Below, in pieces: positions 1 to 64,000 of a DNA stretch of 64,000 nt (positions within the stretch are counted from its first letter, which is position 1; each line of letters begins with the position of its first letter). The notes under the pieces are model-generated. The model did no database searches, had not been told where the DNA came from, and worked only from the letters and a program-made list of their open reading frames with translations. The DNA comes from Flavisolibacter longurius (GTDB lineage: Bacteria > Bacteroidota > Bacteroidia > Chitinophagales > Chitinophagaceae). The stretch is taken from positions 62,001 to 126,000 of the forward strand of contig JABUMY010000002.1 of the NCBI GenBank assembly GCA_013327885.1. The letters are read 5' to 3'. The translations under genes were made by a program, and so were the position numbers.

Positions 1-104
1 CATCGCAATACAAATAGTTTCTTTGCCGGCAGGCTGCAAGGAAAGCACTTTTGCAGGTAGGAAAAACAAAAAGGGTGGCATGGTTGCGCACCCTTCTCAT
101 GAGG

Positions 105-176
105 TAGCCCGGACAAGAATCGAACTTGTATCTAGAGTTTAGGAAACTCCTATTCTATCCATTGAACTACCGGGCC
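105..176 (-). tRNA. tRNA-Arg (anticodon CCT)
   Basis: Read on the minus strand the segment folds as a tRNA. The seven-pair acceptor stem is GGCCCGG with CCGGGCT (first pair G-U). The anticodon stem is GGAGT/ACTCT with loop TTCCTAA, giving anticodon CCT, which reads AGG. The T arm is ACAAG-TTCGATT-CTTGT and the discriminator base is A. CCA is not encoded; the next bases are CCT. Nothing else is visible in positions 1-104. Confidence 0.93.
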
Positions 177-303
177 GTTGCTTAGTCCAGGGTTCGATGC
201 CTGCAGTTCATAGTCTGCAAAGCGTTGACTATGAACCGTGAACTACCGACTTTGAACTGTTCAGCGGGACGCAAAATAACAAAGAATTGTTCACCGCTCG
301 TCT

Positions 304-311
304 TATCTTTG
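304..311 (+). promoter_or_regulatory. Bacteroidota -7 promoter element
   Basis: TATCTTTG fits the TAnnTTTG -7 consensus of the Bacteroidota housekeeping sigma factor. It lies 20 bases before the ATG at 332, which supports that start over an upstream in-frame ATG at 287 that would overlap the promoter. A TTG at 287-289 is a possible -33 contact but is not at ideal spacing. Confidence 0.6.
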
Positions 312-331
312 CCAACTCTCAAAAAATTTCT

Positions 332-985
332 ATGAAATTTTACAACTGGCTGATTAAATACAGACTTTACCTTGGACTGGCGCTGATCGTGATTGGACTG
401 GCTCTGAATCTTTCCGTTAGCGGCTTCTGGCCCGTGTTTCCGCTTTACCTGATCGGCGTTATCCTGATTGCCGGTCACTTTTTCTTTGGACCGCTCCGCC
501 TGATCCAGGTGCACATGGAAGAAGGCAATATGGACGAAGCCGAACGGATCGTCAACTCCATCAAATATCCCAACCTGCTGTACAAGCCCATTCGATCGGT
601 GTATTATACCCTCAAAGGCAACCTGGCCATGATGAAGCAGGACTTTGAAGGCGCTGAAAAGAACATGAAAAAAGGCCTCGACCTGGGTATGCCCATGAAA
701 GAAGCCGAAGGGGCCTCCCTGCTGCAAATGGGTATGCTGGCCCTGCAAAAAAACGACCTTAAACAAGGCGAAAGCTATATCCGCCAGGCGCTGCGCAAAG
801 GTCTGCCCGACAAAGAAAACCACGCCGCCGCTTACCTCCAGATGTGCTCTATTATGATGAACAAGCGGGAGTTTCGGGCCGCCAAAGATTTTTTCCGCAA
901 GGCAAAAGCCCTAAAGCCCACCACGCCGCAGATTATTGACCAGATCAAGCAGATCGAAAAATACATTTCCCGGATACCGGGGTAG
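332..985 (+). CDS. membrane-anchored tetratricopeptide-repeat protein
   Basis: 217-residue protein starting MKFYNWLIKY. Two closely spaced hydrophobic segments (about residues 11-28 and 33-55) anchor it in the inner membrane. The rest is alpha-helical with TPR-like spacing: a helix pair after the anchor carries NMDEAERIV, followed by repeats around GNLAMMKQDFEGAEKNM, KEAEGASLLQMGML, ENHAAAYLQMCS and FRAAKDFFRKAKAL. TPR domains generally mediate protein-protein contacts, so a scaffold role is plausible, but no partner is shown here. The gene has its own promoter and ends in a hairpin at 1010-1047 facing a convergent gene. An upstream ATG at 287 is open in frame but would place the promoter inside the gene. 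Function unknown. Confidence 0.8.
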   Translation: MKFYNWLIKYRLYLGLALIVIGLALNLSVSGFWPVFPLYLIGVILIAGHFFFGPLRLIQVHMEEGNMDEAERIVNSIKYPNLLYKPIRSVYYTLKGNLAMMKQDFEGAEKNMKKGLDLGMPMKEAEGASLLQMGMLALQKNDLKQGESYIRQALRKGLPDKENHAAAYLQMCSIMMNKREFRAAKDFFRKAKALKPTTPQIIDQIKQIEKYISRIPG

Positions 986-987
986 TT

Positions 988-1080
988 CAATTGGCAATAA
1001 GCAATTGGCAACAGGCAAAGGGTCGCTCCTTTGCCTGTTTCTTTTTCTTGCCCATTGTATATTGCCAATCGCTTATTGAA
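988..1080. repeat. degenerate word repeat (TTGGCAAT/CAATTGGC family)
   Basis: The spacer between two convergent genes is built from variants of one word and its complement: CAATTGGCAATAAGC, AATTGGCAACAGG, CCCATTGTATATTGCC, CCAATCGCTTATTG. The same word family recurs at 48683-48715. It overlaps the terminator hairpin at 1010-1047. Confidence 0.6.
1010..1047 (+). terminator. rho-independent terminator
   Basis: Stem ACAGGCAAAGG (1011-1021) pairs perfectly with CCTTTGCCTGT (1028-1038) around a 6-base loop, followed by TTCTTTTTC. It lies 25 bases after the TPR gene stop. Confidence 0.7.
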
Positions 1081-1570
1081 AACGCAGCACCATCTCCTCA
1101 CCTTCCCAGCGCCCAAACAAGTCGGATACTTTCTGGTAGCGATAGGCAAATATTTTTTGAAGCTCATTTTTTACGATCAGTCCATGGGCGATGCTGCCCA
1201 GTATTCCCAGCGGCAGGCGGTAGTGCACAATGTCGGTCATCTCCACGCCACCTTCAATGGCTTTGAAATGATGCTGGTGATGCCATAGCTTGTAGGGGCC
1301 TTTGCGCTGTTCATCTACAAAATATTTGCCCTCGGCCACATGCGTGATCTCTGTCATCCACGCCAGCGGAATACCCAGCAGTGGTTTTACATTGTAGGTC
1401 ATCACCTGGCCGGCATACACGCCTTCGCCGTATACATTGTTCGTCACCTTGAGGTTAAGGTGCGGCGGCGTTACCGCCTTTAAATTGGTGGCGTTTGAAA
1501 AAAAGGCCCATACTTCGTCGAGGCTTGCGGGCACCTTTTGCACACTTTGCAAAGAATATACTTTCCCCAT
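1073..1570 (-). CDS. SRPBCC family ligand-binding protein (COG4276-like)
   Basis: 165 residues. The N-terminus has the START/Bet v1-type pattern: a short beta strand followed by VPASLDEVWAFFSNATNL, the typical first alpha helix of SRPBCC domains. Later strands include GEGVYAGQVMTYNV and GKYFVDEQRKGPYKLWHHQH. The last helix is QKIFAYRYQKVSDLF. Length and motif order match the single-domain COG4276 family, sometimes labelled cell-division inhibitor-like by old annotation. These proteins bind hydrophobic ligands; no ligand can be inferred here. No signal peptide, so cytoplasmic. The gene is divergent from pyrH and convergent with the TPR gene. Confidence 0.85.
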   Translation of the reverse strand: MGKVYSLQSVQKVPASLDEVWAFFSNATNLKAVTPPHLNLKVTNNVYGEGVYAGQVMTYNVKPLLGIPLAWMTEITHVAEGKYFVDEQRKGPYKLWHHQHHFKAIEGGVEMTDIVHYRLPLGILGSIAHGLIVKNELQKIFAYRYQKVSDLFGRWEGEEMVLRFQ

Positions 1571-1643
1571 ATCGTTTCAACAATTAAAGATCCAAAGCGT
1601 TGACGAAATAACGGCAAACACCCAACTGCAAACACCAAACCTT

Positions 1644-1651
1644 TATCTTCG
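1644..1651 (+). promoter_or_regulatory. Bacteroidota -7-like promoter element of pyrH
   Basis: TATCTTCG, one base away from TAnnTTTG, 18 bases before the pyrH ATG. Confidence 0.5.
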
Positions 1652-1669
1652 CACCGCTAACAAAAAATT

Positions 1670-2383
1670 ATGCTTCCAAAATACAAACGCATTCTGCTGA
1701 AACTTTCCGGTGAGTCCCTGATGGGTGATAAAAGTTTCGGATTCGACACCGCTGTTATCAATCAATATGCCCAGGACATCAAGTCCATTATCGAGCTGGG
1801 TGTGCAGGTAGCCATCGTTATTGGCGGTGGTAATATCTACCGCGGCATGAACGAGGCTGAAACCGGTATTGAACGGGCCCACGGCGATTATATGGGCATG
1901 CTGGCCACCGTTATCAACGGCATGGCCCTGCAGGCCGGACTGGAAAAGTTTGGCGTATACACCCGCTTGCAAAGCGCCATTAAAATGGAGCAGATCGCAG
2001 AGCCTTATATCCGCCGCCGGGCCATCCGCCACGTGGAAAAAGGCCGCGTGGTGATCTTTGGTGCCGGTACCGGTAACCCTTATTTCACCACCGACACCGC
2101 GGGGTCGCTGCGGGCTATCGAAATAAAGGCCGATGTGATCATGAAAGGCACCCGCGTGGATGGCATTTATACAGCCGATCCCGAAAAAAATCCGGATGCC
2201 ACCAAGTACGGAAAAATCACCTACCAGGAATGTATCACCCAAAAGCTGAACGTAATGGACATGACAGCATTTACCCTGTGTATGGAAAACAATTTACCCA
2301 TCGTGGTATTTGACATGAACAAGCCGGGAAATCTACGTCGCGTAGTAACCGGTGAGAAGGTAGGTACATTGGTTTCAGCCTGA
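1670..2383 (+). CDS. pyrH: UMP kinase
   Basis: 237 residues, the usual length for bacterial UMP kinase, which phosphorylates UMP to UDP with ATP in the cytoplasm and feeds pyrimidine nucleotide synthesis. Visible hallmarks of the amino-acid-kinase fold are the N-terminal KLSGESLMG, the UMP-binding IGGGNIYRG, the [17 protein letters not shown] segment, and [17 protein letters not shown] near the nucleotide site. The start follows a promoter-like TATCTTCG with little leader. In many bacteria pyrH is followed by the ribosome recycling factor gene frr; here the next gene instead encodes a coiled-coil protein 84 bases downstream. Confidence 0.97.
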
Positions 2384-2467
2384 GCGTAAATTTACGAGGG
2401 AGAATTACGTATAAAGTTTTGCAGAAAAGCCTTAGCTTGCCTCCGCAAAACTGACTGGACACACCAC

Positions 2468-3373
2468 ATGTTAATCTTTACACTCCCCTCCGGACTTTTA
2501 GAAATCACCATCTTTGGCTTTGCCGTCGTCGCTTTTATCATAGCCGTACGGTTTTTTATGGACAGCCGAAGACGCCTCGCAGAACTGTTTCCCGGCACCG
2601 TAAATGCCCGCAAGCTTTTACCCTTCGGGGTCGACCGCAGCGGCTTCCTCATTCCCAAGACGGAAGCGCCAAAAGAAAAGCCAGCCGCCCGGGTTTTCTT
2701 CCGGTCTTCGGAAACTACGTCCCCCGATGCCACCAAAGGCGAGATCCGCGAACTGCGGCAGCAGGTAAAACTGCAGCAGCAGGAACTGGAAAGAGCCCTG
2801 CAGAAAATGGCGCAAATCGGCCAGCAGGCCGTGGCCGAAGAAAAAACCGCCACGGTTTTGGCCGAACAGCAACGGCTGGAAAGCATGCGCCTGCAACTGG
2901 AAAAAAAGGACGCAGAGATCCAACGCTTGAAGCAGCAGGAAACCTACGCCCAAAAAATGCAGGAGCGCTTCGAGGAAGTGCAGGCAGAATTTGAATCGCT
3001 GCAGGAAAAAATGGCGCAGATGGAACAGCAGGCCTGGCAAACGGCGGAGCTGACCATTCAACTGGAGCACAGCGAGCAAACAGCCCTGCGGCTGGAAGAA
3101 TCCCTGGCAAAAAAAGACGACAAGTTGCGTGACCTGAGCCTGGAAAACCAGCGCCTGCACGACAGCTTTGCCGAATTGCAGGAAAAGCTTTCCGAAGCCA
3201 CCCTGCAGCGCCAGCAACTGGCCCGGAAAGTACAACTGCTCGAATCCCTGAATTCGGACATGCAGTCGATGGCCGAATCGAACCGTAAATTAAAAACCGA
3301 AATTGCCCGTGTGGCGGAGCTGGAAAGTATGCTGCAGATGGTTTCGGAAGAAAGACATAGCTATAGGAGATAG
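2468..3373 (+). CDS. membrane-anchored coiled-coil protein
   Basis: 301 residues. A single hydrophobic helix (about residues 9-27, IFGFAVVAFIIAVRFF) is followed by a linker of about 60 residues. Residues 90 to 295 are an almost uninterrupted heptad-rich coiled coil high in Gln, Glu, Leu and Lys (for example LRQQVKLQQQELERAL). No enzymatic motif is visible. The layout suggests an inner-membrane protein with a cytoplasmic rod, perhaps structural. It follows pyrH in the same direction and is closed by a strong terminator, so co-transcription with pyrH is possible. Not recognised as a named family. Confidence 0.75.
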   Translation: MLIFTLPSGLLEITIFGFAVVAFIIAVRFFMDSRRRLAELFPGTVNARKLLPFGVDRSGFLIPKTEAPKEKPAARVFFRSSETTSPDATKGEIRELRQQVKLQQQELERALQKMAQIGQQAVAEEKTATVLAEQQRLESMRLQLEKKDAEIQRLKQQETYAQKMQERFEEVQAEFESLQEKMAQMEQQAWQTAELTIQLEHSEQTALRLEESLAKKDDKLRDLSLENQRLHDSFAELQEKLSEATLQRQQLARKVQLLESLNSDMQSMAESNRKLKTEIARVAELESMLQMVSEERHSYRR

Positions 3374-3390
3374 TAGGTTGCTATCGACAT

Positions 3391-3432
3391 AAAAAAGCCA
3401 TCAGCGTTTGTAATTCGCTGGTGGCTTTTTTT
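3391..3432 (+). terminator. strong rho-independent terminator
   Basis: AAAAAAGCCATCAGCG pairs with CGCTGGTGGCTTTTTT (one G-T pair) around a 9-base loop, with T-rich tail; 18 bases after the coiled-coil gene stop. Confidence 0.9.
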
Positions 3433-3572
3433 GTGTTTTTAATTGAAGGAAACAGGTTGCGTATTGTTAGCCCTTGTCAATTACGTTCAGGCTTTTGTTT
3501 TGTGTTTTTTGATCGGTGTGGTGATTGCTGTTTCGCCCTTTCATGGCTTAGTTTCGATTCATATTTTCTATT

Positions 3573-3999
3573 CCCGGCCCTTGCAGGCCGGGCTGATATA
3601 TGTCGCCCTTTCAGGGCTAAACATAAAAAGCAACAGGCTCCCGAGAAGCCACGTGTTTATAGTAAATTTTCTAAAGAGAAGAAAAGAGCTCAATAGATTC
3701 AAGCCAAAGAAAGGTATAAAAGCAAATTGGAATTAAAATCGAACATCAGACAAAGACCCCGAAGGGGTCACCTGTTAATAGCCCGGGTGAAACCCGGGGA
3801 ATGGTTAGCAATACCGAACAACGACCCCAAAGTGGGTCGAACAGCAGCGCTAAAGAATTTAAAAAAAATGCCCGATGCTTTCCCAGTGAAGAACAGGCAT
3901 TATACATTCGTCACTCCTGCTCTCTATCGTTCGACCCCTACGGGGTCGGGTGAAAATGGTGTTGTTTTTTTTCTACCAAGGTGTGGCTCCTACGGAGCC
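3573..3999. repeat. cluster of REP-like short palindromes in a gene-free stretch
   Basis: The roughly 800-base region from 3433 to 4188 contains no convincing gene. It holds at least seven perfect or near-perfect short palindromes: CCCGGCC-CTTGCA-GGCCGGG (3573-3592), GCCCTTTCAGGGC (3605-3617), GACCCCGAAGGGGTC (3755-3769), CCCGGGTGAAACCCGGG (3782-3798), GACCCCAAAGTGGGTC (3823-3838), GACCCCTACGGGGTC (3933-3947) and GGCTCCTACGGAGCC (3985-3999). Three share a GACCCC arm. The arrangement is like clustered REP elements. Open frames through it (for example 3727-4083) are an accident of the repeat composition. Confidence 0.65.
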
Positions 4000-4090
4000 G
4001 GTCTTCTCCTGTTCAATTCTTTTTTACAAACACGGTACACATTCCAGTGTAAAGAGATCCAGCCCAATCCTATCCTATCTTAAAAAATTT

Positions 4091-4144
4091 ATCGACCATC
4101 GACCATCGACCATCGACCATCGACCATCGACCATCGACCATCGA
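4091..4144. repeat. heptanucleotide tandem repeat (ATCGACC)x7
   Basis: Seven perfect copies of ATCGACC from 4091 to 4139 followed by a partial copy. It is directly followed by a second degenerate word repeat (AAACTGTAAACGG and variants, 4145-4182) that resembles the one at 23655-23735. Copy number could vary by slippage. It lies just beyond the stop of the minus-strand M1 peptidase gene. Confidence 0.9.
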
Positions 4145-4188
4145 AAACTGTAAACGGAAAACGGGAAACTGTAAACCTTAAACGCTTC

Positions 4189-6138
4189 CTACATCGCCGG
4201 TTTCAACACATTGTTCTTCCGGTTCAGGTCGGGCAGTTTTTTATCGGGGTCAATGACCACTTCGGTGATCTTTCCTTCGGGATAAACATAGAAGGTGGCT
4301 TCGCTGCCCTTCATCCACGATTCCACAGGAACGGTAATGTTGTGCACCTTTCCATTGGCTTCTTTAACCTGCACCTGTACGGGCATGGCCATCTGCTCCA
4401 TGTTTTGCAGGGTAATGGCAACGCCTTGTTCCGGCTTGGTGCTGGTTGGCGTTACGCTTTTCAGGGCCACATCAAATTTGTAGTTATTGAGCACCCACGA
4501 CCGCCAGAACCAGGCAAGGTCTTCGCCGGCGGCATTTTCCATGGTGCGGAAAAAATCCCAGGGAGTCGGATGCTTGTAGGCCCAGGCACGGATGTATTCC
4601 TGGAAGGCCGCGTCAAAGCGTTCGGGTCCCAGTACGATCTCCCGCAGGGCGATCAGCATTTGCGAGGGCTTTTCATACGCCGCGATCCCAAGGTTGAATT
4701 CGGCAATCTGGTCGGGCTTCGTATAAAGCGGTTCCATTTTATCGCCAAACGTATACCGCAGCATGTCATCGCCGCTGAAATAGGAAAAGCCTGCAAACTC
4801 GCCTTTGTTGAAAGCTTTCGTGGACAGGCTGTTGATGAACGTATTAAAGCCTTCGTCCATCCAGGCAAACTTACGCTCGTTGGTGCCCACGATCATCGGG
4901 AACCAGATATGCCCGAATTCGTGATCCGTCACTCCCCAGAGGTCAGCGCCGGCGGCCATGTAGCTGCAGAAAACAATGCCGGGATATTCCATTCCGCCCA
5001 CAATACCGGCTACGTTAATGGCCGTGGGATAGGGATAAGAAAACCATTTTTCGGAATAATGTTCAATCGACGCTTTCACAAATTCGGTGCTGCGCTGCCA
5101 GCCGTTTGGCTTGATGCTTTCGGCCGGGTAAGCACTCATGGCCAACGACTTTTTGCCACCCGGCAGGTTGATACGGGCCGCATCCAGCACAAAGGCTTTG
5201 GAGGCGCCAAAGGCAATGTCCCTTGCGTTTTGCATGCGGAACCGCCAGGTAAGGTTACCACCCGAAGGACGGCTTTTTGCATCGGTCACTTCACTAGCGG
5301 CACGAATGGGGACGGTTTTGTCGCTGCTTCTTGCCTGCTGCAATCGGGAAACCTGCGTAGCCGTATACACGTCTTTTTCATTCAGCAATTCGCCTGACCC
5401 AACGATGATCAGGTTGGCCGGTGCCGTGATGGTATAATCAAAATTGCCGTACTCGAGATAAAACTCACCGGCGCCCAGATAAGGCAGTGTGTTCCAACCC
5501 TGCTGGTCGTCGTACACACACATGCGGGGATACCATTGCGCAATGGTGTACACCCAGCCATTTTTTGTTTTGAGGCGCCCCATGCGGTCGGTGCCGTATT
5601 CGGGAACTGTAAATTCAAAGGCAATGGAAAGCACGGCTTTTTTGCCGGCCGCTTTCAGGGCATCCTGTAGCCAAACCTGCAGGCGGGTATCGGAGGTGAT
5701 GGTTTTGGGTGTATATTTTTTGCCTTCCACTTCCACCGAAACCGATTTGATGACATAGCCTTGGGTAAAGCCGGCGTTGGCATAACGGCCGCTGCCCGGC
5801 GCCGAAGCAGTGCCGGTGCCGCGGGAATCGTTGCGGAAGATATTCTGGTCGAGTTGCAGCCAGAGATAATTTAGCGCATCCGGACTGTTATTGGTGTACG
5901 TAATGTCCACCGTACCCGAGATCTTGTGTTGTGCGGTATCCAATGTTACGGCCAGTTTGTAGTCGGCACTGTTTTGCCAGTACTGCGGCCCCGGTGAGCC
6001 GTTGGCCGACCGGTACACCGTGCCGCTGTTGGGGTAAAAATCAAGGGCAAACAATTCTTTCGGGTTAAACTTCGATGGCTGTGCAAAAGCGGCCAGTCCA
6101 ACAAAATTGGCAAGCAACAAAAGGGAGATTCTTCTCAT
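4189..6138 (-). CDS. secreted M1 family aminopeptidase-like metallopeptidase
   Basis: 649 residues with a signal peptide ending near FAQP (residue 20). The gluzincin zinc site is intact: HEFGH at residues 406-410 and the third zinc ligand in WMDEGFN, Glu429. The substrate-anchoring GxMEN-like motif appears as GGMEYPG (381-387). The N-terminal half is the all-beta domain typical of the M1 family and the C-terminal part after the catalytic domain is short, as in the Bacteroidota group of M1-like proteins. It probably removes N-terminal residues from peptides in the periplasm or outside. The gene stands alone, its stop close to tandem repeats and its start 74 bases from the stop region of nothing on the same strand; regulation not visible. 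Confidence 0.92.
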
Positions 6139-6211
6139 CAGGTTAAATACTTTTTACGTAAAATGGGGCAGTAAAGGCAATGAAAAATCCATGCCGCTGC
6201 GCTACCTATCA

Positions 6212-6988
6212 TCAGGGAAACAGGGATTCGGCAATGGCCACGCTTTCGGGTTTGCCCACATCGATCACTTTGTTTTCGGTATGATCAAAGCCTGCGATCT
6301 TATACCGTGGTGCCATGGAAAGATAAACATCGATCAGCGAGAACTTACCCGTTTGCGTGATTGCATCAAAAACGGTGGGCTCAAAAAGGGCGATACCGCT
6401 GTACGCTTTTTGTATATAGGCATCGGCCTGCACGGCAATGCGTTCAATGAGCGAAGGGGCCGTATTGCGCCAGCCGCACAGCCGGTTGTATTCATTAAAA
6501 AGAAGGTACCGCGATGTTGGCCGGTCGCTCACCGCCAGTGAAATATCCGCTCCATGCTGCTGGTGAAAGCTTAAGAAGGCTTTGAGATTGGTATCGGTAA
6601 GAATATCAACGTTGATGGTTAAAAATGTACCGCCCTGCAAGTGTTCTCTTGCTTTCAGCAGGCCGCCGCCGGTTTCCAGCACAGCGTCCCTTTCATCGCT
6701 GACGATGATATTGCTGCCCCAGCCTTTTGCCTTTTCAATGGCATCGGTGATCTGGTCGGCAAAATGGTGCACATTCACCACCACATCGGTAAAGCCGTAC
6801 TGCTGCAGGTATTCTACATTGCGTTGCAAAAGCGATTTACCATTCACCACGGCCAGCGCCTTTGGATGCTTATCGGTCCAGGGCTTAAAACGGGTGCCCA
6901 GGCCAGCGGCAAAGATCATGGCACGACCGGCCCCTTGTCCCCCGGTGGGAGAACTTAGACCGATGTTTTCTTTTTTATCTTCTGTCAT
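6212..6988 (-). CDS. nucleotidyltransferase, MurU-like (MurNAc-1-P uridylyltransferase family)
   Basis: The core begins AMIFAAGLGTRFKPWTDKHPKAL, the nucleotide-binding signature of sugar-phosphate nucleotidyltransferases, followed by a sugar-site ETGGGL and a C-terminal INVDILT/DRPTSRYLLF region. Neighbouring an AmgK homologue points to MurU, which makes UDP-MurNAc from MurNAc-1-phosphate in peptidoglycan recycling; a mannose-1-phosphate guanylyltransferase is the alternative. Relatives start directly at the MIFAAG strand. Here the frame extends upstream through LSSPTGGQGAGR, encoded by a G/C-rich intergenic repeat (6927-6957). The start at 6988 (MTEDKKENIG) is chosen because it follows nothing better; in-frame ATGs at 7033 and immediately before IFAAGLG are alternatives. 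Confidence 0.82.
   Translation of the reverse strand: MTEDKKENIGLSSPTGGQGAGRAMIFAAGLGTRFKPWTDKHPKALAVVNGKSLLQRNVEYLQQYGFTDVVVNVHHFADQITDAIEKAKGWGSNIIVSDERDAVLETGGGLLKAREHLQGGTFLTINVDILTDTNLKAFLSFHQQHGADISLAVSDRPTSRYLLFNEYNRLCGWRNTAPSLIERIAVQADAYIQKAYSGIALFEPTVFDAITQTGKFSLIDVYLSMAPRYKIAGFDHTENKVIDVGKPESVAIAESLFP
6927..6957 (-). repeat. G/C-rich repeat copy inside the MurU-like gene 5' end
   Basis: Its reverse complement starts CTAAGTTCTCCCACCGGGGG and matches the 31-base segment at 7113-7143 with about three differences. It encodes LSSPTGGQGAGR at the N-terminus of the nucleotidyltransferase. Confidence 0.75.
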
Positions 6989-7112
6989 TTCCTTAAGCTC
7001 AATCGTTTTGTTTTTCAATCCGCGACATTTCATTTTGGATTTTCACCCGGTTGGTTTGGTTTCTTCTCCTGTTATTGTAAAGGAAAAGTCACCGGCTTCA
7101 ATGACACAACCA

Positions 7113-7143
7113 CCTAGGTTCCCCCACCGGGGGACAGGGGGCC
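7113..7143 (+). repeat. G/C-rich repeat copy at the 3' end of the AmgK-RapZ gene
   Basis: Starts CTAGGTTCCCCCACCGGGGG; inverted with respect to the copy at 6927-6957. The kinase-RapZ reading frame runs into it, ending NGPLSPGGGT, and its TAG stop is supplied by the repeat. Confidence 0.75.
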
Positions 7144-8754
7144 GTTCTTCCACCCCTTCGCTTCCTGCTCCCTGTGGCACAGTTCCACTTTCACTTTGTA
7201 TTTGCTGCGCAGGTGTTTGGCCATGGCATCGGCCGAATACACGGAACGGTGCTGGCCGCCGGTGCAGCCAAAGTTGATGGCCAGGTGGTCAAAGCCACGC
7301 TTGATGTATTCTTCCACGGTAATGTCAACAATATCAAATACGCTGTTCAAAAAATCCTGGATGCGGGTTTGTCGCTCGAGGTAGTCCATCACCGGCCGGT
7401 CGCGGCCATGGATTTCCTTGTACTCCTGGTGACGGCCCGGGTTGTCGATGCCGCGGCAGTCGAACACAAAGCCACCGCCGTGCACACTGCTGTCTTCAGG
7501 TATGCCTTTCCGGTAGGAGAAGGAACAGATCTTTACGACCAGCGGTGTTTCTTCATCGGCTTGAATAGGCGTGAATCGCTCGATCACTTCATCAGCAATG
7601 CACAACTGCAATACTTTCTTAAACTCGGGTACGGCAATGCCAAGACTGTTATTCTCCACAAACCATTTGAGGTTTTTCAGCGCCTGCGGAATAGAGGTAA
7701 GAAACTGCGCCTTGCGTTCGAACAAGCCGCGAAAGCCGTAGGCACCCAACACCTGCAGGAGGCGGATCAGTACAAAGCCGTTGTACTGGCTGCGAAACAC
7801 ATCGCGGTCGATGCCGTTTTCCACCACGGCCTCAAAATGATCGATATAACGTTCCAGCAGGGAGTCTTTCCATTCGTCGGGCAGATTGGCCCTTGCCTGC
7901 CAAAGCATACTTGCCACGTCGTACTGCGGGGCGCCTTTCATACCGCCCTGGTAATCGATGAAGTTTACGGTATGGCCCCCTCCCGAGCTTCGCTCCCAAC
8001 CTGCGGTTGCCCCGGTGTGGGAGTGATCCACTGCACCGGCCCCGCTTTGCGACGTGGTTGCGTTCTGTTTAACCTCTCCGGCAGGCGAGGGATGTGCGTG
8101 GGCTGTTCCCCCTCCACCGGAGGGGGTTAGGGGGAGGCCGGCTGTTACCATAATGTTCCGGCTCTGGCAATCGCGGAACATAAAGTATTTGTATTCGGTA
8201 TGGGTAAGATAGGTGCTTAGCGCTTCAAAATCGTCTATCAGGTTTTGCTTGTCATAAGGCTTGCGCAGGGCATCCAAAAAATAAAACTTAAAATAAAGCA
8301 GGTCGGCCATGATGGCCTGCTTGCCAAACTCTTTGTTGGTGAGGCATTTTTCGTAGTTCAGTCCTTCATCACCTTTTACCTGCAGCCTTGCCAGTTGCTT
8401 CAGGCTTTCGTCAAAGAGGTCGTACACTTCCTGCGTATAGCCTTTTTCTTCCAGCACATCCAGCAGCGACACATCGCCAAGGTCCTCCTGCAGGTAGATG
8501 GTCTTGTCGTAGCTTACGGCCACCACTTCCGGTACAGGAAGGGACTTTTGCCTGAACTGGTTGGAGAAATAAACAAAGGTTTCATTCTCCGCCACGTTCA
8601 GCCCGTAGGTGCCAATGACGGTTTTCCCGGCCTTGTTGTGCAATCGGAAGTAGCGCCTGTCGCTACCCGACTGTGGCAGCACATCAACCCTTGCCGGTTC
8701 CTCTTCGCACCAGCTTTTGTATAACTGCGATACTGCATTAATTAATTCCTGCAT
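7114..8754 (-). CDS. AmgK-like sugar kinase fused to RapZ C-terminal domain
   Basis: 546 residues from MQELINAVSQLY (an ATG seven codons upstream is less likely). Residues about 10-370 form an aminoglycoside-phosphotransferase fold: QSGSDRRYFR, the catalytic-loop FRDCQSRNIMV, and the metal-binding strand NFIDYQGG. AmgK phosphorylates MurNAc or GlcNAc at the anomeric position and works with MurU, whose homologue is the next gene. Residues about 405-535 match the RapZ C-terminal domain (SYRKGIPEDSSVHGGGFVFD, FGCTGGQHRSV), known in E. coli to sense GlcN6P. An abnormal 55-residue segment (about 206-260) between the catalytic loop and the metal strand is repeat-derived. The C-terminus also ends in repeat sequence. 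Whether the kinase remains active is unknown. Confidence 0.88.
   Translation of the reverse strand: MQELINAVSQLYKSWCEEEPARVDVLPQSGSDRRYFRLHNKAGKTVIGTYGLNVAENETFVYFSNQFRQKSLPVPEVVAVSYDKTIYLQEDLGDVSLLDVLEEKGYTQEVYDLFDESLKQLARLQVKGDEGLNYEKCLTNKEFGKQAIMADLLYFKFYFLDALRKPYDKQNLIDDFEALSTYLTHTEYKYFMFRDCQSRNIMVTAGLPLTPSGGGGTAHAHPSPAGEVKQNATTSQSGAGAVDHSHTGATAGWERSSGGGHTVNFIDYQGGMKGAPQYDVASMLWQARANLPDEWKDSLLERYIDHFEAVVENGIDRDVFRSQYNGFVLIRLLQVLGAYGFRGLFERKAQFLTSIPQALKNLKWFVENNSLGIAVPEFKKVLQLCIADEVIERFTPIQADEETPLVVKICSFSYRKGIPEDSSVHGGGFVFDCRGIDNPGRHQEYKEIHGRDRPVMDYLERQTRIQDFLNSVFDIVDITVEEYIKRGFDHLAINFGCTGGQHRSVYSADAMAKHLRSKYKVKVELCHREQEAKGWKNGPLSPGGGT
7975..8139 (-). repeat. 165-bp in-frame repeat element inserted in the kinase gene
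   Basis: Low-complexity G/C-rich block with imperfect inverted ends: GGCCCCCTCCC on the left and, read inwards from the right, GGCCTCCCCCTAACC. It encodes Gly/Ser/Thr/Ala/His-rich residues with no similarity to kinases. Its length is exactly 55 codons without stops. The inner hairpin CCCCCTCCACCGGAGGGGG resembles the copies at 6927 and 7113. Confidence 0.75.
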
Positions 8755-8758
8755 GCGG

Positions 8759-8766
8759 CAAATGTA
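8759..8766 (-). promoter_or_regulatory. Bacteroidota -7 promoter element of the AmgK-RapZ gene
   Basis: Minus-strand TACATTTG, an exact TAnnTTTG match, ends four bases before the ATG at 8754. The transcript would start at or very near the start codon. Confidence 0.5.
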
Positions 8767-8870
8767 AGGGGCCATGGCTTAGCAACAAGCTGTTGGCAAA
8801 CCGGAAAAGCCGTTTGGAAACGGTTCACACAAACAAATCCATTTTTCCACCGGGAGAAACGTTACAAAGC

Positions 8871-8903
8871 AAAAAGGCCACCTCTTGCGGAGATGGCCTT
8901 TTT
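8871..8903. terminator. bidirectional rho-independent terminator
   Basis: AAAAAGGCCACCTC pairs with GAGATGGCCTTTTT around a short loop; suits the minus-strand T9SS pseudogene that ends at 8928 and could stop transcription from either side. Confidence 0.75.
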
Positions 8904-8927
8904 GTACAACTATGGTTACTGAGGTAA

Positions 8928-11900
8928 CTAATCTTGTTTGATCAGCTTTTCCTGGAACTCCGATCCACCTGCATTTACTTTCAAAATGTATAAACCTTTG
9001 GCCAGGCCGGTAAGACCGGAAACCTTTACATCGCTGGTTCCTTGTACCCTTACCTGCTTGCGGGAAACCAGTTTGCCCGTAGCGTCCAGTAGGGAAACAG
9101 TTACTGCCTGAGAGGTGGGCACGGTAACGGAAACGGTAATCTCGTTCACAAACGGGTTGGGACGAACCGCTTTTAGCTGAATGCTGGTGCCGTTTTCTTT
9201 CAGTAAAATGGTACGGCTGAAAGTGATGGTACCATCGGCATCAACAATGCGCAGACGGTAATAACTGCTTGCCGTGGCCTGCCCATCGGTAAAGGTATAG
9301 GTGCTGTTTACGCCCTTGGCACGCACAGCGCCAATGCTTAGGAACGTGCTGCCATCACCGCTTTTTTCAATTTCAAAACGGTCCGTTTTTTCTTCGGAAG
9401 CCGTCTTCCATGTCAGCAGGTTCATTTTGTTGTTGTGTGCCCCTTTGAATTCGACAATGGTCACCGGCAGTACGCTAAACGCAGAGGCCAGGGCCAGCGA
9501 AGAGCACATTGAAGTGGCACTGAGTGATGTTGCTTTGACCACGCCATTATAGGTACCGGTTGCTACCAAAGGGTAGGTTGTAATGGTAAGACTGCTGCCT
9601 GCGTTGACGGTGCCTCCCGTCCAAACACCGCTGGCATACGGGTTGCCGTTGCCGGCATCGGCAACCGAATAAAAGGTATTGGGTGACAGGTTGGTGATGA
9701 TATAGGTCATCGTTCCACCAACCGGTACGGTTGCTCCCGTGCCCACGGTTCCGTTGCTTGATTGCTGCATGTAGCTTGGCGTAAGCGGACCGGTACAGCT
9801 CACGGCCGTTGTAGCGGGACACCGCTGTTCTTCTTTACCGCTCTCCTGCACGCCAATGGTCAAAAGCCCCGTGGTGGTGCCGTTGCCCGAATACAGTTTG
9901 TTGGTTACGTCAACAGGTCCCCAGGCATTGGTGCCGGTTGTAAAGGAATTGAGCAGGTAACCGTCTTCCTAAATATTTACGACCGTACCCGCTACAGCTG
10001 TTCCGGCCAGTGTGCCGGAAATAGCTGTTGTAGAAGCCGAAATACCCGTAGTGGTGATGGCACCGCAGCGACCGGCAGTAACGCCGCTGGCTGTGGTAAC
10101 GCTGACAGATGCCGCACTCACACTGCAGGTAGTTTGTGCAGTGGCATAATAGCTGACACCTGCTGCCGCCGTTCCGATAAAGCCATTTGAAAAACTGGCT
10201 CCATTGGTCGTCCACTGGCCATTGACACCAACGGCCGTAGTTGCCAGCAAGGTGTTGGCTGCATTGTATACTTTGATGGTGGCGCCAACAGGACCGGTGC
10301 CCATGATCGGGTTGCCCGCCGTAAGCATTCCGGTGGTACTGTTTCCTGTAATGGCTGGTGAAGGCGTTGTACAAAGGGCTACAACCTGCGCAGCACTTTT
10401 GCGGATGCAGTAAGATGTGTTGATGGTAGCACCAATGATCTTTGACGCAACCGAAACCACTCCGTTCTGGCTAAAGGTCAGGCCTGAAAAGGTAAGCGTT
10501 CCGCTGGTTGGCGTGGTGCTATTATAGGTGCCGGGAATGTTGCCGCTGGCAATCACTTCGCCATTGAAATAAAGCGAAATGTTGGAGCCGGCAGCACCGG
10601 TAACGGTTACAGATGTTGTAGCCGTGGTAATGCTGGCAGGTGACACCGTTGGTACGACATTGATGGTACCCGCTACTTGTGTGCTGGCACTACCCGAGCC
10701 GGTTACACATACCGGGGTGAAATCTGATTTACAGCCGTTGGCATCCTGATACCAAAAAGCATACACGCCGGCGCCCACGTTTGAACCGCCCGAACAACCA
10801 TTGGAAAAAAACCAGGTGGGGGTAGTACTGGGGGCAAAGGTGGTGGTGCCACCGTTGGTAAATGCGGCAGATCCTCTATCAACATTGCTGTTCTTTGTGA
10901 TAGTATTGCCGGTAGTAGTTTCCTGGCTTACATAAACTGTCCAGGCAGCGGACGTACGGTTGCTGCCACCAATTCCTTTTGTTGTGGTTGGCGTGGCGCC
11001 GATAAAACAGTTGTAGTTATTGCTGCTGTTGTCGCCGGCCGGGGCTACCAGGTTGGCAGCCGCCCAGTTTGCGGGTGTGCAGGCCGTTACCATAAACGTA
11101 TTGCTCGCCAGGCATTTGTGTTCGTTATTGGCTTGTGCCTAGGCTGTGAGCTTGTCGCTGGCAGCCAGGGTAACAGCAGCCGGGATGTCAAGGTCCAGGT
11201 GCTGCCCGATGTCGCGGTGGCAGTACCGGTTAATAAGGTACCGTTGTGCGTTACACTTATGGTTGCCGTGCTTTCAGGTGAAATGGATAGCTTGCTCCAG
11301 GTTCCCGTTACCGCGCCTTTGTTATGGGCGCCGCCGGTATTGGTAACCGAGGTAATGGAGGGTGCCGAAGTACAAAACTGCGTGTTTCCGCTCCCGGGAA
11401 TGCCGCCGGTTGGCGTGCCAGCCAACTGCGTGATGCTAAATCCCGACATGGCAGAAAGCAGGGTTTCATATTCCAGGCTGGCATCGGCGTAAAGCGCATC
11501 GTTCAAGCCATAGATATCGGATTTGGGACCACCGATGGCCGACTGCGGCGACATCACCGTTGTTGGAATAAACCGCAACATGGTGCTGTTGGTAATGCCC
11601 AGGGAAGTAATTCCGGTGATTTTATTCCAGGGAATAAAAAAGTCAAGGTAAAAATCTGGATCGCCATTGTCGTTGGTACCGGCAATCACCAGTTGCGAAA
11701 ACTGGGTGTAATCATTGGCGCTCCATACCAGCACGGGGGTAGACGTGCCGTCAACATTGTAAAGGGCAATTCCGGTTTGTCCCGAAGCCTGGGTGAACAG
11801 GTCTACTTCCAGTTCAAACCCCGGGTTGCCGTTCATGCCTGTTGTTGCTGCCTGGAAGTTGGGATCTGCATTCGGACCCGTTGCACCAAATTTGCTATCG

Positions 11901-12402
11901 GCGTCCAGCAAAATGCTGTACGCTTTGGCTCCGGGGATAATAGAACCCAGTCGCAAGCGAAAACAAAGTGCTTCTTTTCCCGCCACCGACCGGAAGTACA
12001 TATAATACGATGCGCCCATATCGGCAGGACGGCCACCCGGTACAAAATCAGAATACAAATGGCTTGGTCCCCTGCGCAGGTCCGAATAAGGCTCTTCTGA
12101 ATACGGCGGAATGGCGGCGTAGCCAACCTCCGACCCGGTTACATCATCCTGTGGCGTCCACAAGCCGGTATACGGTGACTGGGTTGCATAATTGTTTTGA
12201 TCAGTGCTGGCAGCAAAAATCGGGGTTTAAAATTTCCTTGCCGGTAGCAGTTGCTGTTCCCGGGAATGCATTGGTGGTGCCGCCTGATCCGAGGTTTGTG
12301 GTGCCGGCCTGCCGGAGAATATAGCCGGGGCCTTGTGCTTTCAGGTTAAGAGAAAATTAGCAGAAACGCACCCAGGATGAGGGTAAACAGGGCTCTTCCC
12401 AT
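8928..12402 (-). pseudogene. decayed T9SS-secreted multidomain surface protein
   Basis: One gene of about 1,150 codons broken in several places. It begins ATG at 12402 with a signal peptide (MGRALFTLILGAFLLIFS) but meets TAA at 12346-12348; a frame change there restores LNLKAQGPG. A second frame change lies in an A5 run at 12215-12219 (frame resumes AASTDQNNYATQ), a third near 11181-11187, and in-frame TAG codons occur at 11139-11141 and 9969-9971. Coding resumes in frame after both TAGs (AQANNEHKC and EDGYLLNSFTT). The C-terminus has an Ig-like region and a T9SS type A sorting domain (NPFVNEITVSV ... GLYILKV). It was probably a cell-surface protein. Some indels could be sequencing error; two clean nonsense codons argue for true decay. 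Confidence 0.85.
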
Positions 12403-12507
12403 AAGTAGTTTTTAGTAGATATTGAATTAGGGAGGCGAAATAAAGACATCAACAATAAATAATATCTTTTTTTTCTACTTATCGATGAACCCTGAAAACT
12501 AACCGAC

Positions 12508-12536
12508 AAAAAAAGCCCCCTGCATGGCAGGGGGCT
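12508..12536 (-). terminator. rho-independent terminator of atpA
   Basis: Read on the minus strand: AGCCCCCTGC, loop CAT, GCAGGGGGCT, then a run of seven T. It is 20 bases past the atpA stop. Confidence 0.92.
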
Positions 12537-12555
12537 TCTATCTTTCAGGCGTTTT

Positions 12556-14142
12556 TTATTTTTTGTACTGTGCGCTGATGTTGTTCGCCAGTTCCGTCAT
12601 GCGGGCAATGCCATCTTCGGGCAATGCACCTTTTTTGAACTGGGTCAGGATTTCAGGGTATTTGTTTTCCAATTCCATCAGGAACTGCTCTTCAAACTCC
12701 TTCACCCGGTTTACCGGAACGTTGCGGAGCAAACCTTGCGTACCCAGGTAAATGATGGCCACCTGCTTTTCTACCGGTACCGGTGCGTATTGCGGTTGCT
12801 TCAGGATCTCCACGTTACGAGCACCTTTGTCCAGTACCAGCTTGGTAGCCGGGTCAAGGTCACCACCGAACTTAGAGAAGGCTTCCATCTCGCGGTAAAG
12901 GGCCTGGTCAAGCTTCAGCGTACCGGCCACTTTTTTCATCGATTTGGTTTGAGCGTTACCACCCACACGGCTAACCGAGATACCTACGTTGATCGCAGGA
13001 CGGATACCGGCGTTAAAGAGGTTCGACTCCAGGAAGATCTGTCCGTCGGTGATAGAGATAACGTTTGTCGGGATATACGCCGATACGTCACCGGCTTGTG
13101 TTTCAATGATCGGAAGAGCGGTCAGCGAACCACCACCTTTTACGAGGTGACGGATGCTCTCCGGCAGGTCGTTCATTTGTTTGGCCACTTCGTCGTTGGC
13201 AATAACCTTGGCGGCACGCTCCAGCAGGCGGCTGTGGAGGTAGAATACGTCACCAGGATAGGCCTCACGTCCAGGCGGACGGCGCAGCAGCAGGGACACC
13301 TCGCGGTAGGCCACGGCTTGCTTGGAAAGATCATCATATATGATCAGGGCCGGACGTCCGGTATCGCGAAAGAACTCACCGATAGCCGCACCCGCAAATG
13401 GCGCATAGAACTGCAGCGGAGCAGGGTCAGAAGCAGAAGCCGCAACGATAGTGGTATACGCCATGGCACCGGCATCCTGCAGGGTCTTCATCACACCCGC
13501 AATGGTAGATGCTTTCTGGCCGATGGCTACGTATATACAGTACACAGGGTTACCTGCGTCGTAAAACTCTTTTTGGTTGATGATGGTATCGATACAAATG
13601 GCAGTCTTACCGGTTTGACGGTCACCGATCACCAGCTCACGCTGGCCACGGCCGATGGGAATCATCGCATCAATGGCCTTGATGCCGGTTTGCAGCGGCT
13701 CTTTTACCGGCTCACGGAAAATTACACCGGGAGCTTTCCGCTCCAGGGGCATTTCGTAACGTTCGCCTGAGATGGGGCCTTTGCCGTCGATCGGCTCACC
13801 CAGAGTATTTACCACGCGGCCTACCATGCCTTCGCCAACTTTGATAGAGGCGATCTGGCCGGTACGGCGCACTTTGGATCCTTCCTGCAGGGTTCCCATC
13901 TCACCCATCAGTACCGCACCCACGTTATCTTCTTCCAGGTTCAGGGCAATACCTTGAACACCGTTTTCAAACTCCACCAGTTCACCGGCGCGAACGTTGC
14001 CCAGTCCGTAAACACGGGCAATCCCATCGCCCATTTGTAAAACCGTTCCTACCTCTTCCAGGTCGGCACCGGCATTGAAACCGCTCAACTGCTGGCGCAG
14101 TATGGCACTGATCTCATCTGGTTTTATTTCAATATCTGCCAT
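12556..14142 (-). CDS. atpA: ATP synthase F1 subunit alpha
   Basis: 528 residues, normal for alpha subunits. Contains the P-loop [14 protein letters not shown], the conserved [25 protein letters not shown] block, and the [11 protein letters not shown] motif carrying the catalytic-site arginine contributed to the beta subunit. It belongs to the F1 sector of the proton ATP synthase on the inner membrane face. In most Bacteroidota atpA follows atpH directly and is followed by atpG. Here it is separated from atpH by a secreted protease gene, has its own promoter and terminator, and is followed by a pseudogene; atpG, atpD and atpC are not in the window. Confidence 0.98.
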
Positions 14143-14163
14143 TAAACAAATTTTTTAGTGGCG

Positions 14164-14171
14164 CAAAGGTA
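14164..14171 (-). promoter_or_regulatory. Bacteroidota -7 promoter element of atpA
   Basis: Minus-strand TACCTTTG, exact TAnnTTTG, 21 bases before the atpA ATG and downstream of the protease terminator, so atpA has its own transcription start. Confidence 0.65.
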
Positions 14172-14225
14172 AGTGTTCGGGGTATTGTTTTTGCCAAAAA
14201 ATACAAATATTTAATGGGTAGAAAC

Positions 14226-14249
14226 AAAAAGGCCGGGAATACCCGGCCT
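14226..14249 (-). terminator. rho-independent terminator of the M43 protease gene
   Basis: Minus strand: GGCCGGG-TATT-CCCGGCC followed by TTTTTG. It separates the protease from atpA. Confidence 0.88.
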
Positions 14250-14273
14250 CTGAATTTCTGCTTTAAAATGGGC

Positions 14274-17267
14274 TTATTGCAACACTACCTGAACGCTTTG
14301 CGGCCCTCCCGGCAAATGTGCTACAACCGTATAGGTTCCCTTGCTCAACCGGGCTACGTTAACCTCGTAACCGGCGGCCGCATTTACGGCCCGCCAGCGT
14401 GCCACGGTTTGCCCTTTGCTGTTGACCATCGTTATATCCACAGGGCCTGTTGTACCGGTGACAAACAGCTTCATGTTGCCTTTTGCCGGGTTGGGGCTGA
14501 CGGAAACGGTGATACCGTTTGCCATTATCATCACCTGTCTTGTTTCGGAATAACGGGCATTGTTGTCCAGATCAACTTGGCGCAGGCGGTAGTGGTAAAG
14601 AACATTGGCTTGCACCTGCCTGTCGGTAAAGCGGTACGAAACGGCATTGCTGGTGGTGCCGGCGCCATCGGCCCAGCCGATAGATCGGTAGTCGATGCCG
14701 TTGGTGCTGCGTTCAATTTCAAATCCTTTGTTAGCGCTTTCCGAAGCCGTTTTCCAGGTCAGCTCAATCTCTTTTTTCAACGGCTTGGCTTCGAAGGTTA
14801 CCAGGTTAACGGGCAGGGCAAAGTTTTGCGAAACCAGCACATACTGCGAGAAGCCGTCGGTAAAGTCGGCTGTATAAGCAATCACGCCGGTTTGTGCATC
14901 TTCGGTTGCCGAAACAGGCGTCACCAGTACCGCATTGCTGCTATTGAGCAGGGTGTTGAGCGCTGTGCCCTCTTTTACCTTCAGTACTTTCAACCCCAGT
15001 TTGTTGCCGCCCCAGGCAGCCAGTTCGGCCTGGGTAAAATAAAGCGTGATCCGGTACGACGCCGTGGTGGCAGCCGATGGAGCGACGCTGAAAACCTTTT
15101 GTGTTCGCTGGAAGCTTCCTTTGCTGGTGGTAACGGCCACCTGCCCGTTGCCGGCCTCTGTAACCGCAGCCATGACGCCAGCCAGGGACTCACTGCTGTT
15201 GGTCAACTGCACGATAGCCCTGTTATTGGTGCTGCGGAAAAAGTTGGCACCACTGCCGGGTAGCACGGGGAAGCGGTAGCTGGAGCTCACTGTTGTTTCC
15301 ACCTGTGTGCCCGTTGCCGTTAGTACGATGTCGTCGATGTTCAGCCCGGGATTGTTGCCTTCTGAGTTATCATTTTCCCATAACCAGGCCAGGTGAAATT
15401 TGCGGTTGGCAAAACTCGTATTGGAAAGGTTGACCATGGCCGTACCGCTCACAATGCCTGTTGTTCCGGCATAAGGTCCAGCTGAAGGGGAATTGACAAA
15501 GAAAAAGTTTGTTGGCTGCGTTTCTGTTGCAAAGGTTAAAGCGCCATAATCATAGGCATCGTCGTCTTCATAGTTTTCACCCCACACTTTGTATTTAAAG
15601 CTGAGCGCCATGTTGTACAAGCCACTGGCATTGATGAGTGGCGAACGTATGAAGGAATACCCCGCCACATCCTTGTCATATTCATTTAATGCTGTTGAAG
15701 TGTTACTGGTGATGTGCGCTACCCTGCCACTTCCTCCCGCATCACCATTACTGCTAATAATAAACTTGTTGGGAAAACTCGTTTCTGAGCTAAATGTATT
15801 CCAACCACTTAAACTTCCTTCCCAATTTTGCGAAAAAACAGTAAAGCGGCCTTGTGCTACCGTTGTGTTGTCGTCGTCGAGCAGGGTAATGGTCATTTTT
15901 TGTGCGTTGGTACCGATGGCCACACCTGTACCGGAGATAGCATAACCCAGCTCAATTGTCCTGGCACTTTCTGCCAACGCATTGTCAAACACCCGCACGG
16001 TAACGGTTTTGTACTGGTCGCCGGTGGCAAATTGGAGCTGCGGAGTCAGTACCTGGTAGTGAAAACCATTGGTAGCGGTTCCGGTTGGGTTGATAGTAAC
16101 CGTTGCCGGTCCGGTTGCCTTGTCTTCCACATTCAGCACAAATGTATAATCGCGGTAACGGGTGGTAGTGCCTTCCGATCCTGTTTCGGTTACCTGGAAA
16201 ACGCCGGAACAATCCGTAAATGCAAGCCTGTTGGATGCCGAAAAAGACACCGTAACCACCGGTGATGTTTTGAGCGCAGAACGCCGTGGGCTTGCCGTTA
16301 GCACGGTTTGCATACGGGCTACCTGGTTGGCGGTAAAGGTGTTGGTCACTACATCATCGGAATAATCCATGAAGTTCTCAAACATTTCATCGGCAGTGCC
16401 GCAGACATTGGCCTTGGGGTGGGTGGGTACACCGTTGTTTTCATCTTCGTGCGTTGGCGTATCATCGCAATAGTCTGTGCCACAGGACGCATCTCCCCAA
16501 ATATGGCGCAGTCCAAAAAAATGACCCAGTTCATGGGTAAGCGTTCGTCCTTTTCCATAATTACCGCAGCCACTGGGAGCAAACAAGCTGCCGATGGTTT
16601 CCGGCGTAACCGCCACACCGGCATTGCTGGCATTCTCACCCAAACTTAATCCCGGCAAGCCGGAGCTGGTGGGAAACGTAGCCACGCCTAAAACGCCACC
16701 TTCCAGGGGCAGAACCCAAATGTTGAGATACTTCTCCGGGTCCCAGATGGTAGCGGGCTTGATGGTATTATTCAGGTAATTGGCTGAACCGCCCATCCCC
16801 ACCGAATAGGGAGGTGCTGTAAAACCTTTGGTGCTGTAAAGAATACGATCGATACCCGGCTGTTCCAACACCGCACCATCCGGATCAGTTTTGGCCAGGG
16901 CAAACTGGATGTTAGTAGTGGACGCCACGCCATAGGTGCTGCCACCCTGGTTACTGAAATCCTTGTTCAGTTGCAGAATTTGTTGCTGAATAGCCGCCTG
17001 GCTTACATTTTCAGAAGCATCGTTGTATACAATGTGAAAGACCACCGGTAAGGTTACCGTGGCAAATTCCTGTGTCGTACGCAAGCGCTTTCGCTGGCTT
17101 AGCCAGGACTCAAACTGCTGGTCGGTTTCGGCAGCGGGGTTTTGTTTGCGAAACGATTCCAGCACCTCGTAGGTAGCGCACTTTTTTTTGTTCTTTGTAA
17201 TTTTTATGTCCTGAGAAAAAGCAAGAAGGGAAGGCAGCAGCAGGAAGAGAGGCAGTAGTTTTTTCAT
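14274..17267 (-). CDS. secreted M43-like zinc metalloprotease with T9SS sorting domain
   Basis: 997 residues from MKKLLPLFLLL, a classic signal peptide; an ATG 19 codons upstream precedes it and is rejected. The metzincin zinc motif HELGHFFGLRH (residues 245-255) is intact and a Met-turn follows in FENFMDYSDD, as in pappalysin-type M43 peptidases. After the catalytic domain come a Calx-beta-like region (TVTVRVFDNALAES, TLLDDDNT), a MAM/jelly-roll-like domain, and a C-terminal T9SS type A sorting domain (VSVSPNPAKGNMKLFV ... LSKGTYTV). It should cross the outer membrane by the type IX system and act outside the cell. The gene sits between atpH and atpA but has terminators on both sides, so it is an independent unit. 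Confidence 0.93.
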   Translation of the reverse strand: MKKLLPLFLLLPSLLAFSQDIKITKNKKKCATYEVLESFRKQNPAAETDQQFESWLSQRKRLRTTQEFATVTLPVVFHIVYNDASENVSQAAIQQQILQLNKDFSNQGGSTYGVASTTNIQFALAKTDPDGAVLEQPGIDRILYSTKGFTAPPYSVGMGGSANYLNNTIKPATIWDPEKYLNIWVLPLEGGVLGVATFPTSSGLPGLSLGENASNAGVAVTPETIGSLFAPSGCGNYGKGRTLTHELGHFFGLRHIWGDASCGTDYCDDTPTHEDENNGVPTHPKANVCGTADEMFENFMDYSDDVVTNTFTANQVARMQTVLTASPRRSALKTSPVVTVSFSASNRLAFTDCSGVFQVTETGSEGTTTRYRDYTFVLNVEDKATGPATVTINPTGTATNGFHYQVLTPQLQFATGDQYKTVTVRVFDNALAESARTIELGYAISGTGVAIGTNAQKMTITLLDDDNTTVAQGRFTVFSQNWEGSLSGWNTFSSETSFPNKFIISSNGDAGGSGRVAHITSNTSTALNEYDKDVAGYSFIRSPLINASGLYNMALSFKYKVWGENYEDDDAYDYGALTFATETQPTNFFFVNSPSAGPYAGTTGIVSGTAMVNLSNTSFANRKFHLAWLWENDNSEGNNPGLNIDDIVLTATGTQVETTVSSSYRFPVLPGSGANFFRSTNNRAIVQLTNSSESLAGVMAAVTEAGNGQVAVTTSKGSFQRTQKVFSVAPSAATTASYRITLYFTQAELAAWGGNKLGLKVLKVKEGTALNTLLNSSNAVLVTPVSATEDAQTGVIAYTADFTDGFSQYVLVSQNFALPVNLVTFEAKPLKKEIELTWKTASESANKGFEIERSTNGIDYRSIGWADGAGTTSNAVSYRFTDRQVQANVLYHYRLRQVDLDNNARYSETRQVMIMANGITVSVSPNPAKGNMKLFVTGTTGPVDITMVNSKGQTVARWRAVNAAAGYEVNVARLSKGTYTVVAHLPGGPQSVQVVLQ

Positions 17268-17325
17268 AAAAGTTAGTGTTCGATTGGATGGTAAAAGAAA
17301 GGTAGGAAGTTTTGGCTTGCCCATA

Positions 17326-17359
17326 AAATAAAAACAGCCGGGTTGATTAACCCGGCTGT
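17326..17359 (-). terminator. rho-independent terminator of the atpB-E-F-H operon
   Basis: Minus strand: ACAGCCGGGTT-AATC-AACCCGGCTGT followed by TTTTATTTT. It ends the atp transcript after atpH. Confidence 0.9.
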
Positions 17360-17380
17360 CAAAATCAGTAAAGGCATGGT

Positions 17381-17944
17381 TTAGCGTACCCTGTAGATAA
17401 AGTCGTTGTTTTCAAATTTGCGGGAAACCTGCTTCAGGTCGTAGGCGATGCTGGCATCTACCAGTTGGTCGCCGGCCTGCAGGATAAAGCCGCCGATAAT
17501 ATCGGGGTTGATCACTTCTTCCAGTTCCAGCTTTTCGATGCTGGTTGCTTTTTTCACCTGCGCAATGATCGATTCTTTTACGCTTGCGCTAACCGGTGTA
17601 GCCGTTGTCAGCTTTACCACGCGGATGCCTTTCTCGTCTTTGTACTGGCTGATAAAGGCCGTAATGATCTCAGGCAAAAGACCTTCGCGGTTTTTATTTG
17701 TCATCAGGCGAACAAAGGCCGTGGTCAGGTCGCTGACCTTTCCAGCGGTTACCGCTTCCAGGGCTTTCAGCTTTGTTTCGGACTTTACAACCGGGCTGCG
17801 AAGGAGGTTTAAAAATTCACGGCTGCCTTTGTTCAGGCGCTGCAGGTACAGCATATCGCTGTACACCGTTTCCAACTGTCCTTTTTCAACGGCAAGGCCA
17901 AGCAGTGATTTTGCGTATCGGGAGGCTACTCTGGGATTAGGCAT
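17381..17944 (-). CDS. atpH: ATP synthase F1 subunit delta
   Basis: 187 residues, the normal length for the delta (OSCP) subunit that links the peripheral b stalk to the alpha/beta head. Start MPNPRVASRYAKSLLGLAVEKG is the typical N-terminal helix; the C-terminal region holds the family's ELEEVINPDIIGGFILQAGDQLVDASI strand-helix segment. It follows atpF with a spacer of 86 bases that is made of word repeats, and precedes a terminator. Confidence 0.97.
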   Translation of the reverse strand: MPNPRVASRYAKSLLGLAVEKGQLETVYSDMLYLQRLNKGSREFLNLLRSPVVKSETKLKALEAVTAGKVSDLTTAFVRLMTNKNREGLLPEIITAFISQYKDEKGIRVVKLTTATPVSASVKESIIAQVKKATSIEKLELEEVINPDIIGGFILQAGDQLVDASIAYDLKQVSRKFENNDFIYRVR

Positions 17945-18022
17945 GTTCTCAAGCTTTTAGCTTATAGCTGCTGGCTGCTAGCAAAGCCTCTTTTGGCTAG
18001 TGGCTAATAGCTTGCAGCTGGC
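17945..18022. repeat. degenerate word repeat (AGCTGCTAGC family), atpF-atpH spacer
   Basis: The spacer is made of variants of one word: AGCTTTTAGCTTATAGCTGC, TGGCTGCTAGC, TGGCTAGTGGCTAATAGC, TTGCAGCTGGCGGCTG. The same family fills the atpE-atpB spacer (18960-19035) and the spacer at 26838-26955. Confidence 0.7.
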
Positions 18023-18030
18023 GGCTGTTC

Positions 18031-18525
18031 TTAACTCAGTTTAATATCGTCGATCAAACCTTTAATGTGTTGTTCCTGGGCTTCGGGGGTAGCCAGTTGC
18101 TTGCGCAGCACCTTTTCGGTCACTTCAATCACCAGCTTACCCACTTCGTTCTTCACGTCGGTAATGGCCGCCATTTTCTGTGCATTGATCTGCTGCTGTG
18201 CATCCAGGATGATCTTGTTGGCTTCCACTTTAGCCTGCTCTTTGGCTTCGGCCACAATACGGTCTTTGGTATCGCGGGCCTCTTTCAGCATGGCCGATCT
18301 TTCTTCACGGGCTTTGGCCATCAGTTCTTCGTTCTCGCTTTTCAGCTGGGCCATTTCACGCTTTACCCTTTCGGCTGTTTCCAGCGAACCGGCAATGTTT
18401 TTTTCGCGTTGGTCCAGGGAGCTCAGGATGGGTCCCCAGGCAAATTTGCGCAGCACAAAAAATACGATCAAAAAGGCCAGTAAGGTCCAAAACAGCAAGC
18501 CTAATTCAGGCGTAAGTAGTCTCAT
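18031..18525 (-). CDS. atpF: ATP synthase F0 subunit b
   Basis: 164 residues from MRLLTPELGLLFWTLLAFL. An in-frame ATG 21 codons upstream lies in repeat sequence and is unlikely. A single membrane helix (about residues 7-27) leads into the characteristic RKFAWGPILSSLDQREKNIAGSLETAE segment and a long charged coiled coil, forming the peripheral stalk. It lies between atpE and atpH, as usual. Confidence 0.96.
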   Translation of the reverse strand: MRLLTPELGLLFWTLLAFLIVFFVLRKFAWGPILSSLDQREKNIAGSLETAERVKREMAQLKSENEELMAKAREERSAMLKEARDTKDRIVAEAKEQAKVEANKIILDAQQQINAQKMAAITDVKNEVGKLVIEVTEKVLRKQLATPEAQEQHIKGLIDDIKLS

Positions 18526-18537
18526 ATACGAAATGTG

Positions 18538-18620
18538 ATAATTTGATAATCCGATAATTTGATAATGAATGTTCTCTTTCAGCAGCACCCATTATCACAT
18601 TAGCACATTGGCTAATTAGC
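18538..18620. repeat. degenerate word repeat (GATAATTTGATAAT family), atpE-atpF spacer
   Basis: Repeated variants: TGATAATTTGATAATCC, GATAATTTGATAATGAATG, then CATTATCACATTAGCACATT and GGCTAATTAGC. A different word from the neighbouring spacers but the same style of organisation. Confidence 0.65.
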
Positions 18621-18671
18621 TAAATTAAAACTGCACCCGCCGCCCTGTGCTTTGAGTGCAGTTTTGTTTTT

Positions 18672-19035
<364 letters not shown>

Positions 19036-19036
19036 T

Positions 19037-20290
19037 TTAAATAATCACCGGCTCTGTTGGCGGGTTGCCGTGGTGGGCATCGCCTTCGTGCTGGTGATGG
19101 TCTTCGGCTGCCTGGCCAATGAACACCGCTGTCAGGTTGGTAAAGATGAAGGCCTGGATAAACGCTACCAGTACTTCAATCACATAAATAAACACCGCAA
19201 AGGCAATGGAGATCGGCGAGAAACCAATACCGATGCCTGCGCTCATGTTACCAAAGATGAAGATCAGCGAGATCAGACAGATAATAATGATGTGTCCTGC
19301 CAGCATGTTGGCAAACAGACGAATGATCAGGGCAAAAGGCTTGGTAAAGATCGACAGGATCTCCACCGGGATCATGATCAGCTTAATGCCGTGCGGCACG
19401 GGAGGCCAGAAAATGTGACCCCAATAATGCTTGTTACCGCTGAAGGTGATCACCAGGAAAGAGATCAGGCCCAGCACCGCGGTAAAGGCAATGTTACCGG
19501 TAACGTTGGCTGCACCCGGGATCAGGCCAAAAATGTTATTGATCAGGATAAAAAAGAAAATGGTCAGCAGCAGCGGCATGTACTTGCGGTAGGCATGGCC
19601 GATGTTTGGCTTGGCTACTTCGTCGCGAACAAACTGGATCACCGGCTCGATGGCGTTTTGCCAGCCTTTGGGCGCAGTGGTCAGTCCCTGGCCGGTTTTG
19701 TAACGCTTGGCCACGGAGGTCATCAGCAGCACCAGTACAAGCAGGGCAATGAACATCTGCACCACGTTGCGGGTCAGCGAAAAATCGTACACTTTCACGC
19801 TGGGCAGAATACGGCCGGCATTGTCAACCGCCACGATCTGTTCGTCGCTCAGCAGGCGGATCTCGTCATCGCTTACGCCTTCGGCCTTTAACTGCTCTTT
19901 GTAGTGCGCCGTAATAATGCGGTAACCGTTGTAAGGGTCTTCGCCGTGGTGAAACTTGGAAGAGCTAAACAGGGAAAGGCCTCTGCCGGGCTCATATAAT
20001 AAGATAGGCAGTGGAATCGTAGCGTGGTGTTGCTTACCGTCGCTGCCCTCCCAGGAGAAAAAGTGGAACTCGTGACCGTCCATCACGTGGCCGAAGATCA
20101 CTTTGTTGGCATCGAACTTTCCTTTTTCTTCATGCCCTTCCCCGCCTTTCTCATCAGAGGTGTGGTGCACTTCGTCTTCTGCCTGCAGGTTCCTGTCAGG
20201 GTTAGTTTGTGCAAAAGAAGCATTTGAAAAAAGGATCAACAATAAGCCGAAAACCGCTACTGATAAGGATTTGAATCGTCCGGATGCCAT
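19037..20290 (-). CDS. atpB: ATP synthase F0 subunit a
   Basis: 417 residues from MASGRFKSLSVAVFG (an ATG eight codons upstream would overlap the region next to the promoter). It begins with a signal-peptide-like helix cleaved near SFAQT, followed by about 180 residues of periplasmic-type sequence with charged and His-rich stretches, a lineage feature of Bacteroidota AtpB. The membrane core follows, with the essential arginine in IRLFANMLAGHIIII. A His-rich tail (EDHHQHEGDAHHG) ends the protein. It is the first gene of the atp operon; atpI-like genes are not seen upstream. Confidence 0.96.
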   Translation of the reverse strand: MASGRFKSLSVAVFGLLLILFSNASFAQTNPDRNLQAEDEVHHTSDEKGGEGHEEKGKFDANKVIFGHVMDGHEFHFFSWEGSDGKQHHATIPLPILLYEPGRGLSLFSSSKFHHGEDPYNGYRIITAHYKEQLKAEGVSDDEIRLLSDEQIVAVDNAGRILPSVKVYDFSLTRNVVQMFIALLVLVLLMTSVAKRYKTGQGLTTAPKGWQNAIEPVIQFVRDEVAKPNIGHAYRKYMPLLLTIFFFILINNIFGLIPGAANVTGNIAFTAVLGLISFLVITFSGNKHYWGHIFWPPVPHGIKLIMIPVEILSIFTKPFALIIRLFANMLAGHIIIICLISLIFIFGNMSAGIGIGFSPISIAFAVFIYVIEVLVAFIQAFIFTNLTAVFIGQAAEDHHQHEGDAHHGNPPTEPVII

Positions 20291-20311
20291 CACGTTTTCT
20301 GAAATTTGGCG

Positions 20312-20319
20312 CAAAGATA
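20312..20319 (-). promoter_or_regulatory. Bacteroidota -7 promoter element of the atp operon
   Basis: Minus-strand TATCTTTG, exact TAnnTTTG, 21 bases upstream of the atpB ATG at 20290. Confidence 0.7.
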
Positions 20320-20339
20320 AGGAGGATAGCCGAAAAGAG

Positions 20340-20650
20340 GGAGTGCTGGAAAAAGTTTGTAAGATTTAAGTATTTCTATACGCTTCGGCTGGGATTCAGT
20401 GTATCTGAGCCTTTATTTCTTTGTTGCAAAGACCAGATTTTTTCAAGCTTTTCTACATCAATCTGGTCCTTTTCACGGCCAACAGCTTTTTTGTTTGCTA
20501 TAAGCTGTTAGAAATACAAAACCAGCATCTGGAGTCCATCCCATCTTTCAGGTATTGCTGCATATGAAATCGCAGAGCGGCTACTGCAACAATTGGACGG
20601 TGAACGTCTGGCCGCAACTGCGAAAAACGGACAGGCTGGAAAGCTCATGC
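20340..20650. other. gene-free spacer with a possible coding remnant
   Basis: No complete gene is seen. A plus-strand frame from 20512 to 20704 lacks a start codon but has protein-like composition (IAAYEIAERLLQQLDGERLA). It could be the tail of a lost gene; no family was recognised. Confidence 0.35.
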
Positions 20651-20833
20651 CTATTGTACCCCGGTTGCACCGATACTTTTTTTGGCAGTTTGAGCTTTTT
20701 GTCTTGATGCTCGCTTTTGCTCCTGCACTTTCGCTGCTTTTATAAATTCACTAATAGCTTGTTCTTCCTTTTTAGTTAATGGGGTTGCACCGCCAATGAA
20801 ATCCACGTCCAATTCATTTTTAGGTTCTTTCAT
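20651..20833 (-). CDS. small acidic/basic protein paired with the upstream GNAT-like gene
   Basis: 60 residues: an acidic N-terminus (LDVDFIGGATPLTKKEEQAI), a predicted helix (SEFIKAAKVQEQKR) and a basic tail. The ATG is 5 bases after the stop of the preceding gene, so the two are almost certainly co-transcribed and possibly coupled. The size and arrangement recall antitoxin or adaptor genes but no DNA-binding motif is visible. Function unknown. Confidence 0.7.
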   Translation of the reverse strand: MKEPKNELDVDFIGGATPLTKKEEQAISEFIKAAKVQEQKRASRQKAQTAKKSIGATGVQ

Positions 20834-20838
20834 AATTT

Positions 20839-21372
20839 TTAGTTTTTAAAGTATTTGTCGATCAAACGCAGTGCCGCTCCTGTTTCAATAACCATGATGC
20901 GTCCGCCAACATGAACAGCTCCCAATGTTTTTGTATAGTGATCAACCAGTTGTGTTTTGGAGATGAAGGATACATTGCCTTCAAAACCTCTTTGAAAGGA
21001 AAGACGACAGGCGAAGGCGACTAAGTTTCCAGGCACACCGGCATAAACTTTTAATTTTCCTTTGTTGAAAGGCGCACTTTCGACAAGGTGCATATAAACA
21101 TGGTCTGTTTTCATTTCCAGGCTGATAAGCCCTTGAATGACAGAAAGGTTATTGGGTGTAGTCAGCTTGTAAACCTCTCTCCCCGGTTGGTTAAGCTCAT
21201 ATTTCCAATCAAATTGCCATGCGTTCTTTTTTGTAACCGTTTTAAGATCACTGGCGCTCAACAAAACAATATTTGTTGGAAAAACGTCACCCGTTTGCAC
21301 ATTTTCAATGGAATTTGTCAGCTTGTCAACAAGAAAATCCAAAGGAATTGGTCTGCGTTTTTTCACCCTCAC
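20839..21372 (-). CDS. GNAT-like protein of unknown function
   Basis: 177 residues, no signal peptide. The C-terminal half follows the order of a GNAT acetyltransferase fold: a strand (DHVYMHLVESAPFN), a segment where the acetyl-CoA loop would sit (YAGVPGNLVAFACRLSFQRG), then GFEGNVSFISKTQLVDHYTKTLGA and the final strand RIMVIETGAALRLIDKYF. The canonical acetyl-CoA loop Q/RxxGxG/A is not clear, so catalytic activity is uncertain. It forms a two-gene unit with the 60-residue protein downstream; a toxin-antitoxin-like role is possible but unproven. The 285-base region 21373-21657 upstream contains nothing recognisable. Confidence 0.7.
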   Translation of the reverse strand: MRVKKRRPIPLDFLVDKLTNSIENVQTGDVFPTNIVLLSASDLKTVTKKNAWQFDWKYELNQPGREVYKLTTPNNLSVIQGLISLEMKTDHVYMHLVESAPFNKGKLKVYAGVPGNLVAFACRLSFQRGFEGNVSFISKTQLVDHYTKTLGAVHVGGRIMVIETGAALRLIDKYFKN

Positions 21373-21657
21373 AAGATACGAAAAGCAGGTCTGTTCTCGT
21401 CTTTGGCATTATCGCTGTTGCTTAGGCTGGAATGCCAACTGCTTTAATTTCTGCTAACAAATCAGTTTATAAAAAACAGCATGCTATACCATTTTAGTCA
21501 TGATTGTTAACTGCATACTTTTTTGTCGGTAAGACAACCACCTGGTTATAAACTAAATTATTTAAAAGAGAGGGGCATCTGTTTTTATCTATGCATTGCG
21601 CTTTGACAGCCTGTTTCTAAGAATAATTTTCATGCACCGCATTTGGATGTTGATGCA

Positions 21658-21852
21658 TTATTTTATCTCTTTGGCCCTTTGCATGGTTCGCTGAAGCCGC
21701 ATGAGGCTCATCAGGAACAAGAACTTTTCCTTGTCCGTTCTTGCCATTCCTTCTTGCAAATATGCGAACTCCTTTTCTTCCGGTGATGCGTAAAACCTTA
21801 TTCCCGCTTTTTGTGCGGCCTCTAGCTCGTTTTTTTGTAGGCTATTTTTCAT
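21658..21852 (-). CDS. small protein translationally coupled to the ABC exporter gene
   Basis: 64 residues, charged and helical (AGIRFYASPEEKEFAYLQEG, FLFLMSLMRLQRTMQRAKE). Its ATG overlaps the TGA of the upstream ABC exporter gene in an ATGA arrangement, a strong sign of coupled translation. Small proteins of this shape often precede a second gene in Bacteroidota two-gene modules; no such partner follows here. Function unknown. Confidence 0.65.
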   Translation of the reverse strand: MKNSLQKNELEAAQKAGIRFYASPEEKEFAYLQEGMARTDKEKFLFLMSLMRLQRTMQRAKEIK

Positions 21853-23651
21853 TGAACAAGCGTGGTTTTCTTTTCAAACTGCATCTTATGCAATTTACTG
21901 TAAAAGCCTCCCTTTGCCAATAGCTCCTGGTGGGTGCCCACTTCCTTCAATTCGCCTTTGTCCAGCACAATAATTTTATCGGCACGCTGAATGGTGCTCA
22001 GGCGGTGGGCAATTACAATCGAGGTGCGGTCAGCCACCAGTCGGTTGATGGCTTTTTCGATCAGGTATTCGCTTTCGGTGTCGATGGAAGATGTTGCCTC
22101 ATCCAAGATTAAGATAGAAGGATTGTACAGCAGAGCCCGGATAAAGGAAAGCAACTGCCGCTGCCCCAGCGAAAGCGTGGCGCCGCGTTCCATCACGTTG
22201 TAATCGTAACCGCCAGGAAGCTGCAAAATAAATTCGTGCATGCCAATGAGTTTGGCCGCTTCTTCTACCCTATCCCGCGGAATTTCCGGGTTCATCAGGG
22301 TTATGTTGTCGAGAACCGAGCCGGGAAACAGGAACACATCCTGCAACACCACCCCGATATTTTTGCGCAGCAGGTCGGTATTGTAGTTTTCAATGGCCAC
22401 ATCGTCAATGCGGATCTGCCCTTTCTGGATTTGGTAAAGCCGGTTCAGCAGGGAAATAATGGTGGTCTTTCCGCTGCCGGTATGGCCAACGATGGCAACA
22501 GTCTGGCCCGGCTCTATCTTGAACGAAATATCCTTTAACACGGCATGGTCTTCTGTATAGCCAAACCAAACATGGTCAAACTCGATCTTTCCCTGCACAG
22601 TTGCCGGCGCATAAGCATCTGAAGGCGAAGGCGGCAGTTCGTCGGTATTGTCCAGCACTTTAAACACCCGTTCGCTGGCGATCATGCCCATCTGCAGCAC
22701 GTTGAACTTATCGGCAATCACCCTGAGTGGACGGAAGATCAGGTTGAGGTAAAGGATAAACGAAATGATCTTGCCCACATCTCCCGCCTGGCTGGAGAGT
22801 GAATCCTTTGCCACCCAATACACCACCAGTCCCATGGACAGGGCCAGCACAATTTCTACCAGCGGGAAAAAAACCGAATAGGCAAAAATGGCGTGGATGT
22901 TGGCGTTGCGATGCTCTTTGTTGATCGCATCAAACTTTTGCTGCTCCCGCTTTTCGGCGGCAAAGGCCTGCACAATGTACATGCCCGTGATGTGTTCCTG
23001 CACAAAGGCATTCAGCGCCGACACGGCATTGCGGACCCGATGAAACGACTTGTTGACACTCTCCTTAAAATAATACGTGGCGATAATAATAATAGGAAAG
23101 GGTATCAGGGAAATGAGCGTTAGCTGCCAGTCAGTCCAGAACATAATGCCCAGCACACAAAGAATGGAAAGCAGGTCGGCGATGATGGGAATCAAGCCGT
23201 CGGCAAAAATATCGTTGATGCGTTCGATGTCGTCTACCGTGCGGGTGGTAAGGGTGCCGATGGGTGTACGGTCGAACTGACGCAGGTTGAGATTGAGCAC
23301 TTTGCCAAACACTTTTACCCGCATGTCCTTTACCACGGTTTGGCCCAGCCAGGCGGTCGTGTAGGAAAAATAAAACCGCAGCACGGTCTCCAGCAGGGTA
23401 AAACCGATCTGCAGCACAATCACCCATACCAGGGCATTGATAGCGCTTTCGGCAAAGTTGCGGTCGGCGCCGGCTATGTATTTATCTACGGTAAGCTGGA
23501 TGAGAAAAGGGCGTACCGGCGTAAAGGCCGCCAGCACAATGGCCAGCACAATAGAGCCGATAAAACGGCCCCGGTACGGCCGGGTAAATTCCAAAACCCT
23601 GTTGAGTAAAACAAAATCAAAAAAAGACTTCTTCCCGCCTTTGGTGCTCAT
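21849..23651 (-). CDS. MsbA-like ABC exporter (fused permease and ATPase)
   Basis: 600 residues. Six membrane helices occupy about residues 20-310. The nucleotide-binding domain has Walker A GHTGSGKTT, Q-loop GVVLQDVFLFPGSV, signature LSLGQRQLL (the usual LSGGQ altered at the fourth position), Walker B ILILDEATSSID, and the H-loop IVIAHRLST. It forms a homodimer or heterodimer in the inner membrane and exports lipids, drugs or peptides using ATP; the substrate cannot be read from sequence. The altered signature is common in half-transporters that still hydrolyse ATP. Confidence 0.93.
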   Translation of the reverse strand: MSTKGGKKSFFDFVLLNRVLEFTRPYRGRFIGSIVLAIVLAAFTPVRPFLIQLTVDKYIAGADRNFAESAINALVWVIVLQIGFTLLETVLRFYFSYTTAWLGQTVVKDMRVKVFGKVLNLNLRQFDRTPIGTLTTRTVDDIERINDIFADGLIPIIADLLSILCVLGIMFWTDWQLTLISLIPFPIIIIATYYFKESVNKSFHRVRNAVSALNAFVQEHITGMYIVQAFAAEKREQQKFDAINKEHRNANIHAIFAYSVFFPLVEIVLALSMGLVVYWVAKDSLSSQAGDVGKIISFILYLNLIFRPLRVIADKFNVLQMGMIASERVFKVLDNTDELPPSPSDAYAPATVQGKIEFDHVWFGYTEDHAVLKDISFKIEPGQTVAIVGHTGSGKTTIISLLNRLYQIQKGQIRIDDVAIENYNTDLLRKNIGVVLQDVFLFPGSVLDNITLMNPEIPRDRVEEAAKLIGMHEFILQLPGGYDYNVMERGATLSLGQRQLLSFIRALLYNPSILILDEATSSIDTESEYLIEKAINRLVADRTSIVIAHRLSTIQRADKIIVLDKGELKEVGTHQELLAKGGFYSKLHKMQFEKKTTLVQ

Positions 23652-23654
23652 GAT

Positions 23655-23735
23655 TGTTCGTTTGCCGTTTCCTGTTTACCGTTTACAGTTGCTGCGCTTA
23701 CAAACGGAAAACTGCAAACGGCAAACGGTAAACTT
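23655..23735. repeat. degenerate word repeat (AAACGGTAAAC family)
   Basis: Word variants on both strands: TTGCCGTTTCCTGTTTACCG, TTTACAGTTG, AAACGGAAAACTGCAAACGG, CAAACGGTAAACTT. A matching block (AAACTGTAAACGGAAAACGG and on) follows the heptamer repeat at 4145-4182. Confidence 0.7.
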
Positions 23736-23756
23736 TTCTGAGCAAAGCTATAGGCT

Positions 23757-25952
23757 TTACGCTCCGCGTTCCTCGCCGCCCATCGCATTTTTGTAGGCTT
23801 TGATAAAAATGGCGCCCAGGTTTTTGTGCGGGGGCACATAGTCGCCAAAGCCGTCGATGTTCTTATACTTCCGCTCAAACTCCCGCCAAAAAGGTATCCA
23901 GTCGATGTTTTTTCCTGTGCGCAGGTTTTCCATCATCATATCGATCAGCGGCTGGTTAAACACCAGTTTGCCGATCTGCTTAGAAGAAATGATGTGGGCA
24001 TCCTCGGCATGCTGCAGCACGTCATGAATAACATTGTAGCCGCCGCAGGAACCCATGAACACGATCTTGGCAGATGGCGCCAACTGCTCGATGGTGTACG
24101 GTGCATAATAACTGTGACCGCGGTGAATGACCACCGTAGGCTCCAGCCCTTTTTCCGCCAGGTAATCGCCCAGCGCCGCCTGTGCCCGGTCTACCTCACC
24201 CGAAACTTCGTCCAGCGGCTTGTTGGCAAAGATCTTTATCGGCCGGCCCTTGATAGAGGTAAAGGTGATCCACTGGCGATTCTCCTCCCGGCGCCAAAGG
24301 CTGGAAGAAAACTGCGGAACAAAATTGGCGTAGTTCATCCGGCCATCTTTATCGCCGTAAAAAAACACCTGGATCACCACCTGGCCGGAGTCGCTGCCAC
24401 CGGCCAGCGTTTTATAGTTTACACTGTACACGGGTGGTATGTTGAACTCCCTGGAAAGGTCTATGGTCGTATCCTCGGAAGAACGGAATAGCTTATACAG
24501 GAGGTCGTAGATCACCAAACCGCGCCTGTTGTTGCGGCGGGCGGCTTCTTCGTAGTTGAGCCTTACGTTGGCAAGCATCTGGTCGGCCACAGGCTTCATG
24601 GTTTCGGCAATGGAGGCATAGGAGTCAGCCACATCCACCCCGTCTTCCAGCCCGTCCGATTTATCCAGGTTGTTCACAAAAGCCGTCATCAGCACCCTTG
24701 CCCGGTCGCGGTCGGGGAAAGAAGCCAGGAAGTTTGTCAGCGTGTTGTAACCGGCAGCCACCTTGATGAACTTTTTGAAATAGTCAAAGCCCACGCTCAT
24801 CAGGAGCGAATCGCCCCGGTTACCGATCTTTTGCATCAGGCGTGGGTACACCCCTTTTGTATAGCTGGAGGTATACATGTCGGTTTCGCCGGCGATCACT
24901 AGGTAATAAAGTTCCTGGGCCGTCAGCGGGTTGAGGGCTTCAAAACGGTAAGCGGCATTTTCCGATTCGTGCCGGTCGTTGATGCTTTTGATAAAACTCT
25001 CCAGCCCTTTTTTTGTCAGCATGGCCTGGAGGGCCTTCATCTCTACGATCTTTTCACCTTCGAGCTGGCGCTGCACATAATCCATTCGGGTTTTCACCAG
25101 CAGCTTGTAATATTTTACAGGATCGTCTTTAACGGCGTCAATTTCATCAATGGTCTGGCGGCCTTTGATCAGGTTGTCCAAAAAAGGAAAGTACAGCTGC
25201 CCGCTGGCGCTTTTGGCCATACGGGAAACCGTGCGGATAAAGGGATCGTCCAACCCGCGGATGGCGTATCCCAGCTTGTTGTCGGCAGCCGCATAGTCGT
25301 ACAATTGCCTTGGGTTGTTATAACCGGCAAGCTTAATCAGGCTGTCGCGGAAGGGAACATCCGGGTTGTCCTTTAGCGTAATAAATACTTTATCGGGATG
25401 AAGCGTGGCAAACTTCAGCACCACTTTGTTCTGGGCACTGCGCAGGCCCGGGTTGCCGTCAAAGGCCTGGGAGGCCAGCAGCACATTGGCCACTTCATAT
25501 TCCTGGCGATCAACAATGGCTTCAATGCTTTGTATTTTTTTATCCTGCTGAATGGCCTCATCGTAGGCCGTCAGTAAAATGGGCAGGTTAGAAGGGGTAA
25601 AGGCCCGGCTGCGGTAATCACTGGCAACTTTCCGCAGCATCCGGTCGAGGCCGCGCAGGTAGCCGATCTTTCGCTGGTCGCCCATGCTGTCGCTGTCGAT
25701 ACGGCACTGGAGGCCGTTGATCTGCTGCAGCAAGGCATGGTTTACATAGTGTACAACGTCGTCATTGTCGCCTTTGGCAAGGCCCGACTTCAGGGCAGCG
25801 GCCTGGGCTTTGTCCACATTGTCGTGCCAGAGCCGGCGGCTGATAGGCGGCTTGCAGGCAAGATCGGTAACGGATTGAGCCGAAACTGCGAACGAAAAAA
25901 AACCAAAGCAAACAGTGATAACAGTTCGGTTAGAGTAAGACATGCGCCTCAT
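23757..25952 (-). CDS. secreted protein with caspase-like His/Cys motif
   Basis: 731 residues with a signal peptide ending near AVSAQS. About 560 residues of mostly helical sequence are followed by a C-terminal alpha/beta region. That region has a strand ending in HRGH (His610/His613, in VVIHRGHSYYAPY) and, after LAPSAKIVFM, the sequence GSCGGY with Cys636. A His-Gly-type strand followed about 25 residues later by a strand ending in a Gly-flanked Cys is the layout of clan CD peptidases (caspases, clostripain, CHAT). The fold assignment is an inference; no known family was recognised. The start could be the ATG three codons downstream. A -7-like TAAATTTG lies at 25957-25964. Confidence 0.7.
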   Translation of the reverse strand: MRRMSYSNRTVITVCFGFFSFAVSAQSVTDLACKPPISRRLWHDNVDKAQAAALKSGLAKGDNDDVVHYVNHALLQQINGLQCRIDSDSMGDQRKIGYLRGLDRMLRKVASDYRSRAFTPSNLPILLTAYDEAIQQDKKIQSIEAIVDRQEYEVANVLLASQAFDGNPGLRSAQNKVVLKFATLHPDKVFITLKDNPDVPFRDSLIKLAGYNNPRQLYDYAAADNKLGYAIRGLDDPFIRTVSRMAKSASGQLYFPFLDNLIKGRQTIDEIDAVKDDPVKYYKLLVKTRMDYVQRQLEGEKIVEMKALQAMLTKKGLESFIKSINDRHESENAAYRFEALNPLTAQELYYLVIAGETDMYTSSYTKGVYPRLMQKIGNRGDSLLMSVGFDYFKKFIKVAAGYNTLTNFLASFPDRDRARVLMTAFVNNLDKSDGLEDGVDVADSYASIAETMKPVADQMLANVRLNYEEAARRNNRRGLVIYDLLYKLFRSSEDTTIDLSREFNIPPVYSVNYKTLAGGSDSGQVVIQVFFYGDKDGRMNYANFVPQFSSSLWRREENRQWITFTSIKGRPIKIFANKPLDEVSGEVDRAQAALGDYLAEKGLEPTVVIHRGHSYYAPYTIEQLAPSAKIVFMGSCGGYNVIHDVLQHAEDAHIISSKQIGKLVFNQPLIDMMMENLRTGKNIDWIPFWREFERKYKNIDGFGDYVPPHKNLGAIFIKAYKNAMGGEERGA

Positions 25953-25956
25953 AAAA

Positions 25957-25964
25957 CAAATTTA
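25957..25964 (-). promoter_or_regulatory. Bacteroidota -7-like element close to the start codon
   Basis: Minus-strand TAAATTTG matches TAnnTTTG and ends only four bases before the ATG at 25952, favouring the downstream start at 25943 or a leaderless transcript. Confidence 0.4.
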
Positions 25965-26135
25965 GTACCCGAAGTGCGAAAGCGGGGTTAATCTTCCCAT
26001 TTGCTGACGAGGCAGCGGTTCTTTTGGTTGTCATGAAACAATTTCTATCTAACAAAATCATGAAGGCTTTATTAAGTAATCATTAAGTCTGCCGCCGCCG
26101 GAAAGGCAGCGCTGTGGGCATAAACGCTTTTCCTG

Positions 26136-26143
26136 TAGGTTTG
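26136..26143 (+). promoter_or_regulatory. Bacteroidota -7 promoter element of the response regulator
   Basis: TAGGTTTG, exact TAnnTTTG, 18 bases before the ATG at 26162. Two 11-base-spaced ATTAAGT words sit upstream at 26071-26088. Confidence 0.6.
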
Positions 26144-26161
26144 CCGCAAAGCAATTGATCG

Positions 26162-26839
26162 ATGGAAGCAAAGCACCGCAAGGTTTTGATTGCCGATGAC
26201 GAACCGGATATTGTGGAGATTCTGAAGTACAACCTGGAGAAAGAAGGGTACGAGGTGATCACAGCCCGCGACGGCGACGAAGCCCTGCACAAAGCCCGGC
26301 AAACCTCTCCCAACCTGATTGTCCTGGACATGATGATGCCCCGCAAAAGCGGCATGGAAGTGTGCGAACTGCTGCGGGCTCAAAGCCAGTTCAAGGATAC
26401 GCTGATCATGTTCCTCACCGCCCTGAACGACGAGACCACGCAACTGAAAGGCTTCGACACCGGTGCCGACGACTATGTGAGCAAGCCGGTAAGCACGTCG
26501 GTTTTCGTTAGTAAGGTCAATGCGCTTTTCCGCCGTGTAAAACCATCGGAAAACAAAGTGATCAAAACCGGTGACCTGGAAATAGACCCCGAGCGGTTTG
26601 TGGTGATCTATGAAGGAAAAGAGATCATCCTGGCCAAAAAAGAATTTGAGTTGCTTTACCTGCTGGCTTCCAAACCAGGAAGGGTGTTCCTGCGCAACGA
26701 GATCCTGAGCCAGGTCTGGGGCAATGATGTGATCGTAGGCGACCGCACCATTGATGTGCACATCCGCAAGGTCCGCCAAAAGCTGGGCATCGACTGTATC
26801 ACTACAGTTAAAGGTGTTGGGTATAAATTTGAGTTGTGA
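26162..26839 (+). CDS. OmpR/PhoB-family response regulator
   Basis: 225 residues. The receiver domain has the acidic pocket ADDEPD, the phosphorylation site Asp56 in VLDMMMP, the conserved Thr in FLTAL and Lys108 in SKPV. The C-terminal winged helix (about residues 130-225) shows LAKKEFELLYLLASKPGRVF and the recognition segment RTIDVHIRKVRQKLG. It is followed by a histidine kinase gene, its likely cognate partner, across a repeat-filled spacer. PhoB/PhoR is the closest type, but the target regulon is not proven. Confidence 0.94.
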   Translation: MEAKHRKVLIADDEPDIVEILKYNLEKEGYEVITARDGDEALHKARQTSPNLIVLDMMMPRKSGMEVCELLRAQSQFKDTLIMFLTALNDETTQLKGFDTGADDYVSKPVSTSVFVSKVNALFRRVKPSENKVIKTGDLEIDPERFVVIYEGKEIILAKKEFELLYLLASKPGRVFLRNEILSQVWGNDVIVGDRTIDVHIRKVRQKLGIDCITTVKGVGYKFEL

Positions 26840-26955
26840 GAACGGCTGAAGGCTACTCGCTACTCGCTGCTGGCTACTCGCCACCAATAGAAACCAAAGT
26901 ATCTTCGCCGGATTGATAAAGCTAGTGGCTAGCAGCTAATAGCTAGCAGCTTCTC
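26838..26955. repeat. degenerate word repeat (CTACTCGC and AGCTGCTAGC families)
   Basis: The spacer between the regulator and kinase genes contains GGCTACTCGCTACTCGCTGC, TGGCTACTCGCC, then AAGCTAGTGGCTAGCAGC, TAATAGCTAGCAGCTTC. It uses the same word as the atp spacers. Confidence 0.7.
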
Positions 26956-26960
26956 CCCCC

Positions 26961-28013
26961 ATGTTCCAGACAAAAAATCTTTCGCCCCGCAAGCTTTCCG
27001 CCCTCACGGCCCTGGCGCTTTCCATTCCCATCAGTGGCGGCATTTACCTGCTCGAAAGGCAATGGCTGATCGGGGTGGTGGCGTTTGTGCTCATCTTCCT
27101 GGTGAGCTATTTCCTGGTCTTCAACATCATCCAAAACTTTATCTACCGCAAGATCAAGCTTATTTACAAATTCATTCACCAGACAAAGGCCACCCGCCGC
27201 GAGGAGATGTATTATAAATACATTCTCCCCCAAAAAAGTATTGATGATGTACGGGAAGACGTGGAAGCCTGGGCTGCCCAGCAAAGCCGCGAGATGGACA
27301 TCCTGAAGCGCAACGAAGAATACCGCAAAGAGTTCCTGCAAAACCTTTCCCACGAAATAAAAACACCGGTGTTTGCCATCCAGGGTTATATCGACACCCT
27401 CCTGAACGGCGCCATGGAAAACCCCGAGGTGAACCGGCGCTTTTTGGAAAAAGCCAGCAAAAATGCCGAACGGCTGGGAAACCTTATCAAGGACCTGGAC
27501 GAGATCTCCCGGCTCGAACGTGGGGAACTAAAGCTATCGAAGCAGGATTTTGCCATCCAGTACGTGATCCGCGAAGCGTTTGAAAGCCTTTCCATCAAAG
27601 CCGAAAAAGCGGGCATTGGCTTTTCGTTTAAAAAAGGCTGCGAAAAACCCGTTGGCGTTTATGCCGATAAGGAAAAGATCCAGCAGGTTGCCTACAACCT
27701 CATCGACAATGCCATCAAGTACGGCAAACCCGGTGGCCATATCGTGGCCAGCGTGTACAACACCGATGACAATACCATCCTGACAGAGATCAGCGACAAC
27801 GGCATTGGCATTCCCGAAAAATTCCTGGTCCGCATTTTTGAGCGGTTTTACCGCACCAGCGGTGGCCGAAACAAAGACGTTAAGGGCAGCGGGCTCGGAC
27901 TTTCCATTTGCAAACACATTATCGAGGCGCACGGTCACACCATTCATGTGCGCAGCAAAGAAGACGTGGGTACCACGGTTGGTTTTACGCTGGACCGGAA
28001 AAAGGAAGCCTAA
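26961..28013 (+). CDS. PhoR-like sensor histidine kinase
   Basis: 350 residues. Two membrane helices (about residues 14-32 and 36-58) with almost no periplasmic loop, then a juxtamembrane helix, the dimerisation/phosphoacceptor box NLSHEIKTPVFAIQGY with His131, and the ATPase domain: N box NLIDNAIKYG, G1 ISDNGIGIP, F box FERFYR, G2 GSGLGLSICKHI. There is no PAS domain, so the signal may be sensed in the membrane or through partner proteins. Paired with the upstream response regulator. Confidence 0.93.
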   Translation: MFQTKNLSPRKLSALTALALSIPISGGIYLLERQWLIGVVAFVLIFLVSYFLVFNIIQNFIYRKIKLIYKFIHQTKATRREEMYYKYILPQKSIDDVREDVEAWAAQQSREMDILKRNEEYRKEFLQNLSHEIKTPVFAIQGYIDTLLNGAMENPEVNRRFLEKASKNAERLGNLIKDLDEISRLERGELKLSKQDFAIQYVIREAFESLSIKAEKAGIGFSFKKGCEKPVGVYADKEKIQQVAYNLIDNAIKYGKPGGHIVASVYNTDDNTILTEISDNGIGIPEKFLVRIFERFYRTSGGRNKDVKGSGLGLSICKHIIEAHGHTIHVRSKEDVGTTVGFTLDRKKEA

Positions 28014-28120
28014 GCAACCAAATTTTCTTTTTTGCAGTTTGCAGGCTAGACAAAAGCTCCGCAAGCCTGCTATTTATTTTTTGTTTCAAAAGAAATAAAT
28101 TCATACACAGCAAAAACACG

Positions 28121-29821
28121 ATGCCTCTTTCACTCACTAACTATAAAACCACCCTGTCTCCCGCCTTGCTGCGCAAGGCAGCTACCTGCGCTGTTCGCGA
28201 ATGTGATGAAACCGGCAAAGGCAGCTATGAAGCCTATGTAGATGAAGGCGAGGACAGCCACGATGCGATGCTGCGCCTGGGCAAAACAAAAGACGTAACG
28301 GAACACCGCTGCGATTGCGGCGGCACCGAAGCGTTTTGCCGGCACAAAGCTGCCCTGCTCCTGTACTTGGCCGGTACTATGACAAAAAAGGAGCCGGCCA
28401 TCAAAGGCAAAAAAAACAAACAGAGCAAAGCCGAGATCTTGCTGGAAGAAGCGGATGCCGACAGCCTGAAAGCTTGGGTAAAAGAGTTGCTGGAGAAAAA
28501 CAAAGACCTGGCACTGGCTTTTGAAAAACGCTTTGAAGAGAAGAAAACTGTTTACACAAAAGCGGAAGCCGAAGCGCTGACCACAGAGGCTATAAAGTCC
28601 GTTGTAAAGAACCGGACGCGAATCGAAATTTCGGAGCTGAAAAAGATTGTGGAGTTGTGGACCGACGTGCACCAACCTGTGGTTGACGCCTACCTGTCAA
28701 ACATAGCCGGCGAAGCAGGTTTCGGGGCCTTTCATGCCGTGCTGGAATCCTGCCTCCTGTTTGCCGGCAAAGTGCAAACCAACAGTGTAAAGATCCCGAA
28801 CTATGTGCAAAGCCTGCTGGACAAAGCCGCGGAACCCATAGCGCAACTGTACACCAACGAGGCTTTTGATACCGCAACTGGCTTTTATGAAAAACAGATC
28901 CTGCAGGGCGTCAACGGCGTTCGCATTCACTATCTTGCACATCTGCAAAAAGTGCTCACCATCAGTTCTGCAGAACGGCTGGAAGCGGGCACGAAAAAGC
29001 TCGTGGAACAATATAACAAAGCGCTGCCCGAACGCCGGTATAACGGTAATGAATACACCAAAACCTTGTTTTCGTTTGTGGAAGCCAACGGCTTTTTATC
29101 CCGTTACCTCACAACGTTTAAACCCATCCGGTACGACAACGCCTTCAACACCTTGCTACTGGAAAATTTGCTGGAGGCTGGCGCCTTGGACCTGGCGGAG
29201 AGCTATGCCAAAGCCCAGATAGAAAGCAACTTTCGCGAAGAGTACGACATTCCTTACCAGGAAGTTTTGAAGGAGATCTACCGCCGTAAAAAAAACGACG
29301 AAGCCCTGGCCGACATTATCGAAAAATTATTGCCTTACACCTTTGATTTTGACGATTACCTTTTCCTCAGCAAGCGCAAAACTGATGACGAGGAGAAAAA
29401 GAAATGGCGGACCAAGCTCATCACCCGTGCAAAAAATGCGACAGCGTACGGCCGCACCGGCAGCGAACAGTTTTATTTCCGGTTGCTGAACCACGAAAAA
29501 CGGCACAAGAAAATGGTGGAAGCCATCCGTGCAGAAACGCCGGTTAAAACAATCATTGATTATTTTGAACCGATGGCGGCCGCTGATAAGCAAGGGTTGT
29601 TACGGGCCATCCTCAACAAACAGGATGCTTATGGCTGGGCTTACGGGTTGGAACCAAAACATGACGACGAAACTTATTTCCCCCAATTGGCGACCCTGAT
29701 GAGAAAAACCTATGGGGATCAAATGTTGAAACTGGCCATTGCCCAAGCCGGTAAAAACCAGTTTTATTACCGGGAGCCGAAATTTAACAGCTACCTGAAA
29801 GAAAACATAGCCGCAGGCTAA
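28121..29821 (+). CDS. SWIM zinc-finger protein
   Basis: 566 residues from MPLSLTNYKTTLSPALLRKA; the frame is open further upstream through the kinase 3' end but this ATG is the natural start. A SWIM zinc motif CxCx(6)CxH lies at Cys64, Cys66, Cys73, His75 (HRCDCGGTEAFCRH). The remainder is a long all-helical domain with Lys/Glu-rich stretches. SWIM domains bind DNA, RNA or proteins; in Bacteroidota such proteins are often next to a small acidic-tail protein, as here. Function unknown. Confidence 0.85.
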   Translation: MPLSLTNYKTTLSPALLRKAATCAVRECDETGKGSYEAYVDEGEDSHDAMLRLGKTKDVTEHRCDCGGTEAFCRHKAALLLYLAGTMTKKEPAIKGKKNKQSKAEILLEEADADSLKAWVKELLEKNKDLALAFEKRFEEKKTVYTKAEAEALTTEAIKSVVKNRTRIEISELKKIVELWTDVHQPVVDAYLSNIAGEAGFGAFHAVLESCLLFAGKVQTNSVKIPNYVQSLLDKAAEPIAQLYTNEAFDTATGFYEKQILQGVNGVRIHYLAHLQKVLTISSAERLEAGTKKLVEQYNKALPERRYNGNEYTKTLFSFVEANGFLSRYLTTFKPIRYDNAFNTLLLENLLEAGALDLAESYAKAQIESNFREEYDIPYQEVLKEIYRRKKNDEALADIIEKLLPYTFDFDDYLFLSKRKTDDEEKKKWRTKLITRAKNATAYGRTGSEQFYFRLLNHEKRHKKMVEAIRAETPVKTIIDYFEPMAAADKQGLLRAILNKQDAYGWAYGLEPKHDDETYFPQLATLMRKTYGDQMLKLAIAQAGKNQFYYREPKFNSYLKENIAAG

Positions 29822-29891
29822 ATAGGCTAGCGAATTGCTGGTGTTTCTGCAGGAACGTTTCCAGGTTTAACGAACCCCAAAAACAGGCTTT

Positions 29892-30560
29892 ATGCAACGC
29901 TACCTTGCGCAACTTCTTGATGACATTGCATTTGCTACGGCCAATGCCGATTTTCCTTACACTGACAAGGAATGGGACCTGGCAGACTGGCGTTCCCCGG
30001 AAGAAGAGGACACGACGGCTCCCTTACGGCTGCTGGAAGAATGGACCGGTCTTTCACGAGATCAACTGCCACCGGCAGAACTGCTAACGGATGTGCAGTT
30101 GCACCACCTGCTGGAGGCACTGAAGAAAATGCTCGGGGCCTACAACTGTCATTATGTACTGCAAACGGAAGTACCGGAGCGGGTGCAGTATGCGGCCATC
30201 CGCCACAACTTCCGGCAGGAAGTAAAGGTGAAACAGCGGCACATGGGCTTTTTTGAACACTGCCTGCCAGGCACGGTGCACAAAGCCTGTGCACTGGGCG
30301 AACACTGCCAGTGTGCATTTTTTGCAGAATTGTTTAAGGACATGGTGCACGAAGACCTGCCACCAGAAGAAGATCGGCGGCGGATGCTTGACATCGAAAT
30401 TCAGCACCTCAAACGGCGCTATGATGACGACTGGATGAAATACTATCCTTACCACCTGGATCCTGACTACGATGATGAAAACAGAAATCCGTACGACTAC
30501 GGCGCTAACGATTCCTGGGATGACGAAGAAGATGAGGATGACCAATGGTGGCGAAAATGA
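29892..30560 (+). CDS. acidic-tail protein partner of the SWIM protein
   Basis: 222 residues, cytoplasmic. An N-terminal domain of about 190 residues contains paired Cys (EHCQCAFF) and a Pro/Trp-rich start (KEWDLADWRSP). It ends in a highly acidic tail (DPDYDDENRNPYDYG to DDEEDEDDQWW). It follows the SWIM gene by 70 bases in the same direction and is probably in its operon. The family is not recognised; the tail suggests binding to a basic protein or nucleic-acid mimicry, which is speculative. Confidence 0.75.
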   Translation: MQRYLAQLLDDIAFATANADFPYTDKEWDLADWRSPEEEDTTAPLRLLEEWTGLSRDQLPPAELLTDVQLHHLLEALKKMLGAYNCHYVLQTEVPERVQYAAIRHNFRQEVKVKQRHMGFFEHCLPGTVHKACALGEHCQCAFFAELFKDMVHEDLPPEEDRRRMLDIEIQHLKRRYDDDWMKYYPYHLDPDYDDENRNPYDYGANDSWDDEEDEDDQWWRK

Positions 30561-30766
30561 TCAATGCGTAACAAACACAACGATCGATAACCTGCCTTCC
30601 TTTTAACCAGCCGGTTTCTTTTCCAATACACCTTGCTTTTCTGCGGCCGCATTTGAAGGAACGGCGTTGTTCTTGAACGCTTCCTACAGGAGTTTTCCCG
30701 CTTTCAAACAGACTTCTGGCTAATGCTATATTATCCTTCTGTTATCCTTTCGTACCTTACAAGAAC

Positions 30767-31957
30767 TTGAAAACGCTAACGACGATAGGAGTTGCCCTCT
30801 TGCTGCAAGTGGCCGTTGTGCAAAACACCGCGGCCCAAACGGCCAGTGGTAGCGTGGATTTTTTTGGCGTTTCCATGCAGGTGCCGGCGTACAAAGCAAC
30901 GGCTTACCAAGGCCCGCTGACAACCCTTTCCATCAAAACCTATGTGGAGGGACTGGATACAGCTTCGCTTCAACCCTTTCTTGCCGTTTTGCTGGCCTAC
31001 AAAGCCCAGCACCATCCCGACGACTGGCTGTACTACCAACTGGTTCGAAAAGTGGCGCAGCAGATCAGCCCCAAAACCGATAACTATTACCAATACACGT
31101 TTTACAAATGGTGGTTCCTGGTGCAGTCGGGCTACGATGCGCGGCTTGCCGTAGCAGGCGATTACCTGCTGTTTTATGTGCAGTGCGATGAAAGCATTTA
31201 CAACATTCCCTCTAAGATAATAGACAACCGGCAATACGTTTGTCTTAACTACCACGATTACGGCAGCATTGATTTTGAGCAGGCCAGGTTTACCGATGCC
31301 ACGCCTTTTGCCGTTGCCGGTGCCAGGCCGTTCTCCTATAAGGTCAGCAGCCTGCCGGATTTCAGTGCCGAAGCCTATACCGAAAAAGAAGTACAGTTCT
31401 CCGACGGGCTGCGGGAGTACGCTTTTCGCATCAAGGTAAACCCGCAGGTAAAAACCCTGTTCACCAACTACCCCGCGGTGGATTACGACCTGCAGTTCAA
31501 TATGCCCCTGAGCAAGGCAACGTACGAATCCCTGATTCCTTCGCTGAAAAAACAGGTAAAAGGATTAAAGCCAAAAGACGGTGTGGAATTCCTGATGCGC
31601 TTTACCCGTTATGCTTTTTTATTCAAGCCCGACACCGAAGTATTTGGCACCGAAAAACGCCTGTCTCCCGAGCAAACTCTTTTGTACGAGTACAGCGACT
31701 GCGAAGACCGGGCGGCGCTTTTCTTTTTCCTGGTGAAGGAATTGTATGACCTGCCGATGCTTGTGCTTACTTACCCCGAGCATGTAACGGTGGCCGTGCA
31801 GTTTGACAAGGCCTATGGCAAAACCATTGCTTATAACGGCAAGCAATACACGATATGCGAACCCAGCCCACAGGGTGTTGACTTGCGCATTGGACAGTTG
31901 CTGCCGCAGCTCGATAAAAAAACCTATCACATCGCTTATGCGTATCAGCCCAAATAA
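30767..31957 (+). CDS. secreted transglutaminase-like protein
   Basis: 396 residues starting at a TTG codon (MKTLTTIGVALLLQVAVVQ), a signal peptide cleaved near TAAQT. The C-terminal third has the Cys/His arrangement of transglutaminase-like domains: EYSDCEDRAALFFFLVKEL with the nucleophile-position Cys, then LTYPEHVTVAVQ with His. A third acidic residue is likely further on but not assignable by eye. These domains usually act as proteases or amidases on the cell envelope. No ATG in a better position was seen. Confidence 0.75.
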   Translation: MKTLTTIGVALLLQVAVVQNTAAQTASGSVDFFGVSMQVPAYKATAYQGPLTTLSIKTYVEGLDTASLQPFLAVLLAYKAQHHPDDWLYYQLVRKVAQQISPKTDNYYQYTFYKWWFLVQSGYDARLAVAGDYLLFYVQCDESIYNIPSKIIDNRQYVCLNYHDYGSIDFEQARFTDATPFAVAGARPFSYKVSSLPDFSAEAYTEKEVQFSDGLREYAFRIKVNPQVKTLFTNYPAVDYDLQFNMPLSKATYESLIPSLKKQVKGLKPKDGVEFLMRFTRYAFLFKPDTEVFGTEKRLSPEQTLLYEYSDCEDRAALFFFLVKELYDLPMLVLTYPEHVTVAVQFDKAYGKTIAYNGKQYTICEPSPQGVDLRIGQLLPQLDKKTYHIAYAYQPK

Positions 31958-31992
31958 TGACTGGCTGCCAAAATCAGATTGGTGTATAAAAT

Positions 31993-32024
31993 AAAAACCC
32001 GCCTATGATGAAGGCGAGTTTCTT
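31993..32024. terminator. bidirectional terminator between convergent genes
   Basis: AAAACCCGCCT pairs with AAGGCGAGTTT (one mismatch) around ATGATG. Serves the plus-strand transglutaminase-like gene and the minus-strand receptor ending at 32041. Confidence 0.75.
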
Positions 32025-32040
32025 ATGTCCACGAAATTTA

Positions 32041-34476
32041 TCAGTTGTTGCTGCCGGAGCTTAACAGGTCGTCGTTGGTCACGCCTTTTTTCTTCGATAC
32101 GCTTTCCGTCATCTTGCCAAAGTTCCAGGTAAGGCTTAACGACATGGCGCGGAACGGACTGATGGTGCTGGAAACGTATTCAAACGAAGGATCGATGGTG
32201 CGCATTTCCCAGTTGCGTTCTTTTTCAAAGAAGTTGGTGATGCCGCCCGATACGGTAAGCTTTTCATTGAACATTTTGTAGCCCATGTGAATGCCGTACC
32301 AAAGATTCAGGGGATAGCTTGTTTGAATGGTTACCGGTGCCCGGAAGAAGCCGGCAAAGCCACTCGTGGTAAACCGCTTTGAAAGCGAATAACTGGTATT
32401 GAGGTTGGCATTGCCGCTGATACCGCTGTTTACCAGGTCCGGAAGGAATTTATTTTCTACGCGGTTGTACCGCACGTTTCCGTTCAGGAACACCGACCAG
32501 TCGTTATTGAGCTTGGTGCTGAAATTTCCCTGTACGCTAAGCGAAAAGTCCTTGCCCACGTTGTCGCTGGTGGTGGTGGTCACACCTTTGGGTGCGTCAA
32601 AGGTGGCGTACTGCACAATCAGGTTATCGCTGTACGAACCCGTGAATGTTAAGCCGGCAAACGTGCGGCCTTTCATCAGCCTTGTCTGTACGGCCAGGCT
32701 GTGAATGGTTTGCGGTTGCAGGTTAGGGTTGCCGTAGGTGATATACCGCGGATCATTGTCGTTGCGGAAAGGATTCAGGTTCTGGATAAATGGCCGCTGT
32801 ATCCTGTCGCTGTAGGTAATTACGGTGGTAAACGAATTGCTGAATTTAGTGGTGGCCTGCAGGTTGGGCAACACATTCACATAGGATTGTTTCACCTTTG
32901 TTTTGGCTGAAATAAAATTACCGTCAACCGTTGTGTGCTCAACCCTTGCGCCCAGTCGGAAGGTGGTTTTGCCGGTTTTAAAACTATAGCTGGTGTAGGC
33001 ACTCAACACGTTCTGGTCGTAGCGGAAACGGTCGGTATTGCTGGCATTCAACTGGTAGTCTTCGTCGTTAGTGGTTTTAATGCGGCTGATAAAATCAGAT
33101 TCGGCTTTGCGCAAAATTGCCTTGAGGCCCAGTTCCAGCTTCTGGCTTTTCGCCAAGGGCAAAATATAGTCCGTCTGCACTGTGTATTGCTTGTTAACCG
33201 CCTCGCTGTTATTGATCACATAGCGGTCGTTGGCCACCTGGTTATCCATCACGCTGTTCAGGAATGTATTGTTGATGCCAAATTCGGCGTTGGTGCGAAT
33301 GCTGAATTCTTTCTCTTTGTTGCTGCTGAATTTTTTGATGTAATCGGCACCAACACTGGTGGTAGGCATGTTGTATTCGCTGGCGAGGTCATAATAACTG
33401 ATGCTGTCGGTACCATCCGGGTACGAAGTAGTGATGGTTTGGTCCAGCACGTGCCGGTTCTTGCCACCACTAAGATTTCCGTAAAAAGCAAAGGTGTTCA
33501 GCGAATCCATTTCGTAGCTGATCTCCGCATTGCCAAACTGCCAGAGGTTATTCATGGTGCGGTCACCAGCCAGTTCGCGGCGGGTAAAATTAGCGGGCAC
33601 CAGGGGTTGTGTTACCATGCGGCTTTTGGCCGGCACGTTGGAACCGCCGTTCAGGCCATAATACATCGTCATACCCCACTTGCCAAACTTTGCGCTGAAG
33701 TTGGTGTTGATGTTATACCAGCCGATCTGGTTGGCCCAGATGTTCACCGAACCGTTGTAACCCACTACTTTTTTCTTGGTAATGATGTTGATGATGCCGC
33801 CCACACCTTCCGCATCGTATTTGGCCGAAGGCGATGTAATGACTTCTATTTTGGTAATGACGGAACCGGGAAAACCTTTAAGCGCTTCTTTTGGGTTTTG
33901 TGCAAACATTCCCGTTTCGCGGCCGTTGAGCAATACTTTAAAATTCGACTGCCCGTTTACGGTAACATTGTTATCACCATCTACACTCACAAATGGTGTT
34001 TTGCGCAGGATGTCGATGGCGGTTTCTGTTTTGGTAGCCGGGTCATTCTCTACGTTAAAGATGATCTTGTCGTCCTGCTGCTCGATGAGCGGCTTGCGGG
34101 CCGTTACCACAATTCCCTTCATGGTTGCCGGCGCCGGTGACAGCAGCAATTGTTTCAGGGATGTAACACCGCCTTCGGTAACGGTAAGGGGCACCTGTTT
34201 TTCGGCAAAGCCCGTATGCGAAAGCAGCAGGGTATAGCGTCCGGTATCAACGCTGCTAAAACTAAATTTTCCCTTGTCACTGGTAAAGCCAACTTTCAGG
34301 GCCTGTGCCGACAAGGCATCGCCTTTGTGCAGTTCCACGGTTACGTATTGCAAGGGTTTGCCGGCGGTGCTATCGCCGACAGTTCCTTCAATGGTAGACT
34401 TTGTTTGCGCTTCCGACACCAAGGCCAGGCACTGCAAGAGTAAAAAAGCCAGTCCCTGTAAAGCATAATTTTTCAT
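32041..34476 (-). CDS. outer-membrane beta-barrel family receptor
   Basis: 811 residues with a signal peptide (ending near SEAQT). An N-terminal carboxypeptidase-regulatory-like domain (about residues 28-115) is followed by a TonB-plug-like domain (VDGDNNVTVNGQSNFKVLLNGRE, GIINIITKK) and a large C-terminal barrel with aromatic-rich strands ending AMSLSLTWNFGKM. It fits the Bacteroidota outer-membrane beta-barrel protein family, TonB-receptor-like but shorter than SusC. Ligand unknown. The last about 25 residues (SVSKKKGVTNDDLLSSGSNN) are polar and extend beyond the barrel. Confidence 0.9.
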   Translation of the reverse strand: MKNYALQGLAFLLLQCLALVSEAQTKSTIEGTVGDSTAGKPLQYVTVELHKGDALSAQALKVGFTSDKGKFSFSSVDTGRYTLLLSHTGFAEKQVPLTVTEGGVTSLKQLLLSPAPATMKGIVVTARKPLIEQQDDKIIFNVENDPATKTETAIDILRKTPFVSVDGDNNVTVNGQSNFKVLLNGRETGMFAQNPKEALKGFPGSVITKIEVITSPSAKYDAEGVGGIINIITKKKVVGYNGSVNIWANQIGWYNINTNFSAKFGKWGMTMYYGLNGGSNVPAKSRMVTQPLVPANFTRRELAGDRTMNNLWQFGNAEISYEMDSLNTFAFYGNLSGGKNRHVLDQTITTSYPDGTDSISYYDLASEYNMPTTSVGADYIKKFSSNKEKEFSIRTNAEFGINNTFLNSVMDNQVANDRYVINNSEAVNKQYTVQTDYILPLAKSQKLELGLKAILRKAESDFISRIKTTNDEDYQLNASNTDRFRYDQNVLSAYTSYSFKTGKTTFRLGARVEHTTVDGNFISAKTKVKQSYVNVLPNLQATTKFSNSFTTVITYSDRIQRPFIQNLNPFRNDNDPRYITYGNPNLQPQTIHSLAVQTRLMKGRTFAGLTFTGSYSDNLIVQYATFDAPKGVTTTTSDNVGKDFSLSVQGNFSTKLNNDWSVFLNGNVRYNRVENKFLPDLVNSGISGNANLNTSYSLSKRFTTSGFAGFFRAPVTIQTSYPLNLWYGIHMGYKMFNEKLTVSGGITNFFEKERNWEMRTIDPSFEYVSSTISPFRAMSLSLTWNFGKMTESVSKKKGVTNDDLLSSGSNN

Positions 34477-34700
34477 AAAAGCGGTTGAGGTTTATTATAC
34501 GAAACAGGTCGTAAATTGATGAAATTTCACATGCCCTTTCAGACAGTTTACATAAAAGGGAAAAAAAGACGTATGAAGTGCTGGAAAAATGAACTGATTG
34601 TTAAATAACAGGCGAAAAAAAGCTAGAATTCAGCAATCACATAGCGACGCAACCGCCAGGTGGCAGGTAATAGCACTTGCAAAAGCCCGCTTTTCTTATT

Positions 34701-35882
34701 TTACAAATACCGGGAGATTGACAGCTTTAGTTTGCTTACCAGCGGTACAAAAAACGATTTTTTCTTCAGGGACAATGCAGGCTTTTCAACCAGGTGCCAG
34801 CTTGCAAACGCTACCGGCAGCAGGAAGACGGTTGTCAGCAAAAGACTCACGGGGAAGCTGATTTCTTTGCCAATGTATAGTATCACCAATTGCTGAACCG
34901 GCCAGCCAAAAAGATAGATGCCGTAAGAAAGATCGCCGTACCGGGCAAACCTGTGAAGGCGTATCCGGTTGCTGAAAATGAAATAAAACAGCAGGTAGGA
35001 ACCAAAAATAGACTGGACGATCTCAAAACCTTTGCCCCAATAAATAGAACCGGCTACTGCAGCAGCGGACAGCAGTAAAAGGTATCGTGAGCGGGGGATG
35101 TAATTGCGGTAAGAATAAAAACAGGTGCCGGCCATGAAAAAGAGCAACAGGTGCTCCATGTTCAGGAAGTCCTCGAAATCGTGGGCAGGAAAAAACGGAA
35201 TGGCGTCCTTTTGCAATTCGCCGGTCAGGTTGTAATGGTTGTAAACATCAAAATGAAGACAGTTCAAAAACAGGATGGTTAAGAACAGCCCGAGCGGAAC
35301 AAGCTTGTGTGTTTTGAAAGCGCCAAGGATGCCTAATCCCAGCAGGACCAGGTAGCACATAAATTCAAAAGAGATCGTCCAGACCGAGGTATTCAGGTCC
35401 AGCGGTGCAGGGTTGTTTTGAAAGGTTGGTGGCAAGGCATACAGGTCATCTTTCAGGAACAGGCAGGTCTTTACCAGTTGCTTCAGGTTGATTTCGCTCC
35501 AATAATCAGAAAAGTTTTGAAACGGGTGGAGAACGCTTCCGTTTCCCAGTGGTGCTACCACCAGGGCGCACAGGAGAATGGCCACAACAAAAGCCGGGTA
35601 AATGCGCAGCACCCGCTTGAATAAATAATCAAAATAGGTTTTGCTCCTGCCAAGGCTTTGCAGTACAAGAAAGCCGCTAATGACAAAGAAAAAGTTTACG
35701 GCCAGCGTACCAAAGGCCAACTGGTGACGGGTGAGCTGCCAAAGCGGTTCACGATCGAGGGCGGTTTGCGGGCCGAAGTACACAAAGTAACCATGGGTAA
35801 ACACCACGAGCATGGCCAGCAGGAAGCGGGTAAAATCAAAGTTATTCTTGTGCCCTATTTTGTCTTCGTATAACATGTTCAC
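34701..35882 (-). CDS. membrane acyltransferase, AT3 (acyltransferase 3) family
   Basis: 393 residues with about ten hydrophobic helices. The N-terminal NFDFTRFLLAMLVVFTHGYFV matches the family pattern of an Arg and a catalytic His in the first helices. The family O-acylates surface sugars or peptidoglycan using acyl-CoA in the inner membrane. The gene has no obvious partner; the 224-base region before it (34477-34700) holds nothing recognisable apart from the receptor gene leader. Confidence 0.88.
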   Translation of the reverse strand: MNMLYEDKIGHKNNFDFTRFLLAMLVVFTHGYFVYFGPQTALDREPLWQLTRHQLAFGTLAVNFFFVISGFLVLQSLGRSKTYFDYLFKRVLRIYPAFVVAILLCALVVAPLGNGSVLHPFQNFSDYWSEINLKQLVKTCLFLKDDLYALPPTFQNNPAPLDLNTSVWTISFEFMCYLVLLGLGILGAFKTHKLVPLGLFLTILFLNCLHFDVYNHYNLTGELQKDAIPFFPAHDFEDFLNMEHLLLFFMAGTCFYSYRNYIPRSRYLLLLSAAAVAGSIYWGKGFEIVQSIFGSYLLFYFIFSNRIRLHRFARYGDLSYGIYLFGWPVQQLVILYIGKEISFPVSLLLTTVFLLPVAFASWHLVEKPALSLKKKSFFVPLVSKLKLSISRYL

Positions 35883-36030
35883 AACAGCCTTCTCTTATAA
35901 AAACGGCGGCGTAAAACTATACGAAATAAAGCAGCAGGCAAGGGCTGCCTGCTGCCCCATTTTTACGGGCATCTGCAAGGGCTGCTATCAACGCCGGCAG
36001 ATACCTTTTATCAAAAATCAATTCGTTGGC

Positions 36031-37149
36031 TTACTCAACAATCTTTGCCTTTATCCGCAGCGAGGTGCTTTCCAGCAGGTCATCTGCTTCGTTGTGGCCC
36101 ACCAGGCGTGGCCTAAAAACAGATGTCACCTCGTAATTGCCCGCAGGAAAGGTTTGTGCACTGATGGTGGCAAATACATCGCCCCGGTTGTTGGCGAGCA
36201 CACCGCCATTGGGTACGCCACCCGAACCGCGAACAACCTGTATGCCTGCGGGCAGGTGGTCGGTGTGCCCAACACTGGCAATGGCAATAGGGTGATTGCC
36301 ACGGTTCTGAAACGTAGTGGCCTGGATGAACCGCACGACACCAACCTGTGCATCGGCTGTTGCCACCGTTGTATTGTCGAAATGGATGGGTGCTTTTACA
36401 TCAACAATAACATTGTAGGTTTTTACAGTAGCGCCGGATTTTACCACGGTATAAAAAACTTTGGGATAGGTAAAATCAACTGACAGGCCACCCGTTGGAT
36501 AGACCGTTGAACTTTGCTCCGGGATGCCCGCTGCGTCCAGCATATAAAACAAACCGGTTCCGCTAAAGCCGATGGTTGGTGTAAGGTCGGAGAACGGCGT
36601 TCCTGCCGGTACAAATACAAACACTTTCCCGATGGTACCCACCCCGTCTGTGATCCGGGCTGCTTCTACATCAGCCGGCAGAAAGGGGTTCTTGCTTTTT
36701 TCAAACCTGAAAGAGGTCAATGCCGCTTGGGGATCGGGTGCGGGTGCGGCCTCAGCGATACTAACGGCATAGCGCACCCGTTTTGACGGATCTTTTTTTG
36801 AAATGATGGAATAGAGCACAATACGGTTGGCAAAGTTTTGCGCCAGGCCCAGTGCCGGCGATACCGTAAACGCGTTGTTGGCGAAATTGGACGCTTTCGG
36901 TGTCAGGCTTGTCAGGACAGTGCCGCGGGGAACTGTTACGTGGATCTCTCCGGGCACGGTTTCCACACCATTGTACAAAACAGGATGCGTGATCTCGATG
37001 CCTGCGATATCGGTTTCCTGCAGTTGAAATGTTTCCATGATAACATCTGAAAGATCTACCGTTTCCGGCGCAGGGGGATCTTTTTTACAGGCGGTCAGCG
37101 AAGCGACAAAAAAAAGGGCCATGGCCCATTTCCATTTTACGTGTGGCAT
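36031..37149 (-). CDS. lipoprotein with Ig-like repeats
   Basis: 372 residues. Signal peptide with lipobox SLTAC (Cys at about residue 21), so a lipoprotein. The mature part has repeated strand-rich units of about 80-100 residues (ITHPVLYNGVETVPGEIHVTVP, RTYNVIVD-like ends), reminiscent of DUF5018-type or surface Ig-like domains. No catalytic motif. The 336-base spacer 37150-37485 upstream contains no gene. Confidence 0.75.
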   Translation of the reverse strand: MPHVKWKWAMALFFVASLTACKKDPPAPETVDLSDVIMETFQLQETDIAGIEITHPVLYNGVETVPGEIHVTVPRGTVLTSLTPKASNFANNAFTVSPALGLAQNFANRIVLYSIISKKDPSKRVRYAVSIAEAAPAPDPQAALTSFRFEKSKNPFLPADVEAARITDGVGTIGKVFVFVPAGTPFSDLTPTIGFSGTGLFYMLDAAGIPEQSSTVYPTGGLSVDFTYPKVFYTVVKSGATVKTYNVIVDVKAPIHFDNTTVATADAQVGVVRFIQATTFQNRGNHPIAIASVGHTDHLPAGIQVVRGSGGVPNGGVLANNRGDVFATISAQTFPAGNYEVTSVFRPRLVGHNEADDLLESTSLRIKAKIVE

Positions 37150-37485
37150 GTTGGATGGTTAAGGGGTTTACAAAAGAGGGTGAATCTAACGGGGAGCCAC
37201 CGTTGTAGAAAAGCAAAGGCTGATTGAAGTGAGCAGAAAGAGAGATGAAGGGTCGAAAAAACGGGTTGAAAAAATAGGAGGGCTTTCAGCAAATGAAAGC
37301 AAGTCACTGCTTTCGGTATTTTCTTCTCCAAAAAATACTTTCGCTTTTTTAACCAGATATAAAAACAAATGAGCTGTAAGCAACCCGCAGCTGATGAGAC
37401 AAGCATTTATCCCATCACTTGCAGCTTTCTTTTTCTGCTACCGGGAACACAAGCAGGCAAATAGCAGACGTGTTTTGATGTACGC

Positions 37486-38694
37486 TTAGTTTTTCTGCTC
37501 ATATGGAATATAGTTCTCCCAATACCATGGCGTGTAGGTATCACCAATCGTTTGCTCCAGCAACGCTTTAAAAATGCTTTCACCGTTATCGCTGTTGGTC
37601 ATGATCACTATGCCGGTGCCCCTCTCCGGAAACAGGATAGAGTAATGCTGGAAGCCATCGCCATGGCCTTCTTTAAAGGCACCCACACCATAAGGCGACT
37701 GCAGGAGCAACCAGCCCAGGCCTGCGCTTAACTGAATACCCTCGTTGAGAGTAGAATCCTTCAACCGCAGGGGACCGTGCTGCTGTACGGAGCGTATCCG
37801 TATCTGCGGCCAGAACATGGCTTTGGCAGATGCCGGCTTCAAAAGTTTGCGCTGCAATACCGCTTCGGTAAACAGGGTGTAATCATCCAGCGTTGTTTCC
37901 AGCGTACTGGCGGAGCGGGGCTCGTTGTCTTTGTCCTTTTCATAGGTCTTCCCTTCGGCGTTATGTCCCCATGCAAACGCTTTTTCAAATTCGGGCTTCC
38001 ACGAATAAGCAGAATGGTGCATGCCCAGCGGGCCAAAAATCTTTTCCTGCACCAGGGTTTCCAGGGGCTTGCCGGTAAGCTTTTCCAGCACCACCTGCAG
38101 GTACACCAACCCCTCACCGGAATAACCATAGCGGAAACCCGGACGGAATTTTACCCGCAGCTTTTGATCCTGTTCATCCCAGCGCCAGTTGGGAAAGCCG
38201 GCGGTATGCGAAAGACACATGCGGGCTGTGACCCTGCTATACAGCGTATCCATCCGCAGGTCGGCGTAGTTGTCGTGCCACCTTGTGGCGGGTACATAAT
38301 CGTAAATAGGTTTGGGCAGATAAGTTTGCAGGGGCTTGTCAAGGTCCAGGATTCTTTCTTCCACCAGCTTCATCACCAGCACGGCAAAAACAGCCTTGCT
38401 CAACGAAGCGCCATAAAGATTGGTTTGCGGTGTCAGCGGCGTTTTTGTATCTACCCGGCTGTACCCAAATGTTTTTTTGTAAACGGCTTTGCCGCCGTTA
38501 AAAATGCTGATGGCCATGCCATGAACGTTTCCCGCTTTTTGGAGGCGCTCAATAACCTGGTCCATTTGTGCAGCGGTGAGACTGCTGCCATCGAGCCGCT
38601 GTATCTTTTGTGCTTGTGTGGTTCCCGAAAAAGCAACCGTGGCGGCAAACACTAACGCCAGTTTTTTGGCCGGGGAAATGATTTTTGCTTGCAT
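37486..38694 (-). CDS. secreted serine hydrolase, beta-lactamase class C family
   Basis: 402 residues with a signal peptide ending near TQAQK. The active-site SxxK is YGASLSKAVF (Ser97, Lys100), the YxG/YxN position is RYGYSGEGL and the third motif is the HGDGF near the C-terminus, instead of KTG. This pattern is shared by esterases and D-amino-acid amidases of the family, so it is better called serine hydrolase than beta-lactamase. The 331-base stretch upstream (38695-39025) carries no gene but has a candidate promoter for the next small gene. Confidence 0.9.
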   Translation of the reverse strand: MQAKIISPAKKLALVFAATVAFSGTTQAQKIQRLDGSSLTAAQMDQVIERLQKAGNVHGMAISIFNGGKAVYKKTFGYSRVDTKTPLTPQTNLYGASLSKAVFAVLVMKLVEERILDLDKPLQTYLPKPIYDYVPATRWHDNYADLRMDTLYSRVTARMCLSHTAGFPNWRWDEQDQKLRVKFRPGFRYGYSGEGLVYLQVVLEKLTGKPLETLVQEKIFGPLGMHHSAYSWKPEFEKAFAWGHNAEGKTYEKDKDNEPRSASTLETTLDDYTLFTEAVLQRKLLKPASAKAMFWPQIRIRSVQQHGPLRLKDSTLNEGIQLSAGLGWLLLQSPYGVGAFKEGHGDGFQHYSILFPERGTGIVIMTNSDNGESIFKALLEQTIGDTYTPWYWENYIPYEQKN

Positions 38695-38968
38695 GACGGA
38701 AAGGGGCTTAACGTGTTAATGAATGTAACAAATATTCGGGTGGTGCGATCCATTCCGTGCCGACCGAATATCCATTCCGTTATAAAATTCTTTGCATGAA
38801 AAGGTAGAAATTTCACCTACAAAACAGGCCTTCTTTCCACAAATTTCTCGCTACGGTGACCAGTATCCTTCTACGTAAAAACAGCTGCTATCCTTCTGCC
38901 CCTTTGCCCATTGCATCCTGCCAATTTCCTGTCCACTTTGGGGAATAACCAGTCTCCACAAAATAAAA

Positions 38969-38985
38969 TTGGCACGGTTCTTTAA
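38969..38985 (+). promoter_or_regulatory. candidate sigma-54-like promoter
   Basis: TTGGCACGGTTCTTTAA resembles the -24 element (TTGGCAC) of sigma-54 promoters; the -12 GC is replaced by TA, so the match is partial. It lies about 40 bases before the DUF1328 start. Confidence 0.3.
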
Positions 38986-39025
38986 AGATTATGAATTGTA
39001 TTTAATAACCTTAAAAAGATAAGTT

Positions 39026-39193
39026 ATGTTACGTTGGACAGTTATTTTCCTGATCGTGGCCATTATAGCGGCCATCTTAGGATTTGGTGGGGTTGCAGCC
39101 GGTGCAGCAGGAATAGCCAAAGTCCTGTTCTTTATCTTCCTGATTTTGTTCGTTCTGTCGCTGATCTTCGGCCGCTCCAGAAGCACCTTATAA
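39026..39193 (+). CDS. DUF1328 family small membrane protein
   Basis: 55 residues: [20 protein letters not shown], then a Gly/Ala-rich turn ([13 protein letters not shown]) and a second membrane helix ([16 protein letters not shown]), ending SRSTL. This is the full-length DUF1328/YtjA pattern. It sits in the inner membrane; the family is often stress-induced but its role is unknown. Closed by a strong terminator. Confidence 0.93.
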
Positions 39194-39215
39194 AAGCAGA
39201 CATTTTATTGAATAG

Positions 39216-39246
39216 AAGGTATAGCTTTCCAGCTATACCTTTTTTG
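39216..39246 (+). terminator. strong rho-independent terminator
   Basis: AAGGTATAGCT-TTCC-AGCTATACCTT followed by TTTTT; 22 bases after the DUF1328 stop. Confidence 0.93.
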
Positions 39247-39253
39247 TTGCCTG

Positions 39254-39593
39254 TTATTTTACCGGCTCCCGCAAAATTGTTTTTAATCTCTCCGGCGCCG
39301 TCTTTCGAAAATCAGACAAATAAATTTCGTGGTGGTGGCCGTTCTTCTCCAAGCCGTGTGTTGCACAAAATTCCGCAATTTTTTGCAGGGATTGGGGTTC
39401 GGTAGCATAAGGCCCCAAGTGCTACTTGTACAGATTTGCCTTCGGTCATGGTAAAAAATTCCACGCCTGTAACCAGTTGCAGGCCTTTTTTGGCAAGCAC
39501 CGTTTCTTTTGCTTTTTCAACAGCTTCTTTGGTGATAAAATGGGGCAGCCGGATCAGCCTGTAAGACGGTTCCCATTGCGGAAACCATTCTAC
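39254..39593 (-). pseudogene. truncated, frameshifted GyrI-like protein
   Basis: Reading the minus strand gives EWFPQWEPSYRLIRLPHFIT, then VEKAKETVLAKKGLQLVTGV and FFTMTEGKSVQVALG. A single extra G in a GGGG run near 39411-39414 shifts the frame; the other frame continues GPYATEPQSLQKIAEFC, GLEKNGHHHEIYLSDFRK and TILREPVK before TAA. This matches the C-terminal half of GyrI-like small-molecule-binding proteins (COG4832). The N-terminal half is absent because a stop lies directly upstream. The gene is therefore both truncated and frameshifted. Confidence 0.82.
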
Positions 39594-39657
39594 TTATTTG
39601 AATTTTGATAAAAGGTTTTTTTCGTTTTTACTGCAACTGGTTCCACCCTGTTTTTAA

Positions 39658-40173
39658 TTATTTCGGTTTGGGTTTTGTTGCTTTTTTCCGGTGCGTTGCC
39701 AGCCAAGCTGCTGCCGTATCAGTCAACGGAAGGTAGATGAAGGCGCCATCTTTTATGAAATAAAAATAGCGGCAGCTGTCCGGCCGTGCGGAGAAATAAA
39801 TCGTCTTCACTATATACTCTCCCCTCAGCAAATATAGCTTGCCTTCCGAACGGCATGGCCTTGCCCCGGTCTCCTGCACATAGACCTGGTTCAGTTCCTG
39901 TAAGAGGGATTTTACCTGCGCTGTATCTGCAGTTTCGGTGTAAGTGAAAAAGCGGGAATAGCGTAACGAATCCCCAGCGGGATCATCGTAAAACAATACC
40001 TGCAGGCTGTCGGTGTTGGCCATTGCCGGCTCCAGGTCAACTACCCGTTTGGTGATTGGACTTCTTGCTGCTGTTGTATCCATGTGACCAACTTTGTTGT
40101 CGTTGCCGTTATTGTTACACGCCAACAATAAGATTGTACTCACAAAAAGAAAGAAGAAACCTTTTTTCATCAT
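39658..40173 (-). CDS. small lipoprotein of unknown function
   Basis: 171 residues from MKKGFFFLFVSTILLLAC (an ATG eight or nine codons upstream is possible). The lipobox LLLAC puts the Cys at about residue 18. The mature part has an Asn-rich linker and a small alpha/beta region (DSLQVLFYDDPAGDSLRYSRFF) and a basic tail (KKATKPKPK). No family recognised. Confidence 0.72.
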   Translation of the reverse strand: MMKKGFFFLFVSTILLLACNNNGNDNKVGHMDTTAARSPITKRVVDLEPAMANTDSLQVLFYDDPAGDSLRYSRFFTYTETADTAQVKSLLQELNQVYVQETGARPCRSEGKLYLLRGEYIVKTIYFSARPDSCRYFYFIKDGAFIYLPLTDTAAAWLATHRKKATKPKPK

Positions 40174-40195
40174 CGCTCTAAATTTCGGAAATAAC

Positions 40196-40219
40196 AAAGC
40201 CGCTCCGAAAAGCGGCCTT
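40196..40219 (-). terminator. terminator of the TonB receptor/beta-helix lipoprotein unit
   Basis: Minus strand: AAGGCCGCT-TTTCGG-AGCGGCTTT with one mismatch, then GTTATTT; just past the lipoprotein stop at 40242. Confidence 0.6.
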
Positions 40220-40241
40220 GCAAAATGGATCAGAACATTTC

Positions 40242-41618
40242 TTAATTATAGCTGTTGGTCTGTGGTGTGAAAGAAGCCCAGCCTGTCAGCCAGTTGGTGG
40301 TACCAAAAGCACCGCGGAAGCTGCCGTTCGTAAAAAAGCCATCCAGGCCCGTGTAGCTGGCACCGTTAAGCGCCGGCGAACCGGTTTTTGGCAGGTAGTT
40401 GGGTGCATCCCAGTTAAAGGGTGCTTCCAGCATAATGTCGGCCGCGTTGTTATAGGTAACCGTGCCTGCGGCTTCGGCTTTTGCCTTTACCTCGGCTTCG
40501 CTCATGACTGCGGCTGCAGCGGCATCTACTTTATACGGTGCTGCCAGGGCGTGTACCAGGTTGTTTTTGAAAACCGATGTTCCGGCTTTAAATGCTTCTG
40601 CCGTGGCGGCGCTTTCCATTGAAAAACCACCTTTGGGGAAACCCAGCATAATGGAGTTGTGTACTTCAAACTGAACGGCTCTGCGCCAGCGGTTGGCGAA
40701 GTTCAGGTTGGCCTGCGTTTGCGCATCGCCGTTAGGTCCAATCCAGGTAATGTTGGAAAGAACCGGTTTGGTGAACGGAGTGGCGCTTGTACCCGTACCG
40801 TCGTTGTCGGCTTCTACCCCGTTGCCGGCATCGGTATCGGCAATCTCCGGACGGCGCTGCACCACGGCGTACTGTATCTTACCCGTGTAGCCAAAGTCAA
40901 AGTCAAGGTCATCATCCGAAGTGGCATAGGACACCAGGTATTTGGCATTGACGGTACCGCCAAAAAACTCATAGGCATCATCGTTACCATAAGAAACCTG
41001 GATGTATTCCAGCGTCGTGCCGGCACCCACGCCACCCAGCGTCAGGCCGTTGATCTCGGAGCCCGGTTCGGCGGCGATACCTGCCCACTCGATGCGAACA
41101 TAGCGGAGCGTTCCGGAGTTGTCGGTTGCATTGGTGCCACCATAGCGACGGTCCACACCACCTTCGATCAGCGGTGCCGGTGAAAGCGGCCGGTTGGTAG
41201 GCGCATTGCCGAGGATAATGATACCACCCCAGTCGCCACGCTGGCGGCTGCCAGCTGGCTTACCCGAGGTGAATACAATCGGCTCCTGGGCCGTGCCGGT
41301 GGCTTCGATCTTGGCGCCCCGCTCGATGATAAGCGCTCCTTTTTGTGAAACATCGCTCTTCAGCACCGTGCCTTTTGGAATGGTGATAGTAGTGCCCGAC
41401 GTAAAATAGACATAGCCTTTGATGGTATAGGTACCGCCGGTAAGAGTGATGTCACGATTATACGATCCCTGCAGTACACGGCTAACATTCGGATCATCGG
41501 TGTTGGTACCCGGCGTGGTGGTGCCCTCATCTTCGAGATTAACTTTTACGCATGCCGGCAGTGTTAATGCAAGGGCAAGTACTACCAACAATTGTTTCAA
41601 CGTATTCATGCTTTTCAT
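40242..41618 (-). CDS. beta-helix-like outer-membrane lipoprotein
   Basis: 458 residues with lipobox LTLPAC. The mature chain is rich in short strands and turns with repeating patterns (LTGGTYTIKGYVYFTSGTTI, GALIIERGAKIEATGT, GDWGGIIILGNAPTN), typical of a right-handed beta helix. It starts 22 bases after the TonB receptor stop and is probably co-transcribed with it. Pairing with a TonB receptor suggests it is the surface ligand-binding partner, analogous in position to SusD but unrelated in fold. Ligand unknown; a phosphate link is suggested only by the candidate PhoB box upstream. Confidence 0.82.
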   Translation of the reverse strand: MKSMNTLKQLLVVLALALTLPACVKVNLEDEGTTTPGTNTDDPNVSRVLQGSYNRDITLTGGTYTIKGYVYFTSGTTITIPKGTVLKSDVSQKGALIIERGAKIEATGTAQEPIVFTSGKPAGSRQRGDWGGIIILGNAPTNRPLSPAPLIEGGVDRRYGGTNATDNSGTLRYVRIEWAGIAAEPGSEINGLTLGGVGAGTTLEYIQVSYGNDDAYEFFGGTVNAKYLVSYATSDDDLDFDFGYTGKIQYAVVQRRPEIADTDAGNGVEADNDGTGTSATPFTKPVLSNITWIGPNGDAQTQANLNFANRWRRAVQFEVHNSIMLGFPKGGFSMESAATAEAFKAGTSVFKNNLVHALAAPYKVDAAAAAVMSEAEVKAKAEAAGTVTYNNAADIMLEAPFNWDAPNYLPKTGSPALNGASYTGLDGFFTNGSFRGAFGTTNWLTGWASFTPQTNSYN

Positions 41619-41640
41619 TTTAATGCGTTCTTTTTTCGTT

Positions 41641-44436
41641 TTATTTGGTCTTTAGGTTGAAGTCGTAGGTGAAGCCGAGTGTGACTGTGGTTCCCTGTTT
41701 GTAGCCATAGTTGATCCGATCGCCCTGGCCAAAATGGTAACCCGCTTTTCCCGAGGGGTTGTCGTAAAATGCGAACTGGTTATTCAGGATATCCGACACC
41801 GTTAGCTTCAGCTCCCCATTCCCCTTCAATACTTTGCGGGAAGCCTGGAAGTCGAGCAGGTTGCGGGGCTTTTCATAGATGTCGTAGAAGCCTGCGCCAT
41901 TCGGATCACCTACGAGGTAAAGACGCGGACCCACGCGGTTGTAGAGCAGCGATGCATTCCACACCGGCGTGGTGTATTGGAAACCGCCGTTCACCAGGTA
42001 GGGCGATTGTCCATACAACGGACGATCCTGCGCTGCTTCCTTACCCGAAGCCTGTGTAGTGGCCAGCGTGACTTTGGAATCAAGCACCGTAGCGTTTCCA
42101 ATGAACGTAAAATTCTTCAGGCCTTCGATGATAAAGTCAAGCCCTTTGCGGATCTCGAACTCAGCACCCAGCAGGGTTGCCTTGTCGGCATTGGCGTAGG
42201 TAAAAAGCCAGCGGTCGCTGTTGCTGCCGGGGTCCATGCGCAACTCGATGGGATCGTTGAAATGCTTGTACAAGGCTCCTACCGAAACCACTTCACCGGA
42301 GCGGGGGTAAAACTCGTAGCGCAGGTCGCCGTTCAGGATGGCGGTCCGCTTCAGGTGCGTATTGCCGCTGATGCCCCAAATCTGCTCGTAATCGAAGAAC
42401 TGGAAGGGAGCGATCTCACGGAACTCCGGACGGGCCACGGTTTTGGAGGCAGCAGCACGAAGCTGGTGCTTTGCATTCAGGCTGTAGGTCAGGTTGATTG
42501 AGGGAAGAATGTCCCATTTCTCGGTGTTTACCACAATGCGCTTCAGCGAAAGATCGCGGCTGTGCAGGAACTGCTCGAAAAACTCGGCCCTAACGCCCCA
42601 GATCACCCGTAAATCGGAGCCAATCTTGTTATCGAACATGGCAAAGCCGGCGTTGAGTGCGGAGATACCAAAATATTTATCGGTGTTTTGGGTTTGCTCG
42701 TCGAGATAAAGACCATTGCTGCCGATGTTGTCCGGCTGAAAGGCCTGATCGTACGGCACCGTGATATCGGTAGCGGTTGATGCCGGGCGGTAGCGAAAAA
42801 CCCGGGACTTGAAGTCGCGGAAGCGCACCAGGGTGCTGCCACCGGCTTTAAAAGTTTGTTTTTGTCCACCCATGTCAAAGGGAATGGCCAGGGCAGCGTT
42901 GCCACCTACGCTGTAGTCGTTGAGGGTAGAGAAAAAGCGGCGGGTATCGTCGTCGTCCATCTCGTAGTGCGACGACGGATCGCTCAACGCCTGCACGTAC
43001 TGGGCCGTGCGGAAATCGGGCTGCTGCTTGTTGTTGTACGATACGTTGCCGTTCCAGGTAAGGCGAATGCCGGACTTTGTCAGTGCATGTTCGCCTTCCA
43101 ACTGCCCGCTGTAGAGGAAACGCTGGTTGAGGAATGAAGAGCGCAGGCTTACGTTCTGCAGGCGGCCGGTGTGCACAAGGTTACGGGTGTAGTACACATC
43201 GTCATAAGCCTGGTTGAACAGGTTTTTCAGGGAAATTTTGTGAGCACCTTTCACATAGGAAAGGTTGATCAGTCCACCGGCGTTGACGCTGTAGCGGTTC
43301 TGGGTTTCGCTGCCGCTGAAGATAGGCGTACGCACCTGCTCAAAACGGCCCCGCTCCACGTCGTTATACACGGTCATGCCGCGGCGGTGGTAGAGCGAAA
43401 CAATGGACCCGAAGGTGCCCCCGTTCTTTTTGGAGCGGCTAAAGTTCGTCCAGGTGAGGTTCACCGTAGTGATGGGTGCTGCTTTCACCGTCTTCTCCGT
43501 GTATACATCACCGGGAAGGTCTTTGGTCAGGCGAATCTTTTCGGCATCGGGCAGGGAGCGGTAAGTGGTGGTAGAAGGAATGGAAGCCGGCAGGCTGCGG
43601 GAGCCGTTATCGAAACCCAGCCAATCCCATTCGTTACGTGGATTGCTGGTAAAATCTTTAAAGGTCGATTGTGTGTTGTAGCCAACAGAAACGCCAACAG
43701 AAAGCTGGTTGCGGGTGGGCACGTCTTTCGTGCGAATCTGCACCAGGCCACCGGCAAATTCACCGGGAAGGTCCGGCGTAGCGGTTTTGTTTATCATGAT
43801 GTTGTCCACCATCTGTGCGGGCACCAGGTCAAAGGAAAATACTTTTTTATCGGGTTCTGAAGAAGGCAACTGGGCACCGTTGATCATGGCCTGGTTGTAA
43901 CGATCGGAAAGACCGCGAACCACCACGTATTTGTTGTCCTGTATTGACGCACCGCTTACCCGCTTCAGCACTTCGCCGGTGTTGCGGTCAGGCGTGCGGC
44001 GGATAAAATCAGCCGCCAGACCGCTGGACAGAGCGGTGTTATTTTTCTGAAAAGCGATCAGCGCATTTGTCGATTCCTGGCGGCGGGTGGAAGTGGCCCT
44101 TACCACGATGGCATCGCCCATTTTGGAAGCGGTTTCGAGCAGCACGTTCAGTTCATTGGCGCCTGTAGTGGTGACATCCACATCGGCAATGCTTTTGGGT
44201 GTGTAGCCCACGGCGCTGATCTCCAGCGTGTACTTTTTACCGGTAGAAAGGTTGAGAAAATAGACCCCTTCCACATTGGTAGTGGTACCGGTGGTGGTGC
44301 CAAGGATCTTTATGGAGGCACCGGCAACCGGTTCGCCTTTGTCGTTGGAAACCTTTCCGCTGAGGCGGGCGGTTTGGGCGAAGGAAGTTGAAAGGAGTAG
44401 CAGGAAACAGACAGTAAGCCACGAACGGATCGGCAT
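41641..44436 (-). CDS. TonB-dependent receptor with carboxypeptidase-like domain
   Basis: 931 residues. Signal peptide ending FAQT; an N-terminal carboxypeptidase-regulatory-like domain (about 22-105: RLSGKVSNDKGEPVAGASIK); a plug domain with GEVLKRVSGASIQDNKYVVV and INKTATPDLPGEFAGGLVQI; and a barrel of aromatic-rich strands ending TVTLGFTYDFNLK. It transports a ligand across the outer membrane using TonB energy. It is followed by the beta-helix lipoprotein. Shorter than most SusC receptors. Confidence 0.93.
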   Translation of the reverse strand: MPIRSWLTVCFLLLLSTSFAQTARLSGKVSNDKGEPVAGASIKILGTTTGTTTNVEGVYFLNLSTGKKYTLEISAVGYTPKSIADVDVTTTGANELNVLLETASKMGDAIVVRATSTRRQESTNALIAFQKNNTALSSGLAADFIRRTPDRNTGEVLKRVSGASIQDNKYVVVRGLSDRYNQAMINGAQLPSSEPDKKVFSFDLVPAQMVDNIMINKTATPDLPGEFAGGLVQIRTKDVPTRNQLSVGVSVGYNTQSTFKDFTSNPRNEWDWLGFDNGSRSLPASIPSTTTYRSLPDAEKIRLTKDLPGDVYTEKTVKAAPITTVNLTWTNFSRSKKNGGTFGSIVSLYHRRGMTVYNDVERGRFEQVRTPIFSGSETQNRYSVNAGGLINLSYVKGAHKISLKNLFNQAYDDVYYTRNLVHTGRLQNVSLRSSFLNQRFLYSGQLEGEHALTKSGIRLTWNGNVSYNNKQQPDFRTAQYVQALSDPSSHYEMDDDDTRRFFSTLNDYSVGGNAALAIPFDMGGQKQTFKAGGSTLVRFRDFKSRVFRYRPASTATDITVPYDQAFQPDNIGSNGLYLDEQTQNTDKYFGISALNAGFAMFDNKIGSDLRVIWGVRAEFFEQFLHSRDLSLKRIVVNTEKWDILPSINLTYSLNAKHQLRAAASKTVARPEFREIAPFQFFDYEQIWGISGNTHLKRTAILNGDLRYEFYPRSGEVVSVGALYKHFNDPIELRMDPGSNSDRWLFTYANADKATLLGAEFEIRKGLDFIIEGLKNFTFIGNATVLDSKVTLATTQASGKEAAQDRPLYGQSPYLVNGGFQYTTPVWNASLLYNRVGPRLYLVGDPNGAGFYDIYEKPRNLLDFQASRKVLKGNGELKLTVSDILNNQFAFYDNPSGKAGYHFGQGDRINYGYKQGTTVTLGFTYDFNLKTK

Positions 44437-44498
44437 GCTTTCGAATTTGCTGCAAAAGACGGCCAGCCGTGTTACCCCATTGTTAGGCCTGTGTTATC

Positions 44499-44533
44499 GA
44501 AAGGTAAAGTGAATGTTACGGGAATGTTACCGA
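44499..44533 (-). promoter_or_regulatory. candidate PhoB box and -7 element of the receptor unit
   Basis: Two direct AATGTTAC words with an 11-base period (44512-44519 and 44523-44530 on the plus strand) sit just upstream of a minus-strand TACCTTTC -7-like element (44499-44506). An 11-base period and placement over the -35 region are features of PhoB boxes. The gene starts 63 bases downstream. Confidence 0.45.
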
Positions 44534-44660
44534 CAGGTTTTTAACGGTGGTAACACACCATTACTTTTTGCCTTCCCGGTCAGCCTTCAAACCGAAATAG
44601 CTAAGGGGCAAATTCGCACATCATTCCCTTGCCACAATCCCAATTAATATGTTGCCATCA

Positions 44661-45584
44661 TCAACGCATGTACTGTGCAAACCATTCGAGCATTTGCTCC
44701 GGGTGGCGCTGAAAATACGTGTAGCCATGCCAGCGTTTCGTGGTGCCTTCAATCCAGAAAAGCTTTTTTTCGGAAAGCGGGATATTGTCGTAAACAGCTT
44801 GCACATCCGATGGATCGGTGTACACATCGTCCCGCACCTGGTATAAAAAGGTTGGGATCATCACAGTTTTTGCCCAGGGCACGGGTGAAAACTGGTCGAT
44901 GGTAAAACTTGTTTTCAAGCGGACCTTCTCATCCAGGTCTTTTATGTATTCAGGCGGAATCTTAAACCGTTCCAGCGCCTTGCGGAGCGAAACGCCGGCC
45001 GACAGCGGCTGCGGTGATACCATACACCGAACACCCTCGAATACTTCCGGCTTGCGTGTCATGGCAAACAGGGTTGCGTTGCAGCCTGCGCAGCGGCTAA
45101 AAAGCCCGATGGTCATGCCCGCAGTATCTGTGCGGCTGCGTACATAATTGAGCGAGCCAATGACATCCCGTGACTCGTAACGACCGACCGTAAAAATGCC
45201 GCCGTTGGCGGTGCTGCTGTGCCCGTGGTTGCGCATATCATACGCCAGTATGTTGTAGCCGGCATCGTGCAGGATCTTGTAGTCGGGCAGGAAGTTGACT
45301 TCAAAATCATTACCTGCGGCACCGCCCAATGATCGCCAGGGCTCCAGGTGCGAAGGAAGGCCCGCCCGGTTGAACCACCGCGGGTGGTTGGCAATGATAA
45401 TCTTTTGCGAAGCCCGGTTGGGAATAAACCATCCCTGCAGGGGAATGCCATCTTCTGAAGGAAAGAAAACGTCTTCGTATTCCATGCCGTATTCATCCGG
45501 CCGGTGCAGAATGGGTGCATTGGGCCAGGTGCGAAAACCTTCCGCTATTTTTTCCAGTGTTTCCGTTATTTCTTCGGTTGTCAT
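44661..45584 (-). CDS. alpha/beta hydrolase with cysteine at the nucleophile position
   Basis: 307 residues, no signal peptide. The fold is visible from NILAYDMRNHGHS and IANHPRW strand-turn segments. The nucleophile elbow, normally GxSxG, reads SRCAG (Cys165 in GLFSRCAGCN), so a Cys replaces Ser, as in dienelactone hydrolases. The acid and His should follow in the C-terminal third (an FLYQVRDDVYTDPSD segment fits the Asp). Substrate unknown. Near the right end the gene faces a 629-base gene-free stretch. Confidence 0.85.
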   Translation of the reverse strand: MTTEEITETLEKIAEGFRTWPNAPILHRPDEYGMEYEDVFFPSEDGIPLQGWFIPNRASQKIIIANHPRWFNRAGLPSHLEPWRSLGGAAGNDFEVNFLPDYKILHDAGYNILAYDMRNHGHSSTANGGIFTVGRYESRDVIGSLNYVRSRTDTAGMTIGLFSRCAGCNATLFAMTRKPEVFEGVRCMVSPQPLSAGVSLRKALERFKIPPEYIKDLDEKVRLKTSFTIDQFSPVPWAKTVMIPTFLYQVRDDVYTDPSDVQAVYDNIPLSEKKLFWIEGTTKRWHGYTYFQRHPEQMLEWFAQYMR

Positions 45585-46213
45585 TGTTTATTTTTTATTT
45601 GAATGTTGTTGTATCAGTGATACCGTTTTTCAATTCAATTTGCATTGTTCTTACAACGTGAATGCCAAACCATCCACCTTAAATGCCGGCCTGCTTCATC
45701 GTTTGATACGGTAGCCGCCCAGGACATGATTTCACTTACGGCAAAAGCGATTTCTGCTAACCTTATGCCATTGTTGTTCCTGTTGCTTTGCTGCAACAAA
45801 GTTGGCGCAAGCCCCGGTGCTGGCTGTAGGCAATACGCGGTTTGTTGTAGCCAAAACGAATGGTGTGGCGACAGCGTTTGTAAGGATATAAACAACCGCA
45901 TCGCTACCAAATCATTTCCTTAAGAAGAAAAGATATCAATTGGATGGCAACGAAAACCGCTATGCTAGTCCAGAAAAGAAAGGTCGCAGCATTTTGCTCT
46001 TCGAAACGGTTACCGGTAACGAAAACGCGTATCGCCGGAAAAAACCATTTATTTGCAAGCTTAAGCAAAAGCAATCATCGTCACCTTAACTAAACACACA
46101 TGAACACCTTACAAAAACAAAAAGGCAGCCGGGATCAACAGTTCTGTCCCTACCCGACCGGGGCGCCAACATTACCAAACAGGAAATTCATCATCATCCT
46201 TATACAATCTTTC
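45585..46213. other. gene-free stretch
   Basis: No convincing gene. The only frames are short, start-less or rich in rare features. The region separates the divergent hydrolase gene and the glutaminase-family gene and presumably carries their promoters, but no clear TAnnTTTG element was fixed. Confidence 0.4.
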
Positions 46214-48679
46214 ATGCGTACACCCAACAAACTGACCGTTTTTTTACTCCTTCTTTGCCTCTTTGCTTTTCAGTTCAGCTATGCGCAGCAACGCGTAGCA
46301 CCGTCGTACCCGCTGATCACACACAATCCCAATTTCAGCATCTGGTCCAATACGGACGACCTTACCGGGTCTACCACCACGCACTGGACCGGCGCCGAAC
46401 ATTCCCTGCTTGGCCTGATCAACGTGGACGGCCATACGTACCGTTTTTTAGGCAAGGAAGAAACCCGTTATAAAACCGTTCTTTCCGCATCGGACGAAGC
46501 GCCGTACACGGTAAAGTACACCGAAACCAAACCGGCAGATGATTGGGAATCGCCCCGGTTTGCTGCCGCCGGTTGGAAATCGGGTCCTGCCGCCATTGGC
46601 GACGATGCAAAAACCGCTAAAACGCTGTGGAAGTCGAGTGCCATCTGGGTGCGGCGCAGCTTTACCCTTGCCAACCCGGCCAGCATCAATGAGCTTTACC
46701 TGAAGCTTAATCACGATGACAATATTGTTGTTTTTCTCAACGGTGAAAACGTGTACGAAACCAAGGGTTGGACCAACCGCTTTCACTATTTCCCCCTTGA
46801 CAAAAGCAAGCTGAAAAAGGGACAAAATGTAATCGCCATACAACTTGCCAATACAGCCGGTGGCCGTTACCTTGATTTTGGCCTGGTAGACAAACCAAAA
46901 GGCGCAGCCGGCGCCACCTTGGTGGCCGAACAAAAAAGCGTAGCGGTGGAAGCCACGCAAACCGTCTACCAGTTCAAGGCCGGTGGCGTTGACCTGGCGG
47001 TGACGTTTACATCGCCTTTGCTCTTAAAAGACATGGATCTACTGGCACGTCCTGTTTCTTATATCAGCTATGCTGCTGTTGCCAATGATGGCAAGAACCA
47101 TTCAGTGAAAGTGTTTCTGGGCGCCTCGTCCAGCATTGCCGTTTACCAGCCTTCGCAAACCGTTACCGCTAAAAAATATGCTACGGATAAATTATCCGTG
47201 ATGAAAGTGGGCACGGTGGAGCAACCCGTTTTGCAAAAAGGTGCCGATGATATGCGTATCGACTGGGGTTATTTTTATGTGGCCGTACCCAAATCGAGCG
47301 GCGCTACGCAGTTTATTTCGCAAAGCGCCGATGCGGCCGATGCGTTCCGGAAAGGCACTACAGCCTCCACTGCTTCAACAGGGAAACTGTTGTCCCTGAA
47401 TACGGTACTGCCCTTTGGCTCCGTGGGTAAAAACAAGGTAGAGCGTTTTGTTACGCTGGCTTACGACGAGGTATATTCGATCCAGTATTTTGGCACCAAC
47501 TTACGGCCTTGGTGGAACAATTCCGGGAAAGCAACCATCGAAGGCGAACTGGCAAAAGCCGTGAACGAATACCAAAGCGTGATGGAGCAATGCGCCCAAT
47601 TGAACAAAGAAATCTACGCCGAGGCCCTGGCCGCCGGCGGCAAAGAATATGCGCACCTGTGCCAACTGGCCTACCGGCAAAGCATTGCGGCCCATACCCT
47701 GGTGAAAAGCCCGAAGGACGAAATCTTATGGCTATCGAAGGAGAACAATAGCGGTGGCTTTATCAATACGGTGGATGTGACCTATCCTTCCGCCCCGCTT
47801 TACCTGCTGTACAACCCCGACCTCCTGCAAGGCATGCTTACCGGCATTTTTTACTTTAGCGAATCGGGTAAATATCCCCACCCCTGGGCAGCGCATGATT
47901 TAGGCACTTATCCCAAAGCCAACGGGCAAACCTATGGCGAACCGATGCCAGTGGAAGAAAGCGGCAACATGATCATCCTGAGTGCGGCCATTGCAAAAGT
48001 GATGGGCGATACGAAGTATGCTAAAAAACACTGGCCAACGCTGACAACCTGGGCCGATTATCTTGTGAAAGAAGGGCTGGACCCGAAAACGCAGTTGTGT
48101 ACGGATGATTTTGCCGGTCACCTGGCACGCAATGCCAACCTATCGATAAAAGCCATTGTGGGCATTGCCGCTTATGCGCAACTGGCCGAAGCGATGGGTG
48201 AAACGGCAACCGCCAAAAAATACAGGACTATTGCTGAAAGCATGGTGCCGCAATGGATGGAAATGGCCAATGCCGGCGACCATTTTGCCCTGACGTTTGA
48301 TGACAAGAATACCTGGAGCCAGAAGTACAACCTGGTTTGGGACAAGGTTCTGGACCTGAAGCTGTTTCCGCAATCGGTTTACGACACCGAAACCAAGTAT
48401 TACCTGACGAAAGGAAACAAGTTCGGGATCCCGCTGGACAGCCGGAAGGCCTATACAAAAAACGACTGGATCCTATGGACGGCGACGTTTGCCCCCGAGC
48501 GGTCGCAGTTTGATGCGCTGGTCCAACCTGTTTACACCTTTGCTTTGGAATCGCCCTCACGGGTTCCGTTGAACGATTTTTATGATTCCAACACCGGCAT
48601 CCGCGAAAATTTTAAAGCCCGCAGCGTGGTGGGTGGTTTTTATATGAAAGTGCTGAGCGACCGGCTGAAGGCTAGGTAA
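46214..48679 (+). CDS. glutaminase-family (DUF4965/DUF1793-type) secreted protein
   Basis: 821 residues from MRTPNKLTVFLLLLCLF, a signal peptide cleaved near SYAQQ; an ATG 38 codons upstream is rejected. It begins with PLITHNPNFSIWS and LTGSTTTHWTGAEHSLLGLI, typical of the glutaminase A family, and carries an inserted jelly-roll-like domain (about residues 100-200: DWESPRFAAAGWKSGPAAIG, LKLNHDDNIVVFLNGENVY). The large (alpha/alpha) domain has HPWAAHDLGTYPKANGQ and PVEESGNMIILSAA. It is likely exported and hydrolyses glutamine or a related amide, but family activity in Bacteroidota is not settled. Confidence 0.88.
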   Translation: MRTPNKLTVFLLLLCLFAFQFSYAQQRVAPSYPLITHNPNFSIWSNTDDLTGSTTTHWTGAEHSLLGLINVDGHTYRFLGKEETRYKTVLSASDEAPYTVKYTETKPADDWESPRFAAAGWKSGPAAIGDDAKTAKTLWKSSAIWVRRSFTLANPASINELYLKLNHDDNIVVFLNGENVYETKGWTNRFHYFPLDKSKLKKGQNVIAIQLANTAGGRYLDFGLVDKPKGAAGATLVAEQKSVAVEATQTVYQFKAGGVDLAVTFTSPLLLKDMDLLARPVSYISYAAVANDGKNHSVKVFLGASSSIAVYQPSQTVTAKKYATDKLSVMKVGTVEQPVLQKGADDMRIDWGYFYVAVPKSSGATQFISQSADAADAFRKGTTASTASTGKLLSLNTVLPFGSVGKNKVERFVTLAYDEVYSIQYFGTNLRPWWNNSGKATIEGELAKAVNEYQSVMEQCAQLNKEIYAEALAAGGKEYAHLCQLAYRQSIAAHTLVKSPKDEILWLSKENNSGGFINTVDVTYPSAPLYLLYNPDLLQGMLTGIFYFSESGKYPHPWAAHDLGTYPKANGQTYGEPMPVEESGNMIILSAAIAKVMGDTKYAKKHWPTLTTWADYLVKEGLDPKTQLCTDDFAGHLARNANLSIKAIVGIAAYAQLAEAMGETATAKKYRTIAESMVPQWMEMANAGDHFALTFDDKNTWSQKYNLVWDKVLDLKLFPQSVYDTETKYYLTKGNKFGIPLDSRKAYTKNDWILWTATFAPERSQFDALVQPVYTFALESPSRVPLNDFYDSNTGIRENFKARSVVGGFYMKVLSDRLKAR

Positions 48680-48801
48680 TACCAATTGGCAATGGGCAAG
48701 CTGCAATAGGCAAGCAGGATAAGCAGTCCTGGCCATCCTTTCAGCGGTAGTGACACCACAAATCAAATGGAAAAGCGTATCAATACTCACGCTATTCTCA
48801 A

Positions 48802-48835
48802 CAAAACAACCAACCGGGCCCGGTTGGTTGTTTTG
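48802..48835 (+). terminator. palindromic terminator
   Basis: A perfect 34-base palindrome whose arms are CAAAACAACCAACCGGG and its complement, with a T-rich 3' end. It is about 120 bases past the glutaminase stop. Confidence 0.7.
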
Positions 48836-49206
48836 CTTTTACTACAATTCAATTTTCATTTTTCGTTGGCGATTCTGCCATGTTCTGTACCTTCCTGCGT
48901 ATGCCCATTCATTTACCTATTCATCAGAGCACTTGAAAACCCCAAGTCTTGCCCTGGATTGCTTCTTTCATTACATCCTTTTCGGCGTTATCTTGTTCGT
49001 TTTCTTTCCTTTTGTGGCAAGTACCATTAGGAATGCAGGCAAAGCGTGTTTTGCCGGACCTGGCGAACTGCCAATTGACAATGAAAGAATATTAAATTCA
49101 TTACGCTATACATCGGCATGCGCCGTCCGGACAGATGAGAAAATTATGTTTTTATCGATTTAACAATACCCAACCTCTTTATTCTATTTTTTATAAACAG
49201 GCACTT
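48836..49206. other. gene-free stretch of lower GC
   Basis: No gene or clear regulatory site seen; some degenerate words near 48683-48715 (CAATTGGCAATGGGCAAGC) belong to the TTGGCAAT family found at 988-1080. Confidence 0.35.
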
Positions 49207-50019
49207 ATGCTAAAGCCAATTGCTTTTTCTATTCTTATCTGCCTTCTTTCTTCCTGTTCTTACAAAACGATTCAAACTCCCAACAGGCAGCCCGAATCTC
49301 TTACAGGCACTGCATTTTATCAACAGGCCTTTGCTTTTAAATGGCAGCAACGGGATTCCTTTGTTGTAAAAGAAATACTAGCCGGCAACCTACCTCCTTT
49401 TCTTAAAAAGTTTGTTCCCATACAGGTGCAGATCACCGATTCTGCAAGTGGTAAAGTGATCAAGGCTACCTATTATGCGGCGCCGGATTATCTTAGTGTG
49501 GGTAGCGCAGATGATTGGGCCCGTGTCAATATTACGCCTATGGCTGCCCAAAAGATTGCCGATAGCTTTCACTGCTTTTTACCAACCCGCAAAATGGTAA
49601 ATGATATTTACCAAGCCGCAACCGTAAAACTGCCACCGGTTCCCCTATATGCCTTACGAGACAGTACCCCGACCATGTATCATCATCACCTGATCATAGA
49701 AGGACAGCGAAAAGGGCGAAAGGGATTACTCGGGGGCATAAAAAAAGATATTGTTCTTAGTGGTAAAGTTCGTGATGCTAATAAACCGGACAGGGTAGCT
49801 ATTTATGGGTGGCATCAATTGGATGGGAAGCCAATCCAACCCTTGTATACGGGGCATGTTAACTGGTGGGTAGATTATAGCCAAGGCATACGGCTGGTAT
49901 ATGCGAAAATAAAAGTAGAAGGTAAGTGGATGGCTTACACAGAAGTATTACGAGATAAGATTTTGCACAAGCTGTTGTGTGATGAGGGATATTGTGCGTT
50001 TTATAGATATCCCTATTAA
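49207..50019 (+). CDS. lipoprotein of unknown function
   Basis: 270 residues from MLKPIAFSILICLLSSCSYK with lipobox LLSSC; an ATG 24 codons upstream is less likely. The mature part shows a compact alpha/beta pattern with conserved-looking WQQRDSFVVKEILAGNLP, RKMVNDIYQAA, RVAIYGWHQLDGKPIQPLYT and HVNWWVDYSQGIRLVYAKI. Similar secreted proteins occur in unrelated phyla, but I cannot assign an activity. AT-richer than the flanking genes. Confidence 0.78.
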   Translation: MLKPIAFSILICLLSSCSYKTIQTPNRQPESLTGTAFYQQAFAFKWQQRDSFVVKEILAGNLPPFLKKFVPIQVQITDSASGKVIKATYYAAPDYLSVGSADDWARVNITPMAAQKIADSFHCFLPTRKMVNDIYQAATVKLPPVPLYALRDSTPTMYHHHLIIEGQRKGRKGLLGGIKKDIVLSGKVRDANKPDRVAIYGWHQLDGKPIQPLYTGHVNWWVDYSQGIRLVYAKIKVEGKWMAYTEVLRDKILHKLLCDEGYCAFYRYPY

Positions 50020-50438
50020 ATCTGCTCAGGTTATCCTTTATTTGAACTGTTGAAGGTTACGATTTTGCGTTGCCACCATGCTTCCGACCAAACTGCCTCC
50101 AACATTTGTATTGCCCCGATACAGGTTAAAGCGCATGTTTATGGGTTAACTACTATTTCAACCTAAGCATAAAGGTTGATGCTGTAGTACAATGCATGCC
50201 TGCACTGATCGCAATACATTTGCGTTGTACAAAACCGGATGCCGTTACTTGCGTATGCGATAGCCTCTGCGAGTGCTGCACCAACAAACCGAATGGAGCC
50301 ATAATTTTATGAATGGTAGCAAGCTGATACCTCAATTATAAGTGAGCTAATCACGGAGCCAGGCCTCAAAAAGTAACAAGGTCAGAAAATTGTTTAACTA
50401 CCAGGAATGATTTCTTCTTTTCGAAAATATTACTACAA
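50020..50438. other. gene-free stretch
   Basis: AT-rich spacer of about 420 bases; no gene or RNA recognised. Confidence 0.35.
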
Positions 50439-51365
50439 ATGAGAATCTTGGCTACGCTATTACTCCTGCTTACAGGTTTTTTTGCTGAAGCACAGGATTC
50501 GCTTCAAAGATTCACGATGTATGGGGATGTACAGATAACGATAGATGGGGCGACTGGCCAAGACACGAAAAGGCCGTCTCTGATCATTTTGTATGCGTTG
50601 CCCAATGGCAACACCACGGAACAAACAATGGGAAAAATAATGGCCGAAGGTGAGGACTGGCATTTTGAACTTCAACATATAAAGGCACAGACAACATTCC
50701 TGCGGCAAGAATTGCCGGATAAAAATATCGTTGTTGTTTATTTAGAAAACAGTTATAAAAGCTGGCCCCAGTGGAAAACAAAGCACCCTGCCTTTCTTGA
50801 AGAAACACAACATATTGTGGACACCATTTTCTTTTTATTCAAAGGCAAAAAGTCACTTTACCTGAACGGTCATAGTGGCGGTGGCCGCTTTATTTTCAAT
50901 TATCTTGACGGCGTAAAAACCATTCCTTCCCACGTGAAAAATATCAGTTTCCTTGATAGTAATTATGGTTACGATTCGACTTACCTGCAAAAGTTTACGC
51001 AATGGCTGAAACAAAACAAGGATGTGCATTTGAATGTATTTGCCTACAACGACAGCGTAGCACTATTGGACGGAAAGCGTTTTGTATCAGACACCGGTGG
51101 CACCTGGTACCGAAGCGGTTTGATGCTAAGACATTTACAAAAGAATTTCGTGTTTTCTAAACGGAGAGATGATAGCCTGCTTGTTTATCAATCGGCTACT
51201 AAAAAAATAGCATTCTTTTTAAAAACCAATCCTGAAAGAAAGATTTTTCATACGCAGCAAGTAGAACGGAACGGCTTTATCCATTCCGTATTGATTGGTA
51301 CGAAAAGGGAAGAGAGAAACTATGTTTATTTTGGAGAGAGGGCTTACAGAAGGTTTATTGAGTAA
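50439..51365 (+). CDS. secreted alpha/beta-hydrolase-like protein
   Basis: 308 residues with a signal peptide (MRILATLLLLLTGFFAEAQ). After NIVVVYLENSYKSWPQ comes the nucleophile elbow LNGHSGGGRF, a GxSxG match, so a serine hydrolase is likely. A late FIHSVL could supply the His. The gene is AT-rich compared with the conserved genes of the window, hinting at acquisition. Substrate unknown. Confidence 0.78.
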   Translation: MRILATLLLLLTGFFAEAQDSLQRFTMYGDVQITIDGATGQDTKRPSLIILYALPNGNTTEQTMGKIMAEGEDWHFELQHIKAQTTFLRQELPDKNIVVVYLENSYKSWPQWKTKHPAFLEETQHIVDTIFFLFKGKKSLYLNGHSGGGRFIFNYLDGVKTIPSHVKNISFLDSNYGYDSTYLQKFTQWLKQNKDVHLNVFAYNDSVALLDGKRFVSDTGGTWYRSGLMLRHLQKNFVFSKRRDDSLLVYQSATKKIAFFLKTNPERKIFHTQQVERNGFIHSVLIGTKREERNYVYFGERAYRRFIE

Positions 51366-51513
51366 CAAGAATGCGCTTTGTGAAGATGGGAAAATGAATA
51401 CGTTATTTCATTTCGTACCTACCGGTCAGTTTGTCAAGTACTTTAGCGCCATCAGGCATGCGAAAAAAACGTTTTACCCTGCTTGTTATTCTATTCATTT
51501 AACCAGCTAGAAA

Positions 51514-52081
51514 ATGAGCACAGAAGATAAACCGGTCAGCAAATTCCTTAGCCTTGTGCTGCGGCACAAGCCGGAAATCCTTTCGTTCCACCTGGATGAA
51601 AACGGCTGGGCAAGGGTTGACGAACTGCTACCCAAAGCACAGTCCCATGGCGTTTCGCTTACGCCTGAAAGCCTCAACCGGATCGTTGCCACGAATGACA
51701 AAAAGCGGTTCCAGTTTTCGGAAGACGGGCAGCGGATCCGTGCGAGCCAGGGGCATTCCATTGCGGTTGACCTTGCAGCTAAAAGAAGCCGCACCGCCGC
51801 CGCAACTGTTTCATGGGACGGCCATCAAAAACCTGGCTTCTATCCAAACGCAAGGTCTCTTAAAAGGCGAACGGCACCATGTTCACCTATCGGCCGACAG
51901 CGAGACGGCAAAACGGGTGGGTAGCCGTTACGGCAAGCCCGTCGTGCTCCGTGTGGCTGCAGGGGCGATGTACGAGCAGGGGTTTCGGTTTTTCCAGTCG
52001 GAAAACGGTGTGTGGCTAACCGATGTAGTGCCGCCGCAATACCTCCAATTTGGCATGGATGAGACATTGAAAAACGCGTAG
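51514..52081 (+). pseudogene. kptA: RNA 2'-phosphotransferase (KptA/Tpt1) with frameshift
   Basis: The N-terminal winged-helix domain (SKFLSLVLRHKPEILSFHL, NGWARVDELL) is in one frame and the catalytic part (LFHGTAIKNLASIQTQGL, HHVHLSADSETAKRVG, VLRVAAGAMYEQGF) is in the next. A single extra T at 51773-51774 separates them. The family transfers an RNA 2'-phosphate to NAD. Without the extra base the product would be a normal KptA of about 189 residues. It could be a pseudogene or a sequencing error. Confidence 0.88.
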
Positions 52082-52119
52082 CCAAACGATCATCCCCCTG
52101 CCCGTTGTTGTGCGCTGTC

Positions 52120-52460
52120 TCAAGCGCCATTTCCCGGACCGTTTGCCTCAAACAGTTGCAACATTGATTGGGTCGTGGCTTCCACCGTGGCGGCTTCGAG
52201 GATGGCGTGCAGGTGCACCATTTTTTGTTGGTTGAGCAGGAGATGAACACCCTGCGCACCGTCGGCAGCGGCATATCCGTTCCTTCCTTCCAGGTCAACA
52301 GATCGTGCTGGCAGGCCGCCACCGTACGACCGAATTTCTGAAACTCATTTTCTGTCATGCACAAGAGCACACCGCCAAACAGGAGGCGGTAGTGCCGGCA
52401 GCTTTTGCAGCGAACAACATAGCCTTCCTCCCCAACGTATAATTCCTGGAAATGACACAT
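52120..52460 (-). pseudogene. DUF6686-type small protein with frameshift
   Basis: Start MCHFQELYVGEEGYVVRCKS; Cys-rich N-terminus (CKSCRHYRLLFGGVLLCM) and a C-terminal part in another frame (NGYAAADGAQGVHLLLNQQK, LHAILEAATVEATTQSMLQL). The frame change is a missing base near 52286. The two halves together match the length and motif order of the DUF6686 family. The long reading frame through the first half continues into non-homologous sequence. Convergent with kptA, which is also frameshifted. Confidence 0.72.
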
Positions 52461-52737
52461 CGGATTTGTTTTTGTAAACTTCGGGATTGCGGCCTGTGAA
52501 CATTTTTGCAATGGGGAAAATGGGCTTACGGAATTGGGAAGATTTTGCGGCGGGTTGTGTTTAGATATTGGTCAGGCAGGGCCGCAATGATTTTGAATGT
52601 TTGCTATTGGCAAACTGTAAAATTTCTAAAGAAAGCGGCTTGTTTTGCCATTTCGGAGCCGTTACAATGTATGGTTTAGAAGAAAGATACTTAACTGAAG
52701 GATATGGATTAAAGGGTCTTGATAGGCCTTCGTCTTT

Positions 52738-53921
52738 GACCACTAGTGTTCGAAACCTTTTTGTGTTTGTTTGCGTCTATGTAGAGTGAGAGCGGGTGAG
52801 TTATTGAAATTATTACCGAAGGGGTTATTAAAAGACCTTGCGCTTCAAACCAAGGTGGATCATCAGGTCAAGAAGTTGTCGGGAGAAGTTATTTTCAAGT
52901 TGATTTTATTTTCCATGCTCAATGGCTCGAAGCTTTCGCTTCGGGTGATGGAAGGCTTTCTGCAATCAGCGCAGTTCCGCTCTTTTTCCGGCGATCCTGC
53001 ACTGCAAAGCAAGTACAATTCAATCCGAGACCGGATCTGCACCCTGGAAGCCAGCTATTTCGAGAAATTACTGGAAAAAATTACAGCGGTTTACCTGCCC
53101 ATTTTAGGAGCGCAGCATAGCTTTGCAAAAGCGGACAGCACCTATGTGGCACTGGCCACCAAACTTTTGCCCAACGGCATTGAAAACGGCGTGGATAAAA
53201 GCAAACGCTTTGTCAAGTTTAGCATTTTGCTGAAAGGCTCGCTCCCGGTGAGCGCCAAGGCCTTTTCGGATCAAGGACATGCCAATGAAGACGTGGCACT
53301 ATTTGATCTGCTCGACAACGCTGATCAACTCAAAGAAGACATTGTTGTTTTTGACCGAGGGCTGCAGAGCCGAAAGTCGTTCGATGCCTTTACTGACAGC
53401 GACAAGTTCTTTATCACCCGAGCGAAAATCAACACCCGCTGCAAGGGCGCCAATCTCACCGTTACCGCTGATGAAGAAGGGCACCTGATGACAAAACGGG
53501 AGAAAATCTCTCGCCACACCTACCGGCTTATCCGCACCACATTACATGACAGCGGAGAAGAGATTTGCTTTTTAACCAACATCAAAGACGAAGATGCCTA
53601 CCGCATTGCACAGTGGTACCGGGAGCGCTGGCAGATTGAACTGTTCTTTAAGTTCTTGAAGCAACACCTCAACTTCTCCCATCTCGTCTCCCGAACCGAT
53701 AACGGCATCAAGGTCATGCTGTACATGACGCTTATCCTGGCTACCCTGATTCAGGTGTATAAAACCAAAAACAGCATTGGAAGCTTCAAACTCGCCAAAC
53801 TTCGTTTTGAAATTGATCTGGAAAACGACATCATCCAATCCATCGTAAAGCTTTGCGACGGTAACCCCAGAAAAGCACCCTACCTCTGGAATACCTCGTA
53901 AGGTTTCGAACACTAGTGGTC
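52738..53921 (+). mobile_element. IS4-family insertion sequence
   Basis: About 1.18 kb. Terminal inverted repeats begin GACCACTAGTGTTCGAAACC on the left (from 52738) and the same, inverted, on the right (to 53921). Contains one intact transposase gene. No obvious target duplication was found by eye. Confidence 0.88.
52786..53901 (+). CDS. IS4-family DDE transposase
   Basis: 371 residues from GTG at 52786 (a TTG at 52771 is an alternative start). Catalytic acidic residues fit DDE spacing: ADSTYVALA, VFDRGLQSRK, and the YREK-type signature WYRERWQIELFFKFLK. No frameshift, so it is probably active. It is flanked by the element's inverted repeats. Confidence 0.92.
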   Translation: MRAGELLKLLPKGLLKDLALQTKVDHQVKKLSGEVIFKLILFSMLNGSKLSLRVMEGFLQSAQFRSFSGDPALQSKYNSIRDRICTLEASYFEKLLEKITAVYLPILGAQHSFAKADSTYVALATKLLPNGIENGVDKSKRFVKFSILLKGSLPVSAKAFSDQGHANEDVALFDLLDNADQLKEDIVVFDRGLQSRKSFDAFTDSDKFFITRAKINTRCKGANLTVTADEEGHLMTKREKISRHTYRLIRTTLHDSGEEICFLTNIKDEDAYRIAQWYRERWQIELFFKFLKQHLNFSHLVSRTDNGIKVMLYMTLILATLIQVYKTKNSIGSFKLAKLRFEIDLENDIIQSIVKLCDGNPRKAPYLWNTS

Positions 53922-53932
53922 GCAAACTACAG

Positions 53933-54251
53933 CCAGCTATTGACAGTTGATGGTTGCCTTCTAAGTGGAACACTACGGATAGCAAGGAAATCAATCTCCA
54001 GTGCCTGTTTGGCAATGATCTTTTTAAGCCGGTCATTTTCCTGCTGCAGGCGCTTTTACTTCCGGATCTACAGTTTTGTAGTGCGGCCTCAGGACCTGCA
54101 TGCCTTCACCGTTGTAGGCTCTTCGCCGATGGTGAAAAAGGGATTGTGAAAGATTGTACTTGCGGAGCGTCTCGGTGAGCCTATTTTGCTCTGCCTCCTG
54201 GATGACCTGAAGCTTCTTTGCCTCGGACTACTTCCTGCGTTCTTTTGTCAT
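53933..54251 (-). pseudogene. IS3-type orfA transposase remnant
   Basis: From ATG at 54251: MTKERRK, TAG, SEAKKLQVIQEAEQ, LTETLRKYNLSQSLFHH; after a frame change QQENDRLKKIIAKQALEIDF. This is the helix-turn-helix and leucine-zipper region of an OrfA protein. It has a nonsense codon and a frameshift, and no orfB follows. It adjoins the IS4 element. The segment 54252-54486 holds nothing recognisable. Confidence 0.75.
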
Positions 54252-54486
54252 AATCCTAATTTAAGTTATTCTAAAATGATTTGCCGTTTTAATCCAGTCA
54301 ATTAGGGTGCTGATACACTTTAGCAGTTCCGGAAAATAGAACAACTACCTACACAAAAAAGATGCTCGTAAAAGAGCGCATCCATGTCTTCAACTCTAAA
54401 GCCGATCTGTAAAAACGACTAAACCCCTAAAATAACAACACCGCTGATAGAGCGACATATACTTTTATTTATGTTTCTTGTATTCT

Positions 54487-54936
54487 TCAATAAACTTTCC
54501 TTTTCTTTACCTTGATATAACTGTAGACAGTATAGGTGGCAAAAGCGAAGACACATATGCTTAAACTCGTAGAAAAACTGTAACTAGTTTTTAGTAGAAA
54601 AAACAACGGTATTAACAAAAGCACTATCCCCAAGTAAGTAGGCCTCCTAGTAAAACCAAGTTCATCTTTATAAGTGTTTGATATTTTCCAAACCAAAGGA
54701 AGTAATTCTCTGGCTTTATCCTGCGGATATGATGCTTCATTCAATTTCTCATAAACTATTTTCACATATTTCTCAATATCACTAGCCATTCTCTCTTTTG
54801 TCCGTTCATTTTTAAAACTTTTAAGATGATAAATAAAGTTTTCTACGCTCTGCAGATAATAATACCGCCATTCCCTTTCAGGTATGATTTCTTTTAATTT
54901 TTGCACATTTAACATCAATTCTGCTTCACCTATCAT
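54487..54936 (-). CDS. membrane protein, candidate RHS immunity protein
   Basis: 149 residues. A helical soluble N-terminal part (about 1-95) is followed by two membrane helices (about 97-118 and 122-140) and a basic tail. It starts one base after the stop of the RHS gene, so translation is probably coupled. Small membrane proteins directly downstream of variable RHS C-termini are commonly immunity proteins; that role is inferred from position only. Low GC relative to flanking genes. Confidence 0.7.
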   Translation of the reverse strand: MIGEAELMLNVQKLKEIIPEREWRYYYLQSVENFIYHLKSFKNERTKERMASDIEKYVKIVYEKLNEASYPQDKARELLPLVWKISNTYKDELGFTRRPTYLGIVLLLIPLFFLLKTSYSFSTSLSICVFAFATYTVYSYIKVKKRKVY

Positions 54937-54937
54937 C

Positions 54938-57900
54938 TTAATGAACTAAATTCTTTTGAATTGTTGGAAAGGGAGCACCGGAAGGGCTAGGGTTTTTGCC
55001 TCGGTTTTCTATAGCCTTTATTATGGGACTCATCATGTCTTTAAATTCATTACTCTGCTTCATAAGTTTATCTACCTGAGCCAGATTGCCTTTGAAGATT
55101 GCTGCCATAGTAAATAAATATTCCCTTCTTAGATAATTCAGAGCAAGATTCCCGTTTTCATAAACCCAGAGACTACCATCTCGATACAAAGCACTCACCT
55201 TATCCCATGGAACATATTCCGTTCCTACCCGTACTAGCCATTGCCCTCCCTGATAGATCATAGGCACTGCAACTTCCGCAGCAAACATAGCCATAAGTGG
55301 TGAAAGGAAAATACCCCAGATGTAGGGGTCACTTGCATGGGTCATCTCCGACACCCTATTTCTGTGCTTTGTAATCGCGTCAAAGTTGTACATCATCTCC
55401 CGAAGGTTGCCTTGCTTTATTTGATCAATAGTTGCATGCCTTCTGTTGAGCTGATCCATAATCCGGTAATACATGTTTTGCTTAGCCCAAAAACCACCAG
55501 GTATCTTAATGGCTGTAACAGTTACAGGTTCTAAAGGAGGAGCAATATGAGCTGGCTTCCCATTAACTACAGTGTCTTTCAAACCCAAAGGATCATTCCG
55601 AAGGATAGGGTTGCTGGAAGCGTAGTTGTATGATGTAAGATGATAAGAGCTCGTGGCAAGCGGATCTATCTGCCAGAAACGGCCAAGCTGGGCGTCAAGA
55701 CTCCTAAAATTTGTTTCATGCCAGTTGAGATCAAAATCAGTATTTAGTTCTGTGCCATTATTAAACTTTTTTCGATTTTCTAAGCTGCCCGCACTTTTTG
55801 AACTTATCCCACTCATAGTGAGGCCGAAGGGATAGTAATGCGTCTCTTCTAGAATGAATCCTCTGTTATGCACCACCTGCAGATTATCAAAGAACACATC
55901 CACATTGCTTTCATTGGACACATAAACATACAAAAATCCGCTTTTTGGTGCTGCAATGTTTTTCAGGCTTGCATCACTCCAGTGGTTTTTTACCGTACCA
56001 CTTGTTCCTACCCTGCTGGCATTACCCCCGGCATAGCGGAACTGCTCATCAAAGAAGATATAATTAATGTAAGCCTTCGGAGAAGAACTGGTTGTGCCAT
56101 CGCCTCCCCTTATAAAAGTAGAAGGCACGCTGTAAGTACCGCTATTCAGTGTCTGCAACTGTGCATCGGTAAGCCCTTTTGCAGCAGCGGCATTACCTGG
56201 AGTGCCCAACAGTGAAGCAAAAATGCCAGAAAGGGTGAGAGCAGAAGAATTACCATTGGTAAAGCTTTGTGAAGGGGCATAAAAATAACTCTTACCGAAT
56301 ATATTGACGATATCACCTGCCATTACCTTGATCATGAAACCAAGGCCAGTCTTGTTGGTTGCTGCATTGAGCTTATACACGTTGGCTGACGTACTCCCCT
56401 CAGTGACGGTATAATTGGCTGGATAGCTACCACTGGCTACACTGTTATAAGGTGGGTTACCATTGTGGTTCGGGTAATCATTGGAGACAGTCCAGGACGG
56501 AATGCTGCTTTTAGCAACGATCTTTGTGTTATCTATAGAATAAAATCCTTTTTCCCAATTAAGCATGGAAAGGGCCGTGGTTGACTGGTTGCCTTCCAAT
56601 GTAGCAGCTGGATAGTAAGCGGTTTGTTGTTCTTCGGTGAGCACCATACGCACATTCCCCAAGTGATCTTTGAGCATATAGTCATAAACAAATGGCGCTT
56701 GTATGTTTTGGATTGGCCGAAGTCTGCCTTCTTCATGGGGCAGGAACTGCAGGCTGTCATTTTGATAGGTGCCGATCATGTAAAGCGTGGTAGTGACCTT
56801 TGCGCCTTCGGTAGTGATCTTTTTGAGCTTGTTGCCCGCGGCGTCATACACATACTGGATGGTGCCTTTGTTGGCGGTGCCGCTAGCCTTTACGGTAATG
56901 GTCTGCGGCAGGTTCAGGTGGTTATAGACAATTCCGTTTGCACCGCCAAAGGTTACCAGGTTCTTGTTGAGGTCCTTGACCAGATTGCCATTAGCGTCGT
57001 AGCTGTAATCTACAGTGGTAGTAGCCTTTACACCCTGGGTTGGATGCAGGGTCGAGGTGCGGAAATCGCCCAACTTAGTCGTCGCATCGTTTGCCCTATC
57101 ATAAACATTGAGCAGCTTGTTGGTACCGGGCGTATAGCTATATAGCAACGAGTCGATGGTGGCGCTGCCGGTGATCTTCCAGCCCCGCTGGTTTTGGGTG
57201 AGAATATTGCCGTTTGCATCATAGCTAAGCCCTGAAACACTAAAGTCTATGCCAGCATTCAAATTAAAATCTCCGCCGGTATACTGCTTAAAAGCAGCCC
57301 CGGTAAGACGGTTGACATTGTCGTAGGTAAAGTCATACCTGCGGATCTCGTTATCACCCCTGCTCTTCCACACCATTCCGGTAATGTTGCCATTAAAGGC
57401 GCCTTTTGCAAAGTTGCCCAGGGAAGTGCCACCGGCGGTTTGAATGGCGGTGCGGTCATAACCCAGGTCAAAGCCAAAGTAGTTGGTGCCGGCAGCGGTT
57501 GATTTGGCATAGGCCCGGTTGACACCCAGCATCCAGCCCCGGATGTTGTAATCATAGCCCAGTGTTTCCAGGGCCACATTGGTGTTCAAAGGGTTGGTGC
57601 CCAAACCTTTTGTTTTGAGCTGGCCCAGTTCATTGTAGCTGTTGACAAGGATGGTTTTGTCTGTGGAGTTACTTGTCATGTTGTTGTTCACCCGCTTTTT
57701 GACGGTGGTCACACGCCCCGCTGCGTCATAGCCCATCTTGGTAAGCACCTGGTAAATATTGGCAAGCGTACCGCTTTTTTGGTGCTTTACGTGCGTTCGG
57801 AGCACCTTGCCGGAAAAATCATACTGGGTGGTGGCGACATCTGTTCCGCTTGTAACATTGGTGCTTTTTACCTGCACCACCCTCCCTTTTTCATCATAAA

Positions 57901-59362
57901 GGGTAACCGTATAAAGAAAGTCCGAGGCTGTGCCCAGCACCTTTACCTTCGTCCAGGTTGGCAGCCCTTTGGTTTGCAACGAGCGGCTGATCTGCTGGGC
58001 ATAGCCGGTGGCAGCAGTATTAAAGTCGGATAAAATAAAATTGGTGGCAGTAATATGAGTGTTGTCCAGTGCAGAGGAAGGCGCACCCGAAGGCAGATTG
58101 TCATAGCTGTCATAGCCTGTTTCGGTGAGCAACTCCCAACCTGAGCCGGGAGGCACATTGGTGGGAAAGGGATAAGCCGCTGCCGGAAGGTTATCGGCAG
58201 CTGTCTGGTGGGTGGCTCTTGTGGCAGCACTGTTGTAAAGCCCTGTGAGAAAAGGACGGTTCAATGTATCATAGATTGTCACCAGCCATTTGCTGCCCGC
58301 TCGCAGGTTGGCGTCCTGTGTCATCACCAGCCGGTCCCGTATGTCATACACCATATGCACCTCACCGGCACCTGGGACTTTTTTTATATTCATTCTGCCA
58401 CGCCCGTCATAGCCATAATAAAAGCAAAGCTCATCTCGCTGGGTGGTCGTGATCGTCCAATTGCCGGCCGCCAACATTAGTGCGACGGCCTGGGGTTGCA
58501 AAACAAAGCGCAGTTGGTTCAGGTCATCATAGACATAATACGTGCAGAGCCAGCCAACGTGCCCGGTGCCGGGAGTGGTGGCCAACTGCACTTTTTTGAG
58601 CACCACCTTTCCTTCCTTGTCTTTGTACTCCACTACCTGCTTGCCCTGTTCATCGGTTGTCACGGTTTTATAGAGCTCACCTGCCCCGTAGCGGGTGGTG
58701 GAACTGGGCGCAGACGAGACGGTGGCTGAGGGTATCCAGATACGCACCGAATCACTCACAGCATTGATCAAATAAGAAGTCTTCACCGAGCGGCGGTTTG
58801 TAGCAAGGGCCTGTCCTGCCGTGCCGGCCCAGCTATCACCCGGAGCAAAACTTTCCAGCACCCGGTTTAGCGGCGAGGCCTCAAACATTGTCTGCCCATA
58901 GAAGTAAGCCTCACCGGGGTATTGCGCTTTTGAAAAGGCACTGTCCTGCTGAAAAGGATTACGCTTGAAAAGTCCATCACTCACCGAGGTGTTGCCACCC
59001 GTGGAGTTGGCGGCAAAGGGCAGGTACTTCACCTCTTCGCGTCCAAAGGCGTCATACACCACCGGTGTCACCAGGTCCTTGCCCAAGGGCGTTATGCCTT
59101 TTACGACCGTTTGGATGGGCCGGCCCAAACCATCTACATATTGGCTCGTCATCACTGCTTTGTCCAGCGTAGTGGTGACGGTCAAATTGTTCGGGTTCGT
59201 CTCCGGCGCTACCGCCTCCCAACTGCGCACATAGTTAACAGGCGCAGTCGTTGGATACGCAAAAGGCGCAACACGGGGCTGGGCAAACAAACTACTCTTT
59301 GCCAAAAGACAAAGGTGAGATAAGACAATTGCTCTCTTCAAAAAAAACAAGGCTGGTCGCAT
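54938..59362 (-). CDS. secreted RHS-repeat protein with variable C-terminal tip
   Basis: 1,474 residues with a signal peptide ending SLFAQP. The N-terminal part (VAPETNPNNLTVTTTLDKAV, MTSQYVDGLGRPIQTV) matches DUF6443. The middle has many YD-type repeats (YDANGNLVKDLNK, YDAAGNKLKKI). The RHS core boundary LGRFWQIDPLATSSYHLTSY ends near residue 1263. The remaining about 211 residues (54938-55573) are a variable tip with a hydrophobic segment (YIWGIFLSPLMAMFAAEV) and no family I recognise. RHS tips are typically toxins; here that is an inference. Export by signal peptide, rather than type VI, fits Bacteroidota RHS loci. Confidence 0.85.
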   Translation of the reverse strand: MRPALFFLKRAIVLSHLCLLAKSSLFAQPRVAPFAYPTTAPVNYVRSWEAVAPETNPNNLTVTTTLDKAVMTSQYVDGLGRPIQTVVKGITPLGKDLVTPVVYDAFGREEVKYLPFAANSTGGNTSVSDGLFKRNPFQQDSAFSKAQYPGEAYFYGQTMFEASPLNRVLESFAPGDSWAGTAGQALATNRRSVKTSYLINAVSDSVRIWIPSATVSSAPSSTTRYGAGELYKTVTTDEQGKQVVEYKDKEGKVVLKKVQLATTPGTGHVGWLCTYYVYDDLNQLRFVLQPQAVALMLAAGNWTITTTQRDELCFYYGYDGRGRMNIKKVPGAGEVHMVYDIRDRLVMTQDANLRAGSKWLVTIYDTLNRPFLTGLYNSAATRATHQTAADNLPAAAYPFPTNVPPGSGWELLTETGYDSYDNLPSGAPSSALDNTHITATNFILSDFNTAATGYAQQISRSLQTKGLPTWTKVKVLGTASDFLYTVTLYDEKGRVVQVKSTNVTSGTDVATTQYDFSGKVLRTHVKHQKSGTLANIYQVLTKMGYDAAGRVTTVKKRVNNNMTSNSTDKTILVNSYNELGQLKTKGLGTNPLNTNVALETLGYDYNIRGWMLGVNRAYAKSTAAGTNYFGFDLGYDRTAIQTAGGTSLGNFAKGAFNGNITGMVWKSRGDNEIRRYDFTYDNVNRLTGAAFKQYTGGDFNLNAGIDFSVSGLSYDANGNILTQNQRGWKITGSATIDSLLYSYTPGTNKLLNVYDRANDATTKLGDFRTSTLHPTQGVKATTTVDYSYDANGNLVKDLNKNLVTFGGANGIVYNHLNLPQTITVKASGTANKGTIQYVYDAAGNKLKKITTEGAKVTTTLYMIGTYQNDSLQFLPHEEGRLRPIQNIQAPFVYDYMLKDHLGNVRMVLTEEQQTAYYPAATLEGNQSTTALSMLNWEKGFYSIDNTKIVAKSSIPSWTVSNDYPNHNGNPPYNSVASGSYPANYTVTEGSTSANVYKLNAATNKTGLGFMIKVMAGDIVNIFGKSYFYAPSQSFTNGNSSALTLSGIFASLLGTPGNAAAAKGLTDAQLQTLNSGTYSVPSTFIRGGDGTTSSSPKAYINYIFFDEQFRYAGGNASRVGTSGTVKNHWSDASLKNIAAPKSGFLYVYVSNESNVDVFFDNLQVVHNRGFILEETHYYPFGLTMSGISSKSAGSLENRKKFNNGTELNTDFDLNWHETNFRSLDAQLGRFWQIDPLATSSYHLTSYNYASSNPILRNDPLGLKDTVVNGKPAHIAPPLEPVTVTAIKIPGGFWAKQNMYYRIMDQLNRRHATIDQIKQGNLREMMYNFDAITKHRNRVSEMTHASDPYIWGIFLSPLMAMFAAEVAVPMIYQGGQWLVRVGTEYVPWDKVSALYRDGSLWVYENGNLALNYLRREYLFTMAAIFKGNLAQVDKLMKQSNEFKDMMSPIIKAIENRGKNPSPSGAPFPTIQKNLVH

Positions 59363-59395
59363 ATACCGTCAGTTAGTGGCTTGAAGTAAATAGGG

Positions 59396-59731
59396 TTAAT
59401 TGGCAGATACCAGCCAACGCTTCTTCTGCTTATATATATTATACTGAGAAGCAGATAAAATGGGACGGTACAGTGAATCCCTTTGCTGTTCAACCCGTTG
59501 AATTTGAATTGATAAAGAGTCCGTATTTTCAAACTGTTTTCGCAGCGCACTTTTTTTATGGTATATATCGAGGTTCACATTATATACAGCCTGGAATTGT
59601 ACATCACTCAACACCAAAGAATCCTTCATCTTTTGCGCTATCTTACTGGCAACCAGTTCGTACGGTGTAGACTGCGCACGCAATGATAACAACGGTGTTA
59701 ACCCAAGTAGAATAAGAATCAAGAATTTCAT
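59396..59731 (-). CDS. small secreted helical protein in the RHS locus
   Basis: 111 residues. Signal peptide ending LRAQS; the mature part is helical with an LxxxQ-type pattern (LVLSDVQFQAVYNVNLDIYH, LYRPILSASQYNIYKQKK), resembling Spy/CpxP-like periplasmic chaperones. It lies between the DUF5977 protein and the RHS gene in the same direction, 33 bases from the RHS start. Confidence 0.68.
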   Translation of the reverse strand: MKFLILILLGLTPLLSLRAQSTPYELVASKIAQKMKDSLVLSDVQFQAVYNVNLDIYHKKSALRKQFENTDSLSIQIQRVEQQRDSLYRPILSASQYNIYKQKKRWLVSAN

Positions 59732-59746
59732 AAAAAGAATTTGTAT

Positions 59747-62700
59747 TTATTCAATAATTGACACACACGGATAAGGTGATTGTTCCGTATAATTTGCCGA
59801 CCAGGAGCCATCACTCCATTCATAATGATAAGTACACTCGTAGATGTGTGATCCAATCTGAACCGATGAAGTATAAACCTTGATACCGGTTTGACAGGTA
59901 TTGTTCACGCATTTTTTATCGATACCTGAACAATTTGAAGTTGTACAAACAAAGGTCGACGTACAGGTTCCAAATTGATTGGCATATGCCTGACCGTTTG
60001 CTACGATATCCGCCAAAGCCTTACGGTTTGCTCCAAGTAAGGTTGAGGAACTGTAAAGGTTTGCAGGTACAGTATAGGTCACCTGGCCTCCTGCAAAACC
60101 TGCCGGGCAATTGTTTCGCGTAAAAATTTGACTTTGTATTTCATTATAGAAAATTGAGCAGTCTTCATCATTATTGTAATAATTGTAACAAAGCTTCTTT
60201 AATACGCGTTTCGCATGATCTCTAACAACGATCAACCTTGAAAAATCGTCATACTCATAATAAGCAATGCTGTTGTTTGCATCACACATACTGGAAATAC
60301 CAATCATCGGCTCATACGTCATCGTATTCATGAGTGCAGTATGCGGATAAAGCCTTACTTCATCGAGCAAACCTGTTCCAGATATAGAAATAGTTCCAAC
60401 TACTGATAATTGGTGCGTATACAAAGTCCATCCATTCGATGTAATCCCTGCAGTTCCGGAAGAGCCATTCACAGTTTTACTACCGTTATTGCTCCAATAG
60501 GTGACATGGTAAATACTTTGAGGCAGATTGGTTTTCGAAAGAGGGAATCCGGCCAAGGAATAGACTCGTTTTCCCGTTGGTGAACTAACATCTGTTTGAC
60601 TGTTTCCAGTAAATGTCCATCCACCTTTACCCTCGGCTTCGAAAGATGTGTAGGCCACCATACTTTGTGAAGCACCTCTAATTTCAGCAATCGGTAATTG
60701 GTTGCTATAATCATATATATAGACCGACGCAATTCCATCCCGGCCCGTGTACTGCACTACTTTCCCGGATCCATCATAAGCATTGTAAATAACATCATGT
60801 TGCATAGCATTAGTATTGGTTGCAGACTTGACGCTGTCAATAACAGGAATTTGATTGTTTAACCTATATAAAATCCGACCTGTAGTTTGCAGAACAGATG
60901 CCTTGTATTCTTTCTTTTCAAGTGGAAGAACAACCATGTTCTTTGAAACCATATTATCATATACGTTGGGATTAAGTGGCGTAACAAAATCAATAGGGTA
61001 TTTGTATTCAGTGACCAGCACATTGTTACGGCTATCCGTTGACTGCACGTGTGTGACTCCCAGGTGATTAACATTATTGTAGGTATAGACTTTTTTCACA
61101 TTTAACGGATTCAGCCCATTTTCATCATACGTTATAGTTTTCGTGCTGTCTAAACGTTCCCAACTGGATTCATACATGGTCTTGTTAACATCAAATCCCT
61201 CGAAATAATAATCACCAATCGGATCCCAGCGAAGCGAAAGTTTTAATCCTTTCACTTCCTTGTAATATTGTGTACTTGGGCTCACCCCGTAATAATTGTA
61301 GGTTTCGGTTAGCTTGATTTCAGTAGAGCCATTCTTTTTGAAGCTTCTAGTATAACGTTCAACCCCATTGAAAGTGCTTGACTGATAAAGCGGCGCATCA
61401 TAAATGCTCCCGTTTACCAGCGTATAACTATACTGATTTGAGTTTACAATATATTGGTGATATACACCACCATTTTCAAACGCATCTCCGCCCAGACTTT
61501 CTGTTACGTCGGAGTAGGCAATTATATTTCCATTGAAAATATGCAGGTTGTTTACCGACTTACTGGATCGTTCACTATAATTACAGGTCAGCAGCACGGA
61601 TTCAGAAAAACCAGAAATTGTATTTACATACATACATAATAGACCAGCCGTGCCGACCTTATCCAATAGTACAGTGGCAGCCTGTCCACTATTCAGATTT
61701 AAGTTACTGGTGGGACCATAATAAATTCTTCTAACACTAGGTGCTGCATTTCTACCCGATTTAGAATAAATAGATTTAACACGCAAGCCCCCTACTTGCG
61801 TTGTACCTGCCATATTTGCCTCATAAACAAGACTATCTATGCCACCAGTTGGATGTGTTATTTCCCGAAGCAGGCCGTATTGCGCATAAGTCGCGTTTGG
61901 GTTACGGTTAGCCGTTGCGTCCCAATAACCTGAGGGTGTACCGGCATTAGAAATAAACTGTGTATTGCTAGCTCCGTTGTAAAAGCCCCAATGATCCTGC
62001 GAAAAAGAAGTTATGACCGGCAAATCAGCTGGAGAAATGTAAGAAAAATTGTAGTTTTCATCACCGTTTCTTATCGTAGACAAAAAGGGCCTCCGTGTAC
62101 TTGTCGGTGCATTCGTTAATCCATTTGGGTAGCTATATGTTATCGCATAATCATAACCAAGTGAAACAGTTTTAATTATTAGGTCGTTTTTGTCTTTTAC
62201 ATTTATATCTGCCAAGATTTTATAAGCACCATTATTTGTTGAACCAAATAAATTGTAATTGCTATAGTTAAACGTCACTTTTCCCCAGTTAGGAATACGG
62301 ATTTGCGTAAGTATTCGATCTTTATACTCGGTAAAACTTCGAATGATTTGACTCGTTGGCGGACAAGGCACTGAACAAGATGCTGCACAATCACCTGTAC
62401 AAGTATTATTTTGTGTAACAACCCTGTTTACCTGTGTATAATCCTGCGGATCCATTTTGTGTTCATAGGATTGATAATCCAATAGAATGCTATCACCGTA
62501 AGGATTAACGATTGTATGCAAGTAATAGGAAGTTTTGATAAAAGGAGGATGCGGTAATTTATTAGCATAAGCAGTATTATTTGAATACGTTTCTTCTGTA
62601 GCGCTGGTCCCGCCAAAAAAATACTGGACTCCCTCTCCATCAGTAATTTTAAAAGTATAGTTCGTACCAGAAAAGTTCGTTTGCACCTTGATATTCTTAT

Positions 62701-63235
62701 AAGGAAGAAGAACTGCATTTCTACTGCTGTCTAAAACAAATTTTCCATTTTGGTTTAGAAAATTATAGCTGAAAAGATCAGGTTCTGTGTCATTCGCATC
62801 ATTCCATGATGGATTATTATAAGCCATAATATAGGCATGCATAGCTGCTGAACCTGGACTTACATTATCAGCTAAAGTCCTTCTTGTTGCCCCCTCATCA
62901 ATCGCACCATTTACGGTGCGTGTAATGACGCCCCCGGCATTTAAAATCCAGGACATTCCGGTTAATGACGGGTATTCATTTACACGTACGCCGTTTGATG
63001 CATAACTCAAAGAAAGCGGAAGACTTAATTTCCCGGATGTAAGCATATACAATGGTATTTGGTATTGAACCATACCTGTTGCCAAAGAAACCTCTGCACC
63101 ACTGTACTTGGTTAAAGCGGCAGCATTGGGAGAGGAGGGTATTACTCTCTGTGCGAACATGTTAAATTGTGGATCAATTTGCGTATACCCATAGCGTTGT
63201 ATAAAGCAAAGAAGAATTAATAGATACACTCTCAT
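59747..63235 (-). CDS. secreted YD-repeat-like protein with DUF5977 domain
   Basis: 1,162 residues with a signal peptide (MRVYLLILLCFIQRYGYTQ). The N-terminus (GAEVSLATGMVQYQIPLYML, LSLSYASNGVRVNEYPSLTG) is of a type common in Bacteroidota RHS clusters. The middle carries RHS-like strands (YNAYDGSGKVVQYTGRDGIA). Near the C-terminus CPAGFAGGQVTYTVPANLY and ALADIVANGQAYANQFGTC match DUF5977, followed by a Cys-rich tail. It lacks an RHS core or tip. It may be a shell or delivery partner of the RHS protein; this is inference. AT-rich. Confidence 0.82.
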   Translation of the reverse strand: MRVYLLILLCFIQRYGYTQIDPQFNMFAQRVIPSSPNAAALTKYSGAEVSLATGMVQYQIPLYMLTSGKLSLPLSLSYASNGVRVNEYPSLTGMSWILNAGGVITRTVNGAIDEGATRRTLADNVSPGSAAMHAYIMAYNNPSWNDANDTEPDLFSYNFLNQNGKFVLDSSRNAVLLPYKNIKVQTNFSGTNYTFKITDGEGVQYFFGGTSATEETYSNNTAYANKLPHPPFIKTSYYLHTIVNPYGDSILLDYQSYEHKMDPQDYTQVNRVVTQNNTCTGDCAASCSVPCPPTSQIIRSFTEYKDRILTQIRIPNWGKVTFNYSNYNLFGSTNNGAYKILADINVKDKNDLIIKTVSLGYDYAITYSYPNGLTNAPTSTRRPFLSTIRNGDENYNFSYISPADLPVITSFSQDHWGFYNGASNTQFISNAGTPSGYWDATANRNPNATYAQYGLLREITHPTGGIDSLVYEANMAGTTQVGGLRVKSIYSKSGRNAAPSVRRIYYGPTSNLNLNSGQAATVLLDKVGTAGLLCMYVNTISGFSESVLLTCNYSERSSKSVNNLHIFNGNIIAYSDVTESLGGDAFENGGVYHQYIVNSNQYSYTLVNGSIYDAPLYQSSTFNGVERYTRSFKKNGSTEIKLTETYNYYGVSPSTQYYKEVKGLKLSLRWDPIGDYYFEGFDVNKTMYESSWERLDSTKTITYDENGLNPLNVKKVYTYNNVNHLGVTHVQSTDSRNNVLVTEYKYPIDFVTPLNPNVYDNMVSKNMVVLPLEKKEYKASVLQTTGRILYRLNNQIPVIDSVKSATNTNAMQHDVIYNAYDGSGKVVQYTGRDGIASVYIYDYSNQLPIAEIRGASQSMVAYTSFEAEGKGGWTFTGNSQTDVSSPTGKRVYSLAGFPLSKTNLPQSIYHVTYWSNNGSKTVNGSSGTAGITSNGWTLYTHQLSVVGTISISGTGLLDEVRLYPHTALMNTMTYEPMIGISSMCDANNSIAYYEYDDFSRLIVVRDHAKRVLKKLCYNYYNNDEDCSIFYNEIQSQIFTRNNCPAGFAGGQVTYTVPANLYSSSTLLGANRKALADIVANGQAYANQFGTCTSTFVCTTSNCSGIDKKCVNNTCQTGIKVYTSSVQIGSHIYECTYHYEWSDGSWSANYTEQSPYPCVSIIE

Positions 63236-63259
63236 GATTAAGTTGATTCAGTTAGTTTT

Positions 63260-64000
63260 TTATTTCAGGTTATAGCCGATTCTAAAGAGGATAGCTTGTG
63301 TTTTGGGGAGTTGTTGGTAGCTGAGGAAGTCCCAGAGCAACTTCATATCGCCTTTGATCTTCTTGCTCACCTGATATTTTTTACTCAGCCCTAATAGACC
63401 ACTCTGTTGCCAGGCGTTTAAGTTGCGTAGTTGTTGTACGCTTTGAAAAGCCGTGCGATAGTTTTGCTCATAGCCGCCACTCAGGTAAATGCTTCCTTTG
63501 AGCTTTAGATCTACGTAGCTTCTGAGCCCTACGCCTTCACTCGTCATGCGGATGTGGTCCCAGCCCCTGCCCCAGCCCAGCTTGTAAGAAGCTCCCACAC
63601 CAATGGCGCTCTTGTCACTGAGCTTATAGCCCAACGAGAGCCCCAAATCAGAGGTGGTGGGAAAATAGCTGTTGGCCTTTTGGCTCTGCACATTGGCGCC
63701 ATACTCCAGGCGCTGCAGAAACGTTTTTGTTCTCTGGCTGTTTGGTTCAAAGCCCTCCGGTATATCGATGTCACCATTGCTGTTGCCATAGGCCCCGCTG
63801 CTGTACTGCGAGAGTTTGTTCTTTAAATCTGATAATTGTCCCTGGGCGGCCTGCAGATTCTCTTGCACCAGCTGCTGTACCTGAGGACCGGAGCCAAAGC
63901 GGTCCTGAATGCCTTGTTGCACCGAGGCCCTCGTTTGCAGCCCGGCCAGTGAAGTAGCAGCGGCGTTGCCAGCCGGAAGGGCAAACAGCGAACCGAGTTG
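63260..64000 (-). CDS. outer-membrane-associated protein, 5' end outside the window
   Basis: The frame is open to the window edge, so the start is missing. The visible part begins QLGSLFALPAGN, then a coiled-coil stretch (QVQQLVQENLQAAQGQLSDL) and a strand-rich C-terminus of the barrel type (LGLSLGYKLSDKSAIGVGAS, GSIYLSGGYEQNYR) ending ILFRIGYNLK, with an aromatic residue near the end as in outer-membrane proteins. It is the first gene seen of the RHS cluster and is followed after 24 bases by the DUF5977 protein. Confidence 0.7.
   Translation of the reverse strand, partial: QLGSLFALPAGNAAATSLAGLQTRASVQQGIQDRFGSGPQVQQLVQENLQAAQGQLSDLKNKLSQYSSGAYGNSNGDIDIPEGFEPNSQRTKTFLQRLEYGANVQSQKANSYFPTTSDLGLSLGYKLSDKSAIGVGASYKLGWGRGWDHIRMTSEGVGLRSYVDLKLKGSIYLSGGYEQNYRTAFQSVQQLRNLNAWQQSGLLGLSKKYQVSKKIKGDMKLLWDFLSYQQLPKTQAILFRIGYNLK

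Follow-up and report, generated by a model that had tools for sequence, protein, structure and literature searches.

A probable palindromic mobile element lying in frame in loops of Flavisolibacter enzymes

The stretch of DNA analysed here (64,000 nucleotides, hereafter the window) encodes a kinase whose gene contains a block that is very probably a copy of a non-autonomous palindromic mobile element, a Bacteroidota counterpart of the RPEs of Rickettsia that is tolerated in the loops of essential proteins. In support of this we observe an element family and its sites, the keeping of the host reading frame, empty sites in sister species and little amino-acid constraint on the encoded residues. 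Rickettsiales are the best-known carriers of in-frame palindromic repeats, which weak selection could account for there; the accessible part of one report also describes scattered REP insertions in further phyla (PMC3733652). The present family comprises dozens of insertions that lie mid-protein in core enzymes, and the genus has cultured members. Because close relatives carry filled and unfilled sites, and enzymes that naturally have the insert can be paired with ones that lack it, site choice, frame choice and the cost to the enzyme are directly testable.

The kinase insert

The initial annotation placed the block between the catalytic loop and the metal-binding strand of the kinase with no interruption by a stop, and the kinase ORF does run through it (Table 1). 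The block is G/C-rich, sits between FRDCQSRNIMV and NFIDYQGG, and encodes about LPLTPSGGGGTAHAHPSPAGEVKQNATTSQSGAGAVDHSHTGATAGWERSSGGG. Its extent had been given as 165 bases (7975..8139); a covariance-model match falls there, but with the GGCC end the element spans 166 bases. In F. longurius, whose kinase is 94% identical and the closest named relative among the matches listed, the same place reads FRDCQSRNIMV-SGDK-TVNFIDYQGG, a four-residue turn. Since this orthologue has SGDK at the site, the block amounts to a net gain of 54 residues rather than the 55 first counted; counted alike, the loop has 63 residues in the window and 9 in F. longurius.

Table 1. Positions of the element, its host gene and adjoining features in the window
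Feature	Position	Strand	Basis
Palindromic element, GGCC to GGCC, 166 nt	7974..8139	-	Covariance-model match; 28-copy alignment; gap against F. longurius and other orthologues
5' (coding sense) hairpin CCCCCTCCACCGGAGGGGG	8108..8126	.	Stem scan
Core motif GTCGCAAAGC (family form TTCGCAAAGCGAGG)	8044..8053	-	Alignment and sequence
3' (coding sense) hairpin region with 21-nt extension, common to the own-genome MetH and E1a copies	7974..8024	.	
Host gene: APH-fold kinase (AmgK-like) with RapZ C-terminal domain, 553 aa	7114..8775	-	Pfam, NCBIfam, fold match
RapZ C-terminal domain of host kinase	7165..7539	-	PF22740, residues 413-537
Catalytic loop FRDCQSRN, intact	8155..8178	-	R, D, Q, S, R, N invariant in 39 orthologues
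Metal-binding strand FIDYQGG, intact	7942..7962	-	F, I, D, Q, G, G invariant in orthologue alignment
Nucleotidyltransferase gene adjoining the kinase	6212..7033	-	Pfam NTP_transf_3, 4.2e-13
Short related hairpin at nucleotidyltransferase gene start	6925..6958	.	Inverted repeat I1
Short related hairpin at kinase 3' end; supplies last codons and stop	7114..7147	.	Inverted repeat I1, ORF end

A family covariance model, trained on 28 copies with the window copy among them, was run over the whole window. It matched 7975-8139 (plus strand, E 5.6e-7) and 7993-8139 (minus strand, E 3.8e-21), and at E<=1 gave no match other than these two at the kinase block. The predicted DNA fold of the window copy is only moderately stable (-39.7 kcal/mol, z -1.81). 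The inner CCTCCACCGGAGG of its 5' hairpin was also found elsewhere in its own genome by a pattern search.

An AlphaFold2 model of the kinase (39 sequences) has a mean pLDDT of 82. Residues 214-266 fall below 50 and lie between strands 208-212 and 268-272, at the turn past the catalytic loop, and the insert is accordingly predicted to be disordered. With respect to exposure, the model of the kinase alone presents it as a low-confidence loop flanked by two strands. Each in-frame copy of the element probably adds such a floppy loop of about 50 residues.

Copies in the genome and anatomy of the family

The genome to which the window belongs (G000; 52 contigs totalling 5.75 Mb, in the genus of F. 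longurius) contains further copies, a point that the initial annotation had set as a check. The genus was taken to be Flavisolibacter because genomes G006, G007 and G009 have 1,100-nt stretches identical to F. longurius (BT320), Flavisolibacter sp. RYN_287 and F. nicotianae (X7X). Plain blastn gave 25 matches, namely the window copy, three over 125-160 of the 183 query bases, all in frame, and shorter ones that mostly cover one query end alone. When the encoded peptide was used as query, seven matches were obtained, of which six are convincing and lie within long ORFs; such a search sets the reading frame by its nature. Diverged copies also came up in the peptide searches and the covariance-model search. 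Their hosts are the kinase, MetH, two E1-type ketoacid dehydrogenases, an HsdR-type restriction subunit and a ligase-associated DEXH helicase. Together with UvrA and IcmF (the latter with core and 3' hairpin only) they bring the identified host genes in this genome to eight; two strong copies (L081 and L083) are intergenic. In G013, HsdR carries element-like sequence (L057) at a different place from that of the own-genome HsdR (L013 type), with a second repeat-like stretch, AHPDLPEGKATNTQP, immediately ahead of it.

The layout of the family is a hairpin, a conserved core and a second hairpin between consensus GGCC ends, over about 140-165 bp. Most copies are about 140 bp long and the longest is 166 (about 139-166 nt among the 28 aligned copies); lengths modulo 3 are not constant. 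The core has the family form CACACAGCCCTCGCCTG..CGGAGAGG...TTCGCAAAGCGAGG..GTG, and GGCC stands at the start of 16 and at the end of 17 of the 28 aligned rows. As the 5' and 3' hairpins have complementary GGCC-type ends, each unit consists of two inverted palindromes, and the alignment shows terminal inverted repeats able to form stem-loops, the structure and size by which RPEs are recognized. The 5' hairpin is one of a few types that differ among copies, a mixture that suggests recombination between elements.

Intergenic relatives with similar ends and other cores were also seen, some of which hold, by eye, terminator-like hairpins followed by T runs. Seven of them (L252, L253, L258 [G015], L254, L261, L264 and L267) have a similar 5' hairpin with part of the core, a terminator-like stem and T runs. 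Their sequences look as if the element had captured, or turned into, a transcription terminator.

Distribution in the genus and the family

A peptide profile (E<=0.01) found 42 matches in 10 of 148 genomes, these being the own genome, seven more from the genus and two from elsewhere in the family-level sample; eight of the 42 lay outside any ORF of 150 codons. The covariance model, which is blind to frame, had matches in 14 of the 18 genomes of the genus (E<=0.1). Scoring of the top 150 candidates in each genome gave 54 distinct sites of at least 60 bits in eight of the 18, and all were read. Protein genes with an open frame hold 42 of them, in the sense direction in 41 cases; the single antisense copy lies in the error-prone DNA polymerase of F. 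nicotianae. In-gene sites had at least 60 codons on either side, except for CysJ, which was included with 44 codons on one side; reading placed L236 and L088 among the intergenic sites. The element had been described as an intergenic repeat. That fits 12 of the 54 strong copies, but the family in the genus is mainly intragenic (42/54) under a model that, being built mostly on in-gene copies from the peptide search (25 of the 28 training copies), favours such copies. Several genomes in the survey are incomplete or fragmented.

Hosts in the census include MetH, UvrA, LeuRS, PurH, RlmD, MiaB, IspG, GcvP and DnaE. F. longurius has inserts in MetH, E1b and the DEXH helicase, among others, and F. 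nicotianae in E1b, RlmD and RecQ. NCBIfam names PurH, GcvP, CysJ, AcsA, UvrA, LeuRS, RlmD, MiaB, IspG, RecQ, NadE, IcmF, NadB and tryptophan dioxygenase, as well as ThyA and AlaRS in other genera, with some scores under the curated cut-offs and three of 30 proteins without a match at E<=1e-10. In a family sample of 147 genomes, for which the best 22 candidates per genome were scored, matches at E<=1e-4 occurred in 17 genomes from 14 of 100 genera. Outside the genus 26 of the listed sites, in eight genomes, were read; 16 lie in ORFs (50-codon rule) and 10 are not in a clear gene. Stops within the element were seen in copies located outside genes. The element thus appears to spread in the soil bacterium Flavisolibacter and, patchily, in other Chitinophagaceae. 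A phage or plasmid origin was rejected, as the MetH copy had no blastn match in the phage or plasmid collection (E<=0.01), and so was an Rfam family, with no match at gathering thresholds for six loci.

Reading frame

The core codons TCG-CAA-AGC are in register with the host in 37 of 44 in-gene ORFs. In the other seven, six found by the peptide search and one (L243) by the covariance model, the best match of our script fell off a worn core. As 34 of the 44 ORFs came from the peptide search and are conditioned on frame, only the ten found by the frame-blind covariance model test it freely; nine of these are in register, and L243 could not be placed.

Taking the host frame as '+0' by definition, we compared it with the frames that are not used. 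Over the 105-nt core stretch at least one other frame is open in 39 of the 44 ORFs; for frame +1 on the sense strand, which is not used, this holds in 24 of the 44 copies. Mean hydropathy is -0.79 in the used frame, -0.64 (+1) and -0.68 in the unused sense frames, and 0.19 to -0.26 in the reverse frames. Hydropathy thus sets the reverse frames apart and does not separate sense frames +1 and +2 from the used one. Because the reverse frames are less hydrophilic while the unused sense frames are nearly like the used one, selection against stops and hydrophobicity accounts for part of the frame bias; the choice of frame is not fully explained by which frames are open and hydrophilic.

Filled and empty sites

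Alignment of homologues, proposed earlier as a check, confirmed that most kinase orthologues lack the long element. Among 100 distinct loop sequences 79 are short, two hold the long element and 19 are other loops of 14-26 residues, and since most orthologues are without the insert, a conserved domain was rejected. G000 and G011 have a long element in this loop, at the same position; the kinases of F. longurius, F. nicotianae and G008 are without the long element. In a tree from the kinase, part of MetH and E1b, G000 and F. longurius are sisters with F. nicotianae next, and G011 pairs with G008 in another part of the genus (support 1.0). Since the filled G011 is sister to the empty G008 and far from G000, the kinase was probably entered separately in two lineages. 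Independent insertion is the simplest reading; the alternative is one ancestral insertion followed by several precise losses.

A second, shorter kind of in-frame palindrome is found in the kinase loop. Seven of the 21 long loops contain a perfect single hairpin, e.g. CCCCTCC..GGAGGGG, in other Chitinophagaceae records. Such hairpins are translated as TSPSTGGGLGEA, TPPSEGLGEA etc. (L111, L132, L134, L148, L154, L155 and L166).

Other hosts show the same pattern of filled and empty sites. Of 16 genomes compared for MetH, only G000 and F. longurius carry the element and 14 lack it; G013, where the two pieces are about 480 bases apart, was left out of this comparison. In G010, G012, G015 and G016 there are 8-17 extra residues at the empty site. 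The UvrA loop is filled in G000, G003 and G011, has a diverged insert in G007 and is without the element in F. longurius (nine of 16 genomes matched the search expression and seven did not). In the E1b linker the core is present in five of 16 genomes, with G005 perhaps a sixth, worn copy. In E1a the loop that is filled in G000 also holds an element in genomes from four further genera, and F. longurius is without the element (loci of six relatives were tried, of which five matched).

Some loops hold more than one insertion. In the E1 of G149 a tandem pair of elements lies within one loop, in frame (L420), and one UvrA loop of G011 holds a single-hairpin-like piece followed by the element (L240). 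Unrelated repeat-like insertions occur at the element's loops in E1a of F. longurius (GSSQYAVGSTE, L300) and E1b of G015 (YAARYTLQEGREAYSVQREA, L279), from which these loops seem to take several kinds of repeat.

Divergence, selection and alternative readings

For four pairs of orthologous genes, dN/dS values of the element are 0.083/0.087, 0.437/0.612, 0.348/0.346 and 0.438/1.131 (ratio 0.39 to about 1.0), and the flank dN values, in the same order, are 0.032, 0.044, 0.038 and 0.066. The element exceeds its flanks in dN by a factor of about 2.6 to 10; with the flank dN low, this places the element under little amino-acid constraint and the host gene under strong constraint. The residues of the insert thus diverge with little or no amino-acid constraint in the four pairs. 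Amino-acid conservation of the encoded peptide was rejected on a separate measure, since first, second and third codon positions are equally variable (0.503, 0.483 and 0.490; 30 columns in 43 of the 44 ORFs).

These data also bear on the possibility that each insert is a functional domain or a regulatory loop, acquired a single time and selected for the protein's sake. The filled UvrA, E1, RlmD, AlaRS, MiaB and PurH loops in several species or genera are compatible with it, as is the strong preference for one frame, but the same peptide stands in unrelated proteins, F. longurius is without the element in the kinase, E1a and UvrA, intergenic copies exist, and both the excess of element dN over flank dN and the equal variation of codon positions speak against selection on the peptide. 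We consider this explanation improbable.

Slightly less probable still is that self-splicing as an intron, intein-like excision or ribosome bypassing disposes of the element, before translation or after it, and leaves a protein without insert. Bypassing elements are known from other systems, and a structured palindrome within essential genes would suit such a process. However, the frame is open across the 42 in-gene copies, which RNA-level excision or bypassing would not need, and at about 50 residues the insert is, to our knowledge, shorter than any known intein. The six loci gave no Rfam match at gathering thresholds, and neither Pfam match of the kinase falls within the insert.

That the insertions mark decaying pseudogenes is hardly credible: an insertion beside an active site seems damaging, and UvrA might be spared, since a relative with 48% identity is encoded at another place in the genome, but the kinase and the C-terminal part of MetH are each the sole genome match at E<=1e-20, catalytic residues are intact, flank dN/dS is low (e.g. 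MetH 0.032/0.955) and stops are seen in copies outside genes.

Under the preferred reading, a mobile element tolerated in protein loops, the age of the copies can be considered. In each of the four pairs the element has a lower dS than its flanks, by about tenfold in MetH (0.087 against 0.955; G000 and G006, L010 and L052), and the MetH element is either far younger than the species split or undergoing homogenization. Because neutral drift after insertion does not explain so low a dS, gene conversion, re-insertion at the same site or constraint at the DNA level is needed. The 21-nt extension is present in the kinase, MetH and E1a copies of G000 and missing from the MetH copy of F. longurius, a pattern that fits conversion; loss in F. 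longurius would also produce it. As to the earlier suggestion that the in-frame insert is a case of protein tinkering, the existence of genome copies and its absence from most orthologues support it. A wider version, in which tinkering continues across Chitinophagaceae, with an element carrying its own 'safe' frame and re-entering the same permissive loops of essential enzymes (the kinase, UvrA, E1, AlaRS, RlmD, MiaB and PurH) in separate lineages, copies overwritten by conversion or re-insertion, and segments of unrelated enzymes evolving in concert, is a tentative proposal that we think somewhat more doubtful than not. For UvrA, AlaRS, E1, MiaB, PurH and RlmD, filled loops are seen in several species or genera.

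Movement of the element

We envisage a non-autonomous element family of 140-165 bp that spreads in Flavisolibacter and patchily in other Chitinophagaceae. A copy landing in a protein loop so that the frame is kept would be translated as a flexible stretch and tolerated, and other in-gene landings would be purged by selection. The insert would be retained in the protein, the host enzymes would be functional and the element may still be moving, perhaps by a transposase of the Y1/RAYT type acting in trans.

The own genome has eight Y1_Tnp (PF01797) matches. None has element-like flanks within 200 nt on each side, where other palindromes are found, and blastn of three element copies against these flanks gave matches of 12-15 nt only. 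A RAYT of this genome as the mover was rejected on this basis (0/8), and a RAYT-like mover in trans is at most putative. Comparison of filled and unfilled kinase and MetH sites gave no clear or constant target-site duplication, and a search covering PF01797 found no parent IS.

Relation to known repeats

The accessible parts of three reports describe RPEs as lying in frame within Rickettsia ORFs and between genes, with a conserved peptide at exposed positions; a guanylate kinase bearing an RPE was active, and orthologous RPE sites are common to, or differ between, species (PMC10969869, PMC2229807, PMC3767692). To judge from such partial sources, RPEs (RPE-1 to RPE-3 especially) and the Wolbachia palindromic elements are alike in being palindromes of about 100-150 bp, in frame in conserved genes and also intergenic. 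The present element differs in having two GC-rich hairpins around a core and in its intragenic share, 42 of the 54 strong sites, compared with the 'nearly half' reported for R. conorii in the part of PMC10969869 at hand. Its hosts are Bacteroidota (Chitinophagaceae) with cultured members rather than Rickettsiales, and for that reason we say that it works like an RPE, in an unrelated phylum, and not that it is one; the likeness is one of behaviour, and membership of the RPE family is not claimed.

REPs offer a second comparison. According to the accessible text of PMC3733652, intragenic REPs or REP dimers lie in frame in several species, many in DNA-repair genes, with double REP insertions in O. 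terrae uvrA genes; over half of the intragenic inserts encode 20-30 residues, and CGTC repeats are reported in Bacteroidetes. REPs and REP dimers (GTAG/CGTC; Opitutus terrae, Thioalkalivibrio, R. conorii), so far as that text describes them, resemble our element in being in-frame palindromes and inverted pairs with UvrA as a target; the G011 UvrA loop, with its hairpin-like piece ahead of the element, is comparable to the O. terrae double insertions. Here, in contrast, the inserts are mostly about 45-55 residues long, the taxa are others and the ends are GGCC; neither GTAG nor CGTC is among the commonest six end sequences at either end of the 28 rows, in which GGCC is commonest. The two-inverted-palindrome unit of a REPIN/RAYT dimer is thus present, but the GTAG/CGTC tag and a cognate own-genome RAYT were not found.

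QMITE1/2 of Coxiella and ERIC are, in the available portions of PMC5896051 and PMC10969869, small inverted-repeat elements of the non-autonomous kind, able to form in-frame fusions with genes. The Coxiella fusions described there are at gene ends or in hypothetical proteins, whereas ours are mid-protein and in core enzymes, and our element is without a parent IS or target duplication that we could find. Among the open-licence PMC papers listed for our searches, judged on titles and abstract starts, none deals with such elements in Flavisolibacter or Chitinophagaceae. The kind of element is already known; the family, the phylum and the recurrent use of loops look new as far as the literature was searched.

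The host kinase and its neighbour

The host kinase matches APH (3.4e-7) and PF22740 (1.1e-34) in Pfam and AmgK in NCBIfam (9.4e-12, well under the family cut-off). Foldseek of the model returned aminoglycoside-phosphotransferase-like and related kinases, with 3csv as the best match, and also RapZ; a sequence search likewise returned RapZ and 3csv. As the catalytic residues and the RapZ domain are kept in the sequence, the kinase is probably still active. Both domains are covered by 38 aligned orthologues from Chitinophagaceae and relatives. The arrangement of a RapZ C-terminal domain on an AmgK-like kinase suggests, from domain content, that amino-sugar sensing may take place within a recycling enzyme.

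The adjoining nucleotidyltransferase is presumably MurU-like. Its MIFAAGLGTRF stretch suggests that the true start may lie near 6922. Shorter related copies had been noted at the ends of this gene pair. The two hairpins, with 34-nt arms that are 88% complementary, are of the same type as in the insert, but they bracket the spacer from the kinase stop to the nucleotidyltransferase start rather than the outer ends. The pair was rejected as a further family copy because the family covariance model gives no match. Elsewhere in the window two G/C palindromes, CCCGGCCCTTGCAGGCCGGG (3573-3592) and CGACCCCTACGGGGTCG (3932-3948), lie about 350 bases apart and look like those beside the own-genome Y1_Tnp genes (L043-L048).
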